NCBI GenBank assembly: GCA_022508895.1
Contig: JAFLUH010000001.1
Coordinates: 1-64,000, forward strand
From: Oscillospiraceae bacterium
GTDB lineage: Bacteria; Bacillota; Clostridia; Oscillospirales; Ruminococcaceae
DNA: 64,000 bases
Reading direction: 5' to 3'
Shown here: positions 1-64,000 of the stretch, piece after piece
Layout of the letters: every line of letters begins with the position of its first letter
Position numbering within the stretch: position 1 is the first letter of the stretch
Program-made: the position numbers and the translations under genes
The notes under the pieces: generated by a model
Told to the model about the DNA's origin: nothing
Database searches by the model: none
The model's input: the letters and a program-made list of their open reading frames with translations, nothing else

Positions 1-68
1 ATTTTTCTCACTTTCCACAACTTATTTGTTGAGAAAAACTTAACCAAAGCGAGAGTTAAAGCGTTAAA

Positions 69-1223
69 TCACTTTTGAGCAGCAATTATCCCTGCCACCT
101 TATTCCTCAATTCTTTAAATCTCTCATTATTTCCAAGCTCAGCGTCCTGCTCACACATACCGTTCAAATGCTGTTCAAGCTCATCAAAAACTGTTTTTTC
201 ATTTGACTTAATACTATATCCTTCCGAATCATCCAGCCTTGACAGCCAGAAAGCGTCATACTTGCGATCCCTGCTTACCTCGAATTTTGCAAAAGCTTCG
301 GCATATTTCAGCGACTTTTCCATATACTCAGCCGCCTTATCATACTCCTTCATCCTCATGTATTCCCAAGCCGCATTATTGGAAATGTAGAACAGATCCT
401 TGTTATATGAACAAAGATTATCCCCAATAACGGTGTGTACCAGCTTTTCCCTCAGCTGTTCGATTTCCAACTTCTGCTGAGGGCTGTATTCATTCAGCAC
501 ATAGCTGCCGATATACCCAAGATGTCCCAGCTCATTTATAGCGATCTGCAAGCCTGTCAGCACATTGTTCTGATAATATTGGAAAGCCTCGGCTTCGGGA
601 AGAGTGTGTGTGATATTCAGATTCCATGAAGACCAGATATTTGGCAGCGTATCAACTATTTCCTTAGCCTTTACTTTTTCATCCATATTTGTATATATAC
701 GCACCATCTGCAGCTTGTACCAAACGGTGGAATTTCCGCCATTACTGTACTTTATCGCTCTTTTACAAAGCTCTAACGCCTCATCTGCCGCCTTGCGCCG
801 TTCATCCTCATCAAACTCATACTTTCTTCCTCCGTAGAAATAATACGTAGTTATTGCTCCCGCAAGACTGTGCAGCAGTTCGGGATTATGGGGATATTCT
901 TTCTGCTTCTCTCTCAGATAGCACATATTTTCGTAAGCTTTTCCCTCATGCATCAGCTCATATGAATGGTTAAAAATCTCTCCGATTTCCCCCTCTTTCC
1001 TTGCGGCGTCCACCCCTAACAGCATATCCACGCTAACGTCAAAAAAGTCAGCGATTACCGGCAGCAGATGAATGTCGGGATAACTTGCTTCGGTCTCCCA
1101 CTTACTCACCGCCTGAAAACTCACCTCCAGCGCCTCCGCCAGCTGCTCCTGCGTCAGCTGCCTATCTCTCCTGAGCCTCTTGATATTCTCACCCAAAGTG
1201 ATATTCATAACAATTTCCTCCAA
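69..1223 (-). CDS. XRE-family helix-turn-helix transcriptional regulator with long C-terminal TPR-like region
   Basis: N-terminal ITLGENIKRLRRDRQLTQEQLAEALEVSFQAVSKWE HTH_3 signature. Confidence 0.9.
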   Translation of the reverse strand: MEEIVMNITLGENIKRLRRDRQLTQEQLAEALEVSFQAVSKWETEASYPDIHLLPVIADFFDVSVDMLLGVDAARKEGEIGEIFNHSYELMHEGKAYENMCYLREKQKEYPHNPELLHSLAGAITTYYFYGGRKYEFDEDERRKAADEALELCKRAIKYSNGGNSTVWYKLQMVRIYTNMDEKVKAKEIVDTLPNIWSSWNLNITHTLPEAEAFQYYQNNVLTGLQIAINELGHLGYIGSYVLNEYSPQQKLEIEQLREKLVHTVIGDNLCSYNKDLFYISNNAAWEYMRMKEYDKAAEYMEKSLKYAEAFAKFEVSRDRKYDAFWLSRLDDSEGYSIKSNEKTVFDELEQHLNGMCEQDAELGNNERFKELRNKVAGIIAAQK

Positions 1224-1390
1224 AATATTTTTCAGTGATCACTGTCACAATTATATCCCATTACCAACCCTTTTTCCATACCAAATTTGTTGAGCAAAGT
1301 TCAACTCACAGGCGAATTTTTCAACCTCTGTATAAAACCGCCCCAAACTGCAAAAACTTCCAATAAACCTAAAGAAAGGAAGAAACCACC

Positions 1391-1933
1391 ATGCAGCTTG
1401 CAGGCTCAAAAACCTTAGAAAACATCAAAACCGCCTTCTTAGGCGAAAGTCAGGCAACGATAAAATACTACATCTACGGCGACATAGCCAAAAAGGACGG
1501 CTATCAGGAGATAAGCGGCATCTTCGACAACATTGCCCACAACGAATACGCCCACGCTCAGCTTCTTCTCGCCCTTGTCAGCGAGGGTATCCCCGCCGAC
1601 ACCGCCAAAGCTCTCGAAAACGCCGCAGGCGGCGAGCATTACGAGTGGGCTGAAGCCTATGCCCTCTTTGCCCGCACCGCCCGTGACGAAGGCTTTGACA
1701 ACATTGCCAACATCTTCGACATGATAGCCGCCATCGAAAAAGACCACGAAGCCCGCTTCCGCTTCTGGCTTGACCAGATAAACAACGGCAAGGTATTCAC
1801 ATCTGACGGTGAAACAGTCTGGATCTGCCGCAACTGCGGTCATATCCACGCAGGCACAAGCGCACCACAGGTCTGCCCTGTCTGCAAAAAGCCCCAAGCC
1901 TATTTTGAAAGGAAAGACGGATATAAAAGCTAA
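1391..1933 (+). CDS. Rubrerythrin family protein
   Basis: Ferritin-like diiron motifs plus C-terminal rubredoxin-like CRNCGHIH...CPVCKKPQAYF. Confidence 0.93.
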   Translation: MQLAGSKTLENIKTAFLGESQATIKYYIYGDIAKKDGYQEISGIFDNIAHNEYAHAQLLLALVSEGIPADTAKALENAAGGEHYEWAEAYALFARTARDEGFDNIANIFDMIAAIEKDHEARFRFWLDQINNGKVFTSDGETVWICRNCGHIHAGTSAPQVCPVCKKPQAYFERKDGYKS

Positions 1934-1947
1934 AATTGACCCAAAAC

Positions 1948-1985
1948 AAAAAGGATATACAGCCGAAGCCGTATATCCTTTCTTT
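1948..1985 (+). terminator. Rho-independent terminator after rubrerythrin
   Basis: AAAGGATATACaGC-cgaa-GCcGTATATCCTTTctTT stem-loop. Confidence 0.8.
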
Positions 1986-2085
1986 GTGTTACCCCAAAAC
2001 CGCAAAAGCGGATACAATGCCAAGTTAAAAAACCGGATAAAGTATCAATAAAGTATCGGGGCGGGGCAGGACGATTAAGGCTGAC

Positions 2086-2361
2086 TTACGCTTCGCCCTT
2101 CTGCTTTGCGAAGCACTCGCTGCAATAAACAGGCCTGTCATCACGGGGCTGGAAAGGAACCTTAGCCTCGCCGCCGCAAGCTGCACAGGTTGCAGTGAAC
2201 ATTTCCTTGTTTCTGCCTGCACTCTTTCTTGCATCACGGCAAGCCTTGCAGCGCTGAGGCTCGTTTACGAAACCTTTCTCAGCGTAGAATTCCTGCTCGC
2301 CGGCGGTGAATACAAATTCAGCTCCGCAGTCCTTGCAAACAAGTGTTTTGTCTTCGTACAT
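2086..2361 (-). CDS. Zinc-ribbon domain protein (probable zf-trcl type)
   Basis: LVCKDCGAEFVFTAGEQEFYAEKGFVNEPQRCKACR and second CAACGG...CSEC CxxC pairs. Confidence 0.85.
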   Translation of the reverse strand: MYEDKTLVCKDCGAEFVFTAGEQEFYAEKGFVNEPQRCKACRDARKSAGRNKEMFTATCAACGGEAKVPFQPRDDRPVYCSECFAKQKGEA

Positions 2362-2389
2362 TGTGTTTTACCTCGCTTAAAAATTTTCC

Positions 2390-2453
2390 GACCTCGGACG
2401 GACTTGAACCGACACCTTTGATAAACAACGCTCTAACTTTAAGCTACCCGGTC
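2390..2453 (-). other. tRNA-like sequence (degenerate tRNA or tRNA-mimic leader) directly upstream of the zinc-ribbon gene
   Basis: Minus strand GACCGGGTAGCTTAAAGTTAGAGCGTTGTTTATCAAAGGTGTCGGTTCAAGTCCGTCCGAGGTC: D-arm GCTT/GAGC, T-arm with TTCAAGT loop, GACC/GGTC ends, shortened anticodon arm. Confidence 0.55.
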
Positions 2454-2454
2454 A

Positions 2455-2489
2455 TAAAAAGGAGCAGAGAACGAGTTCTTATTGCTCCG
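2455..2489 (-). terminator. Rho-independent terminator of sigma factor gene
   Basis: Minus strand GGAGCAataAGAACtcGTTCTcTGCTCCTTTTT. Confidence 0.75.
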
Positions 2490-3057
2490 TTTCTTTAAAA
2501 TAGTCCCTCAGCTTTGACTTTGCCCTTGAAATGGCATTGTCAACCGCTTTGGCAGTAATCCCCAGTTTTTCTGCGATTTGATTATAGCTGTATGCGGACA
2601 GGTAAAGGTAAAAAACCTCCCGTTCGCGCTCTGAAAGCAGCTGTTCAACCTGCTTCATCATTTCACTGTTTTGTTCTTTCAAAATTATCAGGTCCTCTGT
2701 ACCGGGATTTCCGTCGCTGATCTCCTCGATTGCAGAATCGTCCAGCGATAAAGCGGGAAGCGGATTGGCGGAACCCTTTGCCACCGCCGTTTTCATCTTA
2801 TTTGCAATACAGGTGGAGGCAAAAGCCGAAAATGTTCCTTTTTTCGGGTCGTATGAACGAATAGCGCCAAGCAATCCCAAAAACCCCTCTGAAATCAAAT
2901 CGTCAGCCTCGACATGACTGTTTTTGAAGGCGGAGGCCTTTGCTTTGATGAAAGGCATATACCTTGAGATCAGCTGCGCCGTATATTTGTTATGCTGAGA
3001 GGCAGCGCCTTTTTTTTCGGCGTTGTATGCCTCGAGCAAAAGCTGTTCATCGGTCAT
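2479..3057 (-). CDS. Sigma-70 family RNA polymerase sigma factor (SigH-like)
   Basis: Region 2 DDLISEGFLGLLGAIRSYDPKKGTFSAFASTCI and region 4 LSEREREVFYLYLSAYSYNQIAEKLGITAKAVDNAISRAKSKL. Confidence 0.9.
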   Translation of the reverse strand: MTDEQLLLEAYNAEKKGAASQHNKYTAQLISRYMPFIKAKASAFKNSHVEADDLISEGFLGLLGAIRSYDPKKGTFSAFASTCIANKMKTAVAKGSANPLPALSLDDSAIEEISDGNPGTEDLIILKEQNSEMMKQVEQLLSEREREVFYLYLSAYSYNQIAEKLGITAKAVDNAISRAKSKLRDYFKETEQ

Positions 3058-3185
3058 TCCGATTCCCCTTGATAATGAAGATTATAACATTAAACTGACA
3101 TACAAGTCAATCAAATTATTTAAACTTCTGAAAATTTGTGACAATATCATAAATTGCTGCACAAAAATTATGTAATATTGCGTAC

Positions 3186-3755
3186 TTATTTTGCAATTGA
3201 GGATTTTACCCTGCGTTTATCGTAAGCCGACCTGCCCTCAGTGTAAATATTTCCGCCCAGACAGTCCGTAGCAACGATAAGCGGAAAATCCCGCACATAC
3301 AGCCTTTTTACGCTTTCGCAGCCCAACTCCTCAAAGGCGATGACCTCGCACTCCTCGATGCACCGACAAGCCAAGGCTCCGGCGCCGCCTATGGCGCAGA
3401 AATACACTGCCTTATTCCGCTTGATAGCCTCTACCACCTGGCTGCTTCTCTCACCCTTACCGATCATAGCCTTCAGTCCAATATCCAGCAGCATGGGCGC
3501 ATAAGGGTCCATTCTGCCCGAGGTGGTAGGTCCGCAGGAGCCTATGACCATACCTTCCTTGGCGGCGGTAGGTCCGGCGTAGTATATAGCCGCATTTTCC
3601 ACGGGAAAGGGAAGCGGCTCGCCATTGGCAATAAGCTGAGCGAACCGTTTATGTGCAGCGTCGCGTCCCGTGTATATCTGACCGCTTAGCTCGACCTTGT
3701 CACCTGCACGAAGCGTTTTTGCAGCCTCTGCAAGCTGTGATACGTCAATTTTCAT
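3186..3755 (-). CDS. Fumarate hydratase class I / L(+)-tartrate dehydratase beta-type subunit
   Basis: LSGQIYTGRDAAHKRF...YYAGPTAAKEGMVIGSCGPTTSGRMDPYAPMLL; family-typical Fe-S hydro-lyase beta domain. Confidence 0.88.
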   Translation of the reverse strand: MKIDVSQLAEAAKTLRAGDKVELSGQIYTGRDAAHKRFAQLIANGEPLPFPVENAAIYYAGPTAAKEGMVIGSCGPTTSGRMDPYAPMLLDIGLKAMIGKGERSSQVVEAIKRNKAVYFCAIGGAGALACRCIEECEVIAFEELGCESVKRLYVRDFPLIVATDCLGGNIYTEGRSAYDKRRVKSSIAK

Positions 3756-3770
3756 AGCTATCGGATCCCT

Positions 3771-5240
3771 TTAAAAATCAGATATGCTTGAGCTCATATC
3801 GTCCTCATCGTCGTCACTGCTGGCAAGGAACGAGAAATCAAACAGGTCCTCCTCCTTGTTTTTGTCGATGGGCTCAGGCGCAGGTCCGAGGTCAGGCTCG
3901 GACGCGGGCATTGTAGTGTCCTCGGAATCGTCGATATTGGAAATGAAATCCTCCAGCCCCTTGACGCTTGATTTCTCCTCTGACTTCAAATCGAATTCGG
4001 TGCTGATGCCGGGCTTGATATCAGCTTCTGTGATAGGAGCAATGGTAAGATCGGAATCGATTCCTGCGTCCTCCTCCGGCTCAGCTTCGGAAACAAACAG
4101 ATCCTTGAAGGCGTCAAACTCGTTTTCTTCCTTTTCCTTGAGCATACGACCGAGATCGCCGTTAGGCTTTTCTCCGGGAGCGATAACCATATCCGACAGC
4201 AGATCGGCGTCAAGGTCATCGCCCTTTGGAGCGGCAGCGGCAGGGTTAAAGCTGCTCATTTCTGCTGCGTCGTCGTCTCCGTCGGCAAGCAGTGAAGAAA
4301 AGTCATCATCGGATATTTCAGCCATTACAGGCTCCGGTTTAGGCGCAGGCTTGGGCGCAGGCGCAGGCTTGGGCGCAGGCGCAGGCGCAGGCTTGGGTGC
4401 AGGTGCGGGAGCGGGCTTAGGCGCAGGTGCAGACTCATTCTTTAAAGGAACCTTAACCCCATTTCCTGAATCGTTTAAATCTGAAACAATACCGGCCAAC
4501 GGATCATCTTCTTCATCTGCAAGTAGGGAACCGAAATCATCGTTATAGTTGCTTGCAGCAGGCTTGCTCACGGGTGCAGCAGCAGGTTTGCTCACGGGTG
4601 CAGCGGCAGGCTTGTTCACAGGCGCAGCGGCTGCCTTTGCAGGCTCAGGCGCAGACACGGGAGCAGATGCGGGTGCAGTGCTCTTACCGGCGCTTGATAC
4701 GCCAAACTCGCCGCCCCATACCTGTTCTATGGAAGCCAGCGTTTTCTGAGCGGAATCGGATATGGAGCGAAGCTCTGCGGTGAAGCGCATATACGCCTCT
4801 GCGGCCTTGGCGTTGGCGGTGGAGCTTCCTCCGCCGTCGCCTGAGGAGGTGGCAGCGGCAAGCTGCACCTTCAGGGAATTAACAGCTTCGTTTTTCTGCG
4901 AAAGCTGTTTTTCCAGCTCATTTATCTGTGCCTGCTGATTTTTTATGATAGAGGTACGTTCAAGTATTTTGTCATTCCACTGTTTTTCCATCTCTGCACG
5001 AATTACTTCACGTTCGTGCTTCAATGCGTCGCTGGAACCGGTAGGATTTTCCAGCGCCTGAGCCAGTTTCTGCTCAAATTCTTCCTCCATCGCCTTCATC
5101 TTTTTTCTCAGAGAGGCGATGTACATAGTTACATCGTTTTTATCAAAACCGAATGCAACGGTCTTGAATCCGCCTGCATCATTGCTTGAGGAAGCTGCTG
5201 CGGTGTTTGCCGTATTGTTTGTGTTTTTTGTAGAAGCCAT
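3771..5240 (-). CDS. DivIVA-like N-terminal coiled-coil protein with Pro/Ala-rich low-complexity linkers and acidic C-terminus
   Basis: FGFDKNDVTMYIASLRKKMKAMEEEFEQKL N-terminus; KPAAAPVS and PAPKPAP repeats. Confidence 0.65.
   Translation of the reverse strand: MASTKNTNNTANTAAASSSNDAGGFKTVAFGFDKNDVTMYIASLRKKMKAMEEEFEQKLAQALENPTGSSDALKHEREVIRAEMEKQWNDKILERTSIIKNQQAQINELEKQLSQKNEAVNSLKVQLAAATSSGDGGGSSTANAKAAEAYMRFTAELRSISDSAQKTLASIEQVWGGEFGVSSAGKSTAPASAPVSAPEPAKAAAAPVNKPAAAPVSKPAAAPVSKPAASNYNDDFGSLLADEEDDPLAGIVSDLNDSGNGVKVPLKNESAPAPKPAPAPAPKPAPAPAPKPAPAPKPAPKPEPVMAEISDDDFSSLLADGDDDAAEMSSFNPAAAAPKGDDLDADLLSDMVIAPGEKPNGDLGRMLKEKEENEFDAFKDLFVSEAEPEEDAGIDSDLTIAPITEADIKPGISTEFDLKSEEKSSVKGLEDFISNIDDSEDTTMPASEPDLGPAPEPIDKNKEEDLFDFSFLASSDDDEDDMSSSISDF
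4330..4640. repeat. In-frame tandem repeats encoding PAPKPAPAP and (KPAAAPVS)n linkers
   Basis: Repeated gcaggcttgggcgcaggcgcaggc and ~24-bp ggtttgctcacgggtgcagcagca units. Confidence 0.85.
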
Positions 5241-5448
5241 AAAAACCTCCGAGTATACTAATTCATTATAATTATACCATCAGATAAATGTAAAAGCAAT
5301 AGTTATAATTCCTAAAAAATCACATTTATTTTGTAACCTGAAAACGAGATAAATTCTATTTTTTTGCAAAAAGGGGTTGTATCTAAAAAGACTTTGGTGT
5401 ATAATGTAATAGATAATATGTTGAAATGAATATAGGAGGGGCAGCAGA

Positions 5449-5697
5449 ATGCACGAAAAGACAATGACATTTTCGGTACGCGACGAACGCGAATCCGAGA
5501 TGAAGGAAATACTCTGCACCGTTTTTGAGGCATTGAAGGAAAAGGGCTACAATCCCATAAACCAGCTTGTAGGCTACATTCTTTCCGAGGATCCTACTTA
5601 CATCACGACCTATAAAAACGCCCGCAGCCTTATAAGACACATCGACAGGGACGAACTGTTACAGGCGTTGGTAAGGAACTATCTTGGTGAGGAGTAA
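5449..5697 (+). CDS. IreB family regulatory phosphoprotein (UPF0297)
   Basis: Full-length small protein [59 protein letters not shown]. Confidence 0.93.
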
Positions 5698-5709
5698 GAC
5701 AAAAATCAT

Positions 5710-5739
5710 AAAAATGACCGAGCATCATCGGTCATTTTT
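5710..5739 (+). terminator. Rho-independent terminator
   Basis: AAAAATGACCGA-gcatca-TCGGTCATTTTT perfect 12-bp stem. Confidence 0.88.
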
Positions 5740-5841
5740 GATTTTCATAAATTTTACAGCGCCGGCAAAAGCATAACGCAAGTCAATTTCAGCAAAATAA
5801 TAACGACTTATAAGTCAAAAAAGCTGAAAGGACCCACTGCG

Positions 5842-6900
5842 ATGAAAATAAAGGCATTGATGATAACTGCGATAGCTGTGCTAACGCTTGGCGCATTTGT
5901 TCTGTCAGGCTGCACTGAAAACGGCAGCACAGGAGGCGGCGGCAACAACCCCTCCGCTTCCGATTCCGGTTCCGGTTCTCAGTCAGACGATAATGACGGC
6001 GAATACAAAAATGACGACGGTTTCTTCAACAATTCCGAAGACAGCGCCTCAGACAGCCAAAACCCAAGCGACAGCTCTGACCCTTTGGAAGAAGGCTCCG
6101 ACAACAGCGGTTCCGACAACTCAGGTGCCGATAAAAGCGACATGTCCGTTGTGGACATTGCCGCCGCCCGTATAGGTTTAGGAGCGGACGACCTCCGCTC
6201 CACCCTTATTGGGTGGGGACTCGGACGTGAAAGAGACAGTCTGGACCGTCCCCTTGACGCCTTGAATGCTCAGAAGAAGTACGGAGGATATTCCTCTCTT
6301 TTCATCGACGATTCTGGCGAGAAGACCGTATATCTCACCTTTGACGAGGGTTATGAGAACGGTTATACTGCCGCCATACTTGATACTCTGAAAGAAGCCG
6401 GTGTAAAGGCGGTATTTTTTGTTACCTATGATTACTGCGTCTCCGCTCCCGACCTTGTTGAGAGAATGATAGCAGAGGGACATACAGTAGGCAATCACAG
6501 CTACTCTCACCCCAGCTTTCCCGAATGCAGCGAGGACGAGGTGAAGGACGAGGTGATGCTGCTTCACGATTATGTAAAGGAAAATTTCGGCTACGAAATG
6601 ACCCTTTTCCGTTTTCCCAAGGGAGAATTCAGTGAAAAGACCCTTTTTCAGCTTGACCTCTTAGGCTATACCAGCGTATTCTGGAGCTTTGCCTATGTTG
6701 ACTGGAACGCAGACCGGAATACCGACGCAAAGGAAGCCTTCGACACAATAACCTCCGCCACCCACAGCGGCGGGATCTACCTGCTTCACGCAGTATCACA
6801 GGCCAACGCAGACTGCCTCGGCGACGTGATAAACTACTGGAAAAACAACGGCTACACGGTAGGCGACCTCAATAAACTTGCCGCAAAGGAACTGACATGA
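5842..6900 (+). CDS. Polysaccharide deacetylase (NodB domain) lipoprotein
   Basis: Signal peptide with lipobox LSGC; Ser/Asp-rich linker; NodB motifs TFDEGYENGYT, GHTVGNHSYSHPS. Confidence 0.9.
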   Translation: MKIKALMITAIAVLTLGAFVLSGCTENGSTGGGGNNPSASDSGSGSQSDDNDGEYKNDDGFFNNSEDSASDSQNPSDSSDPLEEGSDNSGSDNSGADKSDMSVVDIAAARIGLGADDLRSTLIGWGLGRERDSLDRPLDALNAQKKYGGYSSLFIDDSGEKTVYLTFDEGYENGYTAAILDTLKEAGVKAVFFVTYDYCVSAPDLVERMIAEGHTVGNHSYSHPSFPECSEDEVKDEVMLLHDYVKENFGYEMTLFRFPKGEFSEKTLFQLDLLGYTSVFWSFAYVDWNADRNTDAKEAFDTITSATHSGGIYLLHAVSQANADCLGDVINYWKNNGYTVGDLNKLAAKELT

Positions 6901-7523
6901 TAAAGGTTTACACCACCGAAACAAAAACAATAACGGAATCTGCACTGAAAACCGCACTTGACATACTTCCTCAGTGGCGCAGGGAATATGTGTGCAAACA
7001 AAAAAGCCTTTCCAACAGAATAAACGGAGCATTTGCCTATCTGCTCCTTCAAAAGCTGACGGCGGACGTATTCGGCATTGCCACCGCCGCTCCTTTTACA
7101 TACGGAGAACACGGAAAACCCTTTTTTTCCGACTCAGACATCAAATTCAGCATCAGCCACTGTCAAAATGCCGTTGCGGCCGTCGTTTCCGAACACGAGG
7201 TAGGTATTGATGTTGCCGACAAGAGAACGATAAACGAAAAAATCGCTTCACGCATATGCTCCGACGGGGAGCTGAAACGCTTCAACGCCGCACAGGACAA
7301 ACAGCTTTTCCTCCGCCGCCTGTGGTGTGAAAAGGAAAGCCTTGCAAAGCTTGACGGCAGTGGCTTTACAAAAGGCTTCAAGGTATACGATACAACTCAA
7401 AGACCGGCAGACCTTTTCAGCGACAGAGGCGGCTGTTTGCTGGCTGTCAGCGGCAAAAACGCCGAAACTGCCGAGATTGCCGATATCTTCTGGGAGGCTC
7501 TTATTCAGAAGCAGCTTCCATAA
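6897..7523 (+). CDS. Sfp-type 4'-phosphopantetheinyl transferase superfamily protein
   Basis: IKFSISHCQNAVAAVVSEHEVGIDV ... WCEKESLAKLDGSGF motifs; ATGA overlap with upstream gene. Confidence 0.88.
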   Translation: MIKVYTTETKTITESALKTALDILPQWRREYVCKQKSLSNRINGAFAYLLLQKLTADVFGIATAAPFTYGEHGKPFFSDSDIKFSISHCQNAVAAVVSEHEVGIDVADKRTINEKIASRICSDGELKRFNAAQDKQLFLRRLWCEKESLAKLDGSGFTKGFKVYDTTQRPADLFSDRGGCLLAVSGKNAETAEIADIFWEALIQKQLP

Positions 7524-7875
7524 AATCACGCAGCCTCAGATAGGTTTCCTCGCTGATAACATGCTCCACCTTACAAGCGTCATTTTCCGCAGTGGTAGGG
7601 TTGACTCCCAGCTTATTTATCAGGAACTCCCGTATGGTCTGATGACGGGAATAAACCTCCTGAGCTCTTTTCAGCCCCGATTTTGTCAGCTTTATCTGCC
7701 CATCGTTCATCATGGTGATATAGCCCAACTCTCTAAGTATGCTCATGCCCTTGCTGACGCTGGGCTTTGAGTAACCCATTTCGGTTGCGATATCTATGGA
7801 ACGGACATACCCTGTACGCTGATGAAGAACATATATAGTCTCCAGATAATCTTCTCCGGAACGCTGTATATCCAT
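7501..7875 (-). CDS. DtxR/MntR-family metal-dependent transcriptional regulator
   Basis: SGEDYLETIYVLHQRTGYVRSIDIATEMGYSKPSVSKGMSILRELGYI. Confidence 0.9.
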   Translation of the reverse strand: MDIQRSGEDYLETIYVLHQRTGYVRSIDIATEMGYSKPSVSKGMSILRELGYITMMNDGQIKLTKSGLKRAQEVYSRHQTIREFLINKLGVNPTTAENDACKVEHVISEETYLRLRDFMEAASE

Positions 7876-7900
7876 GTAAGATCAACTCCTTCGGTGCCTG

Positions 7901-7925
7901 TTATATATAAAGGTTATATATAAAG
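7901..7925. repeat. Tandem 12-bp AT-rich repeat upstream of the DtxR-family gene
   Basis: TTATATATAAAG-G-TTATATATAAAG; each half contains a palindrome. Confidence 0.7.
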
Positions 7926-8056
7926 AAAGTCATGTAAAGCTTTATTTAATTTATTTTAACATATTTTTGTGGATTTTGCAAGAATTTTTTCTGTATTTCA
8001 TAAAAAAATAGTCTATATTGATAGTATAAAAAAGTCATAAAAAGGAAGAAGCATTT

Positions 8057-8530
8057 ATGTCAGAGCCCAAAACCAACGCCATGCGTATCCTTGAGCAGCA
8101 GGGGATCGCCTACATTTCCCACGCCTATCCTCACGGAGAGGAGCCGCCCGACGGTGCCACTGTTGCCCGTCTTCTTGGAGAAGACCCGGTGACGGTATAC
8201 AAGACCCTTGTCACCAAGGGCAGCAAGGACTACTATGTTTTTGTGATCCCCGTGCTGAAGGAGCTTGACCTGAAAAAGGCTGCAAAAGCTGTCTCGGAAA
8301 AATCTGTCAGCATGATCCCGGTAAAGGACATAAACAAGGCAACGGGCTACATACGGGGCGGCTGCTCTCCTATTGGAATGAAAAAGCTGTACAAAACCGT
8401 TTTCGCTTCAGAGTGCGATGAATGCGCCAAAATCATAGTAAGCGGCGGGAAAGTGGGTTTACAGATCGAAGCCGATGTTCACGACCTTATAAAATCGGTA
8501 CATGGCACTGTTGCAGACATCACTTTATGA
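8057..8530 (+). CDS. Cys-tRNA(Pro)/prolyl-tRNA deacylase, YbaK/EbsC family
   Basis: NAMRILEQQGIAYISHAYP...DPVTVYKTLVTKG...YIRGGCSPIGMKK. Confidence 0.93.
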   Translation: MSEPKTNAMRILEQQGIAYISHAYPHGEEPPDGATVARLLGEDPVTVYKTLVTKGSKDYYVFVIPVLKELDLKKAAKAVSEKSVSMIPVKDINKATGYIRGGCSPIGMKKLYKTVFASECDECAKIIVSGGKVGLQIEADVHDLIKSVHGTVADITL

Positions 8531-8602
8531 CCTGTTAAAGGAGCAAAAGTTGTGCAAACTGTAAAAAAATGTAATTTTTCGGAATTTTTTTGTAAATAGT
8601 CA

Positions 8603-8631
8603 TTGACAAATTCTGTAAAAGTCAGTATAAT
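8603..8631 (+). promoter_or_regulatory. Sigma-A promoter for HU gene
   Basis: TTGACA-17 nt-TATAAT. Confidence 0.9.
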
Positions 8632-8665
8632 GCATATATAATTACGTTTTACGGAGGATATAAAA

Positions 8666-8947
8666 ATGACTAAGGCAGAACTTGTATCGGCTATTGCTGA
8701 AAAGACCGAATTTACAAAGAAGGACTCTGAGATCGCTCTCACCGCCGTTCTGGAAAGCATTACTGATGCTCTCAAGAAGGGTGACAAGATCGCTCTCGTA
8801 GGCTTCGGTACTTTTGAGGTAAGAGCTCGTGCTGCAAGACAGGGTATCAATCCTCAGACCAAGAAGAAGATCAAGATCCCTGCTACCAAGGTTCCTGCTT
8901 TCAAGGCAGGCAAGGCTCTCAAGGAAGCTGTTGCCAAGGCTAAGTAA
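8666..8947 (+). CDS. HU family DNA-binding protein
   Basis: MTKAELVSAIAEKTEFTKKDSEIALTAVLESITDALKKGDKIALVGFGTFEVRARAAR. Confidence 0.96.
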   Translation: MTKAELVSAIAEKTEFTKKDSEIALTAVLESITDALKKGDKIALVGFGTFEVRARAARQGINPQTKKKIKIPATKVPAFKAGKALKEAVAKAK

Positions 8948-8958
8948 TCCAAGGACTG

Positions 8959-8993
8959 AAAAACGGGGTGCTTTACGGCACCTCGTTTTTTTA
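8959..8993 (+). terminator. Rho-independent terminator after HU
   Basis: CGGGGTGC-tttacg-GCACCTCGTTTTTTT. Confidence 0.85.
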
Positions 8994-9057
8994 TTTACAT
9001 TTTGCAGCTTTTGTGATATACTCTATACAATATAACCCAAACAGGTAAAGAGGAAAA

Positions 9058-9597
9058 ATGAACTTAGGCTTTTCATACACAGGGCTTATCTTTCTCCTGA
9101 TGCTTATGATACCCAACATAATCTGGACAAAGTATCAGCCCCAAAATTATGAGAAATATACAAAAAACGAAAACAAGCTTCTGCAAATATTCGAACGAAT
9201 AGGCGAAGCCCTTGTGACTGTCACTGCTCTTATCTTCACCGACTTCAATATCAACACCGTGTCACTGTGGACGCTGTGGCTTGCCGCCGCATTTCTGCTG
9301 ATGATACTATACGAAATATACTGGATACGCTATTTTCGCAGCAAAAGGACTATGGCAGATTTTTACAGCAGTCTTTTGGGGATCCCCGTTGCGGGAGCAA
9401 CTCTGCCTGTAGCCGCCTTCTTCCTCCTTGCAGTATACGGCATGAACCCTTTCCTGCTGATATCCGTGATAATACTCGGCATAGGACATATAGGCATTCA
9501 CACGGCAGGAAGCCGCAGAGCGTTCGCCCAAAGTGCGGCACGGACGCCGCGCCGTCAAAGCGAACACCCCCGCTCACCGAAAGGAAGCTCAGAATGA
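9058..9597 (+). CDS. Hypothetical integral membrane protein
   Basis: Several hydrophobic helices; ATGA-coupled to the downstream phosphorylase gene. Confidence 0.75.
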   Translation: MNLGFSYTGLIFLLMLMIPNIIWTKYQPQNYEKYTKNENKLLQIFERIGEALVTVTALIFTDFNINTVSLWTLWLAAAFLLMILYEIYWIRYFRSKRTMADFYSSLLGIPVAGATLPVAAFFLLAVYGMNPFLLISVIILGIGHIGIHTAGSRRAFAQSAARTPRRQSEHPRSPKGSSE

Positions 9598-10931
9598 ACA
9601 TTATACAGCTAATTGAAAAAAAGCGCGACAAAAATCCACTCACCGCCGAGGAAATATCCTTTTTTGTACAGTCAGTATGCGATGAGACTATCCCAGACTA
9701 CCAGATATCCGCTCTCCTCATGGCAATATGTATAAACGGAATGACCGATGAAGAGACCGCTCTGCTTACAAACGCAATGGCAAAGAGCGGAGACACCATA
9801 GATCTGAGCTACATCGACGGCATAAAGGTAGACAAGCACTCCAGCGGCGGAGTAGGTGACAAGGTAACTCTTGCAGTTGCTCCTATGGCAGCTGCCTGCG
9901 GTCTTCCCACCGCCAAAATGTCAGGCAGAGGTCTTGGCTTCAGCGGCGGCACCATAGACAAGCTGGAATCCATACCCGGCTTTCGCACCTCTCTTACCGA
10001 GGAAGAATTTGTCACCTTCATAAAGCGTGACGGGATCGCCCTTATGGGACAGACCAAAAACGTAGCCCCCGCCGACAAAAAGCTGTATGCTCTCCGTGAC
10101 GTTACCGGAACGGTACCAAGCATTCCCCTGATAGCCGCCAGCATAATGAGCAAGAAGCTTGCCTGCGGCTCCGACGCAATAGTCCTCGACGTAAAATGCG
10201 GCTCAGGAGCATTTATGAAAACTCCCGAAGAAGCGATAAAGCTCGCCCGATCGATGGAATCCATCGGCAGACAGAACGGCAGACGTGTCACCGCCCTTAT
10301 AACCAATATGGATCAGCCATTAGGCAATGCCGTGGGCAACGCCCTTGAGGTAAGGGAAGCCATAGAGACTCTCAAAGGAAACGGTCCGTCTGATTTTACC
10401 GAGCTTTGCCTTACCATCGGCTCATTCATGCTGGTATCGGGTGAAAAAGCCAACGATTTGCCACAGGCACGCAAAATGCTGGAGACTTCTATCCAAAACG
10501 GCTCTGCGCTGAACAAATTCAAGCAATTCATATCAAACCAGGGCGGCGATCCCTCCGTAGCCGACGATCCGTCACTACTGCCCAATGCGAACACAGTCCG
10601 CATTCTCCGCTCCCCCTGCTCTCAGCTTATTTCAGGAATAGACGGCGAAAAGGTAGGTAACGCCGCACTGACCGTAAAGGCAGGCCGCCTTGTAAAAACC
10701 GATATCATCGATCATTCCTGCGGTTTCATACTTCTTGCAAAAGCAGGAGAAAAAGTGGAAAAGGGACAGCCCATAGCGGAAATACACGCTTCGGATGAAG
10801 CGTCGGCAAAGCAGGCGGAGGAGCAGCTTCTTTCCGCCTACACCTTCGGTGATAATTTTGAAGAAAAACCAATGCTTCTGGCTTATGTTGACAGGGAGGG
10901 GATACATTATGATAAAAACAACGATAGATGA
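9594..10931 (+). CDS. pdp: Pyrimidine-nucleoside phosphorylase
   Basis: KVDKHSSGGVGDKVTLAVAPMAAACGLPTAKMSGRGLGFSGGTIDKLESIPGF; ATG at 9594 chosen over the longer ORF-track start. Confidence 0.94.
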   Translation: MNIIQLIEKKRDKNPLTAEEISFFVQSVCDETIPDYQISALLMAICINGMTDEETALLTNAMAKSGDTIDLSYIDGIKVDKHSSGGVGDKVTLAVAPMAAACGLPTAKMSGRGLGFSGGTIDKLESIPGFRTSLTEEEFVTFIKRDGIALMGQTKNVAPADKKLYALRDVTGTVPSIPLIAASIMSKKLACGSDAIVLDVKCGSGAFMKTPEEAIKLARSMESIGRQNGRRVTALITNMDQPLGNAVGNALEVREAIETLKGNGPSDFTELCLTIGSFMLVSGEKANDLPQARKMLETSIQNGSALNKFKQFISNQGGDPSVADDPSLLPNANTVRILRSPCSQLISGIDGEKVGNAALTVKAGRLVKTDIIDHSCGFILLAKAGEKVEKGQPIAEIHASDEASAKQAEEQLLSAYTFGDNFEEKPMLLAYVDREGIHYDKNNDR

Positions 10932-11328
10932 TTGCCGATTTCCGGAGCTTGTCCAAGCGGCAAAGGAAGCCTTGCAAAACTCCTACAGCCCCTATTCCAA
11001 CTATAAGGTAGGAGCAGCCTTGCTTACCGAGCAAGGAAAGATATTCACGGGCTGCAATGTGGAGAACGGAAGCTACGGAGCGTCAAACTGTGCCGAAAGG
11101 ACTGCCGTTTTCAAAGCGGTAAGCGAGGGACAGCGCCGCTTTACCGCTATAGCCATAGCCGCAGAGGACACCGAAACGCCTCCTTTTCCCTGCGGTATAT
11201 GCAGACAGGTGATAAGCGAGTTCTGTTCCCAAGAAACGCCTGTTCTGATTTATGACGGCAACGGAGCTGTCTACAACGCTGAGCTTGGCGAGCTCATTCC
11301 CCATGCTTTTGATTTTAAGCGGGAATAA
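10909..11328 (+). CDS. cdd: Cytidine deaminase
   Basis: NSYSPYSNYKVGAALL...GCNVENGSYGASNCAERTAVFKAVSEG...PCGICRQVISEF; start 10909 overlaps pdp end. Confidence 0.94.
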   Translation: MIKTTIDDCRFPELVQAAKEALQNSYSPYSNYKVGAALLTEQGKIFTGCNVENGSYGASNCAERTAVFKAVSEGQRRFTAIAIAAEDTETPPFPCGICRQVISEFCSQETPVLIYDGNGAVYNAELGELIPHAFDFKRE

Positions 11329-11349
11329 TATTCAATAAAAATATGTAGT

Positions 11350-12504
11350 GTGGTGATAATGTATATGGAATTTTTGCACACATACCGCGAAAATGCGTCG
11401 GGTCTCACCGGAACGGGTGCCAAGATACCCGTTATTGAGACAGAGCACTGCAAATTGCCCGACAATGAGGCGATGAGCTTTGCCGCAAGCCTGAAAATAG
11501 GCTGGAATCTTGGCAACACTCTTGACAGCACATGGGAAATGCTTGATGAAAGCGACTCAGAAACGGCATGGGGCTCTCCGAGGGTCACCGAGGAAATGAT
11601 TCTTGCGGTAAAAAAAGCGGGCTTTAACACCGTCCGTCTGCCCATATCATGGCACCACCACATAGATGAGAGCTATAAGATCAGCGCTTACTGGCTGAGC
11701 AGAGTGAAGGAGGTGGTCGATTACGCCTATAACAACGGTATGTATGTGATAATCAACATTCACCATGACATCCAGAAAGCCTATATTTATCCCACCTACG
11801 AAACTCTCAGCAGCTCCCTTGAATTTATAAATTCAGTATGGGTGCAGCTATGCGATATCTTCAGTGATTACGACGAGCATCTTATTTTTGAGTCGGTAAA
11901 CGAGCCCAGACTTATCGGCACTGACCTTGAATGGTGGATAGACACCAACACGGACATTGGCAGGGAAGCGATAGACTGCGTTATGCAGATGAACAGATCC
12001 TTTGTTGATCTGGTGAGAGCAAGCGGCGGCAGAAACGCCACCCGCTATCTGATGACGCCAAGCTACTGCGCCTCCTACAAATACGCCTGCGACGCTCTGT
12101 TCAGTCTGCCCGACGACCCCGCAAACCGCACGATAGTGTCGATACACGCTTATGAGCCTCAGGACTTTGCTCTCTTCAACGACATGGACCTCAGCACCTT
12201 TGTCATAGACCGCTCCTCTCGCTCCGTGGACATGATTATGGACATGATATACGAAAAATTCACCTCAAAGGGTATACCCGCAATAATAGGTGAATTTGGC
12301 GCGCGTGACAAGAATAATCCCGGATCCCGCATTGAATACGCCGCTTATTATGTTGCCGCCGCCAGAGCAAGGGGAATAACCTGCCTTTGGTGGGACAATC
12401 ACTCTGTTGAAGGGGACGGCGAGCTGTTCGGGCTTCTTGACCGCAGTACTCTTAAATGGACACATTCCGACATCGTTCTTGCTATGGTAAACAACTGCGA
12501 GTGA
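11350..12504 (+). CDS. Glycoside hydrolase family 5 protein (endoglucanase-like)
   Basis: KIGWNLGNTLDS..., FNTVRLPISWHHHID, acid/base ESVNEPRL, nucleophile IIGEFGA; no evident signal peptide. Confidence 0.9.
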   Translation: MVIMYMEFLHTYRENASGLTGTGAKIPVIETEHCKLPDNEAMSFAASLKIGWNLGNTLDSTWEMLDESDSETAWGSPRVTEEMILAVKKAGFNTVRLPISWHHHIDESYKISAYWLSRVKEVVDYAYNNGMYVIINIHHDIQKAYIYPTYETLSSSLEFINSVWVQLCDIFSDYDEHLIFESVNEPRLIGTDLEWWIDTNTDIGREAIDCVMQMNRSFVDLVRASGGRNATRYLMTPSYCASYKYACDALFSLPDDPANRTIVSIHAYEPQDFALFNDMDLSTFVIDRSSRSVDMIMDMIYEKFTSKGIPAIIGEFGARDKNNPGSRIEYAAYYVAAARARGITCLWWDNHSVEGDGELFGLLDRSTLKWTHSDIVLAMVNNCE

Positions 12505-12517
12505 AAGTATAAAACAG

Positions 12518-12550
12518 AAAGGGATGCTGCCGCAAGGCGGCGTCCCTTTT
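12518..12550 (+). terminator. Rho-independent terminator
   Basis: AAAGGGATGCTGCCGC-aa-GGCGGCGTCCCTTTT. Confidence 0.85.
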
Positions 12551-12574
12551 CTGCATATTCCGACGCTACAAAAA

Positions 12575-12642
12575 TTTCACACCCAAAATACCGTATTTCA
12601 CACCATTTTCTCTTTCGTTTTATGAGCTTTTTATGGTATAAT
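12575..12642 (+). promoter_or_regulatory. Putative LytTR operator/promoter of the TCS
   Basis: TTTCACACC (12575-12583) and TTTCACACC (12596-12604), 21-bp period; TATAAT at 12637-12642. Confidence 0.75.
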
Positions 12643-12680
12643 CATATAATATATCTTTGTCAAAGTGAAAGGAAGATTTT

Positions 12681-13406
12681 ATGAAAATAGCAGTATGTGA
12701 CGATGACAGAACTGCAAGAGAGCACATAATCTCGCTTATAGGTAAACAGGCGCCAAACGCAGATATAACAGAATTTTCCGACGGAAAAGAAATGCTGAGG
12801 TCGAAGGAGGATTTCGACATTTCTTTTCTTGACATGGAAATGGGAGGAATATTCGGATTGGACACTGCAAAGCAGATACGCAGTGAACAAGAGGAAAAAG
12901 GCAGCGCAAAAAGTATTATCATCTTTGTAACAGCCCATGGAAAATACATGAACGACGCATTCGACGTATCGGCGTTTCACTATTTGATGAAGCCCATCAA
13001 CGAAGAAAAGTTTCGCTCGGTCTTTGACCGAGCGCTGAAAGAACTGTCTGCCGCTGAGGAGAGCGCAAGATTGTATATTCTTGTCAAAAGTCACGGGGCG
13101 CAGCAGAGGGTGTACCTGAAGGACATTTTTTACATCGAGAGCGCAAACAAAAAAGTGATCATACACACAACCGCAGGCACACTGGAAAGCTACGGGAAAA
13201 TGGAAGAATTGGAGCAGATGACAGGCTACAGTTTTTACCGCTGCCACAGGTGCTACCTTGTGAATATGGAAAAGATAGCCTCCTACAGTGCCGCAGCCAT
13301 TCAGGTCACAAACGGGGACAAGCTTATCCTTGCCCAGAAAAAATACGCCGAATTTGTCAGGCGCTACATGAAATATGCAAAGGAGGGAGGGATAGTCAAT
13401 GTATGA
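12681..13406 (+). CDS. LytTR-family response regulator (AgrA-like)
   Basis: MKIAVCDDDRTAREHI receiver; LKDIFYIESANKKVIIHTTAGTLESYGKMEELE...FYRCHRCYLVNMEKI LytTR domain. Confidence 0.94.
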   Translation: MKIAVCDDDRTAREHIISLIGKQAPNADITEFSDGKEMLRSKEDFDISFLDMEMGGIFGLDTAKQIRSEQEEKGSAKSIIIFVTAHGKYMNDAFDVSAFHYLMKPINEEKFRSVFDRALKELSAAEESARLYILVKSHGAQQRVYLKDIFYIESANKKVIIHTTAGTLESYGKMEELEQMTGYSFYRCHRCYLVNMEKIASYSAAAIQVTNGDKLILAQKKYAEFVRRYMKYAKEGGIVNV

Positions 13407-14841
13407 GCTTTTCCATGCCCTTTCCCTCTATCTTGCAGACAGCATAGCCGGCGGAATTTACACCCACAGATTCCTTAAAGGCAGATATTCAAAAAAGCTT
13501 TCACCTTTTGCATGGGCGGCGTTGTATTTTATCGCCAATTGTCTGGTGCTGGAGCCGCTCAGCGGCACATACCCGTTCAATGAGCTTGTGATAGTGATTG
13601 CCAATATAGCCGTCGTTTTCCTCCTTCAATTGCTGCTATATAAAGAGGAGCCTCTGAAGCAGGTATTTGTCGCAGTCAGCTTTGTGGCGGGAAGAAACAT
13701 AATCAGATATATCATCATAGTTATGAACAGCAGTCTGTATAATCTGATCTATGACATTTCCTCTGACTATATAAGTCATATAGAATCCGTGGAGGAAGCT
13801 GAAAGGTGGTTTTTTTTCACCAACGTTATCATATGGACTGCACTAATTATAGTGTACTCCCTGCTTCTGACGGCATATTTTTCCCTGCTGAGCAAAAAAT
13901 TCACCCGCAAGGACTACCGCTTTCAGCCCCACGAATACGCCTTCCTGATACTTCCAAACGTTGCCATACTCTGCATTTCCATCACCCTGCAAATGCTTGT
14001 GGTATCGGTGGAAAACGAGATAACGGTGGTCATATTCGACAAGGTGCCTGCCACCATGTTCTGGATACCTCTTATCTGCGTTTTGCTGTTAGGGGTAAAT
14101 ATATCCTCCGTGATCCTTTTTCAGAAGTTAGTGCAGTTAGGCGAGGAAAAGCGCAAGCGCAGCCTGCTTGAAAATCAAGTAACGCAGATGCAGCGTGAAA
14201 TAGAGGAAATTCAGGATATATACTCCGATATGCGAGGTCTCAGGCATGATATGAGAAGCCATTTAGAGAGCATTGCGGCAGTTATCGGAAGAACGGCAGG
14301 AAAGGACAAAGAGGAGCTGGACGGCTATATCGGGCAGATGGAAAAAACCGTCAGCAGACTGGACTTTGCCTACAAGACAGGAAATCCCATCACCGATGTT
14401 ATCATACATCAAAAGAAACAGGAAGCGGAAAAACGGCAGATAACCCTTGAAGTGGACTTCACCTATCCTGACAAGCAGCAGATAGACGTCTATGACATAG
14501 GGATAGTGTTGAACAATGCACTGGAAAATGCGATCGAAGCAAGCAGTAAGGTTGATAAAAATAAAGCAATCAGCCTCCGCTCTTACATGAAAGGAAATTT
14601 GTTTTTTATCGAGGTGGAGAATGATTTTTGCGGTGAGCTTGTTATTGACAGCGTGACAGGTCTGCCTGTCAGCAGCAAAGAGGACAGGCAAAATCACGGC
14701 TTAGGCATAGAGAACATACAGCGCTGCGCCAAGAAGTATATGGGCGACATAGACATTTCAACCCGTGAGAAAAACGGGCTAAAGAGATTCTGTCTTACCG
14801 TTATGATGTACGAAAGGTATTTCACACCCGAAAAAGCGTAG
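13399..14841 (+). CDS. GHKL-domain sensor histidine kinase (AgrC-like)
   Basis: N-terminal membrane helices; LRHDMRSHLESI H-box; NNALENAIEAS; GLGIENIQRCAKKYMG; overlaps response regulator gene. Confidence 0.93.
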   Translation: MYELFHALSLYLADSIAGGIYTHRFLKGRYSKKLSPFAWAALYFIANCLVLEPLSGTYPFNELVIVIANIAVVFLLQLLLYKEEPLKQVFVAVSFVAGRNIIRYIIIVMNSSLYNLIYDISSDYISHIESVEEAERWFFFTNVIIWTALIIVYSLLLTAYFSLLSKKFTRKDYRFQPHEYAFLILPNVAILCISITLQMLVVSVENEITVVIFDKVPATMFWIPLICVLLLGVNISSVILFQKLVQLGEEKRKRSLLENQVTQMQREIEEIQDIYSDMRGLRHDMRSHLESIAAVIGRTAGKDKEELDGYIGQMEKTVSRLDFAYKTGNPITDVIIHQKKQEAEKRQITLEVDFTYPDKQQIDVYDIGIVLNNALENAIEASSKVDKNKAISLRSYMKGNLFFIEVENDFCGELVIDSVTGLPVSSKEDRQNHGLGIENIQRCAKKYMGDIDISTREKNGLKRFCLTVMMYERYFTPEKA

Positions 14842-14887
14842 TTCACGCCATAAACTATTAACTTTGCGGAAACAGGGACGATAGTAT
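14820..14887 (+). promoter_or_regulatory. Second putative LytTR operator/promoter
   Basis: TTTCACACC (14820-14828) and GTTCACGCC (14841-14849), 21-bp period; TAGTAT at 14882-14887. Confidence 0.7.
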
Positions 14888-14924
14888 ATACAGAAACTTT
14901 GCCAATAATATGGAGGTTAATACT

Positions 14925-15608
14925 ATGTCAATGGAGATCAGCAATACATATAACAATTTCGGAACAGCAGCCAACAGCAAAACCAACCAAAAAGAAAACA
15001 CCGCTAACGGAACTAAGCAGTACAGCAATGCTACTGAGTACGCCGAATATCTTGCAAAGAATTACGACTGCGTGAAAAAGGGCAATGTGGCGATATCAGG
15101 TTCTTACCTGCGGCAGTGTGCCGACGACCCTGAAAAAGCGCAGGAGTTAGAAGAAAATCTCTCGCTTTTCAAGGATATTTATGAGCACGGCTACGAAAGT
15201 GCCAAGAAAAATGCAGCGTCCTTCGGCGGAAAAGTCACTCACTATTCCATGACCTGGAACGTAGACAGCAAGGGCGACATTTCCATGATGTCGGTAACCA
15301 CCGTGGTGGTTGACAACGGCACCAAGAGCCAAAAGGAGCTGAGGGAGGAGCTTGAAGCAAAGCGCAAGGAGAAAAGGGAAGCAGAGGAAAAATCCGAAAT
15401 AAAAGCGGCGAAGAAGCAGGAGCAGGAGGAAAAGCTCGAAAAAATCAGGGAACAGAACGCTGAGGAAGATGAAAATACCCAGACCTATGAGATAAGGTTT
15501 GTGGGCAAGGACGTAGTCGCCATGAGCGAAAAAATGAACGAGGCGTTGTCCCGTGCCGTTGCCGCAAAAACTGCAAAGCTCACTGCGGGCTTTGATATTA
15601 AGGCGTAA
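14925..15608 (+). CDS. Uncharacterised protein resembling DUF6033 family
   Basis: MSMEISNTYNNF...TEYAEYLAKNYDCVKKGNVAISGSYLRQCADDPEKAQELEENLSLF; start chosen after GGAGG RBS; family assignment from memory. Confidence 0.6.
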   Translation: MSMEISNTYNNFGTAANSKTNQKENTANGTKQYSNATEYAEYLAKNYDCVKKGNVAISGSYLRQCADDPEKAQELEENLSLFKDIYEHGYESAKKNAASFGGKVTHYSMTWNVDSKGDISMMSVTTVVVDNGTKSQKELREELEAKRKEKREAEEKSEIKAAKKQEQEEKLEKIREQNAEEDENTQTYEIRFVGKDVVAMSEKMNEALSRAVAAKTAKLTAGFDIKA

Positions 15609-15623
15609 CAGGAGGATATTACT

Positions 15624-16565
15624 ATGTCTATAAAAGTCAACAACTCTTTCAGCAGCAACATAGCAGCAAACGTATCTAAAAAAGAAAATAAGCCGTTCAA
15701 CAAAGAAAATGCAGCAGCCAAGGCGCCGTCAAAGAAATTCGACAAACTGACTATCTCAGGCGAGGGCGCGAAGAGCTACCGCAAAAGTATTTCCGAGAGC
15801 GAACAGCCGCTCACTTACGACAATATGAGACGGCAGAAAAAGATTTTATCCGGCGGCATAAATTACAGCTACAACCTTTCCCAAGAGGCGGATAAGCTGG
15901 GCAAGGCTGACGAAGAAGCCCTTACAGAGGGCAGCACTCTTTCGTGGCAGACAAAGTTAGACAATTTGGGCAAAGCCTACCAAAATCTCCGTGACGAAAT
16001 AGTACAGGGCTACGAAAACGGCACAAGACAGGTAAATGTGATAGATGAAACCAGCGAAACAGGCTACCGCACCTTAACGATGGAAGAGGAGCTGAGCGCC
16101 TTGGACGCTGCTTACGAAAAGAACGTAAAGGCTTTTGAGGAGCTTGCAGCGCAGCAGGAGCAGGCGGGCATGATCATAGACGAATGGCGGGAGCAGGTCG
16201 CCGAGCTCAAAGAAGAAAAAAGCTCCGAACAGTCCGTTGAAGAGCAAGAGGAGCAGACGGAGCGGGAAGAGTCGGAAAAGGACGAAAACAAGTCAAGCGG
16301 CATGGTCGGAATCAACGCAGGCAAGCTGGCGCGTATGCTGGCAGCGGCAAAGACACGCAGTCAGGTGCAGGCGGTCATGTCGAAGATCCAATCCGATCTC
16401 AGCGAATGTGAAGCCGGAAAAAATCAGGGCATGGACGTAGACGAGGAATCGGTCAAAGCGGCAAAGCAATTGCTGCAGGAGGCAAAGGCCCGCATGGGCA
16501 GCGCCGAGAACCGTGAGGCAACGCCGCAGGAGGAAATGGCAGCAGCGATCGCTTCACTTATGTAG
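15624..16565 (+). CDS. Uncharacterised charged/coiled-coil cytoplasmic protein co-transcribed with the DUF6033-like ORF
   Basis: Good RBS (AGGAGG) and 15-bp gap from previous gene; long Glu/Lys/Gln-rich coiled-coil prediction by eye. Confidence 0.75.
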   Translation: MSIKVNNSFSSNIAANVSKKENKPFNKENAAAKAPSKKFDKLTISGEGAKSYRKSISESEQPLTYDNMRRQKKILSGGINYSYNLSQEADKLGKADEEALTEGSTLSWQTKLDNLGKAYQNLRDEIVQGYENGTRQVNVIDETSETGYRTLTMEEELSALDAAYEKNVKAFEELAAQQEQAGMIIDEWREQVAELKEEKSSEQSVEEQEEQTEREESEKDENKSSGMVGINAGKLARMLAAAKTRSQVQAVMSKIQSDLSECEAGKNQGMDVDEESVKAAKQLLQEAKARMGSAENREATPQEEMAAAIASLM

Positions 16566-16660
16566 CCGAGCAACGAAACAGTGCAGGGCTGCGAAAACGG
16601 TAAATAGATAAGCGCAGTGAAACAGAATATCGAACATTAACGAATGCGTGTATTTTTATC

Positions 16661-17659
16661 TCAAAGCCTCAAGCTTGCCACCGCGTTCAACTCACTTCCC
16701 GCAGCATTTCCTGCCAAAAACTCGTAATACCCTTGACTTCCTATCATCGCTGCATTGTCTCCGCAAAGGGAAACGGGCGGCACATACAGCTTCATTCCAT
16801 GCTCAGATGTCCGCTGTTCCAGCATTTCCCGCAATCCGCTGTTAGCCGCAACTCCTCCTGCTAGCGCAACCGTCTTGTACCCATTATCTGATGCCGCCTT
16901 AATAAACTTTGAAGTCAGTATATCGCAGACGGTATGCTGAAAGCTGGCTGCAAGATCGTTTGTGTTAATAGTCTCGCCTTTTTGCTCAGCATTGTGTACA
17001 AGGTTGATAACCGCTGTTTTCAGCCCGGAAAAGCTGAAATCATAAGGATTTTCCGTCTTTGGGACAGGCAGCTTATACCTTTTGCAGTCGCCTAGCTTAG
17101 CCGCCTTATCCACATGAATACCTCCGGGGTAGGGAAAACCCATAGACCTTGCCGCCTTGTCAAATGCTTCTCCCGCAGCATCGTCCAGTGTCCGTCCTAT
17201 CGTCTCAAACCTTGTATAATCATTGACTTTTATAATATGTGAATGTCCGCCGCTTGCCACCAGACAGATATAAGGCGGCTCCAGCTCAGAATGCGCGATA
17301 TAATTTGCCGCGATATGCCCTTTTATGTGATGAACGGGAATAAGCGGCTTTTTCATTGCCATTGCAATGCCTTTGGCAAAATTCACTCCCACCAGCAGCG
17401 CACCGATAAGTCCGGGAGCATAAGTGACCGCCACTCCGTCGCAATCGTCAAGCCTCATTTCCGCCTGCTTCAGCGCCTCGTCACAAACGCCAACTATATT
17501 CTCGCAATGCCTTCTTGAAGCTATTTCAGGCACGACACCTCCGTACAGCTTATGCTCGTCAATCTGCGTTGCAACTACGCTTGAAATAATTTTCCTTCCA
17601 TCTTCCACCACTGCACAGGCAGTTTCATCACAGGAGGACTCTATAGCAAGAATTTTCAT
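16661..17659 (-). CDS. tsaD: tRNA N6-adenosine threonylcarbamoyltransferase
   Basis: MKILAIESSCDETACAVVEDGRKIISSVVATQIDEHKLYGGVVPEIASRRH. Confidence 0.97.
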   Translation of the reverse strand: MKILAIESSCDETACAVVEDGRKIISSVVATQIDEHKLYGGVVPEIASRRHCENIVGVCDEALKQAEMRLDDCDGVAVTYAPGLIGALLVGVNFAKGIAMAMKKPLIPVHHIKGHIAANYIAHSELEPPYICLVASGGHSHIIKVNDYTRFETIGRTLDDAAGEAFDKAARSMGFPYPGGIHVDKAAKLGDCKRYKLPVPKTENPYDFSFSGLKTAVINLVHNAEQKGETINTNDLAASFQHTVCDILTSKFIKAASDNGYKTVALAGGVAANSGLREMLEQRTSEHGMKLYVPPVSLCGDNAAMIGSQGYYEFLAGNAAGSELNAVASLRL

Positions 17660-17685
17660 CTGTATTTTCCTTTCACTATTATGTT

Positions 17686-18438
17686 TTATCTTAGCTCTTT
17701 TTCCATCAAATGCAGCCTGCAATACTGATCTTCAAATACAACGTCAATGTCTTTGTATCCTTTTCTGACAAAAAACTCCATATCTCCATTAGGAAACACG
17801 CCGTTTTCATCAGAAATAACAACTATTTTTTTATATTTTCCCACAAGATATCTTTCAAGCTCCTGCAGCGCTGCAGTCTTATAATCAAATTCTTCATCCG
17901 ACAAATAAACACAGCTCAAAAATGCCGTCTGTTCATCATGCGGAATATCATAAGGTACAAACACTGACGGAACAAACTCCGCACCGCCGACTGATTTGCC
18001 GTCGCACAGATTCATGAATCCAAACACAGACTGTCCTTTTTCCTCAAAAAATCCGATTTTCTCCTGGCATCCCCTGCAGTGTTCTCTGCCTGTACATCTG
18101 ACTGCTGTTCCGTAATTTTCTTTCGTAACAGCAATGATCTCTCCAACATAAACCTCGTTTCCCAGCTTTGGCTGAAACGGCTTCTCCTTCGGCACCGCTC
18201 CCTCACAGACTTGGTTCAAAAACTCTTTTCCGTAAGGGCTGTATCGTCTGATTTTCTCGTTAACTACCGTCAACGTCGGGTAGAACATATTCATTTTTTT
18301 AGCAAGCCCGAAATCCTCCGACACATCATACGTCCTTATATCAACTCGCTTTTCATATTCCTTAAGCAGCTCCAATATCTCAATATTTATCGGACAAACC
18401 GCCGACCAATAGTAAAAATCTATAGTATTTTTTGGCAT
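17686..18438 (-). CDS. Uncharacterised thioredoxin-fold protein, YoaP-like
   Basis: FYYWSAVCPINIEILELLKEYEKRVDIRTYDVSEDFGLAKKMNMFYPTLTVVNEKIR; internal CTGREHCRGCQ motif. Confidence 0.6.
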   Translation of the reverse strand: MPKNTIDFYYWSAVCPINIEILELLKEYEKRVDIRTYDVSEDFGLAKKMNMFYPTLTVVNEKIRRYSPYGKEFLNQVCEGAVPKEKPFQPKLGNEVYVGEIIAVTKENYGTAVRCTGREHCRGCQEKIGFFEEKGQSVFGFMNLCDGKSVGGAEFVPSVFVPYDIPHDEQTAFLSCVYLSDEEFDYKTAALQELERYLVGKYKKIVVISDENGVFPNGDMEFFVRKGYKDIDVVFEDQYCRLHLMEKELR

Positions 18439-18520
18439 TATTTTCCTCTGATTCAGTAAAATTATACCCCAATTATACACCTGATTTCCCCAAAAATCAA
18501 CCTTTACTGCAATGTATATG

Positions 18521-18549
18521 TTGACAATTCCTCCGAAATCGTGTATAAT
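18521..18549 (+). promoter_or_regulatory. Sigma-A promoter for ssrA
   Basis: TTGACA-17 nt-TATAAT. Confidence 0.9.
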
Positions 18550-18565
18550 AATATTGCACTCAAAT

Positions 18566-18917
18566 GGGACCGTAAAGGTTTCGACGGGGGCTGTGAACCT
18601 TGCTAAGCATGCAGAGTTCTCCTAAACTCTTTAATAATGGGTAATTTTAAAATTAAACGCAGATTACAATTCTGAACTCGTAGCTGCCTAATCGCAGCTG
18701 CCGTCCTGTCGGAGAGTACTGCGGCTCCGGTCCGGGCGTCACTCAGCAGTGAACGTTGTCGGTGATAGCCTTGTAACCGTCAATGAACCAAAGGGCTACC
18801 GAACCGTTATCCCGTCTGTCGGAGCACGGTAAGGGAATTTCAAAAGGCTGACTAAGCATGTAGAAATGTGAGCGGATCGGCTTTCGGACGCGAGTTCGAC
18901 TCTCGCCGGTTCCACCA
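18566..18917 (+). ncRNA. ssrA: tmRNA
   Basis: GGGACCG ... CGGTTCC acceptor with ACCA; GTAAAGGTTTCGACGGGGG 5' signature; tag ORF GCAGATTACAATTCTGAACTCGTAGCTGCCTAA = ADYNSELVAA*. Confidence 0.97.
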
Positions 18918-18921
18918 ACAA

Positions 18922-18963
18922 AAAACGACAAGTTTCGACAAAAAAGAAACCTGTCGTTTTTCT
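18922..18963 (+). terminator. tmRNA terminator (copy 1 of duplicated terminator)
   Basis: AAAACGACAaGTTTCgacaaaaaaGAAACcTGTCGTTTTT. Confidence 0.88.
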
Positions 18964-19061
18964 TTAACTTGTAATGTCAATATCTAAAATAAAATTCTTT
19001 TTTATTGGTTAGACAAATGAGAACCTCAATTTTGATATCGAGCATACTGAAGTTGTGGTTC

Positions 19062-19089
19062 TTGATTTTTATGCTCGAAAGTGATATAA
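19062..19089 (+). promoter_or_regulatory. Putative promoter of methyltransferase leader, embedded in interleaved inverted repeats
   Basis: TTGATT-16 nt-TATAAT; TCGAGCATA (19038-19046)/TATGCTCGA (19070-19078) and AGAACCTCAATTT (19020-19032)/AAGTTGTGGTTCT (19050-19062). Confidence 0.6.
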
Positions 19090-19148
19090 TTTTCACGCAG
19101 GCAGTGTTATTATATACCTGTGTACCATTAAAGAAAGGGTGAGTTAAT

Positions 19149-19205
19149 ATGAAAAAAACAGAATTTGCAGGAGTAATAAAAACCGGGAGGGATACAATAC
19201 TATAA
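19149..19205 (+). CDS. Putative 18-aa leader peptide MKKTEFAGVIKTGRDTIL
   Basis: RBS AAGAAAGGG; stop codon abuts the CCCTCCC strand of an attenuator hairpin. Confidence 0.5.
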   Translation: MKKTEFAGVIKTGRDTIL

Positions 19206-19225
19206 CCCTCCCTAGCTAATGGAGG
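19185..19225 (+). promoter_or_regulatory. Putative translational attenuator: GGGAGGG / CCCTCCC / GGAGG(RBS)
   Basis: GGGAGGG 19185-19191, CCCTCCC 19206-19212, RBS GGAGG 19221-19225; strands compete. Confidence 0.55.
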
Positions 19226-19231
19226 AATTGT

Positions 19232-20041
19232 ATGTCTTTTAACTGGATCGATCCAACCGAATATTCTTTTAACTGCATTTTGTTGATGGACAAATTCATT
19301 ATTCGTCAAATCTGTATGGCAAGCTGGTATGATGAAGAATACTTAAAAAATTTAAGCATTGCACTGGCTTATAATCCTGTTGTAGCATGGTATTGCAAGG
19401 AAAAAGCGCCGGAAATTGCGAATGATGTGGACAGACTGACAGCCGTAGCACCAACGGGATGTACAAATGAGCATGTGCAAAAAGCCGAATGCTTTATACT
19501 TGACCGTCATGACTGGGCAGTAGTTTATGCCTATCCTGAAGTGATGAACGAAAAATGTCCGTACATTTATAACTGGGATAAGGAAAGACTTTTTGAACTG
19601 ACTGATTTTACCGACAAAGTGGTTCTTGATGTCGGTGCGGGAACAGGCAGATTAACATTTGCTGCTGCGGAAAAAGCTCGACATGTATATGCCGGTGAAC
19701 CGGTAGACAGGTTGCGTGAATTCATGCGTGAAAAGATTGCAAGGGAACAAATTCATAACGTTACGGTATTGGATGGATTTTGCGACTGCTTGCCGTACGA
19801 GGATAACACCTTTGATATTGTTATGTCCGGTCATGTGATAGGAGATGATTATGACAAGGAAATCAGCGAACTGGGACGTATTACGAAAAATGGTGGCTGG
19901 ATTCTTGATTGTCCCGGAGAGGATGACAGAAAAAAGGATATGCCAGACCAGAACCTTATTAAGAGAGGATTTGAATATCTCTACTATTTGGGTAAAACCG
20001 GAGGAGATATTTACCGTTATCGAAAACAAGTTGTTAAATAA
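19232..20041 (+). CDS. Class I SAM-dependent methyltransferase
   Basis: KVVLDVGAGTGRLTFAAAEKARHVYAGEPVDRL; YEDNTFDIVMSGHVIGDDYDKEISELGRITKNGGWILD. Confidence 0.9.
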   Translation: MSFNWIDPTEYSFNCILLMDKFIIRQICMASWYDEEYLKNLSIALAYNPVVAWYCKEKAPEIANDVDRLTAVAPTGCTNEHVQKAECFILDRHDWAVVYAYPEVMNEKCPYIYNWDKERLFELTDFTDKVVLDVGAGTGRLTFAAAEKARHVYAGEPVDRLREFMREKIAREQIHNVTVLDGFCDCLPYEDNTFDIVMSGHVIGDDYDKEISELGRITKNGGWILDCPGEDDRKKDMPDQNLIKRGFEYLYYLGKTGGDIYRYRKQVVK

Positions 20042-20136
20042 AACTTGAGAGAAGTCGTATCCTAATTTTTTATAAGCTAATCTGAACCCCTATCAATGAG
20101 GGAAGAGAAAAATCTTTTTTGCAGCGGTCAGACAAC

Positions 20137-20178
20137 AAAAACGACAAGTTTCGATAAAAAGAAGCCTGTCGTTTTTTT
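20137..20178 (+). terminator. Duplicate of the ssrA terminator (copy 2)
   Basis: AACGACAaGTTTCgataaaaaGAAgCcTGTCGTTTTTTT; homologous to 18922-18963 including flanks. Confidence 0.85.
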
Positions 20179-20248
20179 AATTTGCAATGTCAGTTTTTTT
20201 ATGATATACTAAAATTTATAATATTGAAGGTTTGACAAGGAGAGAACA

Positions 20249-20920
20249 ATGTACCGATTATTGATCGTTGAAGACGACCTCGGAATCGCAGAAGCGATCA
20301 AGGAGCAGACAAAAGCATGGGAGCTGGAGGCGCACATAACGGAGGATTTCAGAAATGTGCTGAACGATTTTACAGAGTACCAGCCCCATATCGTTCTGTT
20401 GGACATTGCTCTCCCGTTTTTTAACGGATACCACTGGTGCAGCGAGATACGCAAAATCTCAAAGGTTCCCATCATATTCATATCCTCCGCCTCTGACAAT
20501 ATGAATATCATAATGGCAATGAACATGGGGGCGGACGATTTTATTGCCAAGCCCTTTGACATGGATGTGCTGGTAGCAAAAACACAGGCGCTTTTGCGCA
20601 GAACATACGACTTTGCCGCAAGTGTTCCAGTCTTAGAGCACAGAGGAGCATTTCTGAATACCGGTGACGGTACTCTCACCTATAAAAACAACAATATACC
20701 CCTTACGAAGAACGAATACCGTATCTTGCTGTGCCTTATGGAAAACAAGGGCAGGGTAGTCAGCCGTGAAAAGCTTATGGAGAGGCTGTGGAAAACCGAG
20801 GTGTTTATTGACGAAAACACCTTAACGGTAAATGTCAACCGCCTGCGGAAAAAGCTGGACGCTGCGGGGCTGGAAAACTTTATTTCAACCAAGGTTGGAG
20901 TTGGATATATTGTTGAGTAA
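20249..20920 (+). CDS. OmpR-family response regulator (Bce-type module)
   Basis: MYRLLIVEDDLGIAEAI ... winged helix VVSREKLMERLWKTEVFIDENTLTVNVNRLRKKLD. Confidence 0.93.
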   Translation: MYRLLIVEDDLGIAEAIKEQTKAWELEAHITEDFRNVLNDFTEYQPHIVLLDIALPFFNGYHWCSEIRKISKVPIIFISSASDNMNIIMAMNMGADDFIAKPFDMDVLVAKTQALLRRTYDFAASVPVLEHRGAFLNTGDGTLTYKNNNIPLTKNEYRILLCLMENKGRVVSREKLMERLWKTEVFIDENTLTVNVNRLRKKLDAAGLENFISTKVGVGYIVE

Positions 20921-20937
20921 ACATGAAAGGAATTTCT

Positions 20938-21939
20938 ATGACAATTTTTCAAGCATATATAAAATATCACAGTAAAATGATTTTTGCGCTTATACTGTTC
21001 TGTTCTGTATTCAGTCTCAGTTTTTTTCTGTACCGTTTACCGATTGAAGCAGTCATATACCCTGTGCTGATATGCGCTGCTTTTGGACTTATCTTTGTGA
21101 TCGTGGATCTTTTGCAAACGAAACGCAAGCTCAAGCAGCTCTCCGAAATAAAAAAGCTGAATGCCTCTATGATAACCTCTCTGCCTCCCGCTTCAAGCAT
21201 TGCGGAGGAGAACTATCAGGATATTATCAAGACCTTGCAGGACGAGATAACGGCACTTGGCACTTCCTCCTCCGCCCGTTATCAGGAGCTTACTGAATAC
21301 TACACCGTATGGGTACACCAGATCAAAACTCCCATCACCTCCATGAGGCTCACCCTGCAAAACGAGGATACGCCAATTTCTCGTAAGCTGTCCTCCGATC
21401 TTTTTCAGATAGAGCAGTATGTGGAAATGGTTTTGGCTTTCATGCGATTGGATTCGGATTCAAGCGACTATGTATTCAAGGAGTACAATATTGATTCCAT
21501 AATCAAACAGGCAGTCACGAAGTATGCCTCCGAATTTATTGACCGAAAGGTAAGGCTTGACTATGAACCCATAAATAAAATCGTTATCACCGATGAAAAA
21601 TGGCTTTCCTTTGTGATAGAACAGCTTTTGTCCAATGCTCTGAAATACACACGCACAGGCAGCATTAAAATCTACCTGCGGGAACCTATGACGCTTTGTA
21701 TTGAGGACACCGGCATCGGTATTGCACCTGAAGATCTCCCTCGGATTTTTGAAAAGGGCTATACTGGCTACAACGGCAGAAAGGACAAAAAGGCAAGCGG
21801 GCTGGGGCTTTATCTTTGCAAGCGTATCTGCAATAATCTTGAAATAGGTATCAGCGTGACCTCCGAGCTTGACAAGGGAACTACCGTCTGCATTGATTTG
21901 GAACAGTACGATTTGAAACAGCACCTTACAAAAATGTAA
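20938..21939 (+). CDS. Sensor histidine kinase, intramembrane-sensing Bce type
   Basis: Two N-terminal TM helices with minimal extracellular loop; YYTVWVHQIKTPITSMRL H-box; GLGLYLCKRICNNL. Confidence 0.92.
   Translation: MTIFQAYIKYHSKMIFALILFCSVFSLSFFLYRLPIEAVIYPVLICAAFGLIFVIVDLLQTKRKLKQLSEIKKLNASMITSLPPASSIAEENYQDIIKTLQDEITALGTSSSARYQELTEYYTVWVHQIKTPITSMRLTLQNEDTPISRKLSSDLFQIEQYVEMVLAFMRLDSDSSDYVFKEYNIDSIIKQAVTKYASEFIDRKVRLDYEPINKIVITDEKWLSFVIEQLLSNALKYTRTGSIKIYLREPMTLCIEDTGIGIAPEDLPRIFEKGYTGYNGRKDKKASGLGLYLCKRICNNLEIGISVTSELDKGTTVCIDLEQYDLKQHLTKM
21926..21939 (+). promoter_or_regulatory. Putative BceR-type binding site
   Basis: TTACA-AAAA-TGTAA, matches the TNACA-N4-TGTAA consensus recalled for Bce-type regulators; overlaps kinase stop. 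Confidence 0.65.
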
Positions 21940-22032
21940 GATTAAATACGGGAAATGTAAGCCGAATCTATGGCAAAGCATTTCCCGTTTCTGCTAAAAT
22001 AATTGCAGAAAATCATTCGGAGGAACATTTCA

Positions 22033-22797
22033 ATGAGCATTCTGGAAGTCAACGGACTGAAAAAGGTTTACAGCACCCGCTTTGGGGGCAACAAGGTGGA
22101 GGCGCTGAAAAACGTGAATTTCAGCGTGGAGCAGGGGGAATATATAGCCATAATGGGCGAATCAGGCTCAGGCAAGACTACGCTTCTTAATCTGATAGCG
22201 GCGCTGGATAAGCCCACAGGCGGCAGTATCGTTTTAGAGGGCTTTGACCTTGCTGCACTCAAGGAATCAGCGGTTGCCGCATTTCGCAGAGATAATTTAG
22301 GCTTTGTGTTTCAGGAATTTAACCTGCTGGACACCTTCACCCTGGAGGATAACATTTATCTGCCTTTGGTGCTTGCGGGAAAAACCTATAACGCAATGCA
22401 AAACCGCCTGATGCCGATAGCGGAGCGGCTGGGCATTTCGGGGCTGCTGAAAAAATATCCCTATGAAGTGTCAGGGGGACAGAAGCAGAGGGCTGCTGTT
22501 GCAAGAGCAATGATAACCGAGCCTAAGCTCATTCTTGCGGACGAGCCCACGGGAGCACTGGATTCAAGAGCCACTGATGAGCTTTTGCGGCTCTTTACGG
22601 AGGTAAACGAGCTGGGACAAACTATCCTGATGGTAACACACTCGGTAAAGGCGGCAAGTGCGGCAAACCGTGTGTTATTTATAAAAGACGGCGAAGTGTT
22701 CCATCAGATATATCGAGGGGGCGATACAAACCGGCAATTTTATCAGAAAATCTCCGACACGCTGATCTTGCTTGCAACAGGGGGGATGAAGAAATGA
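22033..22797 (+). CDS. ABC transporter ATP-binding protein (BceA-like)
   Basis: Walker A GESGSGKTT, signature VSGGQKQR, Walker B LILADEPTGALD; RBS GGAGG before ATG 22033. Confidence 0.95.
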   Translation: MSILEVNGLKKVYSTRFGGNKVEALKNVNFSVEQGEYIAIMGESGSGKTTLLNLIAALDKPTGGSIVLEGFDLAALKESAVAAFRRDNLGFVFQEFNLLDTFTLEDNIYLPLVLAGKTYNAMQNRLMPIAERLGISGLLKKYPYEVSGGQKQRAAVARAMITEPKLILADEPTGALDSRATDELLRLFTEVNELGQTILMVTHSVKAASAANRVLFIKDGEVFHQIYRGGDTNRQFYQKISDTLILLATGGMKK

Positions 22798-24842
22798 AGA
22801 TAGGATTTTATCCCCGACTTGCCGCAGGCAGTATCCGAAAAAACAAGCGGATGTTTCTCCCCTATATCCTTATCTGCACAGGCATGGTAATGATGTTTTA
22901 CATTATCATTTTTTTGGCAGCGAGCGATGCGGTCTCACAGTTGAGCGGAGGGTCAACCATAAAGGAGATCTTTGCGCTTGGAAGCTGGGTGATTGCGATT
23001 TTTGCAGGAATATTTCTGTTTTACACCAATTCCTTTCTGATCCGCCGCCGTAAAAAGGAATTTGGACTTTACAACATTCTCGGCATGGGCAAGGGGAATA
23101 TCGGGCGCATACTGTTCTGGGAAACGCTGATAATCGCATTTCTTTCCATCGCTGTAGGTCTGCTGGTAGGGATACTGTTTTCCAAGCTGGCAGAATTAGG
23201 GCTTGTGAATATGATACACGGGGACGTGAGCTTTGACTTTTCGGTGTCTGTGTTGGCTATCGTAAGGACAGCACAGGTCTTTGGAATTATTTTTGTTCTG
23301 CTTCTGCTCAATTCAATCCGTCAGGTCAGATTTTCCAGCGCAATCAGCCTGCTGCGCAGTGAAAACACAGGAGAAAAACCGCCGAAAGGCAACTGGTTCA
23401 TGGGAATATCGGGACTTCTGATATTGGGCAGTGCATATTACATTGCCGTTACGATACAAGACCCTGTTGTGGCGCTTGTTATGTTCTTTGTGGCTGTAGT
23501 AATGGTCATTGTCGGAACATATCTGATAATGATAGCAGGCTCTGTGCTGTTCTGCCGCATATTGCAGAAGAAAAAAAGCTACTATTACAAGCCCAGTCAC
23601 TTTGTATCGGTCTCCTCAATGGTTTACCGCATGAAGCGCAACGGGGCAGGGCTTGCCTCCATCTGTATCTTAGCTACCATGGTGCTTGTTATGATGGCTT
23701 CTACTGCCAGTCTGTATTTTGGTGAGGAGTACGCTATTAAAAATCGTTATCCCCGAGATATAAACCTGAGCCTTTTTATGGAAGATGTGTCTGATTTATC
23801 CGATGAAAATGTTGCCGCTTTTCAGGGCGATATTTTAGCTTTTCTGGAAAGATACAGCGTTACTCCCGAAAATGACTACTGCTACCGCAGCGCTTCGATA
23901 GCAGGGCATTTGGACGGTAACACAGTGGAAACGGACGTTACACAGCTTGACGAATTTGATTTGAGTACTTATTCTGATGTGTACCAGTTCCGCTTCGTTC
24001 CTCTTTCAGATTATAATGAAATGGCAGGGACGCAGGAAGCCCTGTCTGATGGAGAAGCACTGCTTTATTCCAACGGAAAGGCATACCGTGAGGACACAAT
24101 ATCCTTTAATCACGGCAGCACTTTTCGCATTAAAAAATGCTTGGATTCCTTTGCAGTCGATGGAGAAGCGGCAGCGCAGGTTATATCGAGCATATATATT
24201 GTTGTTCCCGATTTAGAGCAGGCGATAAAGGGGCTGGACACGCTTGTGGACTATAACGGCAACCGTATGATTACGATGGAATGGCTGTACAACTTCGACA
24301 TAGGCATTGAGCCGGAACAGCAGACGGAAGTGTACTACGGCATTTGGGATATTATTGTTGGTATTGCCGGCGGTGAAGATGAACATATCGGTTATTCCGT
24401 CAGATATCGGGAATACGAACGTGAGAGCTTTTACAGCTTATACGGGGCGCTGTTTTATATCGGTATAATCCTCAGCATCGTGTTTATAATCGCCGCCGTG
24501 CTTATCATTTACTACAAGCAGATTTCCGAAGGCTACGAGGATCAGGCACGCTTTGAGATAATGCAGAAAGTCGGTATGACGAAGCGTGAGATACGAAAGA
24601 GCATAAATTCACAGCTTTTGACTGTTTTTTTCCTTCCGCTGATATTTGCCGCCATGCACCTTGCCTTTGCTTTTCCTATCATCAGTAAGCTGCTGCTGGC
24701 ATTTAATCTCAACAATGTGATGCTGTTTGCTGTAACAACGGTGATTTGTTTTATAGTGTTTGCTGTGTTTTATCTGATTGTTTATCGGATAACTTCCAAC
24801 GCTTATTACAATATCGTCAGCGGTGTGAGGGAGGATATGTGA
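22794..24842 (+). CDS. FtsX-like ABC transporter permease (BceB-like, large extracellular domain)
   Basis: Multiple TM helices, large central extracellular segment, 4-bp overlap with ATPase gene. Confidence 0.92.
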   Translation: MKIGFYPRLAAGSIRKNKRMFLPYILICTGMVMMFYIIIFLAASDAVSQLSGGSTIKEIFALGSWVIAIFAGIFLFYTNSFLIRRRKKEFGLYNILGMGKGNIGRILFWETLIIAFLSIAVGLLVGILFSKLAELGLVNMIHGDVSFDFSVSVLAIVRTAQVFGIIFVLLLLNSIRQVRFSSAISLLRSENTGEKPPKGNWFMGISGLLILGSAYYIAVTIQDPVVALVMFFVAVVMVIVGTYLIMIAGSVLFCRILQKKKSYYYKPSHFVSVSSMVYRMKRNGAGLASICILATMVLVMMASTASLYFGEEYAIKNRYPRDINLSLFMEDVSDLSDENVAAFQGDILAFLERYSVTPENDYCYRSASIAGHLDGNTVETDVTQLDEFDLSTYSDVYQFRFVPLSDYNEMAGTQEALSDGEALLYSNGKAYREDTISFNHGSTFRIKKCLDSFAVDGEAAAQVISSIYIVVPDLEQAIKGLDTLVDYNGNRMITMEWLYNFDIGIEPEQQTEVYYGIWDIIVGIAGGEDEHIGYSVRYREYERESFYSLYGALFYIGIILSIVFIIAAVLIIYYKQISEGYEDQARFEIMQKVGMTKREIRKSINSQLLTVFFLPLIFAAMHLAFAFPIISKLLLAFNLNNVMLFAVTTVICFIVFAVFYLIVYRITSNAYYNIVSGVREDM

Positions 24843-24925
24843 TGCCAAACTCGGATATTATATGTAAGAAAAAGGGCTGATAGTCGACAGACCATCAGCG
24901 CCTTCTTCAAACGCACTGAACTTTT

Positions 24926-27385
24926 TTACCGCCTTCTGCAATTTCTGCCCGACCGTCCTTTAAGCGGTTTGATAAGCCACAGAACAGCTCCGGCAGAGAA
25001 CAACAGCAGGGTCGCCTGAGCTCCCGAATAGTTGTTGACGCCTGTTAGCGGCACATTACCCATAGGATCGTCTGAGCCACCGTCATTATAAGGCAATTCC
25101 CAGTTCACCTTAACAGTGATAGTAAAATCCTCATAGTTTTTCATACCGTTAGCCATGATGACCACGGTATCCGATTCGGGATCACTGCTGTCATTGGTCA
25201 CCAGCGTCAGTATCCCGTCGCCAGCCTCTGCGCCGGCAAGTCCGGAATACCGATCGGGAACAACGGTAAACGCTGCTTCGTCTGCTATTATGTCAAGATG
25301 CTTCGGGAAACCTTCCGGCTCGGTCAGGTCAACAGTCTCGGTTTTCCCCGCCCGATCGCGGTAAATGGTCACGTTGTCTTTCAGATCTTCTACCTCTGCC
25401 TTAACGATCTCGACTGTCATTTTTTCCGGAGTGACCAGAGCGTTGTAATTATCACCCAGCGTAACTGTATACCAGACGTCGTAGGTATCGACATCGGTTC
25501 CGACGAGAGTGCTGAGAGGTTCAGAGATGCTGTTTTTATCAGCACCATACGTCATTCTGCCGACGACTGTAGTGCCCGGTACGATGGCTGACTCCAGCGG
25601 CTGAGCTTCACCGGTGTAGGTGAGAGGTTCCACATCGCTATTGACAGCGGGCAAGGTGAACTCCCGAAGAAATTCCTCCTTGAAAACGGGTCGACCAAGC
25701 AGCTCGCTGTACTCCCAGACGTCATCGGTCTCATTCAGCAGCTCCGCTAACGGCGCCCCCTGCTCCGGGGACTGCTCATGGAATTCATCAATAGTTTTTG
25801 CCACCGCTTCGCCGCTTCCGTACCCGATCCCCGTTCCATTTGAATGGCTTCGTATGCCTTTATCGGTATCGTCGAGGAAATAGCAGTTCTGCACCGGACT
25901 TCTGCTTCCGATATATCCCACAACGCTGCCGCTGTTGCCGGATCCCGAAACAAAGCCGATATTGTAGCAGTTTCTCAATGTGGAGGTACTGCTGCCGATA
26001 TTATTGTTATTCTCTCCCACAACGCCGCCGCAGGCACTGCCGCCGGAGGTGCTTGTGCTCGGGCTGCTTCTTGTGACCGTGCCCATGTTATAGAGGTTTT
26101 CTGCCGTGGAACCCCATCGGCTGTATCCAACAACACCGCCGATACGGTTTCCCACGCCGTCGATGCTGCCGGAATTAAAGCAGACGCTGACCATGCCCCT
26201 GCTGTTTATTCCCACAACTCCGGCGACCGTAGCGTTAGCGCCGATATCTCCCAGGTTACAGCAATATTCCACCGTACCGAAGCAGTTTGCGCCGACGATC
26301 CCGCCAACGCAGTTGCCGCCGTCAATGGAGCTTCCGACGGAGCCGCTGTTGCTGCAATACCGCACTCTGGGGCAGTCATCGGTGAAATAAGATACATTAT
26401 CGTTGAAATCGCCGTTGGACCCGACAATGCCTCCGAGGAACAAATTGTTGTTAAATTGGTTTGATGCGCTGCAGCTGACAGATCCCGCATTATCGCACCG
26501 GCTTACCGTACCGTTTCCCCGATTGAGACCCACGATACCGCCCACATAGGCGTTGCTGTTTTCAACATGACCGTAGTTATGGCATTCCGTCACGGTCCCA
26601 CCGTCATTCCTACCCACGATGCCGCCCACATTCAGACCGGTGGTATCACTGCCCGCAAATCCTCGGTTGGTGCAGCTTTCCACCAAGGCGTCCGAGCCGC
26701 CGTTATATCCCACAATTCCGCCGACGTCTGCGTGACCTGAAACGGGTCTTGTATCCTCATTTAAACAACTGCTCACCGTTCCGGTATTGTATCCCACGAC
26801 ACCTCCTATATATTGACCGGAGCTTCCGCCGTCCACATTGATATCTACAGTGCAGTTTTCTATCGTGCCGGAGTTGTACCCCGCGATGGCACCCACATAG
26901 GAACCGCCCGTAACATCGGCTTCATTCTTATTACCGCCGCCGGTCACGGTGAGATTTTTGATTTTGCCGCCTTTTCCTACATAGCCGAACAGACCCTGAT
27001 AATTGTTGTCGGAGCTTATATACAGCCCGCCGATCTTATTCCCGCCGCCGTCAAAGATACCGTTGAACGGATCGGCGGCGGTGCCGATGGGCGTCCATTT
27101 GCCGCTGAGGACGATATCCGTTGTCAGCCTGTAATATACGCCTGATTTATCATCTCCGCCGTTGACTGTTTCCGCAAGCTTTTTGAGGTCATTTTCAGAT
27201 GATATCTCAACAGCTTCGTAGGTTATACCGCCCTCAGGTTCGGTATAGCTGAGATATGACTTGTGTTTTGTATGGTTTGGGAAAAGCCCGTTATTATCTG
27301 CTGCCGTTGCTGCCGCTGCTTCGACGGGAAGCAGAGACAGGCACAGAGACAGCGAAAGCATGACGTTTAAAATTCCTCGTCTCAT
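24926..27385 (-). CDS. GLUG-repeat cell-surface protein with signal peptide and C-terminal sorting-like signal
   Basis: Repeated VGGIVGYN...GTVxxC units; C-terminal VPLTG + hydrophobic helix + KGRSGRNCRRR. Confidence 0.85.
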   Translation of the reverse strand: MRRGILNVMLSLSLCLSLLPVEAAAATAADNNGLFPNHTKHKSYLSYTEPEGGITYEAVEISSENDLKKLAETVNGGDDKSGVYYRLTTDIVLSGKWTPIGTAADPFNGIFDGGGNKIGGLYISSDNNYQGLFGYVGKGGKIKNLTVTGGGNKNEADVTGGSYVGAIAGYNSGTIENCTVDINVDGGSSGQYIGGVVGYNTGTVSSCLNEDTRPVSGHADVGGIVGYNGGSDALVESCTNRGFAGSDTTGLNVGGIVGRNDGGTVTECHNYGHVENSNAYVGGIVGLNRGNGTVSRCDNAGSVSCSASNQFNNNLFLGGIVGSNGDFNDNVSYFTDDCPRVRYCSNSGSVGSSIDGGNCVGGIVGANCFGTVEYCCNLGDIGANATVAGVVGINSRGMVSVCFNSGSIDGVGNRIGGVVGYSRWGSTAENLYNMGTVTRSSPSTSTSGGSACGGVVGENNNNIGSSTSTLRNCYNIGFVSGSGNSGSVVGYIGSRSPVQNCYFLDDTDKGIRSHSNGTGIGYGSGEAVAKTIDEFHEQSPEQGAPLAELLNETDDVWEYSELLGRPVFKEEFLREFTLPAVNSDVEPLTYTGEAQPLESAIVPGTTVVGRMTYGADKNSISEPLSTLVGTDVDTYDVWYTVTLGDNYNALVTPEKMTVEIVKAEVEDLKDNVTIYRDRAGKTETVDLTEPEGFPKHLDIIADEAAFTVVPDRYSGLAGAEAGDGILTLVTNDSSDPESDTVVIMANGMKNYEDFTITVKVNWELPYNDGGSDDPMGNVPLTGVNNYSGAQATLLLFSAGAVLWLIKPLKGRSGRNCRRR

Positions 27386-27591
27386 AATTTATTCTCCTTA
27401 GGGACGATTATGCCGAAAAATTGGTTTTTTCGTCTGTTTTTAGTATGTACGTTTTTTGCTCTATTATGATTTTCAGGCAATATCAATACAAAGAAATAAT
27501 AGAATAACCGATCAGATCGCTCCGCAAATAGTTGACACAGTTGTTTCGGACAGCAGTTTCCGGTAAACACAAATAATTACATATCCAAATA

Positions 27592-27640
27592 AGGACCCAC
27601 CGTCCAAGCTTTTCGGCTCGGACAGTGGGTCCGCTTTTTT
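27592..27640 (-). terminator. Strong hairpin terminator between the GLUG gene and the DUF3592 gene
   Basis: GGACCCACcGTCCaagcttttcggctcGGACaGTGGGTCC. Confidence 0.7.
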
Positions 27641-27691
27641 AACTATCTCATTTTGACAGTATTATGCAAGTATCCGCCTTTATCTATCCTT

Positions 27692-28381
27692 CTAAAACAG
27701 CATATTATATGAGACCAGAAATAATACCCCCATGACTGTAAACGCCGCCCCTATAACAAACAGCAGTATTCGTACAGACTTTACAGGCCGATAAAGCTCT
27801 TCGGGTTTATCAGGATTCATCAGCAGCCGATAAACCGCTCCTACTTTTGGTACACTGAGGTTTGTGTATGTGCTTTCCTTGTATGTATACACATTTCCAT
27901 TGTGATCATACTCCCATGTGGGAGCGTAAGTTATCGTCCTTCTGCCTTTGCTTGACCTTGATATATGGCGATCCAGACGTATACATACAGCCTCAATGTT
28001 CACAGTAAATACTTTCATCTTGAGCCTGTGTATGACAGGCGGCAAAGCGACAAGACCGATGCCTACCAACACAAAAACGCTTAAAAAGCAGTTTACGGCA
28101 AGTCTTTCAACAAACTCGGATTCCAGTTCATCGCTGTTTTCGGCGATCATCAGCAAAGCAGGAATAACTATCATCAGCAGTCCCAGAACGGGGAACAGCA
28201 GTATCGGAATGCTTTTCAACGACATTTTTTGCGAAAACAGAACGAACAGACCGAAGATAAAGAACACCGCTCCTATGCATATAATGGCTATTCTTGGCTC
28301 AGTCTTATGAAAGATGATCGCACCGATGCAGCCGCCGATAAACACTGTAACGATAAATATTGATTTCAGCTTATCAAGCAT
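27692..28381 (-). CDS. DUF3592-like membrane protein
   Basis: Multiple TM helices; YAPTWEYDHNGNVYTYKESTYTNLSVPKVGAVYRLLMNPDKPEELYRP. Confidence 0.75.
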   Translation of the reverse strand: MLDKLKSIFIVTVFIGGCIGAIIFHKTEPRIAIICIGAVFFIFGLFVLFSQKMSLKSIPILLFPVLGLLMIVIPALLMIAENSDELESEFVERLAVNCFLSVFVLVGIGLVALPPVIHRLKMKVFTVNIEAVCIRLDRHISRSSKGRRTITYAPTWEYDHNGNVYTYKESTYTNLSVPKVGAVYRLLMNPDKPEELYRPVKSVRILLFVIGAAFTVMGVLFLVSYNMLF

Positions 28382-28529
28382 AATGATAAATCCTTACAAA
28401 CTAATATTTACATCAGCTGTGAGCGTACATTAAAACCCATAATGGACTTATATTATTGAGACCAAAAAAATTTTTAAGCCCCATAACGTAAAGTGAAGCA
28501 CAGACCGACACTACGCTGCGTCTTGCACT

Positions 28530-28641
28530 ATGTGCCCAATATTGCGGTCATGCGAAGCATGATGAATTCCCTTAATGGTAATTCAGGCAATGTTGGGCGT
28601 ACTTTAAGGGGGAGTTGCTTGCGGCTTCCCCTTAAAGTACT
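28530..28641 (-). ncRNA. Copy 1 of tRNA-3'-trailer structured element (four-helix), abutting tRNA-Leu
   Basis: P1 28599-28640; P2 28588-28598/28534-28544; P3 28564-28584; P4 28549-28561; covaries with 39133-39245. Confidence 0.7.
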
Positions 28642-28724
28642 TGGTGCGCCTGACAGGACTTGAACCTGCACGGTTTCCCACCGGAACCTAAATCCGGCGC
28701 GTATGCCAATTTCGCCACAGGCGC
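28642..28724 (-). tRNA. tRNA-Leu (anticodon TAG)
   Basis: Acceptor GCGCCTG/CAGGCGC + ACCA; anticodon arm CCGGA-TTTAGGT-TCCGG; T-loop TTCAAGT; long variable arm. Confidence 0.95.
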
Positions 28725-28911
28725 ACATTAAAGCTGCTGCAATAATACTTATTTACTCATTACACTCTACCATAATTCCGGATAAATGTCAAGAATGACA
28801 AAATAAAGCAGCAGTATTAGCACAAACAATAATAAAAAGCGCTAAATGCTTGACTAACAGCACAATTTGTGGTAAAATTTAACTGATTATAAATCGGAGA
28901 GGTAAATAAAC

Positions 28912-29571
28912 GTGGAAAATAAGCTCATAGTCATAGAAGGCCTTGACGGAGGCGGAAAAACCACGCAGTTGGAGCTTCTCAAAAAGGATTACCCAGACTT
29001 CAGATTTATAACCTTTCCCAACTACGATTCCCCCTCGGGACAAATCGTCAGCAGCTACCTGAACGGAGCCTATAACGAGAAGGACCCGTCCGTCAGTGCC
29101 TACACCGCAAGCTGCTTTTATGCCGTTGACAGATACACAAGCTTCAAAACGGACTGGGAAAAGGACTACCTAAGCGGAAAAACCATAATCTCAGCCCGCT
29201 ACGTTAGCAGCAACGCCATATATCAGATGACAAAGCTCCCCGCTGACGATTGGGAGAACTACATGAATTGGCTGTTTGACACGGAATACAATAAATTCGG
29301 TATCCCCATGCCCTCTGCAACCGTTTTTCTTGATATGCCCCTTGAGGTGTCCAGACAGCTTCTTCTGAAACGCAACAACGGCGATGCAAAAAAGCTTGAT
29401 ATACATGAGGGTGACCTGCAATTCATGTCAGCCTGCCGCAAAGCCGCTCTTTATGTGGCAGAAAGGGAGAACTGGCAGATAATAAGCTGTGCAGAAAACG
29501 GCTCCCCCAAAACGATAGACGACATACACAAAACACTTGTCGAAAAAATAGAAGGACTGCTTAAACAATAA
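28912..29571 (+). CDS. tmk: Thymidylate kinase
   Basis: LIVIEGLDGGGKTTQLELLKK P-loop; family layout. Confidence 0.9.
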   Translation: MENKLIVIEGLDGGGKTTQLELLKKDYPDFRFITFPNYDSPSGQIVSSYLNGAYNEKDPSVSAYTASCFYAVDRYTSFKTDWEKDYLSGKTIISARYVSSNAIYQMTKLPADDWENYMNWLFDTEYNKFGIPMPSATVFLDMPLEVSRQLLLKRNNGDAKKLDIHEGDLQFMSACRKAALYVAERENWQIISCAENGSPKTIDDIHKTLVEKIEGLLKQ

Positions 29572-30446
29572 TGCTGGAATTTCGTGAGATAAAGATAGAG
29601 GACAAAGAGTGGATCAAGCCGCTGCTGGACCTTTCAGGCTACCGTGGCTGCGAATACACCTTCGGTAACAACTTCCTGTGGAGCGAGGCTTATAACATAA
29701 AAGTTGCCCGATACAAAGATTTCTATCTGGTGCAAAGTGGGGACAACTATTTCTACCCTGCAGGAAAAGGTGATATACCTGAGGTCATATCCATTCTGCG
29801 TCAACACTGCAGGGAACAGGGGAAACACCTCTGCTTTGCCAGCTCTCCCAAATCCGGAATGGAGCTGCTGAAGGAAATACACGGCGACAGCATACAGGTG
29901 ACCGAAAACCGTGATTTCTTTGATTACTGCTATAACTACGCCGACCTTGCCACCCTTGTAGGCAAGAAATTCCACTCCAAGCGCAATTTCATAAACCGCT
30001 TTGAAAACAACAGCTGGAGCTATGAGGAGATAACTCCCGAAAATATTCCCGACTGCAAGCAGATCCTGCAGCGGTGGTATGAGGAAAACAAGGAAAATGA
30101 CGACGCCTCCATGCGTCAGGAGACCTCCGTTGCAGACAAAGGCTTGGACAATTTCGCACAGCTTGACTTTGTGGGCGGACTGCTGAAGGTGGAAGGCAAG
30201 CCCGTTGCATTCACCTACGGTGAACGCATAAACGATGACACCTTTGACGTTCATGTAGAAAAAGCCCTTTCCCTGTACGACGGTTCCTACCCAATGATAA
30301 ACAAGCAGTTTGTAAGCCGCTTAAACCCCGAATACAAGTACATCAACCGTGAAGAGGACATGGGTGAGGAGAACCTGAGAAAAGCAAAGCAATCCTATCA
30401 CCCTGCCTTTATGGAAGAGAAGTTCAGAATAACTTTTAACGATTGA
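29571..30446 (+). CDS. DUF2156 / phosphatidylglycerol lysyltransferase-like domain protein
   Basis: SGYRGCEYTFGNNFLWSEAY...KFHSKRNFINRFENNSW...EEDMGEENLRKAKQSYHPAFMEEKFRI. Confidence 0.9.
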   Translation: MLEFREIKIEDKEWIKPLLDLSGYRGCEYTFGNNFLWSEAYNIKVARYKDFYLVQSGDNYFYPAGKGDIPEVISILRQHCREQGKHLCFASSPKSGMELLKEIHGDSIQVTENRDFFDYCYNYADLATLVGKKFHSKRNFINRFENNSWSYEEITPENIPDCKQILQRWYEENKENDDASMRQETSVADKGLDNFAQLDFVGGLLKVEGKPVAFTYGERINDDTFDVHVEKALSLYDGSYPMINKQFVSRLNPEYKYINREEDMGEENLRKAKQSYHPAFMEEKFRITFND

Positions 30447-30457
30447 AAGGAGCAAAC

Positions 30458-31000
30458 ATGATCTACTGTTTTTTAGCCGACGGTTTTGAAGAAATGGAGG
30501 CTCTCTGTCCGATAGATATTCTTCGCCGGGGCGAATGTGAAGTTGTGACGGTTGGAGTAGGCGAGGAGATAATCACAGGCTCCCACGGCGTCAGCGTCTG
30601 CACCGACATAACCGCCGCCGAGATCGCTCTTGACGACAGAGTAGAGATGATAATCCTCCCGGGTGGAATGCCGGGCACCCTTAATCTTGAAAAAAACCGC
30701 TATGTTCAGCAAGCCATAGACTACTGTGCGGAGCAGGGCAAATACATTGCCGCTATCTGTGCCGCGCCGTCCATTCTCGGACACAAGGGGCTTCTGAAAG
30801 ACCGCACTGCTATATGCTTCCCCGGATTTGAGGAGCAGCTTGGCTGTAAAGCGCTTTCCTCCGACTATGTATGTGAGGACGGCAATATAATAACTGCCAA
30901 AGGCGCAGGCGTAGCGCAGGAATTTGGTCTGAAGCTTCTTGAAAAGCTGAAAGACAAGGCTGTTTCCGACAAAATAAAAGCCTCTATACAGTGCAGATGA
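30458..31000 (+). CDS. DJ-1/PfpI family protein
   Basis: FLADGFEEMEALCPIDILRRGE ... AAICAAPSILGHKGLL; start 30458 after AAAGGAG RBS. Confidence 0.92.
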   Translation: MIYCFLADGFEEMEALCPIDILRRGECEVVTVGVGEEIITGSHGVSVCTDITAAEIALDDRVEMIILPGGMPGTLNLEKNRYVQQAIDYCAEQGKYIAAICAAPSILGHKGLLKDRTAICFPGFEEQLGCKALSSDYVCEDGNIITAKGAGVAQEFGLKLLEKLKDKAVSDKIKASIQCR

Positions 31001-31554
31001 AATCGGAATTACGCAAGCTGCTGCTCACAAAGCGCAACAGCTTTTCCGAGAACTACCGTGCAGAAGCGGGAAGCGCCGTTTGCGAAAACCGGCAGCTTAT
31101 GGAACAGCTTAACGCTGCCGATGCAGTTCTATGCTATATAAGCATAAACTCCGAGCTGCCCACAGACGGAATAATTGCCTATTGCCTGAAAAACGGCATA
31201 AAAATAGCCGCTCCCGTATGTGTCGGCGAAAATATTATATTCAAATATATAAGGAATACCGACGATTTGGAAAGGGGCACGTTTTCCGTACCCGAGCCCA
31301 AAGCCTATTGCCTTCCCGCAGAGATAACCCCTGCAGCGGTCTGCATAACTCCCGCAGTTTGTTACAACGAAAGCGGCTTTCGCATCGGCTACGGAAAAGG
31401 CTATTACGACAGATTTTTCGCACGGAACAAATGCGTTAAAATAGGTCTTTGCTATGAGGAACTTATAACAGAATTCAGCCCCGATGAAAACGACGTGGCT
31501 GTTGACATGATAGTTACTGAGCACAGGTTCAGGAGGTTGCACCATGGACAATAA
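30997..31554 (+). CDS. 5-formyltetrahydrofolate cyclo-ligase
   Basis: C-terminal FRIGYGKGYYDRFFAR motif; ATGA overlap. Confidence 0.9.
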   Translation: MKSELRKLLLTKRNSFSENYRAEAGSAVCENRQLMEQLNAADAVLCYISINSELPTDGIIAYCLKNGIKIAAPVCVGENIIFKYIRNTDDLERGTFSVPEPKAYCLPAEITPAAVCITPAVCYNESGFRIGYGKGYYDRFFARNKCVKIGLCYEELITEFSPDENDVAVDMIVTEHRFRRLHHGQ

Positions 31555-32962
31555 AGATGATATCAGCAAGAAGGATGATCTGTCTGAGATCTTGAGCATG
31601 AACAAAAACCGCATAACGGACAGTGATGATGCTCCGACGCAGATAAAAAGAGCCGGCAAAAACAAGGAAGACCCATACAGCTTCGGCTCTTCGACCGTAC
31701 AGTCCGACGGCGAGGATATCGACGACAGCGAGCTTCATGACATTGATTTTGAAGAAGCCGACGAAATGCCGGAGGAAGAGACAGATGAAAGCAAAGCTGT
31801 TGAGGAAGCTGAGCGGCAGCTGAAAAAGCAGAACCAAAGAAGGAAAAGCGTTCTTCAGGTGATCCTCGGCGTGGTTATTTCTGCGGCGGTTATCTTTTTG
31901 GGCGCCAATATCGGAATTACCCTGCTTAACGCCGTTCTTGACTATACCGGGCTGAATTCGTCCGAGTTTGAAGTTGTGATCGAAATACCTGAAAATCCAA
32001 CTTTGGATCAGGTTGCGGAGGTTTTGGAATCCAACGGCATAATAACAGACACAAAATTTTTCAAAATGTATGTGGAATCAAAGGAGAAAGAGTTTGATTT
32101 TGTCGGCGGTCAGTTTACCGTTTCCTCCGCAATGAATTATGGTACTATTTTAAGCACCCTTCAGGCGTCTAAAACCGTAAGAACTACCGTCGAGGTAACG
32201 ATAATCGAGGGTATGACCGCAATAGAGGTGGGAGAGCTTCTGGAAGAAAACTTTGTGTGCAGAGCGGAGGATTTTGTAAAATACTACCGCGAAAAGATGG
32301 ATGTTTACGATTTTGAGAGAAGAGTACTGCAAAGCTCGCTGAAATTCAATCAGCTTGAAGGCTATCTCTTCCCTGACAAGTATGAATTTTATGTGGTGAA
32401 TAAGCTGAGAGACGATCCGAAGGCAGATATAGACACCAGTAAAGAGGCGGAGGTAGCAGCGAAGAAGATATACTCCAACTTTAATTCCAAGATCACCAAA
32501 ACCATGTACAAGCAGATGAACGAAATGGGGCTGACGCTTGACGAGCTGATAACCCTTGCTTCCATGGTCCAGTCGGAGGTGGGCGATCCCGAGGATATGC
32601 AGAAGGTGGCTTCCGTATTCCTGAACCGTCTGCATAACAGTGAGACCTTCCCGCAGCTCCAATCTGATGTCACCTACTTTTACGTCCGCGATTTTATTGA
32701 GCCGTATTACGATGATTACGACCTTGCCGTCTCCTTGCAGACCATTTCGGACGCCTATGATACCTATGTTGCCGTGGGTGTACCTGCAGGTGCAATATGC
32801 AATCCCGGCTTAGATGCCATCAACGCAGTACTGAACCCTGCAGAGACCGATTATTACTACTTCTGCGCAGATGAAGAAACGGGAGTGACCTATTACGCAA
32901 GGACCATTGAGGAGCATGAGGCAAATCTGGCATATATAGAAAGCATAAGGCAAAGTGCATAA
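31544..32962 (+). CDS. mltG: Endolytic transglycosylase MltG (YceG-like)
   Basis: EGMTAIEVGELLEE...LEGYLFPDKYEF...LASMVQSEVGDPEDMQKVASVFLNRL...ICNPGLDAINAVLNPAETDYYYFCAD. Confidence 0.95.
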   Translation: MDNKDDISKKDDLSEILSMNKNRITDSDDAPTQIKRAGKNKEDPYSFGSSTVQSDGEDIDDSELHDIDFEEADEMPEEETDESKAVEEAERQLKKQNQRRKSVLQVILGVVISAAVIFLGANIGITLLNAVLDYTGLNSSEFEVVIEIPENPTLDQVAEVLESNGIITDTKFFKMYVESKEKEFDFVGGQFTVSSAMNYGTILSTLQASKTVRTTVEVTIIEGMTAIEVGELLEENFVCRAEDFVKYYREKMDVYDFERRVLQSSLKFNQLEGYLFPDKYEFYVVNKLRDDPKADIDTSKEAEVAAKKIYSNFNSKITKTMYKQMNEMGLTLDELITLASMVQSEVGDPEDMQKVASVFLNRLHNSETFPQLQSDVTYFYVRDFIEPYYDDYDLAVSLQTISDAYDTYVAVGVPAGAICNPGLDAINAVLNPAETDYYYFCADEETGVTYYARTIEEHEANLAYIESIRQSA

Positions 32963-32963
32963 T

Positions 32964-34181
32964 ATGGTGAAACAAAAGCTTGAATTACTTTCCCCCGCCG
33001 GAGACGCCGAGTGTCTTGAGGCTGCGGTCGATTTTGGCTGCAACGCAGTCTATCTCGGCGGTAAGAGCTACGGTATGCGTGCCGGCTCAAAAAACTTCGC
33101 TTTTGACGAAATGAAAAGAGCGGCAGAATATGCCCACGCAGCAAATGTCAAGGTCTATCTTACCTGCAACACCACTCCGTCAAACGGTGAGATAGAGGCG
33201 TTTCCCGAGTTTATAAAAAATGCACAGTCAGCCGGTATAGACGCAGCTATAGTCTGCGACTTAGGAATAATGTCCCTTATAAAACAACACGCCCCCTCCC
33301 TTGATATCCATATATCAACGCAGGTAGGCGTAACAAACTACGCCGCTGCCAACGAGCTTTACAAGCTGGGGGCAAAGCGGATAGTACTGGCAAGGGAAAC
33401 AGGCATAGATGAAATAAAGCGAATTCGTGAAAAAATTCCCGAGGATATGGAGATAGAAGCCTTCGTTCACGGTGCAATGTGCGTTTCCTTTTCGGGGCGC
33501 TGTCTGCTGTCGGCATATATGACCGGCAGAAATGCCAACAAGGGCGAATGTGCTCAGCCCTGCCGCTGGAAATACAGCCTTGTGGAGGAAACACGCCCTG
33601 ATCAGTATTTTCCCATATCCGAAGACGATAACGGCACATATATACTGAACGCCAAGGATATGTGCATGATAGAGCACCTTGACAAGCTTATCGACGCAGG
33701 AGTTACAAGCTTCAAAATAGAAGGAAGAGCAAAGTCTGCATACTACGTTGCCACCGTCACAAATGCCTACCGAATTGCTCTTGACTGCGCAAAGAGAAGG
33801 GAACCGCTGCCTGATTGGGTGAACGACGAGGTATACAATGTCAGTCACAGAAGCTACTGCACAGGCTTTTACTTTGACAGCTCCGACGCAAAGCAGGTAT
33901 ACGAGAGCAGCGGGTATGACCGCAGCTGCGATTTCGTGGGAGTGATAGACGGATACGAGGACGGCTTTGTCCTGCTGACCCAGCGCAATTACTTTACCTT
34001 AGATGACGACCTCGAGGTGCTGACGCCCGGCGGCAGACCCGTTAAATTTCACTCCGACCACCTTTACAATTCCGACGGCGAAGAAATAAAAGTCGCAAAT
34101 CATGCCACCGAAAAGCTCAGAGCAGCCTGCGATATTGAATTTCCCAGAAAATCCATTCTTCGCAGAATAAATAAACAGTAA
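32964..34181 (+). CDS. Peptidase U32 family protein
   Basis: LELLSPAGDAECLEAAVDFGCNAVYLGGKSYGMRA...EAFVHGAMCVSFSGRCLLSAYMTGRNANKGECAQPCRW. Confidence 0.95.
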   Translation: MVKQKLELLSPAGDAECLEAAVDFGCNAVYLGGKSYGMRAGSKNFAFDEMKRAAEYAHAANVKVYLTCNTTPSNGEIEAFPEFIKNAQSAGIDAAIVCDLGIMSLIKQHAPSLDIHISTQVGVTNYAAANELYKLGAKRIVLARETGIDEIKRIREKIPEDMEIEAFVHGAMCVSFSGRCLLSAYMTGRNANKGECAQPCRWKYSLVEETRPDQYFPISEDDNGTYILNAKDMCMIEHLDKLIDAGVTSFKIEGRAKSAYYVATVTNAYRIALDCAKRREPLPDWVNDEVYNVSHRSYCTGFYFDSSDAKQVYESSGYDRSCDFVGVIDGYEDGFVLLTQRNYFTLDDDLEVLTPGGRPVKFHSDHLYNSDGEEIKVANHATEKLRAACDIEFPRKSILRRINKQ

Positions 34182-34191
34182 AAAAACTGCC

Positions 34192-34242
34192 TTGTTATAC
34201 TGATTTCCGATCAAATCGGAAATCAGTATCAGGCAGCTTCTT
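34192..34242. terminator. Bidirectional terminator between convergent genes
   Basis: CTGCCTtgttATACTGATTTCCGAT-caa-ATCGGAAATCAGTATcAGGCAG. Confidence 0.85.
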
Positions 34243-34246
34243 GTTG

Positions 34247-35509
34247 TTATTCCTTTATTGCATATCTCGCTCCGGGAAGAGCCTTTATAATACCCGCTAA
34301 TTCCAGTTCCAGCAGATACAGCGATATATCCTCGGGAGAAATATTGCATTTTGAAGTAATATTTTCCAGCAGCTGTGTTCCGTTTTCTTTAAGGAATTCA
34401 TATACGATCCTGTAGTTATCGTCCGTTTCATCAAAGTGATATTTTTCCGCCGCTATCACTCCTGCAGGCTTTTTCTCGGCTTCCACATCAGGAACATCTT
34501 CCTGTTCTTTAGCTTTAGAAGAAGCCTTCGCGCTTTTTTCAGCAGCAGGCTTTGTTTCCGTGCGCTGGAAAATAAAGTGATTTTCGGGAGTGATGGTATA
34601 CTTTTCGTTCAGCCTCCTGAGCTTTTCCGAATATGCTGAAAATGTGCTGTAATAGCTGTTGACCACATCAAGGTAGTTGAACAGCGGTATAGCTCCGTCT
34701 CTCAGATATCCTACAACTCCGCTGTAATCGGGCGAGAAAATATCATGAGGAGGCACACAGAACAGATCACGCCCCTGCTGCACCGCATAATTAGCCGTGA
34801 TCAGCGAACCGCTTGCATTGCCCGCCTGAAACACCATAACTCCCATGGAAAGTCCCGACAGTATTCGGTTTCTTGCATGAAAATAGGTGCGTGAAGTCTC
34901 AGCAGTAGGGAACAGCTCGGTAATGCAGGCACCTCCCAGCTCGTAAATGCGTTCTCTGGTGGGAATGCTTCCTCTTGGGTAATCCACACCAAGACCGCAG
35001 GCAAGCACGCCGATAGTCCTTCCTCCTACGTCCAGTGCAGACTGGTGCACCAGATGGTCAACTCCCACAGCCATACCGCTGACAAGCACCACTCCGATCT
35101 TAGCAAGATCTCTGCAAGTCTTAGATGTGACCTTTGCGGTGTATTCGGTAGCGCCTCTTGCACCTACGCCCGTAATACATATTTCATCGTTCAGTCCCTT
35201 GATGTTGCCTTTGTAAAACAGCAGCACAGGCGGATTATAGATGTTTTGCAGGCGATAAGGATAATCGTCGTCATTTAAGGTGACTATACTTATCTTCATC
35301 TTTTCGCACTGCTCCAATATCCTGTTGGAGTTGTCCAGAGTAGCGTTTCCGAGCCGTTTGATTTCAGAAGGAGAAAGAAATTTAGTTTCCTTTTCAACAC
35401 TTATAGCATTATACACAGCTTCCGCAGAGCCATAGTGCTGTATCAGCTGAAGTGTCTTGGGATTAGCTGTTCCCATTAACTGTAAAAGCCACAGATAATA
35501 TTCCGTCAT
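34247..35509 (-). CDS. dprA: DNA-processing protein DprA
   Basis: GARGATEYTAKVTSKTCRDLAKIGVVLVSGMAVGVDHLVHQSALDVGGRTIGVLACGLGVDYPRGS. Confidence 0.95.
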   Translation of the reverse strand: MTEYYLWLLQLMGTANPKTLQLIQHYGSAEAVYNAISVEKETKFLSPSEIKRLGNATLDNSNRILEQCEKMKISIVTLNDDDYPYRLQNIYNPPVLLFYKGNIKGLNDEICITGVGARGATEYTAKVTSKTCRDLAKIGVVLVSGMAVGVDHLVHQSALDVGGRTIGVLACGLGVDYPRGSIPTRERIYELGGACITELFPTAETSRTYFHARNRILSGLSMGVMVFQAGNASGSLITANYAVQQGRDLFCVPPHDIFSPDYSGVVGYLRDGAIPLFNYLDVVNSYYSTFSAYSEKLRRLNEKYTITPENHFIFQRTETKPAAEKSAKASSKAKEQEDVPDVEAEKKPAGVIAAEKYHFDETDDNYRIVYEFLKENGTQLLENITSKCNISPEDISLYLLELELAGIIKALPGARYAIKE

Positions 35510-35529
35510 ATTCTCCCTCCGTCAATGCC

Positions 35530-37194
35530 TTATTGCTTGTTGTCTTCCTGTCTTATCTGAACGCGGCGTATCTTACCGCTGATAGTCTTGGGCAACTCGT
35601 CTACGAACTCCACGATACGGGGATACTTATAAGGCGCAGTATTTTTCTTCACATGATCCTGCAATTCCTTTTTCAGCTCCTCGCTTGGAGAATAATTCTT
35701 TGTGAGTACAACGGTAGCCTTTACGACCTGTCCTCTTATAGGATCGGGAGCACCCGTTATAGCACATTCCAGCACCGCAGGGTGAGTAATAAGCACGCTC
35801 TCTATTTCAAAGGGTCCTATACGGTAGCCGCTTGCCTTGATAACGTCGTCGTTGCGTCCTACATACCAGTAGTACCCGTCCTCGTCCTTCCAAGCGGTAT
35901 CGCCGGTATGGTAAACTCCGTTGCACCATGACTCATTGGTAAGCTGATCGTTCTTGTAGTAGCAGTCGAACAAGCCGTCCTTGCCCCTCTCTGCCCTGAC
36001 AACTATCTCGCCCACCTCGCCAACAGGCACGCTGTTGTCGTTCTCATCAACGATATCCACATTGTACAAAGGAGTAGGCTTACCCATGGAACCGGGTCTG
36101 GGAGTAGTACCGACGAGGTTTGCCAATATTGCGGTAGTCTCGGTCTGCCCAAATGCCTCCATAAGCTTCAGCCCCGTATACTCGAGCCATCTGTCATAAA
36201 CCTCAGGGTTCAGCGCCTCGCCTGCGGTGGTAGAGTATTTCAGACTGCTCAGATCATATCCCTGCAGACCTTCCTTGATAAAGAACCTGAACATAGTAGG
36301 AGGAGCACAGAACGAGGTGATTTTATAATCCTGCATTATTTTCAGCATATCCCCGGGAACAAACTTGTCAAAGTCATAAACCATAACGCAGGTGCCCACT
36401 GACATCTGTCCGTACAGCTTTCCCCATACCGCCTTGCCCCAGCCTGTATCGGAGATAGTGAGGTGCAGACCGTCAGGATCCACATTATGCCAGTGCTTAG
36501 CGGTCTGGATATGGCAGATAGCATATTTGTGATTATGAACCACCATCTTAGGGTAGCCTGTAGTGCCGCTGGTGAAATATAGCAGCATAAGCTCATTGCA
36601 GTTGGTATCTACTCTCTCCATAGTCTCAGGCTGTTTCTTTATCTCTTCGTCAAAATCGATCCAGTCTCCGTCAGCGCCGCCCCGACAGATGAACTTAGCT
36701 GTCAGATGCCAGTTTATTTCTTTTTCTGCCTCGTCAACGTGCATCTTGACCTCGGGATTGTCATGAGTGCATATAATAGCCTTGATATCAGCCTGTTCAT
36801 AGCGGTAGGTATAGTCATGAGTGGTCAGCAGATGCGTAGCGGGAACTACTATTGCTCCCAGCTTGGTAAGACCTATAATGGAATACCAGAACTGATAATT
36901 CCTTTTCAGTACCAGCATTACCTTATCGCCCTTCTTAATGCCCTTCGATGCAAAAAGATTAGCCGCCTGAGTAGACAGCTTTGACAGCTCGCCGTAAGTA
37001 AAGCTCTTTTTCTCGCCCTTTACGTTTATCCATTCTATAGCCCTGCGGTCAGGCTCCAGCTCGCCGAACTTATCGATTATATCATAACCGAAGTTATAAT
37101 TGTCGGGGCAGTTGACCTCAAATTTATTGAGAACTCCGTTCTCGTCAAAGCCCTCGTTTACGAATTTTTTGTAATAGTCCCTTACCTGTTCCAT
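35530..37194 (-). CDS. AMP-binding acyl-CoA synthetase (medium-chain/acetyl-CoA synthetase-like)
   Basis: LLYFTSGTTGYPKMVVHNH; YWYVGRNDDVIKASGYRIGPFEIES; PKTISGKIRR. Confidence 0.94.
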   Translation of the reverse strand: MEQVRDYYKKFVNEGFDENGVLNKFEVNCPDNYNFGYDIIDKFGELEPDRRAIEWINVKGEKKSFTYGELSKLSTQAANLFASKGIKKGDKVMLVLKRNYQFWYSIIGLTKLGAIVVPATHLLTTHDYTYRYEQADIKAIICTHDNPEVKMHVDEAEKEINWHLTAKFICRGGADGDWIDFDEEIKKQPETMERVDTNCNELMLLYFTSGTTGYPKMVVHNHKYAICHIQTAKHWHNVDPDGLHLTISDTGWGKAVWGKLYGQMSVGTCVMVYDFDKFVPGDMLKIMQDYKITSFCAPPTMFRFFIKEGLQGYDLSSLKYSTTAGEALNPEVYDRWLEYTGLKLMEAFGQTETTAILANLVGTTPRPGSMGKPTPLYNVDIVDENDNSVPVGEVGEIVVRAERGKDGLFDCYYKNDQLTNESWCNGVYHTGDTAWKDEDGYYWYVGRNDDVIKASGYRIGPFEIESVLITHPAVLECAITGAPDPIRGQVVKATVVLTKNYSPSEELKKELQDHVKKNTAPYKYPRIVEFVDELPKTISGKIRRVQIRQEDNKQ

Positions 37195-37241
37195 ATTTTT
37201 ATGTTTCCTTCCGAGTTGTAATATTTTGTTCTACTTTTCTG

Positions 37242-37802
37242 TTATATAAGTATTGCCAGAAATTTGCAGTCCTCGCCGCCGTAAGCGATCATTCCGTGAG
37301 GATTTTTACTGTTGTAGTAAACGCAGTCGCCGGGCTCCAGTATCTCCTCATGGTCGTTTATAACGAATTTCAGCTTTCCGGAAATTATGAAGTCCATCTC
37401 CTGTCCATCGTGAACGGACAGGTGAATAGGCTTGCTCTGATCCTCCTCGGAGTAGGGAGCATTAACGATCAGCGGCTCTATCTCTTTGTTCTTGAACAGA
37501 TAAGCCATATGCTGATAGGTAAAACCTATACGTCTTTCGATAGGCAGCCCCTGATTATTCTTAACAACGGAATAAGTGCTGAGCTTAGGCTCAACACCCG
37601 TAAGCAGCTCGATCATCTCAATGCCGAGTGCCTCGGCGCTTGCATTGAGGAAGGACAGTGAAAAGTCCTTTTCCCCGCTTTCAAGGCTCTTATACTCCTC
37701 CACAGTGGTATCGGTCTTTTCAGCCATATATTCAACGCTGATATCCAGATACTCTCTTGTGCTTTTCAGTCTGGAAGAAACCTCTTTAATGTTGTAATCC
37801 AT
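37242..37802 (-). CDS. XRE HTH - cupin domain transcriptional regulator
   Basis: HTH followed by HLSVHDGQEMDFIISGKLKFVINDHEEILEPGDCVYYNSKNPHGM. Confidence 0.9.
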   Translation of the reverse strand: MDYNIKEVSSRLKSTREYLDISVEYMAEKTDTTVEEYKSLESGEKDFSLSFLNASAEALGIEMIELLTGVEPKLSTYSVVKNNQGLPIERRIGFTYQHMAYLFKNKEIEPLIVNAPYSEEDQSKPIHLSVHDGQEMDFIISGKLKFVINDHEEILEPGDCVYYNSKNPHGMIAYGGEDCKFLAILI

Positions 37803-37918
37803 AACATTTGTTCCTTTCTTTTGTCTTTTTAGCGTTACCTGCATAATTATAGCACATAAAAACGCCGTTTTCAACTGTTTTTGACAATTTATTTCGGTGA
37901 AAAAAGTAAAATTTTCGC

Positions 37919-38551
37919 TTATTTATTCTCCCCGCAGATCCCTTTCAAACAACATCTTTCACACTCCGGCTTCCTTGCACTGCAAACCCGTCTCCCATGC
38001 CAAACCAGCCTATGACACAGCCCGAGCCCTTCCTCTGCCGGCACTATCTCTCTTAGCTGCTTTTCCACCTTACCGGCGTCTTTGCCCACCGCAAGTCCTA
38101 TCCTGTTAGTGAGCCTGATAACATGCGTATCGCACACAAACGCCGCCTTTCCGTACAGCTCTCCTGCAATAAGATTAGCAGTTTTTCTTCCGACCCCTGC
38201 CAGCTTGACCAACTCGTCCACCTCATCGGGTACGGTATCGTTATACTCCTCATGCAGCTGCCGGCACATTTTCACAATATCCCTTGACTTAGTCTGAAAA
38301 AGCCCGCAGGAACGGATAAATTCCGCCACCTCCTCCGGCTCGGCTTCAGCAAAATCTTTTATCGCAGGGAATCGCTCAAACAGCTCCGGCGTGACCATAT
38401 TCACCCGCACGTCCGTACACTGCGCCGAAAGCCTTGTAGCGATCAGCAACTCATGAGGCTTGTCATACGTCAGGGCGCACTTTACCTCGGGATATTCTGC
38501 CTTCAGTGCGTCTATTACCTTCAGAGCAAGCTGCTTTTTATTTTTCGCCAT
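37919..38551 (-). CDS. nth: Endonuclease III
   Basis: LSAQCTDVRVNMVTPELF; HhH LAGVGRKTANLI; CSARKPECERCCLKGIC Fe-S cluster. Confidence 0.96.
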   Translation of the reverse strand: MAKNKKQLALKVIDALKAEYPEVKCALTYDKPHELLIATRLSAQCTDVRVNMVTPELFERFPAIKDFAEAEPEEVAEFIRSCGLFQTKSRDIVKMCRQLHEEYNDTVPDEVDELVKLAGVGRKTANLIAGELYGKAAFVCDTHVIRLTNRIGLAVGKDAGKVEKQLREIVPAEEGLGLCHRLVWHGRRVCSARKPECERCCLKGICGENK

Positions 38552-38664
38552 TTATGTATTGCCCTTTCATTTTAAAACAAATATACAATATTATATCACC
38601 AACAGCTAATCAAGTCAACCGACCCTGCTGAACATTTAATAAAAACAAAATTTACAAAAAAGTA

Positions 38665-38693
38665 TTGACAATACCGTAAAATTCTGCTATAAT
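38665..38693 (+). promoter_or_regulatory. Sigma-A promoter of the tRNA cluster
   Basis: TTGACA-17 nt-TATAAT. Confidence 0.9.
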
Positions 38694-38721
38694 ATCAACG
38701 TTGCAATTTCGGCAAAAGCAT

Positions 38722-38797
38722 GATCCACTAGCTCAGGCGGCAGAGCACCTGCCTTTTAAGCAGGGTGTCCCGGGTTCGATTCCCGGGTGGATCACCA
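38722..38797 (+). tRNA. tRNA-Lys (anticodon TTT)
   Basis: GATCCAC/GTGGATC acceptor + ACCA; anticodon loop CTTTTAA. Confidence 0.96.
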
Positions 38798-38837
38798 GCG
38801 GTATATTGCCGGGAAAATAACGGTAAAACCGCCTGAA

Positions 38838-38914
38838 GCGCCAATAGCTCAGTTGGTTAGAGCAACCGGCTCATAACCGGTCGGTCCGGGGTTCGAGTCC
38901 CTGTTGGCGCACCA
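38838..38914 (+). tRNA. tRNA with CAT anticodon (elongator Met, or Ile2)
   Basis: GCGCCAA/TTGGCGC acceptor + ACCA; anticodon loop CTCATAA. Confidence 0.93.
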
Positions 38915-39004
38915 CCCTTGATAGGGAAAAATGCACTCTCAGCTTTTGCTGGGTGCAAGGTCATGGCAGGACGCAATTCAAAGCGTCCAATCTTCTTTTC
39001 GTTT

Positions 39005-39027
39005 TGCTCCTTTTAAGGAGCGTTTTT
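39005..39027 (+). terminator. Rho-independent terminator between the CAT tRNA and tRNA-Trp
   Basis: GCTCCTTTTAAGGAGCGTTTTT. Confidence 0.7.
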
Positions 39028-39058
39028 CTGTGCGGGAAGGATTTAATCCTTTCCCAAT

Positions 39059-39132
39059 AGGGGTGTGGTTCAATGGTAGAATAGGGGTCTCCAAAACCTT
39101 TGACGTGGGTTCGATTCCTACCACCCCTGCCA
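39059..39132 (+). tRNA. tRNA-Trp (anticodon CCA)
   Basis: AGGGGTG/CACCCCT acceptor, G discriminator + CCA, loop CTCCAAA. Confidence 0.95.
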
Positions 39133-39245
39133 AGTATTTGAGGGTAGTCGCTTTGCGACTACCCTCAAATACGATCCAATCCCTCTTGGATTCCCCTTAA
39201 GGGAATCCATTTTTGCTGCGCAAAAACCGAGGTATTGGACATGTA
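39133..39245 (+). ncRNA. Copy 2 of tRNA-3'-trailer structured element, abutting tRNA-Trp
   Basis: P1 39134-39172; P2 39175-39185/39229-39239; P3 39188-39208; P4 39210-39226; covaries with 28530-28641. Confidence 0.7.
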
Positions 39246-39281
39246 CTGCAAGATAACACCGTCTGCTTATTATGCAGATTT

Positions 39282-39315
39282 GATACGCTTTCAGGGAACT
39301 GAGGGCGTATTTTTC
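39282..39315 (+). terminator. Terminator of the tRNA-Trp + element transcript
   Basis: ATACGCtTTCAGggaaCTGAggGCGTATTTTT. Confidence 0.7.
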
Positions 39316-39397
39316 ATTAAATTCAATAACCATTTCCCAAACCGCTTGAAATTTTTCCCTTAATATAGTATAATCAATTAGTTAGGGGTGAATAAAG

Positions 39398-39847
39398 ATG
39401 CTTTTCGACGAAGAAATGATGCTGAAAGCGCTGGAGCAGGCTGAAAAAGCCTTTGCCATCGGCGAATGTCCCGTAGGAGCAGTAATAACCGACCCCGACG
39501 GAAATATAATCGCCGAAGGCTATAACAGGCGGGAGACCGATAATTCCCCCACAGCCCACGCCGAGATAATAGCAATAGAAAACGCCGCAAAAGCGCTGGA
39601 CCGCTGGCGCCTTTCCGATTGCACCCTTTATGTTACGCTTGAACCCTGCCCCATGTGCGCAGGAGCAATAATAAATTCCAGACTTAAACGTGTAGTCTAC
39701 GGCGCATTTGACGAAAAAGGCGGAGCCTGTTCCTCAGTCTTGAATCTCTTTGAACTGCCGTTTAACCATACTCCGCTGGTGAGAAGCCGTGTGCTTGAAA
39801 AGGAATGCGGAGAAATACTGACGAAATTCTTCAATAAATTGCGATAG
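39398..39847 (+). CDS. tadA: tRNA-specific adenosine deaminase
   Basis: TAHAEIIAIENAAK; LYVTLEPCPMCAGAIINSRLKRVVYGAFDEKGGA. Confidence 0.95.
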   Translation: MLFDEEMMLKALEQAEKAFAIGECPVGAVITDPDGNIIAEGYNRRETDNSPTAHAEIIAIENAAKALDRWRLSDCTLYVTLEPCPMCAGAIINSRLKRVVYGAFDEKGGACSSVLNLFELPFNHTPLVRSRVLEKECGEILTKFFNKLR

Positions 39848-39914
39848 TATAAAAGTAAATATATTTGGTTTACAAAAATCATTTATCGCCATAAAAGGAC
39901 GGTGAGGACGACAA

Positions 39915-41345
39915 TTGAACAGATATAAAACCTTGGCGTCCAACACCATCATTCTCGCTCTCGGTCAGTTTGGCTCAAAGCTCCTTGTGCTTTTCCTGAT
40001 GCGCTTTTACCAGAGTATGCTTGGCGAGACGGGCTACGGTGAGATAAACACTATAATAGATACCACCACCCTCCTTATGGCGTTTGCCACCCTTTCCATC
40101 GGCGAATCCGTAATAAGATTCGGCTTGGACAAAGCATATAATAATGCTCAGGTATTCTCCATCGGCATCAAGGTCACCCTTGCCGGCGCTATTGCCTGTG
40201 TGATTTTTATTCCGTTATTCAGTCTTTTATCAGGCTGGTTTCCCGACAACAGCGTATTGTCCCTTCTGGACAGCTATTCGTGGATAACGGTCCTGTATGT
40301 AATGACCGGCAGCATGAAAAGCACTTGCGCCCTGTTTGTCAGGTCAAACGGCAATGTGCGCCTGTATGCCGTAGACGGCATATTCACCACATTCATGAAC
40401 ATCATGTTCAATCTTCTGTTCCTGCTGGCGTTTCAGATGGGAAATGTGGGCTACCTGCTTTCGGTAATATGCGCTGATATATGCTCGATAATATTTCTGT
40501 CCTATCTTGGCAGATTAAAAAAATACTTTATCCTTTTCGGTGTTGACAGGGAAATACGCAGTGCCATGCTTCGCTTTGCGATACCCATGGTCCCCACTGC
40601 AGTAATGTGGTGGATAATAAATGTTTCCGATACCTTTTTCGTTTCGGAGTGGCTGGGATTTAACCAGAGCGGTATCTACAAAGCAGCCTACCGCCTGCCC
40701 AACATGATAGCCCTCATATCGGGGATTTTTTCTCAGGCGTGGAATATGTCCGCTATAGAAGAGAAAAACTCCAGAACCATTGCCAAATTCTACTCTGATG
40801 TTTTCAGTGCCTTTCAGTCGGCCATTTTCGTTATAGGAGCAGGAATGCTGCTTCTGATAAAGCCTATAATATCTGTAATATGCGATACGCCCTTCCATAT
40901 TGCTTACATATACACTCCTTTTCTCGTATTGGCAGTGGTATACAGCTGCTTCGGTACCTTTATGGGCAGCATTTACGTCGCTGCAAAGCAGTCCAAGCGT
41001 GCCATGGTAACTGCAACTATCGGCGCATTGCTGAATATCGCATTCAACGCCCTGCTTATACCCATATTGGGCAATCACGGCGCCGCAATTGCTACCTGCA
41101 TCAGCTTTTTCGCCCTGTTTGCCATAAGGGCAAGGGATACCAGAAAAACGGTGTACATGGACTTGAAGCTTCGCAAGCTTGTAACTAACACGATTTGCCT
41201 GTTTATAATGGGCGCAGTGATAATTTTTGTGACCAACGACATCGTCTTTTTCTCGATACTTACGGTGATATTCCTTTTTGTGGTATTGGTGAATTACCGT
41301 GCCTGCATAAAAATGGCGAAGCAGATACTTGGACGCGGAAAGTGA
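39915..41345 (+). CDS. Polysaccharide biosynthesis flippase (Wzx/MATE-like)
   Basis: ~12-14 TM helices; N-terminal LASNTIILALGQFGSKLLVLFLMRFYQSMLGETGYGEI; TTG start likely. Confidence 0.9.
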   Translation: MNRYKTLASNTIILALGQFGSKLLVLFLMRFYQSMLGETGYGEINTIIDTTTLLMAFATLSIGESVIRFGLDKAYNNAQVFSIGIKVTLAGAIACVIFIPLFSLLSGWFPDNSVLSLLDSYSWITVLYVMTGSMKSTCALFVRSNGNVRLYAVDGIFTTFMNIMFNLLFLLAFQMGNVGYLLSVICADICSIIFLSYLGRLKKYFILFGVDREIRSAMLRFAIPMVPTAVMWWIINVSDTFFVSEWLGFNQSGIYKAAYRLPNMIALISGIFSQAWNMSAIEEKNSRTIAKFYSDVFSAFQSAIFVIGAGMLLLIKPIISVICDTPFHIAYIYTPFLVLAVVYSCFGTFMGSIYVAAKQSKRAMVTATIGALLNIAFNALLIPILGNHGAAIATCISFFALFAIRARDTRKTVYMDLKLRKLVTNTICLFIMGAVIIFVTNDIVFFSILTVIFLFVVLVNYRACIKMAKQILGRGK

Positions 41346-41351
41346 GGATGC

Positions 41352-41783
41352 ATGATTGTAAGATTTTATGACAATGTAGATGATGAACTGATAAAATATG
41401 CAGTTATCATATCTCGTTCAAGGGGCAAATGGGTATTCTGCAAGCACAAGGATAGGACTACTCTTGAAGTGCCAGGAGGTCACAGGGAGCAGGGAGAAAC
41501 ACCGGATGAAGCTGCCAAAAGGGAATTGATAGAAGAAACGGGAGCAATTGATTTCACCATAACCCCAATATGCGTTTATTCGGTTGTCAGAACGGATAAA
41601 TCCGAAGAATCCTATGGAATGTTGTATTATGCAGAGATAAATACCTTTGAATCTGAGCTTCACAGCGAAATAGAAAGTATTCACCTTTTTAATGATCTGC
41701 CTGACAATTGGACATACCCACTGATACAGCCTGAGCTTATACGTGAAGCCATACGCAGAAAAGCTTTCAATAATAAAAAATGA
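41352..41783 (+). CDS. NUDIX hydrolase
   Basis: GGHREQGETPDEAAKRELIEETGA Nudix box. Confidence 0.93.
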   Translation: MIVRFYDNVDDELIKYAVIISRSRGKWVFCKHKDRTTLEVPGGHREQGETPDEAAKRELIEETGAIDFTITPICVYSVVRTDKSEESYGMLYYAEINTFESELHSEIESIHLFNDLPDNWTYPLIQPELIREAIRRKAFNNKK

Positions 41784-41806
41784 CCGCACAAGCGGTCATT
41801 TAAAGA
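41781..41806. terminator. Hairpin between convergent genes
   Basis: AAATGACCGC-acaa-GCGGTCATTT. Confidence 0.75.
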
Positions 41807-41818
41807 GGATATATAAAA

Positions 41819-42487
41819 TTACAGCTTATCCAGCTGATTTTCACACTGCATAACGGTATTGAGCAATACGGAAGCACTTTTTCCAAACTCCCCCTCAAGG
41901 CTTGCCCTGCTTATTGCCGGAGCCTTCTCAGGGGATTTTGAAGCGGCGGCAGCAGCATTAGCCGACGCAATGGCTTCACCGGCTACGATAAGCCTATCGG
42001 CTTTTTCCTCCGGGATCTTGAATATATTCCTGTCATTTGACGGATTGGCTTTGTACATTATTCTGAAAGCCTTATACACGGAATATGCAAAAATGTCGTA
42101 TATCCTGTCGGCAAGCTGAGCATTTTTCGATTTTGCAAGCAAAGAATAAATAACGTCTAAGCTGTTAGTCACCAGTTTTTTGGCAAATGCCGCCGAAAGC
42201 TCGTCTGCATTCAGATTGCGCGCCTTGTCTGCCGAGTCGGAGCCTTCGATATCGTCTTTTGATATAACGGCGCCATTGCTGACAGGTGACCTGCCCAGCA
42301 GATAGTCAGTGGAGACCTTATAGTAATTGGCGGCTTTTATCAAAAATTCAAGTCCGCACTCACGCTTGCCCTTCTCATAGTGAGAAAGCAGCGCCTGGGC
42401 AACGCCGAGATCTTCTGCAGCCTGTTTCTGGCTGATATTTCTTTCTTTCCTGAGCAGGGTAAGTACTCTGGGGAAATCGTTGTTCAT
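41819..42487 (-). CDS. XRE-family transcriptional regulator
   Basis: LTLLRKERNISQKQAAEDLGVAQALLSHYEKGKRECGLEFLIKAANYYKVSTDYLLGR. Confidence 0.92.
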   Translation of the reverse strand: MNNDFPRVLTLLRKERNISQKQAAEDLGVAQALLSHYEKGKRECGLEFLIKAANYYKVSTDYLLGRSPVSNGAVISKDDIEGSDSADKARNLNADELSAAFAKKLVTNSLDVIYSLLAKSKNAQLADRIYDIFAYSVYKAFRIMYKANPSNDRNIFKIPEEKADRLIVAGEAIASANAAAAASKSPEKAPAISRASLEGEFGKSASVLLNTVMQCENQLDKL

Positions 42488-42669
42488 TCGTTAAAACGCC
42501 CTTTTCTTTCAATATATCCGTGCTGTATATTATATTAAATATATTTCATTATGTAAATTGGCAAATTCTACAAAAAAATACTTTTTTATTAGTGATATCG
42601 TAAATGTGGAACAAAAAACCCAAAAAACAATGAGAGGAGACGAGCTTTTACCGAAAAGCAAAAAGAAAA

Positions 42670-43278
42670 ATGCAAAATTACACTGTTTTTCTTATACGCC
42701 ATGGCATAACACAAGGAAATCTTGACGGAAAGTATATCGGTTTTACCGATCTTCCCCTTTGTGATGAAGGCTATGCCGCAATAACCAGAATGGCACACGA
42801 CGAGCTTTATCCTGACGTTCAGAAGGTATATTCCAGCCCGCTCAAACGCTGCCTTGAAACGGCAGATATAATCTATCCCGACCGCTATGTCAGGCAGATA
42901 GAAAACCTATGCGAGTGTGATTTCGGCGAATTTGAGGGCAAGACCCCCGACGAGCTGAAGGAAGTGCCTGAATATCTGGAGTGGCTGAAGGGCGGCTACG
43001 ATTCCGCAGCTCCCGGCGGCGAGAGCTTCGGAGACTTCACCCTGCGCTGCATAGACGGCTTGGAGGAGGTGTTCAAGGACATGATGAAGGAACACATCTC
43101 CCGTTCTGCTGTCGTGACCCATGCAGGGGTGATAATGAATCTTCTGGCAGGCTACGGTCTGCCGAAAGGAAGACCCGCAGATTTTGCCCTTGAGCAGGGA
43201 GAGGGCTACGCAATAAACCTATCGACGTTCCTATGGCAAAAAGGTCCCGTTTTTGAAATACTGGGAAAAATATTTTAA
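42670..43278 (+). CDS. Histidine phosphatase family protein
   Basis: FLIRHGITQGN; YSSPLKRCLETADII; VVTHAGVIM. Confidence 0.93.
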   Translation: MQNYTVFLIRHGITQGNLDGKYIGFTDLPLCDEGYAAITRMAHDELYPDVQKVYSSPLKRCLETADIIYPDRYVRQIENLCECDFGEFEGKTPDELKEVPEYLEWLKGGYDSAAPGGESFGDFTLRCIDGLEEVFKDMMKEHISRSAVVTHAGVIMNLLAGYGLPKGRPADFALEQGEGYAINLSTFLWQKGPVFEILGKIF

Positions 43279-43287
43279 GGAGTTATT

Positions 43288-45441
43288 ATGGACATCAACG
43301 AACAGCTTGCAGCAGAATTTAAGATCCGCAGGGAACAGGTGGACAACACCGTCAACCTTATCGATGACGGCAACACTATCCCGTTTATCGCAAGGTACCG
43401 AAAGGAAGCAACGGGCGCACTTGACGATCAGCTTTTGCGTGAGCTTGGCGAGCGGCTTGCATATCTGAGAAACCTTGAGCAGCGCAAAAACGAAGTGTCT
43501 GAAAGCATCGAAGCCGGCGGCAACATGACCGACGAGATAGCCCAGTCACTGCAAAAAGCCCTCACCCTTGCAGAGGTAGAGGACATATATCGCCCCTTCA
43601 AGCCAAAAAGAAAGACCAGAGCCACCGTTGCAAAGGACAAAGGTTTACAGCCCCTTGCTGACTTTATCATGGAGCAGACCTTGTCAAGCCCCGCTCTCGA
43701 AGCCGAAAAATACATCGACGAGGAAAAAGGCGTAACCTCCGCCGAGGAAGCGATACAGGGCGCGATGGATATAATAGCTGAAACGGTATCCGACGACCCT
43801 GCCATACGCAAGCTGCTGGCGGAAATGTATACTGCAAGGGGCGTAATAGTGTCACAAGCGGTTGATGCCGAAAAGGAGTCGGTTTATACAAATTACTACG
43901 ATTACAGTGAAGGCGTCGCCAAAATACCGCCTCACCGTGTTCTTGCCATGGACAGGGGAGAGCGTGAGGGTTTACTTAAAGTCTCGGTACAACTGGACGA
44001 GGAGGACGCCCTCAAAGCGATAAACCGTGAATATGTAAAAGCAAAAAATGAGTGCGGCAATCTTGTAAAAGACGCAGTATCCGACGCTTACACAAGACTT
44101 ATCCACCCCTCAGTAGAACGCAGGATACGCTCAGAGCTTACCGAAAAAAGCTGCAAGTCCGCTATAGACGTGTTCAAGGACAATCTTTTCCAGCTTCTCA
44201 TGCAGCCCCCTGTAAAGAATACGGTAACGCTGGGACTTGACCCTGCATACCGCACAGGCTGCAAGATAGCCGTTATAGACGAAACGGGCAAGGTTCTGGA
44301 CACGACGGTAGTCTATCCCACCCCTCCCCAGAACAAAATAGCAGAGGCCAAAGCAAAGCTGAAACAGCTTATAACCAAGCACAATGTAACAACTATAGCA
44401 ATAGGGAACGGCACTGCAAGCCACGAAAGCGAATGCTTTGTAGCGGAGCTTATAAAAGAGCTGGACAAGCCCGTCAGCTACATGGTGGTTTCAGAAGCCG
44501 GAGCCAGCGTATATTCCGCCAGCAAGCTTGCCGCAGAGGAATTTCCCCAGTTTGACGTATCTCTCAGAAGCGCTGTATCCATAGCACGCAGACTGCAGGA
44601 CCCTCTTGCTGAGCTTGTAAAAATCGACCCTAAAGCGATAGGCGTAGGACAGTATCAGCATGATATGCCGAAAAACCAGCTTTCCGAAGCCTTGGGCGGT
44701 GTGCTGGAGAATTGCGTCAACAGTGTAGGTGTAGACGTAAACACCGCTTCCTGCTCTCTGCTGGGATATATTGCGGGAATAAGCGGCACTGTTGCAAAAA
44801 ACATCGTAGCATACCGTGAAGAAAACGGCGCATTCCGCGACAGAAAGGAGCTGCTCAAGGTCTCCAAGCTGGGCAAAAAAGCCTATGAGCAGTGCGCAGG
44901 CTTTCTCCGTGTCCATGGCGGTAAAAATCCTTTGGACGATACCGCCGTACACCCTGAAAGCTATGAGTATGCAGAAAAACTTCTTGATATATGCGGCTTT
45001 AAGCTTGCCGACCTTAAAAAGGGAAGCAGCGTCGTCATTAGCGAAACAGTAAAAACAATGGGTATAAAGACCCTTGCAGGACAGCTTGGAGTAGGCGAGA
45101 TGACTCTCAGCGATATTGTAAGCGAGCTGGAAAAGCCGGGACGTGACCCAAGAGACGAGCTTCCTCCTCCGCTGCTCAGGACAGATGTAATGGACATAAA
45201 CAGCCTTAAAGCCGGAATGGAGCTTAAAGGTACGGTGCGTAATGTTATAGACTTCGGCGTTTTCGTTGACATAGGAGTGCATCAGGACGGACTTGTGCAT
45301 ATCTCTCAGCTTTCCGACCGATATGTAAAGCATCCTCTTGACGTTGTTAAAGTAGGAGATATAGTAAATGTACGGGTGATGGACGTAGACGTAAAGAAAA
45401 AGCGTATTTCCCTGACTATGAAAGGACTTAATAATGGTTGA
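43288..45441 (+). CDS. tex: Tex family RNA-binding transcription accessory protein
   Basis: IPFIARYRKEATGALDD; GLDPAYRTGCKIAVID; C-terminal S1 domain. Confidence 0.96.
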   Translation: MDINEQLAAEFKIRREQVDNTVNLIDDGNTIPFIARYRKEATGALDDQLLRELGERLAYLRNLEQRKNEVSESIEAGGNMTDEIAQSLQKALTLAEVEDIYRPFKPKRKTRATVAKDKGLQPLADFIMEQTLSSPALEAEKYIDEEKGVTSAEEAIQGAMDIIAETVSDDPAIRKLLAEMYTARGVIVSQAVDAEKESVYTNYYDYSEGVAKIPPHRVLAMDRGEREGLLKVSVQLDEEDALKAINREYVKAKNECGNLVKDAVSDAYTRLIHPSVERRIRSELTEKSCKSAIDVFKDNLFQLLMQPPVKNTVTLGLDPAYRTGCKIAVIDETGKVLDTTVVYPTPPQNKIAEAKAKLKQLITKHNVTTIAIGNGTASHESECFVAELIKELDKPVSYMVVSEAGASVYSASKLAAEEFPQFDVSLRSAVSIARRLQDPLAELVKIDPKAIGVGQYQHDMPKNQLSEALGGVLENCVNSVGVDVNTASCSLLGYIAGISGTVAKNIVAYREENGAFRDRKELLKVSKLGKKAYEQCAGFLRVHGGKNPLDDTAVHPESYEYAEKLLDICGFKLADLKKGSSVVISETVKTMGIKTLAGQLGVGEMTLSDIVSELEKPGRDPRDELPPPLLRTDVMDINSLKAGMELKGTVRNVIDFGVFVDIGVHQDGLVHISQLSDRYVKHPLDVVKVGDIVNVRVMDVDVKKKRISLTMKGLNNG

Positions 45442-45961
45442 CATAAAAACGGACTGGAACGAACAAAACCTTAAAGAATATGTTAAATATACAATTTTTT
45501 CAAGGAACAAGACCGTCAGGATAACTCTTATATCATTTGCACTGTGCTGTGTGTTTATCCTTGCTTTTTGCCTGATCGTATTCTTTGTATTTGACTATAT
45601 CCTTACTCTGATTTTAGCAGGAATGATCGTGGTTCTTGCAATTGCTTTTGCTGCTTTTTTTGCATTCAACATAAAGAGCAGCACCAAAAAGATATTGAAG
45701 GCGAATGCAGAATCTGATTTGAACAGAGTAATGATAAGCGAAGAAGACATAATATGCTTCAATGATGAGGAACCCATTGGCACAGTAAGCTGGAGCAAAA
45801 TGGCGGATATCTACTTCAACGAGAGAGTGCAGACTGCGTATCTGACCACCGAGCGAAATGCGGCGCTTATTCTGGAGTGCAGCAATATTTTATCAGGTAC
45901 TGCAGATGAGCTTAAAGAAATAATAGGTAAAAAGCGTGATGAACTATCAAAAAAGGCTTGA
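45434..45961 (+). CDS. YcxB-like membrane protein
   Basis: Two TM helices then SWSKMADIYFNERVQTAYLTTERNAALIL domain. Confidence 0.65.
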   Translation: MVDIKTDWNEQNLKEYVKYTIFSRNKTVRITLISFALCCVFILAFCLIVFFVFDYILTLILAGMIVVLAIAFAAFFAFNIKSSTKKILKANAESDLNRVMISEEDIICFNDEEPIGTVSWSKMADIYFNERVQTAYLTTERNAALILECSNILSGTADELKEIIGKKRDELSKKA

Positions 45962-46553
45962 GGAGATCATTGAGGCTCTTGACGGCAGGAAAAAGCTCCT
46001 GCTTCACGCCTGCTGCGCTCCGTGCAGCAGCTATGTGCTGGAATACCTGACCAAATATTTCGATATTTCCATACTTTACTACAATCCCAATATATCCCCC
46101 TATACGGAATACGAAAAACGCATCAGTGAGCTGAAACGCCTTGTGCGAGAGATGCCGCTGTCAGGCGAATCGGATATTATTGACGGGAAATATGACCCCG
46201 AGAGATTTTCAGACATGGCAAATGGCATGGAAGATATGCCTGAGGGCGGTGAACGCTGTTTTAAATGCTATCGCCTGAGGATGGAGGAAGCGGCAAAAGC
46301 GGCTTTGGAAAGGGGTTTTGATTACTTTACTACCACTTTGTCTATAAGTCCACATAAGAATGCGCAGAAGATCAACGAGATCGGGCGGGAGCTTGAGCAG
46401 GAATACGGGGTAAAATATCTTTTCGCCGATTTCAAGAAAAAAGACGGCCACAAGCGTTCCATACAGATTTCCCATGAGTACGGACTGTACCGTCAGAGCT
46501 ACTGCGGGTGTATTTACAGTAAAGCGGCTGCGGAAAAACAAAAAAATTTATAA
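45939..46553 (+). CDS. queH: Epoxyqueuosine reductase QueH
   Basis: LLLHACCAPCSSYVLEYL; GGERCFKCYRLRMEEAA; YCGCIYS. Confidence 0.95.
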   Translation: MNYQKRLEEIIEALDGRKKLLLHACCAPCSSYVLEYLTKYFDISILYYNPNISPYTEYEKRISELKRLVREMPLSGESDIIDGKYDPERFSDMANGMEDMPEGGERCFKCYRLRMEEAAKAALERGFDYFTTTLSISPHKNAQKINEIGRELEQEYGVKYLFADFKKKDGHKRSIQISHEYGLYRQSYCGCIYSKAAAEKQKNL

Positions 46554-46570
46554 AATTCTCCCTTTTTGTA

Positions 46571-46599
46571 TTGAAAATAGGACAAGATCATGCTATAAT
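46571..46599 (+). promoter_or_regulatory. Promoter of corA leader transcript
   Basis: TTGAAA-17 nt-TATAAT. Confidence 0.8.
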
Positions 46600-46669
46600 A
46601 TAATGTAATTTTTTATTCACCATTATTGCAATATCGTTCTATACTATAAAAGAAAGAAGGTATACAGAC

Positions 46670-46714
46670 ATGAAATCCGACCCTTGCGGGCACAGTTGCT
46701 GCAAAATAAAATAA
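46670..46714 (+). CDS. Putative 14-aa leader peptide MKSDPCGHSCCKIK upstream of corA
   Basis: RBS AGAAGG, ATG, Cys/His-rich; followed by competing hairpins. Confidence 0.55.
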   Translation: MKSDPCGHSCCKIK

Positions 46715-46718
46715 ACCC

Positions 46719-46763
46719 GGGGGAAGAGGAATGCCTGTTTTGATTCCCCTGAGAGAGGGGAAT
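46719..46763 (+). promoter_or_regulatory. Putative attenuator / RBS-sequestering hairpin of corA
   Basis: ATTCCCCT (46743-46750)-gagag-AGGGGAAT (46756-46763) contains the corA RBS; competing 5' strand GGGGAAgaGGAAT (46720-46732). Confidence 0.65.
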
Positions 46764-46765
46764 AT

Positions 46766-47737
46766 ATGCTGAAGTTTTACAAAACCGAAGGCAGCGCTAT
46801 CATTGAGATAGATACATTGGAAGCCGGCTGCTGGGTATCTGCCGTTGCACCTACAGAATCGGAGATATCCCTGCTGGAGAACCAACTGAACATTGACAGA
46901 GATTTTATTCGCTCTGCTTTGGACGAGGAGGAGACCTCCCGTATTGAAAACGAGGAAGGGCAAACTCTTATAGTTATTGACTATCCTGTCGCTGAAAAGC
47001 CGGAACAAAGCTTATCTGCTAAAAAGAGAAAACAGCGCTTTGATGACGACTCCATATCCTACTACACCGTGCCCATGAGTATAATTCTTACAGACAGCAA
47101 TGTAGTAACGGTAAGCCTAAAGGAAAACACGATAGTTGACGATTTTTCCAACAACGTAGTCAAAAACATAAAAACCCAGTTTAAAACAAGATTTATCTTC
47201 TGTATGCTGCTGCGGATAGCCGGCAGATACCTGCAATATCTGAAGCAGATCGACAAGATAAGCAACTATGTGGAAAATCAGCTTCATCAATCCATGAAAA
47301 ACAAGGAAATAATCCAGCTTCATGACCTGGAGAAATCCTTGGTATACTTTTCCACTTCCTTGAAATCCACCGAAGCCGTTTTGGAAAAGATATTGCGCGG
47401 TCGTGTAATAAAGCTTTACGACGAGGATCAGGATCTGCTTGAGGACGTGCTTATCGAGGTAAAACAGGCGATAGAAATGACAAATATCCACTCCAACATT
47501 CTGGCAAGCACCATGGACGTATTCGGCAACGTTATATCCAACAACCTTAACATCGTTATGAAGGCGCTCACCATTATCACAATAGTAATGGAGATACCTA
47601 ACATGGTGTTCGGCTTTTACGGAATGAACGTTGAAGGGCTGCCTTATATTGAAAGCATCGTTTTCCCCATAGGTCTTTCCGCTGTTCTGGCACTGCTTGC
47701 AGGTATTATACTTTCAAAAAACAAATTCTTTAAGTAA
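46766..47737 (+). CDS. corA: CorA family divalent cation transporter
   Basis: Two C-terminal TM helices with VFGFYGMNV (GMN motif). Confidence 0.95.
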   Translation: MLKFYKTEGSAIIEIDTLEAGCWVSAVAPTESEISLLENQLNIDRDFIRSALDEEETSRIENEEGQTLIVIDYPVAEKPEQSLSAKKRKQRFDDDSISYYTVPMSIILTDSNVVTVSLKENTIVDDFSNNVVKNIKTQFKTRFIFCMLLRIAGRYLQYLKQIDKISNYVENQLHQSMKNKEIIQLHDLEKSLVYFSTSLKSTEAVLEKILRGRVIKLYDEDQDLLEDVLIEVKQAIEMTNIHSNILASTMDVFGNVISNNLNIVMKALTIITIVMEIPNMVFGFYGMNVEGLPYIESIVFPIGLSAVLALLAGIILSKNKFFK

Positions 47738-47764
47738 AAAACTGAAAAATTTTAATAAATTGTA

Positions 47765-47793
47765 TTGACAAGCGTCTTTTGATGTGCTATACT
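47765..47793 (+). promoter_or_regulatory. Promoter of rpmG-secE-nusG
   Basis: TTGACA-17 nt-TATACT. Confidence 0.9.
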
Positions 47794-47914
47794 TATAGTA
47801 CCTCATTAGGGGCTTATTTTTTTGTGCAAAAAAATAGTCCTGCGGAAATAGGGTTTTCCGCATCGAGGGAGGCTTAGTCCGACTTGCTCGGACAATTTAA
47901 TAGGAGGTGCCGAA

Positions 47915-48064
47915 ATGAGAGTTAAAATCACTTTGGCTTGTACGGAGTGCAAGCAGCGCAACTACAATACCAAGAAAAACAAGAAGAATGACCCTGACAG
48001 AATCGAAATCAACAAGTACTGCAAATTCTGCCGCAAGCACACACTCCACAAAGAAACCAAGTAA
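47915..48064 (+). CDS. rpmG: 50S ribosomal protein L33 (absent from the ORF track)
   Basis: [58 protein letters not shown]. Confidence 0.97.
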
Positions 48065-48076
48065 GGAGGAAGCGCA

Positions 48077-48370
48077 ATGGCAAATGAGGTAGAAAAGAAG
48101 GCTCAGAAGGCTCAGAAAGAGGCAGAGAGAGAAAAGAAGCTCAATCAGATCAAGAGCATGAAGGCAGCTGCTGCCAAAAAGCCCAAGAAGTCGCCGATTC
48201 AGTACTTCAAGGATGTAAGATCCGAATTCAAGAAGGTCTCATGGCCTTCAAAAAAGCAGGTCTTCAACAACACAGTAGTGGTACTCGTCACTATTGTTAT
48301 CTCAGGCTTGGGAGTATGGGTGCTGGACTTTTTGTTCAGCTCTGTATGGAGCCTGATGCTTGGAATGTGA
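48077..48370 (+). CDS. secE: Preprotein translocase subunit SecE
   Basis: IQYFKDVRSEFKKVSWPSKKQVFNNTVVVLVTI. Confidence 0.95.
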   Translation: MANEVEKKAQKAQKEAEREKKLNQIKSMKAAAAKKPKKSPIQYFKDVRSEFKKVSWPSKKQVFNNTVVVLVTIVISGLGVWVLDFLFSSVWSLMLGM

Positions 48371-48387
48371 TCAAAAGGGGTTAACTG

Positions 48388-48906
48388 ATGTCAGAAGCAA
48401 AATGGTATATCTTACACACGTTTTCCGGTTATGAAAACAAGGTTGCAAACAACATCATCAAGGTTGTTGAAAACAGAAATCTTCACCATCTTATTGAAGA
48501 GGTAATGGTTCCTACTGAGACCATCACCGAAAATCACGACGGCAAGGAAAGAACTTATGAAAGCAAGATCTACCCCAGCTACGTTTATGTGAAGATGGTA
48601 ATGACCGATGAATCGTGGTATATCTGCCGAAACACAAGAGGCTGCACAGGCTTTGTCGGCCCCGGATCCAAGCCCATTCCCCTCACAGACGAGGAAGTTG
48701 CGAATCTTGGCGTAGTCAAGAAACCCACTGAGATAACCGTCAAGGCGGGAGACCTTGTAACTATTACTTCGGGTAATATGGAAGGTCTTGAGGGTAAGGT
48801 CAAGGAAGTTGACGAGGCTGCAGGAACCGCTGTCGTAACGGTTTCCATGTTTGGCAGGGAAACTCCCACAACTCTTGATTTGTCACTGATTCGGAAAATC
48901 AGCTAA
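48388..48906 (+). CDS. nusG: Transcription termination/antitermination protein NusG
   Basis: KWYILHTFSGYENKVANNI...CTGFVGPGSKPIPL...KOW domain. Confidence 0.97.
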   Translation: MSEAKWYILHTFSGYENKVANNIIKVVENRNLHHLIEEVMVPTETITENHDGKERTYESKIYPSYVYVKMVMTDESWYICRNTRGCTGFVGPGSKPIPLTDEEVANLGVVKKPTEITVKAGDLVTITSGNMEGLEGKVKEVDEAAGTAVVTVSMFGRETPTTLDLSLIRKIS

Positions 48907-48936
48907 GTTCTTTAAGTTTTTGGAGGTAAAATTAAA

Positions 48937-49362
48937 ATGGCTCAGAAAGTAGTCGGATTTATCAAATTACAGATTCCTGCGGGTAAAGCGACACCCGCTC
49001 CCCCTGTTGGCCCTGCGCTTGGTCAGCACGGTATAAACATTGCAGGATTCACAAAGGAATTCAACGAGCGCACCAAGAATGACATAGGACTTATAATTCC
49101 TGTAGTCATCACGGTTTATGCTGACAGAAGCTTTTCATTTATTACAAAAACGCCCCCTGCAGCAGTTTTGATCAAAAAGGCCTGCGGTATCGAGACCGCG
49201 TCCGGCACACCCAATAAGACCAAGGTAGCAAAGATCACCAAGGCTCAGGTTCAGCAGATCGCAGAGCAGAAGATGAGAGATCTGAATGCAGGCTCTCTTG
49301 ACGCTGCAATGTCCATGATAGCAGGTACCTGCCGTTCCATGGGTGTAGAAGTGGTTGACTGA
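48937..49362 (+). CDS. rplK: 50S ribosomal protein L11
   Basis: [29 protein letters not shown]. Confidence 0.98.
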
Positions 49363-49442
49363 TAGTTGTCAGTCTGCAAAAGTTTCAGCGTTCATTTTTA
49401 TGTGGACGCATGAACGACTTTATTCATCAAACAATAATGACA

Positions 49443-49471
49443 GTGGGAGGTTCAAGGAACCGTTTGACCAC
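49443..49471 (+). promoter_or_regulatory. Candidate ribosomal protein L1 leader
   Basis: GTGGGAGGTTCaagGAACCGTTTGACCAC just upstream of rplA; resembles L1-binding mRNA motif. Confidence 0.5.
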
Positions 49472-49485
49472 AAGGAGGATAATAA

Positions 49486-50178
49486 ATGAAGCACGGAAAA
49501 AAATATGTTGAAAGCGCAAAGCTTGTAGATTCCACCAAGTACTATGATGCTATTGAGGCTCTCGGTCTTGTATGCCAGACTGCAAAGGCAAAGTTCGATG
49601 AGACCGTTGAGATCCATATCAGACTTGGCGTTGACTCCCGTCACGCAGACCAGCAGGTAAGAGGCGCAGTCGTTCTCCCCAACGGTACAGGTAAGACCGT
49701 AAGAGCACTTGTATTCGCAAAGGGCGACAAGATCAAGGAAGCTGAGGACGCAGGCGCTGATTACATCGCTGATGATGATACAGTAAAGAAGATCCAGGAC
49801 GGCTGGATGGATTTCGACGTTGTAATTGCAACTCCTGACATGATGGGCGTTGTAGGTCGTCTCGGTAAGGTGCTTGGTCCCCGTGGACTGATGCCTAACC
49901 CCAAGGCAGGTACCGTTACCCCCGAAGTAGGCAAGGCAGTTCAGGAAGCTAAAGCAGGTAAGATCGAATACCGTCTTGATAAGGCTAACATCATCCACTG
50001 CCCTATCGGCAAGGCCTCCTTCGGCGGAGAAAAGCTGGAGCAGAATCTTGACGCTCTTATGAATGCGGTCGTAAAGGCTAAGCCTGCCGCTGCAAAGGGA
50101 ACATATATCAAGTCCTGCACCGTTTCTTCCACTATGGGTCCCGGCGTTAAGGTAAATACCGTCAAGTACGGTGCATAA
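49486..50178 (+). CDS. rplA: 50S ribosomal protein L1
   Basis: [44 protein letters not shown]. Confidence 0.98.
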
Positions 50179-50189
50179 AAAATCGAAAA

Positions 50190-50225
50190 AAAACACGTTT
50201 GCCTATTGACAAACGTGTTTTTTTA
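50190..50225 (+). terminator. Rho-independent terminator after rplA
   Basis: AAAACACGTTTG-cctattga-CAAACGTGTTTTTTT. Confidence 0.9.
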
Positions 50226-50239
50226 TGTTATTATATATA

Positions 50240-50372
50240 AGCTGTTCTAAAGACAGCAGGTCACATTATGTGCTAACGGCTTTTGCCGCCTGCCGAGGAA
50301 TGGGAAGTAATTGATTATTGCGTCCTTTTCCTGTGGAAAAGGATTTTTTATTCCCCTTTTTAGTGACAGCAA
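50240..50372 (+). promoter_or_regulatory. Ribosomal protein L10 leader
   Basis: Position ~130 nt upstream of rplJ; L10-leader-like block AAGACAGCAGGT...GCCTGCCGAGGAA followed by TCCTTTTCCTGTGGAAAAGGATTTTTT hairpin. Confidence 0.65.
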
Positions 50373-50394
50373 TACTAAAACAGGAGGTAAGATC

Positions 50395-50904
50395 ATGCCA
50401 AGTCAGAAGGTTTTGGAATCCAAGCAGCAGTTTGTAAGTGAACTTGCAGATAAGCTCAAAAGCGCCGCTTGCGGAGTTATTGTAGACTACAAGGGAATCA
50501 ATGTTGCTGACGATACCGTACTGAGAAAGAGCCTTCGTGAAGCAGGAGTTGAATACTTTGTAGTAAAGAACACCCTGCTGAAAAGAGCGGCAGAAGCTGC
50601 CGGAATCGAAGGTCTGGACGAGCATCTTGAGGGAACAACTGCTCTTGCTCTCTCCAAGGACGACATCATCACTGCGCCCAAACTGCTGTACAAGCAGGTT
50701 GAAGCGTCCAAGGGTGCTTTTTCCATCAAGGTAGGCTTCGTAGAGGGCAAGGCAATAACCGCTGAAGAGGTTACCGAATATGCCAAGCTCCCCGACAAGG
50801 ATACTTTGGTTGCGAAGTTCCTGTATGTGCTTCAGGCACCTATCCAGAAGCTTGCAATTGCGGCAAGCGAGATCGCAAAGAAGAACGACGAATCTGCTGC
50901 ATAA
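50395..50904 (+). CDS. rplJ: 50S ribosomal protein L10
   Basis: MPSQKVLESKQQFVSELADKLKSAACGVIVDYKGINV; start 50395 after CAGGAGG. Confidence 0.97.
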   Translation: MPSQKVLESKQQFVSELADKLKSAACGVIVDYKGINVADDTVLRKSLREAGVEYFVVKNTLLKRAAEAAGIEGLDEHLEGTTALALSKDDIITAPKLLYKQVEASKGAFSIKVGFVEGKAITAEEVTEYAKLPDKDTLVAKFLYVLQAPIQKLAIAASEIAKKNDESAA

Positions 50905-50949
50905 TTTTTGCGGCACAACACAAATTTTAATTTACGGAGGAACATAAAA

Positions 50950-51324
50950 ATGGCTTCAGAAAAAGTTTTGTCATTAGTAGAGGAAGTTAAGGGTCTTACC
51001 GTTCTCGAACTCAACGAGCTGGTAAAGGCACTTGAAGAAGAATTCGGCGTATCCGCTGCCGCTATGGCTGTTGCAGCTCCTGCTGCAGGCGGTGCTGCTG
51101 CCGCAGAAGAGAAGACTGAGTTTGACGTAGTTCTTGCAAGCTTCGGCGACGCTAAGATGAACGTTATCAAGGCAGTTAAGGATATCTGCGGTCTTGGCCT
51201 GAAGGAAGCTAAGGAGCTGGTTGAGGCCGCTCCTAAGACCCTTAAGGAAGCAGTTGCAAAGGCTGAGGCAGAGGAGATCAAGGCTAAGCTGGAAGAAGCA
51301 GGCGCTAAGATCGAGCTGAAGTAA
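50950..51324 (+). CDS. rplL: 50S ribosomal protein L7/L12
   Basis: [39 protein letters not shown]-terminal [12 protein letters not shown]. Confidence 0.98.
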
Positions 51325-51338
51325 GCTGATTTTTATTT

Positions 51339-51374
51339 AAAACAGCGGTACAGTTTATTGTACCGCTGTTTTTT
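51339..51374 (+). terminator. Rho-independent terminator after rplL
   Basis: AAACAGCGGTACAgtttatTGTACCGCTGTTTTTT. Confidence 0.9.
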
Positions 51375-51394
51375 ATTCAGAACGATCCTATGTA

Positions 51395-51423
51395 TTGACA
51401 AACCTCATTAAAAATAGTATAAT
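51395..51423 (+). promoter_or_regulatory. Promoter of ilvBNC
   Basis: TTGACA-17 nt-TATAAT. Confidence 0.92.
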
Positions 51424-51471
51424 TAAGTGTTGTAAATCAAAGCATTGGTACAGACATATAGAGGTGACACA

Positions 51472-53109
51472 GTGGCAAAAGAAAGAATAACGGTTGCAGG
51501 TGCAATGGTTCGTGCCCTTGAAGCAGAGGGTATCAAGCATATTTACGGTTATCCCGGTGCAGCTATCTGCCCGTTTTTTGACGAACTTATAAAATCCGAT
51601 ATACAGAATATTCTGGTAAGGCATGAAGCCAACAGCGGTCATTCCGCAAGCGGCTATGCAAGAATAACAGGCAAGCCTGCCGTATGTGCCGCTACCTCCG
51701 GTCCCGGTGCTACAAACCTGATAACCGCAATTGCAACTGCCCACATGGACAGCATACCCATGATTGCAATAACCGGTCAGGTGGTGAGCAATCAGATCGG
51801 CAGAGACGCTTTTCAGGAAGCCGATATAACAGGAGCAGCCGAACCATTTGTAAAGCACAGCTATCTGGTAAAAAATCCCGATGATATCGGTGATGTCATA
51901 AAAAAGTCGTTTTATATTGCTCAAAGCGGAAGACCCGGTCCTGTTCTTATAGACGTTCCCATGGATATTCAGAAGCAGTTGATAGACTTTGAATATCCAG
52001 AAAAAGTTGAGATACGCTCTTATAAACCCAGTATTGTCGGTAATAAACTGCAGATCAAAAAAGCTGTTGAGGCTCTGAAAAACAGCAAAAAGCCCCTGAT
52101 TTGCGCAGGAGGCGGCATATTTATGGCAGGTGCCAAGGACAAGCTCCGCGAGCTTTCCGAAACCTGCGATATTCCTGTTATAGTGACAATGATGGGAATT
52201 GGCTCGATCCCCACCGATCACAAAAATTATTACGGCATGCTTGGTGTTTTCGGAAAACGTATTGCTAATCAGGCGCTGAAAAACTGTGATCTGCTTATAG
52301 TTCTCGGAGCACGCATGAGCGACCGTGCAGTGACATCACTGTCTCCCTTTGAGAACACTACAATAGTCCATATCGACGTAGACCCTGCCGAGATAGGCAA
52401 AAATTCCCCCGTAAATATCCCCATCGTAGGCGACGTAGGTAAAACGCTGGAGCAGTTTGTTGCCGAATGCGAACCCATGAAGCACGACGAGTGGCAGAAC
52501 GACCTTTATCAGAGCAAGCTTGCAGCAGAGGCGGCGGTAAAGAATTATCAAAGCGATCTTGTAAGTCCTAAACTTCTGATAAAAACCCTTTGCAAAACAC
52601 TGCCCCAAAAGCGTGTAATTTGTGCTGACGTCGGTTCAAACCAGATATGGGCTGCAAATAACGTGGAATTGGGAGAGGAAGGCAGATTTATCACTTCAGG
52701 CGGCATGGGAACAATGGGCTACTCTCTTCCTGCCGCAATAGGCGCAAAATGTGCAGACAAGAGCGCAGAGGTAGTTGCAATATGCGGCGACGGAAGCTTC
52801 CAGATGAGCTTCATGGAGCTTGCCACTGCAGTCCAGCACGGAATAAACGTCAAGACTATCGTTTTTGTAAACAATAAGCTGGGTATGGTAAGAGAATACC
52901 AGAACAACAATTACGAAGGCAGACACACTATGATCGACCTCAGCGGCAGTCCTGATTTCCTTAAAATCGCTGAAGCATACGGTATAAAGGGCGAGACCGT
53001 CAGCAGCAACGATCAGGTTCAGAGCGCCGTTGAGAAAATGGTAAATGCGGACGAGCCGTACCTGCTTCAGGTGATGGTGGATAAGAACGAGAAATCTCTT
53101 ATAGAATGA
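51472..53109 (+). CDS. ilvB: Acetolactate synthase large subunit
   Basis: ThDP enzyme; GATNLITAIATAHMDSIPMIAITGQV; GDGSFQMSFMELATAVQHGINV; GTG start 51472 after GAGGTGA. Confidence 0.95.
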   Translation: MAKERITVAGAMVRALEAEGIKHIYGYPGAAICPFFDELIKSDIQNILVRHEANSGHSASGYARITGKPAVCAATSGPGATNLITAIATAHMDSIPMIAITGQVVSNQIGRDAFQEADITGAAEPFVKHSYLVKNPDDIGDVIKKSFYIAQSGRPGPVLIDVPMDIQKQLIDFEYPEKVEIRSYKPSIVGNKLQIKKAVEALKNSKKPLICAGGGIFMAGAKDKLRELSETCDIPVIVTMMGIGSIPTDHKNYYGMLGVFGKRIANQALKNCDLLIVLGARMSDRAVTSLSPFENTTIVHIDVDPAEIGKNSPVNIPIVGDVGKTLEQFVAECEPMKHDEWQNDLYQSKLAAEAAVKNYQSDLVSPKLLIKTLCKTLPQKRVICADVGSNQIWAANNVELGEEGRFITSGGMGTMGYSLPAAIGAKCADKSAEVVAICGDGSFQMSFMELATAVQHGINVKTIVFVNNKLGMVREYQNNNYEGRHTMIDLSGSPDFLKIAEAYGIKGETVSSNDQVQSAVEKMVNADEPYLLQVMVDKNEKSLIE

Positions 53110-53123
53110 TATGGAGATGAACT

Positions 53124-53615
53124 ATGAGGCATACAATTTCTATACTTGTTGAAAATAATGCAGGTGTACTTGCGCGGATATCAGGTCTTTTTGCCCGCCG
53201 CGGCTTCAATATTTACAGCCTTGCAGTGGGTGTTACCGAGGACGAAAGGGTATCCCGCATAACAATAGTTGCCGACGGTGACGATTATACTCTTGAACAG
53301 ATAGAAAAGCAGCTGAATAAGCTGATAGATGTCATCAAGGTACGCACAGTCAGACCCGACGAGCTTCTGCAAAGGGAACTGGTGCTTATCAAGGTAAGCT
53401 GCAGCGCTCAGCAGCGTCATGAGCTTATTTCCATTGCAGAGATAACTCAGGCAAAAATTTCCGATATTTCCGTCGATTCCATGACACTTGAGCTGTCAGC
53501 CAACGAAGCTCACCTGCACAATTTTCAGGAGTTGCTTCGTCCATACGGGATAAAGGAAGTCGTACGTACAGGCACAATCGCAATTCAAAAGGGAACAGCA
53601 TCCCTTAGGATATAA
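53124..53615 (+). CDS. ilvN: Acetolactate synthase small subunit
   Basis: MRHTISILVENNAGVLARISGLFARRGFNIYSLAVGVTED ACT domain. Confidence 0.96.
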   Translation: MRHTISILVENNAGVLARISGLFARRGFNIYSLAVGVTEDERVSRITIVADGDDYTLEQIEKQLNKLIDVIKVRTVRPDELLQRELVLIKVSCSAQQRHELISIAEITQAKISDISVDSMTLELSANEAHLHNFQELLRPYGIKEVVRTGTIAIQKGTASLRI

Positions 53616-54674
<1,059 letters not shown>

Positions 54675-54678
54675 TGAC

Positions 54679-54702
54679 AAAAAGCCCCTTTCAGGGGCTT
54701 TT
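54679..54702 (+). terminator. Rho-independent terminator after ilvC
   Basis: AAAAGCCCCTttcAGGGGCTTTT. Confidence 0.85.
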
Positions 54703-54724
54703 GTTGAATGTTTCGGAGGATAAA

Positions 54725-55348
54725 ATGACTATATTCTACGAATTCGGCGGCAAGCTGTATGCCAATATCACCAATCAATGTCCCTGCGCATGTGAATTTT
54801 GCATCAGAAAAAACAGCGATAGCGTAGGAGACAACGATAGCTTGTGGCTTGAACATGAGCCAAGCTATGAGGAGATAATCAGCGCCTTTGATAGCTTTGA
54901 CAAAACTGAACTAAGCGAGCTGGTATTCTGCGGCTATGGTGAGCCGATGGCGAGGGCGGCACTGCTGCTGGAGGTAGCTGAATATGTAAGAAAAACCACC
55001 GGCATGAAAATACGCATAAATACAAACGGATTGGTAGACCTTATGGACCCCTCTTTTGACATTGCTTCTTTAAAATGGAAAATAGACGCTGTTTCCATCA
55101 GTCTCAACGCCTCCGATCCCGAAAAATATCTCAGAATAACCCACCCGAAATACGGTCTGCCGTCCTATAACGCCATGCTGCATTTTGCAATTTCTGTAAA
55201 GGAGTATGTTCCGGACGTAACACTTACTATTGTAGACTGCGGACTGAGTGAGGAAGAGATAGAGCAGTGCATGATAAGAGCAAAGGAAGATTGCGGCTTA
55301 CCGCTGAGGATACGTCATCATGTAACCGACAACAAGCGTTATGATTAG
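54725..55348 (+). CDS. Radical SAM protein of TatD-associated type
   Basis: YANITNQCPCACEFCIRKN (CX3CX2C), LVFCGYGEPMAR, INTNGL; RBS GGAGG before ATG 54725. Confidence 0.82.
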   Translation: MTIFYEFGGKLYANITNQCPCACEFCIRKNSDSVGDNDSLWLEHEPSYEEIISAFDSFDKTELSELVFCGYGEPMARAALLLEVAEYVRKTTGMKIRINTNGLVDLMDPSFDIASLKWKIDAVSISLNASDPEKYLRITHPKYGLPSYNAMLHFAISVKEYVPDVTLTIVDCGLSEEEIEQCMIRAKEDCGLPLRIRHHVTDNKRYD

Positions 55349-55350
55349 TG

Positions 55351-55379
55351 TTGACAAAGGGAAGCGCTTGTGTTATACT
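55351..55379 (+). promoter_or_regulatory. Promoter of rubrerythrin gene
   Basis: TTGACA-17 nt-TATACT. Confidence 0.9.
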
Positions 55380-55448
55380 AAAATCACAGTTTATATAGGC
55401 AGTAAAGGGCTTTGCCCGGAATTTTACAATTGAAAGGAATATATCATT

Positions 55449-55988
55449 ATGGAGCTAAAAAACTCAAAAACATACGAAAATCTGCAAACTGCATTTGCAG
55501 GTGAGAGTCAGGCAAGGAATAAGTACACCTACTACGCTTCCAAGGCAAAGAAGGAAGGCTACAATCAGATTTCTGAGCTTTTTCTCGAAACCGCCGAGCA
55601 GGAAAAAGAGCATGCAAAGCTTTGGTTCAAGCTGCTTAACGGCGGTGCCGTAGGCAGCACTGTTGACAACCTCAAGGACGCTGCAGCAGGCGAGAATTTC
55701 GAGTGGACGGATATGTACAAGGAATTCGAGAAGACTGCAAGAGAAGAGGGCTTCAATGACATTGCAGATCTTTTCGCAGGTGTTGCCAAGATCGAAGCTG
55801 CTCATGAAAAGCGTTATCTGAAGCTTCTGGAAAATGTGCAGGGCGGTCTGGTGTTCAGCCGTGACGGCGATATGGTATGGCAGTGCTCCAACTGCGGTCA
55901 TATACATATCGGAAAATCTGCTCCGGAGAAATGCCCCGTATGTGATCACCCTCAGGCATACTTTAAAATCATGGCAGAGAATTATTAA
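55449..55988 (+). CDS. Rubrerythrin family protein (second copy in window)
   Basis: KTYENLQTAFAGESQARNKYTYYASKAKKEG; C-terminal CSNCGHIH...CPVCDHPQAYF. Confidence 0.95.
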   Translation: MELKNSKTYENLQTAFAGESQARNKYTYYASKAKKEGYNQISELFLETAEQEKEHAKLWFKLLNGGAVGSTVDNLKDAAAGENFEWTDMYKEFEKTAREEGFNDIADLFAGVAKIEAAHEKRYLKLLENVQGGLVFSRDGDMVWQCSNCGHIHIGKSAPEKCPVCDHPQAYFKIMAENY

Positions 55989-55997
55989 GAAGATACT

Positions 55998-56040
55998 AAA
56001 ACCCCCGATATTTCTTGTGAATATCGGGGGTTTATTTTTT
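55998..56040 (+). terminator. Rho-independent terminator
   Basis: AAACCCCCGATATtcttgtgaATATCGGGGGTTTATTTTTT. Confidence 0.9.
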
Positions 56041-56046
56041 TAAAAA

Positions 56047-57225
56047 TTATTTGGCAAGATTAAGCTTGATTATGTTCCTGTCGTCCTCCGAAAACGTGAT
56101 AACGTTGTATAGAAACAGTATCTGGTCATAATCCTCAAGAGACACAAACATCTGAAAATCCGCATTGATATATCTCAGGTCCAGCATTGTAACCTTGCTG
56201 TATTCCTTGGTCAGGAAGGGAACTAACGAATGTGCATAGCTGTCCTTGATAACAAGTATGGACTTGTCGCTTTTTGCGTTTCCGGATTCTACAGTCACAA
56301 TAGGCGAGTTTTGTCCCAAAAACGAAGAATATTTATCCTTGACATCAAGATATTCCCTGAAGTACATACTGTCATATTCGTTATAAGTGACCTTACCTGT
56401 GGAAATATCATATTCATCGTATACAGACACCTTTACATCAGGCTCATTTTCCGCAAGGAAATAGTAGTCTATAATATCCGCTGTTATCCCTTTATCCAGC
56501 GTCTTGGAGAACAAAGTGCCTCTGAAATCATAGCTTGCATGCTCAATTGTATAATTTGATACATCTACAGGCGAATATCCAAGCTGCGCTCCCGCCGCTG
56601 CATAACCCAGATACGCACCATAGCTTGTCCAGTGGTGATCGGTACGGTAGTAAATATACGAATCCTTATTTTGTTCCAAGGCGGAATATGCGTCCACTGT
56701 TCCTGCAAATCCTTCCAGTCTGCCGTAAAACATATCTATAAATTCCTTCTGATCGCCTACCTCTGCAAACGGAGGAAGATTATCGGAATAGATTTCCTGT
56801 GCATTGGGAACAAGCATAAAATACGACGGGATATCAGGATGACCTGCGACAAATTTATTGATAGCCTTGATATTTTTTTCCAACACAGCCTCATCGTATC
56901 CATTCCATACCTGCATCATCATATCGTTTTCAATAAATACGCCGTTTATCTCAGTTTTACCGGTGATCTCATCGGTTTTATTCTTGATCCTTATCCAATC
57001 CTCCCGCCATATAAATCTGTCAGAGATCCACTCGTCAAATCCCTCCATAAATTTTTCGTTAAGATATGAATCAAGGGAAAGCTTGGGAAATTCGGCAAGA
57101 TAGCGGTTTTCATTTTCGGAAAAAGGTTTTTTCTCCGGAGACAGGAATACAAGCGTTAATATAGGCATTGCCAGCATAAAAAGGGCGAACAGCCCGATCA
57201 TTATTTTTTTGTAAAATTCTTTCAT
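56047..57225 (-). CDS. DHHW family protein (AlgJ/AlgX-like)
   Basis: YYRTDHHWTSYGAYLGY; N-terminal TM; SILVIKDSYAHSLVPFL. Confidence 0.88.
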   Translation of the reverse strand: MKEFYKKIMIGLFALFMLAMPILTLVFLSPEKKPFSENENRYLAEFPKLSLDSYLNEKFMEGFDEWISDRFIWREDWIRIKNKTDEITGKTEINGVFIENDMMMQVWNGYDEAVLEKNIKAINKFVAGHPDIPSYFMLVPNAQEIYSDNLPPFAEVGDQKEFIDMFYGRLEGFAGTVDAYSALEQNKDSYIYYRTDHHWTSYGAYLGYAAAGAQLGYSPVDVSNYTIEHASYDFRGTLFSKTLDKGITADIIDYYFLAENEPDVKVSVYDEYDISTGKVTYNEYDSMYFREYLDVKDKYSSFLGQNSPIVTVESGNAKSDKSILVIKDSYAHSLVPFLTKEYSKVTMLDLRYINADFQMFVSLEDYDQILFLYNVITFSEDDRNIIKLNLAK

Positions 57226-57239
57226 AATCAGACCTCCCT

Positions 57240-58649
57240 TTAAAAGTCAAAGTAAAGAAATGGGTTATAGCTTGCGTCTGCCAGATATGCGGTGGAGAGC
57301 ACCAATATGGCAAATTTTACTATTGGCGTAGAGTAATTGATAATAAGCGGAACCCTTGTTTTTGCCCAATCGATAAGCTTCTTAAACAGGTCGGTGCAGG
57401 CAAATGCAGCGATAACCAGCATCAAGCCGTAATTCAAAAGCAAGTAGAACGCCTGATCATCTGCAAGCACACCTGTTCCGCCAAACATTGAGCCGATATA
57501 ACCGAAAGCAGTTGGAAGATCCTTTGTGGTAAAGAGCACCCAGCCCAAAACTACCAGGAACATGGTATAGAACCATGAGAAAAACGACGGTATCTTGTCC
57601 AGCAGCTTTCCGAGGAACAGCTTTTCGAGTATTATGACCACTCCGTAAAGCACGCCCCACAAGATATAGTTCCAGCTTGCGCCGTGCCAGATGCCCGTCA
57701 GCAGCCACACCACCGCAAGGTTGAATACCGTGCGCTTCATTCCTTTTCTGCTGCCTCCGAGAGGGAAGTAAACATAGCTCTTGAACCATGCGCCAAGCGT
57801 GATATGCCATCTGCGCCAGAATTCGCTTATGCTCTTTGACTGGTACGGATAGTCGAAGTTCTGAGGGAAATTGAAGCCCATCATCTTGCCCAATCCGATC
57901 GCCATATCCGAGTAGCCTGAAAAATCAAAGTAAATCTGGAAGGTATATGCAATTATTCCTATCCATGCGGTAAGCACCGACAACTCTCCCGTATCTATCA
58001 CTTTGACCGTATCCCATAGCAGACCTATATTGTTTGCTATAAGAACCTTTTTTCCCACACCGGTAATGAATTTTGTTATACCCTCATACAAGCAGTCCAG
58101 ATCGATAGTTCTGTTGTCCAGCTCTGCCGCAATGTCGTCATAGCGGACGATAGGACCTGCGACGATCTGCGGAAAGAGGGTAACGAATGCGGCAAATGAA
58201 ATGGGGTTCTTTTGAACCTTGATCTTCCTTTTGTACATATCGATAGTGTAAGACATGGACTGGAAGGTGAAGAAGCTGATACCTATTGGCAGGGGAAGTA
58301 CGTGTGCAGGGTCATAGAATGCTGTTCCGAAAATTGCGTCTATGTTCTCCAATACAAATCCGCCGTACTTAAACACGCCGAGAAGCCCCAAATTCATAAG
58401 CAGTGACACAATAAGGCACACTGTCCTTACTGCCTTATTGCTGTCAAATTTGTGGATCAGCAATCCCGCCGTGTAGTCTATCAGAGTAGAGGCTATCATT
58501 ACCAGAACATATAAAGGCTCTCCCCATGCGTAGAAAATAAGTCCGCTGATCAGTATGAACAGGTTTTTAAGCTGCTTTGGAGAGATATAATATATGACCA
58601 GTACGATAGGCAAAAATAAAAACATGAAGGTCAGACTTGAAAAAACCAT
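57240..58649 (-). CDS. MBOAT family O-acyltransferase (AlgI/DltB-like)
   Basis: LPIGISFFTFQSMSYTIDMYKRKI; FWRRWHITLGAWFKSYVYFPLGGSRKG; LTGIWHGASWNYILWG. Confidence 0.95.
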   Translation of the reverse strand: MVFSSLTFMFLFLPIVLVIYYISPKQLKNLFILISGLIFYAWGEPLYVLVMIASTLIDYTAGLLIHKFDSNKAVRTVCLIVSLLMNLGLLGVFKYGGFVLENIDAIFGTAFYDPAHVLPLPIGISFFTFQSMSYTIDMYKRKIKVQKNPISFAAFVTLFPQIVAGPIVRYDDIAAELDNRTIDLDCLYEGITKFITGVGKKVLIANNIGLLWDTVKVIDTGELSVLTAWIGIIAYTFQIYFDFSGYSDMAIGLGKMMGFNFPQNFDYPYQSKSISEFWRRWHITLGAWFKSYVYFPLGGSRKGMKRTVFNLAVVWLLTGIWHGASWNYILWGVLYGVVIILEKLFLGKLLDKIPSFFSWFYTMFLVVLGWVLFTTKDLPTAFGYIGSMFGGTGVLADDQAFYLLLNYGLMLVIAAFACTDLFKKLIDWAKTRVPLIINYSTPIVKFAILVLSTAYLADASYNPFLYFDF

Positions 58650-58694
58650 TTCAGATTTCCTCTCTTTTTCTTTATTTTTATAATAAATCAGAAT

Positions 58695-59117
58695 TTACCG
58701 TTCTGTCTGCTCAGTCATAATTCCCCAACGAATCCCAAATCTATCAACAAAAACAACCCGACAAGAACTGTAATGTGTAGCTTCCATCTGATATATTGTC
58801 TTGCTTCCTTCTTTCATGATCTCATATGCTCTTTGTACTTCTTCCTTTGTATCATACATAATAGTGAGAAAATTTGAATAGCACGTCTGAAATTCAATAT
58901 CCACATTGTCGCTCATAATGATTCTTTGATCGCCTAATACAAGCTCCGCATGATAAATATATTCTTTTTGATTTTCTTTAGGTAGCAGATTGTATTTAGG
59001 GTCATTGGCTTCTCCGTATGTGATCAGGCAACTTATCTTTCCGTTAAATGCCTTTTCATACATTTGAAGTGCTTCCCGACAATTCCCGCCGAAATTCAGT
59101 GTAGGTACAATATCCAT
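58695..59117 (-). CDS. VOC family (PhnB-like) protein
   Basis: PTLNFGGNCREALQMYEKAFNGKISCLITYGEA. Confidence 0.88.
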   Translation of the reverse strand: MDIVPTLNFGGNCREALQMYEKAFNGKISCLITYGEANDPKYNLLPKENQKEYIYHAELVLGDQRIIMSDNVDIEFQTCYSNFLTIMYDTKEEVQRAYEIMKEGSKTIYQMEATHYSSCRVVFVDRFGIRWGIMTEQTER

Positions 59118-59178
59118 TTTTGTTCTCCTTTTCTGTAAATCCCGATTTATTTTATTATCGGAACAAAACGGCTTTTTG

Positions 59179-59769
59179 TTATTGCCCAATGCTTTTGACA
59201 GCTTCTTCATACTCCTCGACGGTGAACATAGAATTAAGCACCTCAAGCAATGCCCCTGTGGAAAGCATAGCAGGAAGTGACAGCGCTCTCAGCAGCTTCT
59301 TTCTTTTTTCGGCGGAATCGGCTTGCCCGATAAATCCATCGTCATATAGCCTTATCCTTGTTACCACTTCATTTTGACCCCGTTCAGTACTGTCAACCGT
59401 AACGCCTGCTTTTACAAAGGCTTCTATAAGTATCTTTGACGGTATTCCCTCAACGCCTATTTTTCCTTCCTTTGACGGAGCGACCTTGCGTTTTTCCTTG
59501 CCGAAAATATCGGGTATATATACGTTTGTGATTTTACCTTTTTGTGTGCACCCCTTTATATAATTGCGTATCTTAAAGCCTGCGCTGTCACTGTCAGTAA
59601 GCACTATCACGCCGTCTTTTTCCGCAAGCCCTTTTATGAGTGCGATTTTTTCCTTATCCTTGAATACCGAAAAACCATCTGTTGTTATTATCAAAGCGTC
59701 GATTATCGATGAGAGCTTTATTTTGTCGTATTTGCCTTCGACTATCACAGCTTGTTTCAAATGTATCAT
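59179..59769 (-). CDS. Toprim-domain protein, ribonuclease M5-like
   Basis: KQAVIVEGKYDKIKLSSIIDALIITTDGF; VIVLTDSDSAGFKIRNYI. Confidence 0.85.
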   Translation of the reverse strand: MIHLKQAVIVEGKYDKIKLSSIIDALIITTDGFSVFKDKEKIALIKGLAEKDGVIVLTDSDSAGFKIRNYIKGCTQKGKITNVYIPDIFGKEKRKVAPSKEGKIGVEGIPSKILIEAFVKAGVTVDSTERGQNEVVTRIRLYDDGFIGQADSAEKRKKLLRALSLPAMLSTGALLEVLNSMFTVEEYEEAVKSIGQ

Positions 59770-59786
59770 TGTTACTGCTCTTTTCG

Positions 59787-60812
59787 TTACATAAGCTTTA
59801 GTACCGTTTCTTCCATCAAGACTCTTTTATCAATATTAGCGGATTTGCATTTTGCATCAGCTTCAAATATGATCTGCATATTCCGCCTCAGCATATCCAT
59901 ATCCATTTTGGCAGCTTCGTTGTATTTTTTTGCGGCAAAGGACGCTTTTCCTTTGCTGTACCCGAAATCGGCAGCTACCTGCTGTGGGATCACATCGGCG
60001 TTTTTTGCCGCCTTTGCGTAATAATATTCTGCGTATGCAGATGAAAGTGCAGGCAGAAGCTCTACGGGGTCTGCCCCCTGCTCAAACAGCTCGTCCAATA
60101 AACTGAAAGCCTGACTTTTATTTCCTGCCGTCATTGTGTTTACAAGAGCATAAACGTTTGTTTCCAGCTGCTTAGCCACCATTGTGTCGATGATCTCTCT
60201 CGTTATCTCCTGCCCCTCAGCCACATAACAACAAAGCTTGGTGCTCTCGACAGAGGCAAGATTCATATCACAGCCGGTTATCTCCGCCAGATATTCCGCA
60301 TTTGTAGGGGAAATAAGCCTTTTTTGCTTTGCAGCCTTTTTTCTGATAAGCTCACCTACCTGCATTTTGTTCAATTGATCAAACTCGCACACACAGGCGT
60401 GCTGTTTTATGTCCTCAAAAAGCTTTTTCGCTTTTTGTGTGCGTGGGGAAAAATTAAAGCCTGTAAGGTAAAAAACAAGTATCGTGGTATCCGGAACTTT
60501 TTTTATAAGCTGAGTAAATCCTTCCGCTTCCTCGTCAGAGATTTTATCAGGGTTAAAATCATTCACCATTATTACCCTGTGATCCGCAAAGAAGGGAAGC
60601 GTTTCTACATGATCTGACAGCATTGACATATCCGGATTTCCGTTAAGCTCCAGCAGGTTTATATCGACCTGCCCATCGCCTAATGCTTTATTTTTTATGC
60701 GTTTTGCGTAGGTCTGCGTCAAAAAGCTTTCTTCTCCGTACAAAAAGTAAACCGAAAAAAACTTTCCGCTTCTTATATCCGCATTAAGCTGTGCTTCGGT
60801 AACTACAGGCAT
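59787..60812 (-). CDS. holA: DNA polymerase III subunit delta
   Basis: FFSVYFLYGEESFLTQTYAKRIK; ETLPFFADHRVIMVNDF. Confidence 0.92.
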   Translation of the reverse strand: MPVVTEAQLNADIRSGKFFSVYFLYGEESFLTQTYAKRIKNKALGDGQVDINLLELNGNPDMSMLSDHVETLPFFADHRVIMVNDFNPDKISDEEAEGFTQLIKKVPDTTILVFYLTGFNFSPRTQKAKKLFEDIKQHACVCEFDQLNKMQVGELIRKKAAKQKRLISPTNAEYLAEITGCDMNLASVESTKLCCYVAEGQEITREIIDTMVAKQLETNVYALVNTMTAGNKSQAFSLLDELFEQGADPVELLPALSSAYAEYYYAKAAKNADVIPQQVAADFGYSKGKASFAAKKYNEAAKMDMDMLRRNMQIIFEADAKCKSANIDKRVLMEETVLKLM

Positions 60813-60822
60813 TTTGTTTTCC

Positions 60823-62841
60823 TCATATCTTCATTTTCTGCAAAAATCCGTTTTTGTTCACGAAGTATTCCGCTGTTTCGTAGTAAAGGTTTATGATTTC
60901 CATATTGTCCGATACAGTTCTCCTGTTTGAGCAATACACCATTCCGGAAAGAGCAGGTATATTTTTCTTATAGCCGTATATTACGCATATACTGTCATCA
61001 ACAGGTTCGGCAGCGGGCGAAATTGTAAGTGAAACACCGCTTATATCGACAGTGCTGTAGTTTTCATAGCTATATAGATTCAGCCATTCTCCGATAGAAT
61101 ACTGTTTATCATATATATCGGGGGTTGAAAATACCTCACACGGTATCTCTTCAAATGCACGAATATTGTTGTTGGTGCTTTCCATTAGCTTCATAACAGA
61201 AATCCCATCCAGAAACTCTTTTTGCAAGAAATCGTTTATGTATTCACATATATCCTGCGAATCGTCGCTTGCCACAACGCATACGTCAGCTCCTTCGGCG
61301 ACTATAACACAGACGTCGTCTCCGTCTGAATACATATATAGCTTTGTTTTATCCAAATCATACAGTTTCATGGCAGTAACACTGCCAACCAATACGCAAA
61401 CCGAGATCCCCACAGACATTGCCGTTCGCTCGGGACTTTTGAAGCAGAAGTATATCACCGTAACAAAAATGACTGCAGCGACGCAGATCACACTTATAAA
61501 GTTATAGTCAAGGCTGATATAGCTGTATTTAAAACCGCCGAAGAAATTTATCACAGCTATCATCGCCTTAGCACACAGACCTGCAGCGAACATCAGTCCT
61601 GTTCCCGACGCAAAGACAAGCACAAACAACGCCACGCATACAAGAGCAGGGAAGAATAACGGGTACAGCAGCATATTCATTAAAATGCCGACGATTGAAA
61701 ACCCGCCGAAAAAAGCACAGCTCAAAGGGAATGTACACATTGTTGCACAGGCTGATCCTATAACGGCAGTTTTAAGCGATTTAAAACGGTCCGATCGTAA
61801 TTTTCTGCAGAAAAACGGCGATACGACGCCGATGCCGAAGGTCCCTGCCAGTGAAAGCAGCAGACCGGCGTCAAGACAGGCATAAGGATTAAACAGCGTT
61901 ATAGCGAGTGCTGCCAAGCCCATTGAATTGAGGGTGCTGCCTTTTCTCATAAACGGCTCGGCGCCGTAATATACAATAAGCATTATCCCTGCTCGTATAA
62001 CCGAAACCGACATTTTGAAGAATACGATAAAGCCGACTATCGTTATGGCAAGGGTGACGAATTTCAGTATCCTGTGATTTTTCATCGGAGACAGCGAGAT
62101 AAGCAGCATAAGAATATGTGAAATTATCGTCAGATGCATACCTGATACAGCCGTGAAATGACTTATACCGGCTCTCTTTATATTATTTGACAGCGAATCT
62201 GACAACCCCGACTTATCACCCAAAAACATAGCCTTCAGCAGATCGCCCTCATCGCCCGGCAGATACGACTTTATCCTTTCGCCGATATAATCGCTGTATC
62301 CGATAATAAGCTCTTTTATGTTAAATGAATCATCATGTGTGATCTCAATGCCTGAAGAAGCAGTGGCTTTCAGAAATATCCCTTTTGTCTTGTAGTAGCT
62401 TTCTTCCTCAAAATCAGCGTTGTTTGTCATTACCGACAGCTTCCCGCTGAATCTTATAATATCTCCCACAGAGCAATCCACGTCGGTTGAAAACAAGGTA
62501 ATAGAGGTATTTACCCCATTTATATCAGCGTTTATTATGTAGGAAGCGGTGTCGTTGGAATAACGTCTTATTTCGGATATCCTTCCATCTATTTCCACCG
62601 TTTCTCCATCAAAAGCGACTATCGGCTCATAAATCAATACGGTATATATACCGTATACCGAAACGGCGAGGAATGCAGTAAAGAATACAACGGCAGCGGT
62701 TTTCTTTTTCAGAAAAAACACAATAAGTGCAGTGGTAAGAAATACCGCAGATACCGCAAAGACAAAAGGTACATCAAAAAATGTAGCACAAATAAGACCT
62801 GCAAGGTAGGAAAAACCTATTATGCCTAATTTGTGTTTCAT
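60823..62841 (-). CDS. comEC: ComEC/Rec2 family competence protein, with C-terminal domain lacking obvious MBL motifs
   Basis: LLKAMFLGDKSGLSDSLSNNIKRAGISHFTAVSGMHLTIISHIL; start 62841 from MKHKLGIIGF. Confidence 0.88.
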   Translation of the reverse strand: MKHKLGIIGFSYLAGLICATFFDVPFVFAVSAVFLTTALIVFFLKKKTAAVVFFTAFLAVSVYGIYTVLIYEPIVAFDGETVEIDGRISEIRRYSNDTASYIINADINGVNTSITLFSTDVDCSVGDIIRFSGKLSVMTNNADFEEESYYKTKGIFLKATASSGIEITHDDSFNIKELIIGYSDYIGERIKSYLPGDEGDLLKAMFLGDKSGLSDSLSNNIKRAGISHFTAVSGMHLTIISHILMLLISLSPMKNHRILKFVTLAITIVGFIVFFKMSVSVIRAGIMLIVYYGAEPFMRKGSTLNSMGLAALAITLFNPYACLDAGLLLSLAGTFGIGVVSPFFCRKLRSDRFKSLKTAVIGSACATMCTFPLSCAFFGGFSIVGILMNMLLYPLFFPALVCVALFVLVFASGTGLMFAAGLCAKAMIAVINFFGGFKYSYISLDYNFISVICVAAVIFVTVIYFCFKSPERTAMSVGISVCVLVGSVTAMKLYDLDKTKLYMYSDGDDVCVIVAEGADVCVVASDDSQDICEYINDFLQKEFLDGISVMKLMESTNNNIRAFEEIPCEVFSTPDIYDKQYSIGEWLNLYSYENYSTVDISGVSLTISPAAEPVDDSICVIYGYKKNIPALSGMVYCSNRRTVSDNMEIINLYYETAEYFVNKNGFLQKMKI

Positions 62842-62875
62842 ATAAGAAAGCCTATCTCCCTCCGGTATATTTATT

Positions 62876-63217
62876 TCAGCACAGCTCTGTTTTGAGCTTT
62901 GCGCCGCCAAGAAGATGGAAATGCAGATGACGTACAGTCTGTCCGCCGTCGCTTCCAACGTTGGTAACGATCCTGAAGCCGTTGTCCAGCTTTAACTCTT
63001 TGGCAAGCCTTGAAGCAACCGCAAATATCTTTGCAACAACGGCGGTATTGCTTTCGTCCAGTTTATCTGCACCGTCGATATGTTTTTTCGGAATTATCAG
63101 AATATGAATCGGAGCCATAGGATTTATATCCTTGAAAGCAAGCACCTCGTCGTCCTCATAAACCTTTTCCGACGGTATCTCACCCGCAATTATCTTACAA
63201 AAAAGACAGTTTTCCAT
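62876..63217 (-). CDS. HIT family protein
   Basis: CLFCKIIAGEIPSEKVYEDDEVLAFKDINPMAPIHILIIPKKHI ... GGQTVRHLHFHLLGG. Confidence 0.97.
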   Translation of the reverse strand: MENCLFCKIIAGEIPSEKVYEDDEVLAFKDINPMAPIHILIIPKKHIDGADKLDESNTAVVAKIFAVASRLAKELKLDNGFRIVTNVGSDGGQTVRHLHFHLLGGAKLKTELC

Positions 63218-63229
63218 TTTTACCTCCGT

Positions 63230-64000
63230 TTAATCCTTCAGCATTTCCTCTGCAATGCTCTTTACCGTCAGCAGAGCCTCATCTATCTTGGTAATATCGC
63301 CGATGCCTGACATGGCCATATCAGGCTTACCTCCGCCCTTGGCGCCGGTCATTTCGGCAACCTTACGAACTATCTGTCCTGCATTTGCGCCCTTTGCAAC
63401 GGCTTCGGGACTGCATGAGCATACGAAGTTGCCCTTGCCGTCGCTTACGCCAGCCAGAACCGCAATATAATTGCTTTCCTTGCTCTTTATACCGTCCACG
63501 GCCTTGCGAAGATTGTCGCCGGTAGTGCCGGTGAGCATAGCGGTAACTATTTTTATTCCCTTAACTTCTTCCAGATTGTCATACAGCCCCTTGAGCTGAG
63601 AAGAGGATATCTGCTCATTCAAACGGTCTACCTCCCGTTTCAGCTCATGTACCTCGGACTGCAGGCTTTCGCAGCGGCTTACAATAGCGCTGTCACTGGA
63701 CACCTTCATAATAGAGCCTATTTTTGCAAGCATCATATTCATCGCATTAAATGCTATAATGACTTCATGACCTGTGATAGCCTCGATACGTCTTACTCCG
63801 CTCGCCACAGAGGTCTCAGTGATTATCTTGAACAAGCCTGCTTGTGCAGTGTTGGTAAGGTGAGTACCGCCGCAGAACTCCGTAGAAAACTTGGGAACGG
63901 AAACTACTCTTACGATTTTTCCGTATTTCTCGCCGAACAGTGCCATAGCGCCGCGCTTCTGTGCTTCCTCAATAGGCAGCTCTTCGGTGATAACGGGAGA
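63230..64000 (-). CDS. alaS: Alanine--tRNA ligase, C-terminal part (truncated by window end)
   Basis: FSTEFCGGTHLTNTAQAGLFKIITETSVASGVRRIEAITG; C-terminal MTGAKGGGKPDMAMSG; frame stays open to 64000. Confidence 0.93.
   Translation of the reverse strand, partial: SPVITEELPIEEAQKRGAMALFGEKYGKIVRVVSVPKFSTEFCGGTHLTNTAQAGLFKIITETSVASGVRRIEAITGHEVIIAFNAMNMMLAKIGSIMKVSSDSAIVSRCESLQSEVHELKREVDRLNEQISSSQLKGLYDNLEEVKGIKIVTAMLTGTTGDNLRKAVDGIKSKESNYIAVLAGVSDGKGNFVCSCSPEAVAKGANAGQIVRKVAEMTGAKGGGKPDMAMSGIGDITKIDEALLTVKSIAEEMLKD

Follow-up and report, generated by a model that had tools for sequence, protein, structure and literature searches.

The element that begins at the CCA end of the tRNA-Trp gene in the DNA studied here is probably a MITE-like cassette, short and non-coding, from a mobile-element family that inserts exactly past the 3' CCA of tRNAs, with a compact serine recombinase as mover. 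The recombinase apparently takes this role, as suggested by the ends that its own element and the cassettes have in common. In the proposed pathway, a unit that begins with a hairpin directly past CCA and closes with the right end AAATCTTTTTnGTnACnATnTCACA would be joined to the tRNA in a serine-recombinase exchange with CA as its core, and non-coding as well as gene-bearing units would be moved in trans. Because the final CA of AAATCTTTTTnGTnACnATnTCACA repeats the CA of the tRNA, the tRNA would stay intact while the old downstream DNA and its terminator are pushed outward. The model predicts a joined circular unit in which the right end is fused to the left end, reading ...CACA followed directly by AGTTGAAAG... 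or by AGTAC..., and the near-perfect helices of the cassette would be kept as DNA structure.

Cassettes past tRNA genes, and a probable one past the tmRNA gene, in the window

The window, the whole stretch of 64,000 nucleotides that was analysed, contains two copies of the element, each next to a tRNA gene that had been named in a sequence-only reading and was found by ARAGORN, namely tRNA-Trp (cca) at 39059-39132 on the plus strand and tRNA-Leu (tag) at 28642-28724 on the minus strand. (G-, C- and L-numbers below denote genomes analysed, contigs and fetched loci, respectively.) With the tRNA-Trp CCA (39130-39132) as its left junction, the Trp copy occupies 39133-39259 of the plus strand and, judged from sequence and fold, is a non-coding cassette of the type termed form A below with a shortened right end. 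Its P1 hairpin (39134-39172), which is hypervariable among copies, begins 1 base past CCA and is followed by a three-way junction (39175-39239) in which P2 (39175-39185 with 39229-39239) encloses P3 (39187-39209) and P4 (39210-39226). RNAfold gave exactly the four helices that had been drawn by eye, with a folding energy of -61.1 kcal/mol (z -9.67) that was equalled by 0 of 200 shuffled sequences. The sequence GATAACAC at 39252-39259 (plus strand) is a probable remnant of the right end, the full G000 form of which is AAATCTTTTTCGTCACGATAACACA. It is followed at 39260-39314 (plus strand) by a hairpin and an intrinsic terminator, which represent either the native tRNA-Trp terminator, lying directly past CCA in relatives, or a form C cassette; the terminator itself, which the earlier reading had placed at 39282-39315, is visible at 39284-39314.

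The Leu copy is a complete form A cassette bounded by CCA and a degenerate right end (28449-28641, minus strand), and is thus longer than the limits of 28641-28530 that had been assigned to it. Its fold was also stable (-47.3 kcal/mol, z -7.12, 0 of 200 shuffles as good), and its right end, AAATTTTTTTGGTCTCAATAATATA at 28449-28473 (minus strand), had the best PWM score in the window (14.2, compared with a maximum of 10.1 in the reversed-window control). The observation that pairing is kept despite sequence change was borne out by six copies of the source genome, in which 14 of 34 pairs were altered on both sides. By contrast, the P2 mismatch said to lie at an identical position in both copies is one pair apart when counted from the conserved CCAA (CCAAT-c in Trp, CCAA-c in Leu). 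Given the decayed right end of the Leu copy and the shortened one of the Trp copy, both are probably immobile now.

Complete tRNA-linked units begin with the first base past CCA, close with the common right end AAATCTTTTTnGTnACnATnTCACA and come in three non-coding forms. Form A consists of P1, the three-way junction, ACGTGCTGC... and the right end (~165-190 bp), form B of a terminator hairpin, a second hairpin, the three-way junction and the right end (~230 bp), and form C of a short palindrome, a terminator and the right end (~90 bp). Gene-bearing units and a 1.1-kb recombinase-only element close with the same right end, the motif of which was found at 12 sites in G000 and 15 in G005, while the reversed-pattern control gave 0 and 1, respectively; a recognisable right end was present within 200 nt in only 20 of 119 copies of the repeat. 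Units can be stacked in tandem, each beginning directly past the CA of the preceding right end. Left ends were found either past a tRNA CCA or past a right end, with 6 and 5 cases for the recombinase element, 16 and 4 for form A, 11 and 6 for form B, and 18 and 7 for form C. At one locus of another genus (L340 of G305), a compact recombinase element is preceded by tandem units of ~170 bp that differ in their left end, CGCATTGAAGCCC..., and close with a right end of the type described above.

A third case in the window is probable past the tmRNA gene (18566-18917, plus strand), which ends in CCA at 18917. The next 1,217 bp (18918-20134, plus strand) would form a gene cassette with a terminator-like left end, an ORF of 269 aa as cargo (19232-20041, plus strand) encoding a SAM-dependent methyltransferase (PF13649, PF08241), and a right end, AAATCTTTTTTGCAGCGGTCAGACA at 20110-20134 (plus strand), with a PWM score of 12.6 that is weaker than that of the Leu copy and exceeds the control maximum of 10.1. 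A second copy of its left-end hairpin and then a response-regulator gene lie past this cassette, and its left end is also found past right ends on contigs C21 and C42 of G000.

Distribution, linkage to tRNAs and nature of the helices

A covariance model built from the six copies detected 12 copies in the source genome, as well as 33 (the maximum per genome) and 27 in two relatives. Within the genus, 18 of 71 genomes had at least one copy, whereas the 16 tested from other genera had none. Named MAGs with the core are mostly Oscillospiraceae/'Ruminiclostridium' (labels 'Lapin' and 'Mgla'), plus NALB MAGs. Thus, homologues as well as covariation and a link to tRNAs were found, as the sequence-only reading had anticipated. 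Its pairing of the Trp and Leu copies stands as far as the tRNA link is concerned, but the pair is not special to the window, given the 12 copies in the genome, several of them away from tRNAs.

The fetched loci contain 119 distinct copies. For 41 of them, a tRNA on the same strand lies no more than 300 nt upstream; 17 adjoin CCA directly, and the tRNA-linked copies span 17 tRNA kinds, while the chance expectation is below 1. Since the loci were picked by the repeat and not by tRNAs, the link is not circular. A repeat wholly unrelated to tRNAs, as suggested by the other source-genome copies, around which ARAGORN detected no tRNA, was ruled out by this wider survey. In most relatives checked, the tRNA-Trp CCA runs directly into the terminator and the element is missing, while G051, another species, carries a complete unit at tRNA-Trp, indicating that the repeat has been gained and lost. 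These empty tRNA-Trp sites, together with the copies away from tRNAs, also rule out a tRNA-specific trailer conserved by descent.

Comparison of G005 with G084 revealed different units at tRNA-Arg(acg) and tRNA-Arg(cct); at tRNA-Ser(cga), form A adjoins CCA in G005, and in G084 form C lies between CCA and form A. These few cases fit a scheme in which new units would insert beside the tRNA and older units would be pushed outward. Cloverleaf copies in reverse orientation were also seen adjoining the 5' end of tRNA-Lys, tRNA-Phe or tRNA-Arg (L059, L064, L065, L263, L271, L273 and L021). An inverted right-end-like sequence past G015 tRNAs (CCA followed by TGAAACACTGACAAAAAAGAT...) was considered as a possible attP left arm, and was discounted as evidence because it belongs to a shared tRNA terminator block. 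A shared block, CCA followed by TGAAACACTGACAAAAAAGATTTTTTGCCCACAAA...TTTGTGGGCAAAAAA, is common to several different tRNAs and also occurs past lone tRNA-Arg 3' fragments (L199, L200, L205 and L206 of G015; L207 of G008).

Many copies are away from tRNAs, as are most of those in G005 and G084, where many consist of P1-P4 only and sit inside another, GTTGACAGT-type repeat. One of these tail-less copies has an exact empty site, corresponding to a 91-bp P1-P4 insertion without target duplication and without a right end, and the cloverleaf can therefore also spread in another way. This raises an alternative in which P1-P4 would be a palindromic DNA repeat in its own right (REP/MITE-like), spread by a separate mover or through replication and hitch-hiking in tRNA cassettes with no involvement of the serine recombinase. 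That forms A and B are otherwise different and have the cloverleaf core in common also speaks for it. However, 17 copies adjoin CCA exactly, and form A behaves as one block from CCA to the common right end. We regard the independent palindrome as unlikely but as the most serious competitor, because the tail-less copies and the reverse copies adjoining tRNA 5' ends need a second route of spread. The dispersed repeat GTTGACAGTGTACAGTTGTGG...CCACAACTGTCAACTGTACACTG, which has a variable central hairpin and hosts the 91-bp cloverleaf, is intergenic in G005 and G084 (e.g. L053 and L228) and is missing from the orthologous G083 site.

The stable folds, the strong covariation and the location between CCA and terminator, because of which the element is probably co-transcribed with the tRNA, are what would be expected of a structured RNA trailer selected as RNA structure for tRNA 3' processing, termination or regulation. 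A structured RNA, however, is expected to show compensatory changes that include wobble pairs. In a helix census of 39 copies, many of them related so that the counts are not independent, G-T and A-C were counted as equal mismatches, and 1,446 Watson-Crick pairs, 34 A-C, 17 other and 0 G-T were found; 30 of the 34 A-C mismatches fell in P2 and mostly represent one conserved C-A mismatch. By contrast, the acceptor and T stems of 43 tRNAs at the same loci contained 461 Watson-Crick and 53 G-T pairs (53 of 516, ~10%). Moreover, whole helices are replaced from copy to copy and are still near-perfect, P3 being TTGAATTTCCC/GGAAATTCA-like in some species and TTGCGGACTCAGTCCGCAA-like in others. Selection on RNA structure can hardly account for the total absence of wobble in ~1,500 pairs, which would instead come from palindrome correction at replication or from a single-stranded DNA intermediate. 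The Rfam search that had been proposed, run at gathering and permissive thresholds, yielded nothing that reached the gathering score, the best match being RF03534 (34.4 versus 50 bits, mostly via the long P1 hairpin), and a known RNA family was thereby ruled out. With the element also missing at the same tRNA in most relatives, many copies away from tRNAs and both orientations relative to tRNAs occurring, an RNA trailer appears improbable, and the element is probably not an RNA family. Hence, of the two readings proposed earlier for the element at tRNA 3' ends, a structured RNA not yet described and a small mobile hairpin, it is the mobile element, multi-copy, patchy and with an exact preference for CCA, that has survived. 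Absence of wobble pairs may serve more generally as a simple test separating DNA palindromes from equally covarying RNA structures.

Recognition of the repeats by an IS200/IS605-type Y1 (RAYT) transposase would agree with hairpin ends and with insertion without target duplication. However, Y1_Tnp (PF01797) was not matched in the copy-rich genomes G000, G001, G005 and G016, and G014, the genome richest in Y1, has no copies. Such a mover is thus largely refuted, and we give it hardly any weight.

A compact serine recombinase and gene-bearing units

The reading preferred here, a cassette moved past CCA by a compact serine recombinase, draws on recombinase elements with the same anchoring. In G005, a serine recombinase element begins at the CCA of tRNA-Ala(cgc). 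All seven close homologues examined in the genus carry the identical 18 nt AGTTGAAAGCTACATTTT exactly past CCA (of tRNA-Ala, -Gln, -Met or -Thr) or past a right end. Of three further homologues, two from a different genus and one from a different family, one each begins at tRNA-Leu(cag), at a right end and at tRNA-Leu(caa), the left end of the other-family homologue having 2 mismatches. The left end therefore lies exactly past a tRNA CCA (6 tRNA kinds) or a right end at 10 of the 10 loci examined. In G086, the tRNA-Gln CCA is followed by 1,110 bp with the recombinase as sole gene and then by the right end.

The protein is 283-289 aa in length in five species (~285 aa), and it contains the Resolvase (PF00239, 2.2e-29) and Recombinase (PF07508) domains and nothing further. 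Together with a YCRVS motif holding the active-site serine, PF00239 places it in the serine recombinase superfamily. It is not a large serine recombinase of 400-650 aa, since the ORF ends with the Recombinase domain and no zinc-ribbon/coiled-coil C-terminal part is found. The best PDB match was 3g13, the catalytic domain of a conjugative-transposon recombinase, and the top NCBIfam match was CcrB, at 118 of 900 bits and far under cut-off. A complete recombinase gene is absent from the G000 assembly, in which contig C42 breaks off after a left end and the first codons (ATGAACAAAATCA), so that the G000 recombinase may lie in an assembly gap. A close homologue is also absent from G001 and G051.

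One recombinase would be expected to require some common left-arm signal, and in this respect the observed ends count against the model. Left ends vary by unit type, and form A and the recombinase element have the right end and the position of the left junction in common, but left-end sequence only at AGT. The lack of a complete gene in the G000 assembly and of a close homologue in G001 and G051, like the small share of copies with a recognisable right end (20 of 119), also speaks against the model.

Units with other cargo were found between right ends in G000, with a GH31 glycosidase in contig C21 and flavodoxin/DUF4440/LysR/aldo-keto reductase genes in contig C42, while in G001 a recombinase-type left end is followed by a gene that, judged by eye, encodes a MATE-like transporter. 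We tentatively propose, with somewhat less than even confidence, that Oscillospiraceae-type gut bacteria possess a tRNA-anchored cassette system, an integron-like device in which the ~285-aa serine recombinase would insert units past CCA at nearly every kind of tRNA (and at tmRNA), and genes for metabolism, efflux and other functions would be captured and stacked in tandem together with non-coding hairpin cassettes. On contig C17 of G005 (L209, 30-49 kb), a 3.3-kb unit behind tRNA-Ala(cgc) contains the compact serine recombinase and an HD-domain (dGTPase-like) gene; beyond it lie units of form C and form B, and further on the DNA carries genes of the SIR2-STALD and TIR types as well as a tyrosine recombinase, and the region could be a defence island.

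If the model is true, a serine recombinase that uses the CCA common to nearly all tRNAs gains dozens of safe sites per genome, and this would explain the fast turnover downstream of tRNAs in the genus and the pile-up of small gene and non-coding cassettes there.

Comparison with known systems

The 3' ends of tRNAs are classic integration sites of tyrosine integrases. In a review of IMEs, tRNA-targeting elements are listed with tyrosine recombinases, and site-specific serine ones at intragenic sites (PMC5704250), while a large LSR survey kept only proteins of 400-650 aa and does not mention tRNA in its text (PMC10083194). With half the size of known LSRs, the compact enzyme falls outside the length window of that survey and could interest genome-engineering groups. 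Our search of open-licence papers found no description of palindromic tRNA-linked repeats in Ruminococcus, of tRNA-targeting serine recombinases or of serine-recombinase cassette arrays.

Elements with large serine recombinases (Tn4451/TnpX type, serine-integrase IMEs and phages) resemble the present system in PF00239 plus PF07508, a very short common junction core and no target duplication seen. However, their enzymes have 400-650 aa compared with ~285 aa here, where the protein ends with the Recombinase domain, and here the CCA ends of numerous different tRNAs are targeted. SCC elements with Ccr recombinases likewise combine a serine recombinase with insertion at the 3' end of an essential gene and tandem stacks, but here there are many target genes, gene-free units down to ~165 bp and a recombinase half as long. 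Integron cassettes are similar in being small, tandem and often single-gene units with one end in common, a new unit being seen beside the anchor; they differ in that a serine rather than a tyrosine recombinase is found at the junctions here, the anchor is a tRNA rather than attI, and the right end is not of attC type as far as seen. REP/BIME with RAYT and MITEs are also short, non-coding, palindromic multi-copy repeats, whereas the present elements have no Y1 transposase, a positional tie to the tRNA CCA and a three-way junction. In E. coli, the tyrT tRNA operon carries the Rtt repeats, which are also arranged in tandem directly past a tRNA gene, but no Rfam match to the Rtt family was obtained here and the unit anatomy is unlike. 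In our judgement, serine-recombinase elements with non-autonomous cassettes are of an already known kind, and what is new here is the class of target and the compact enzyme.
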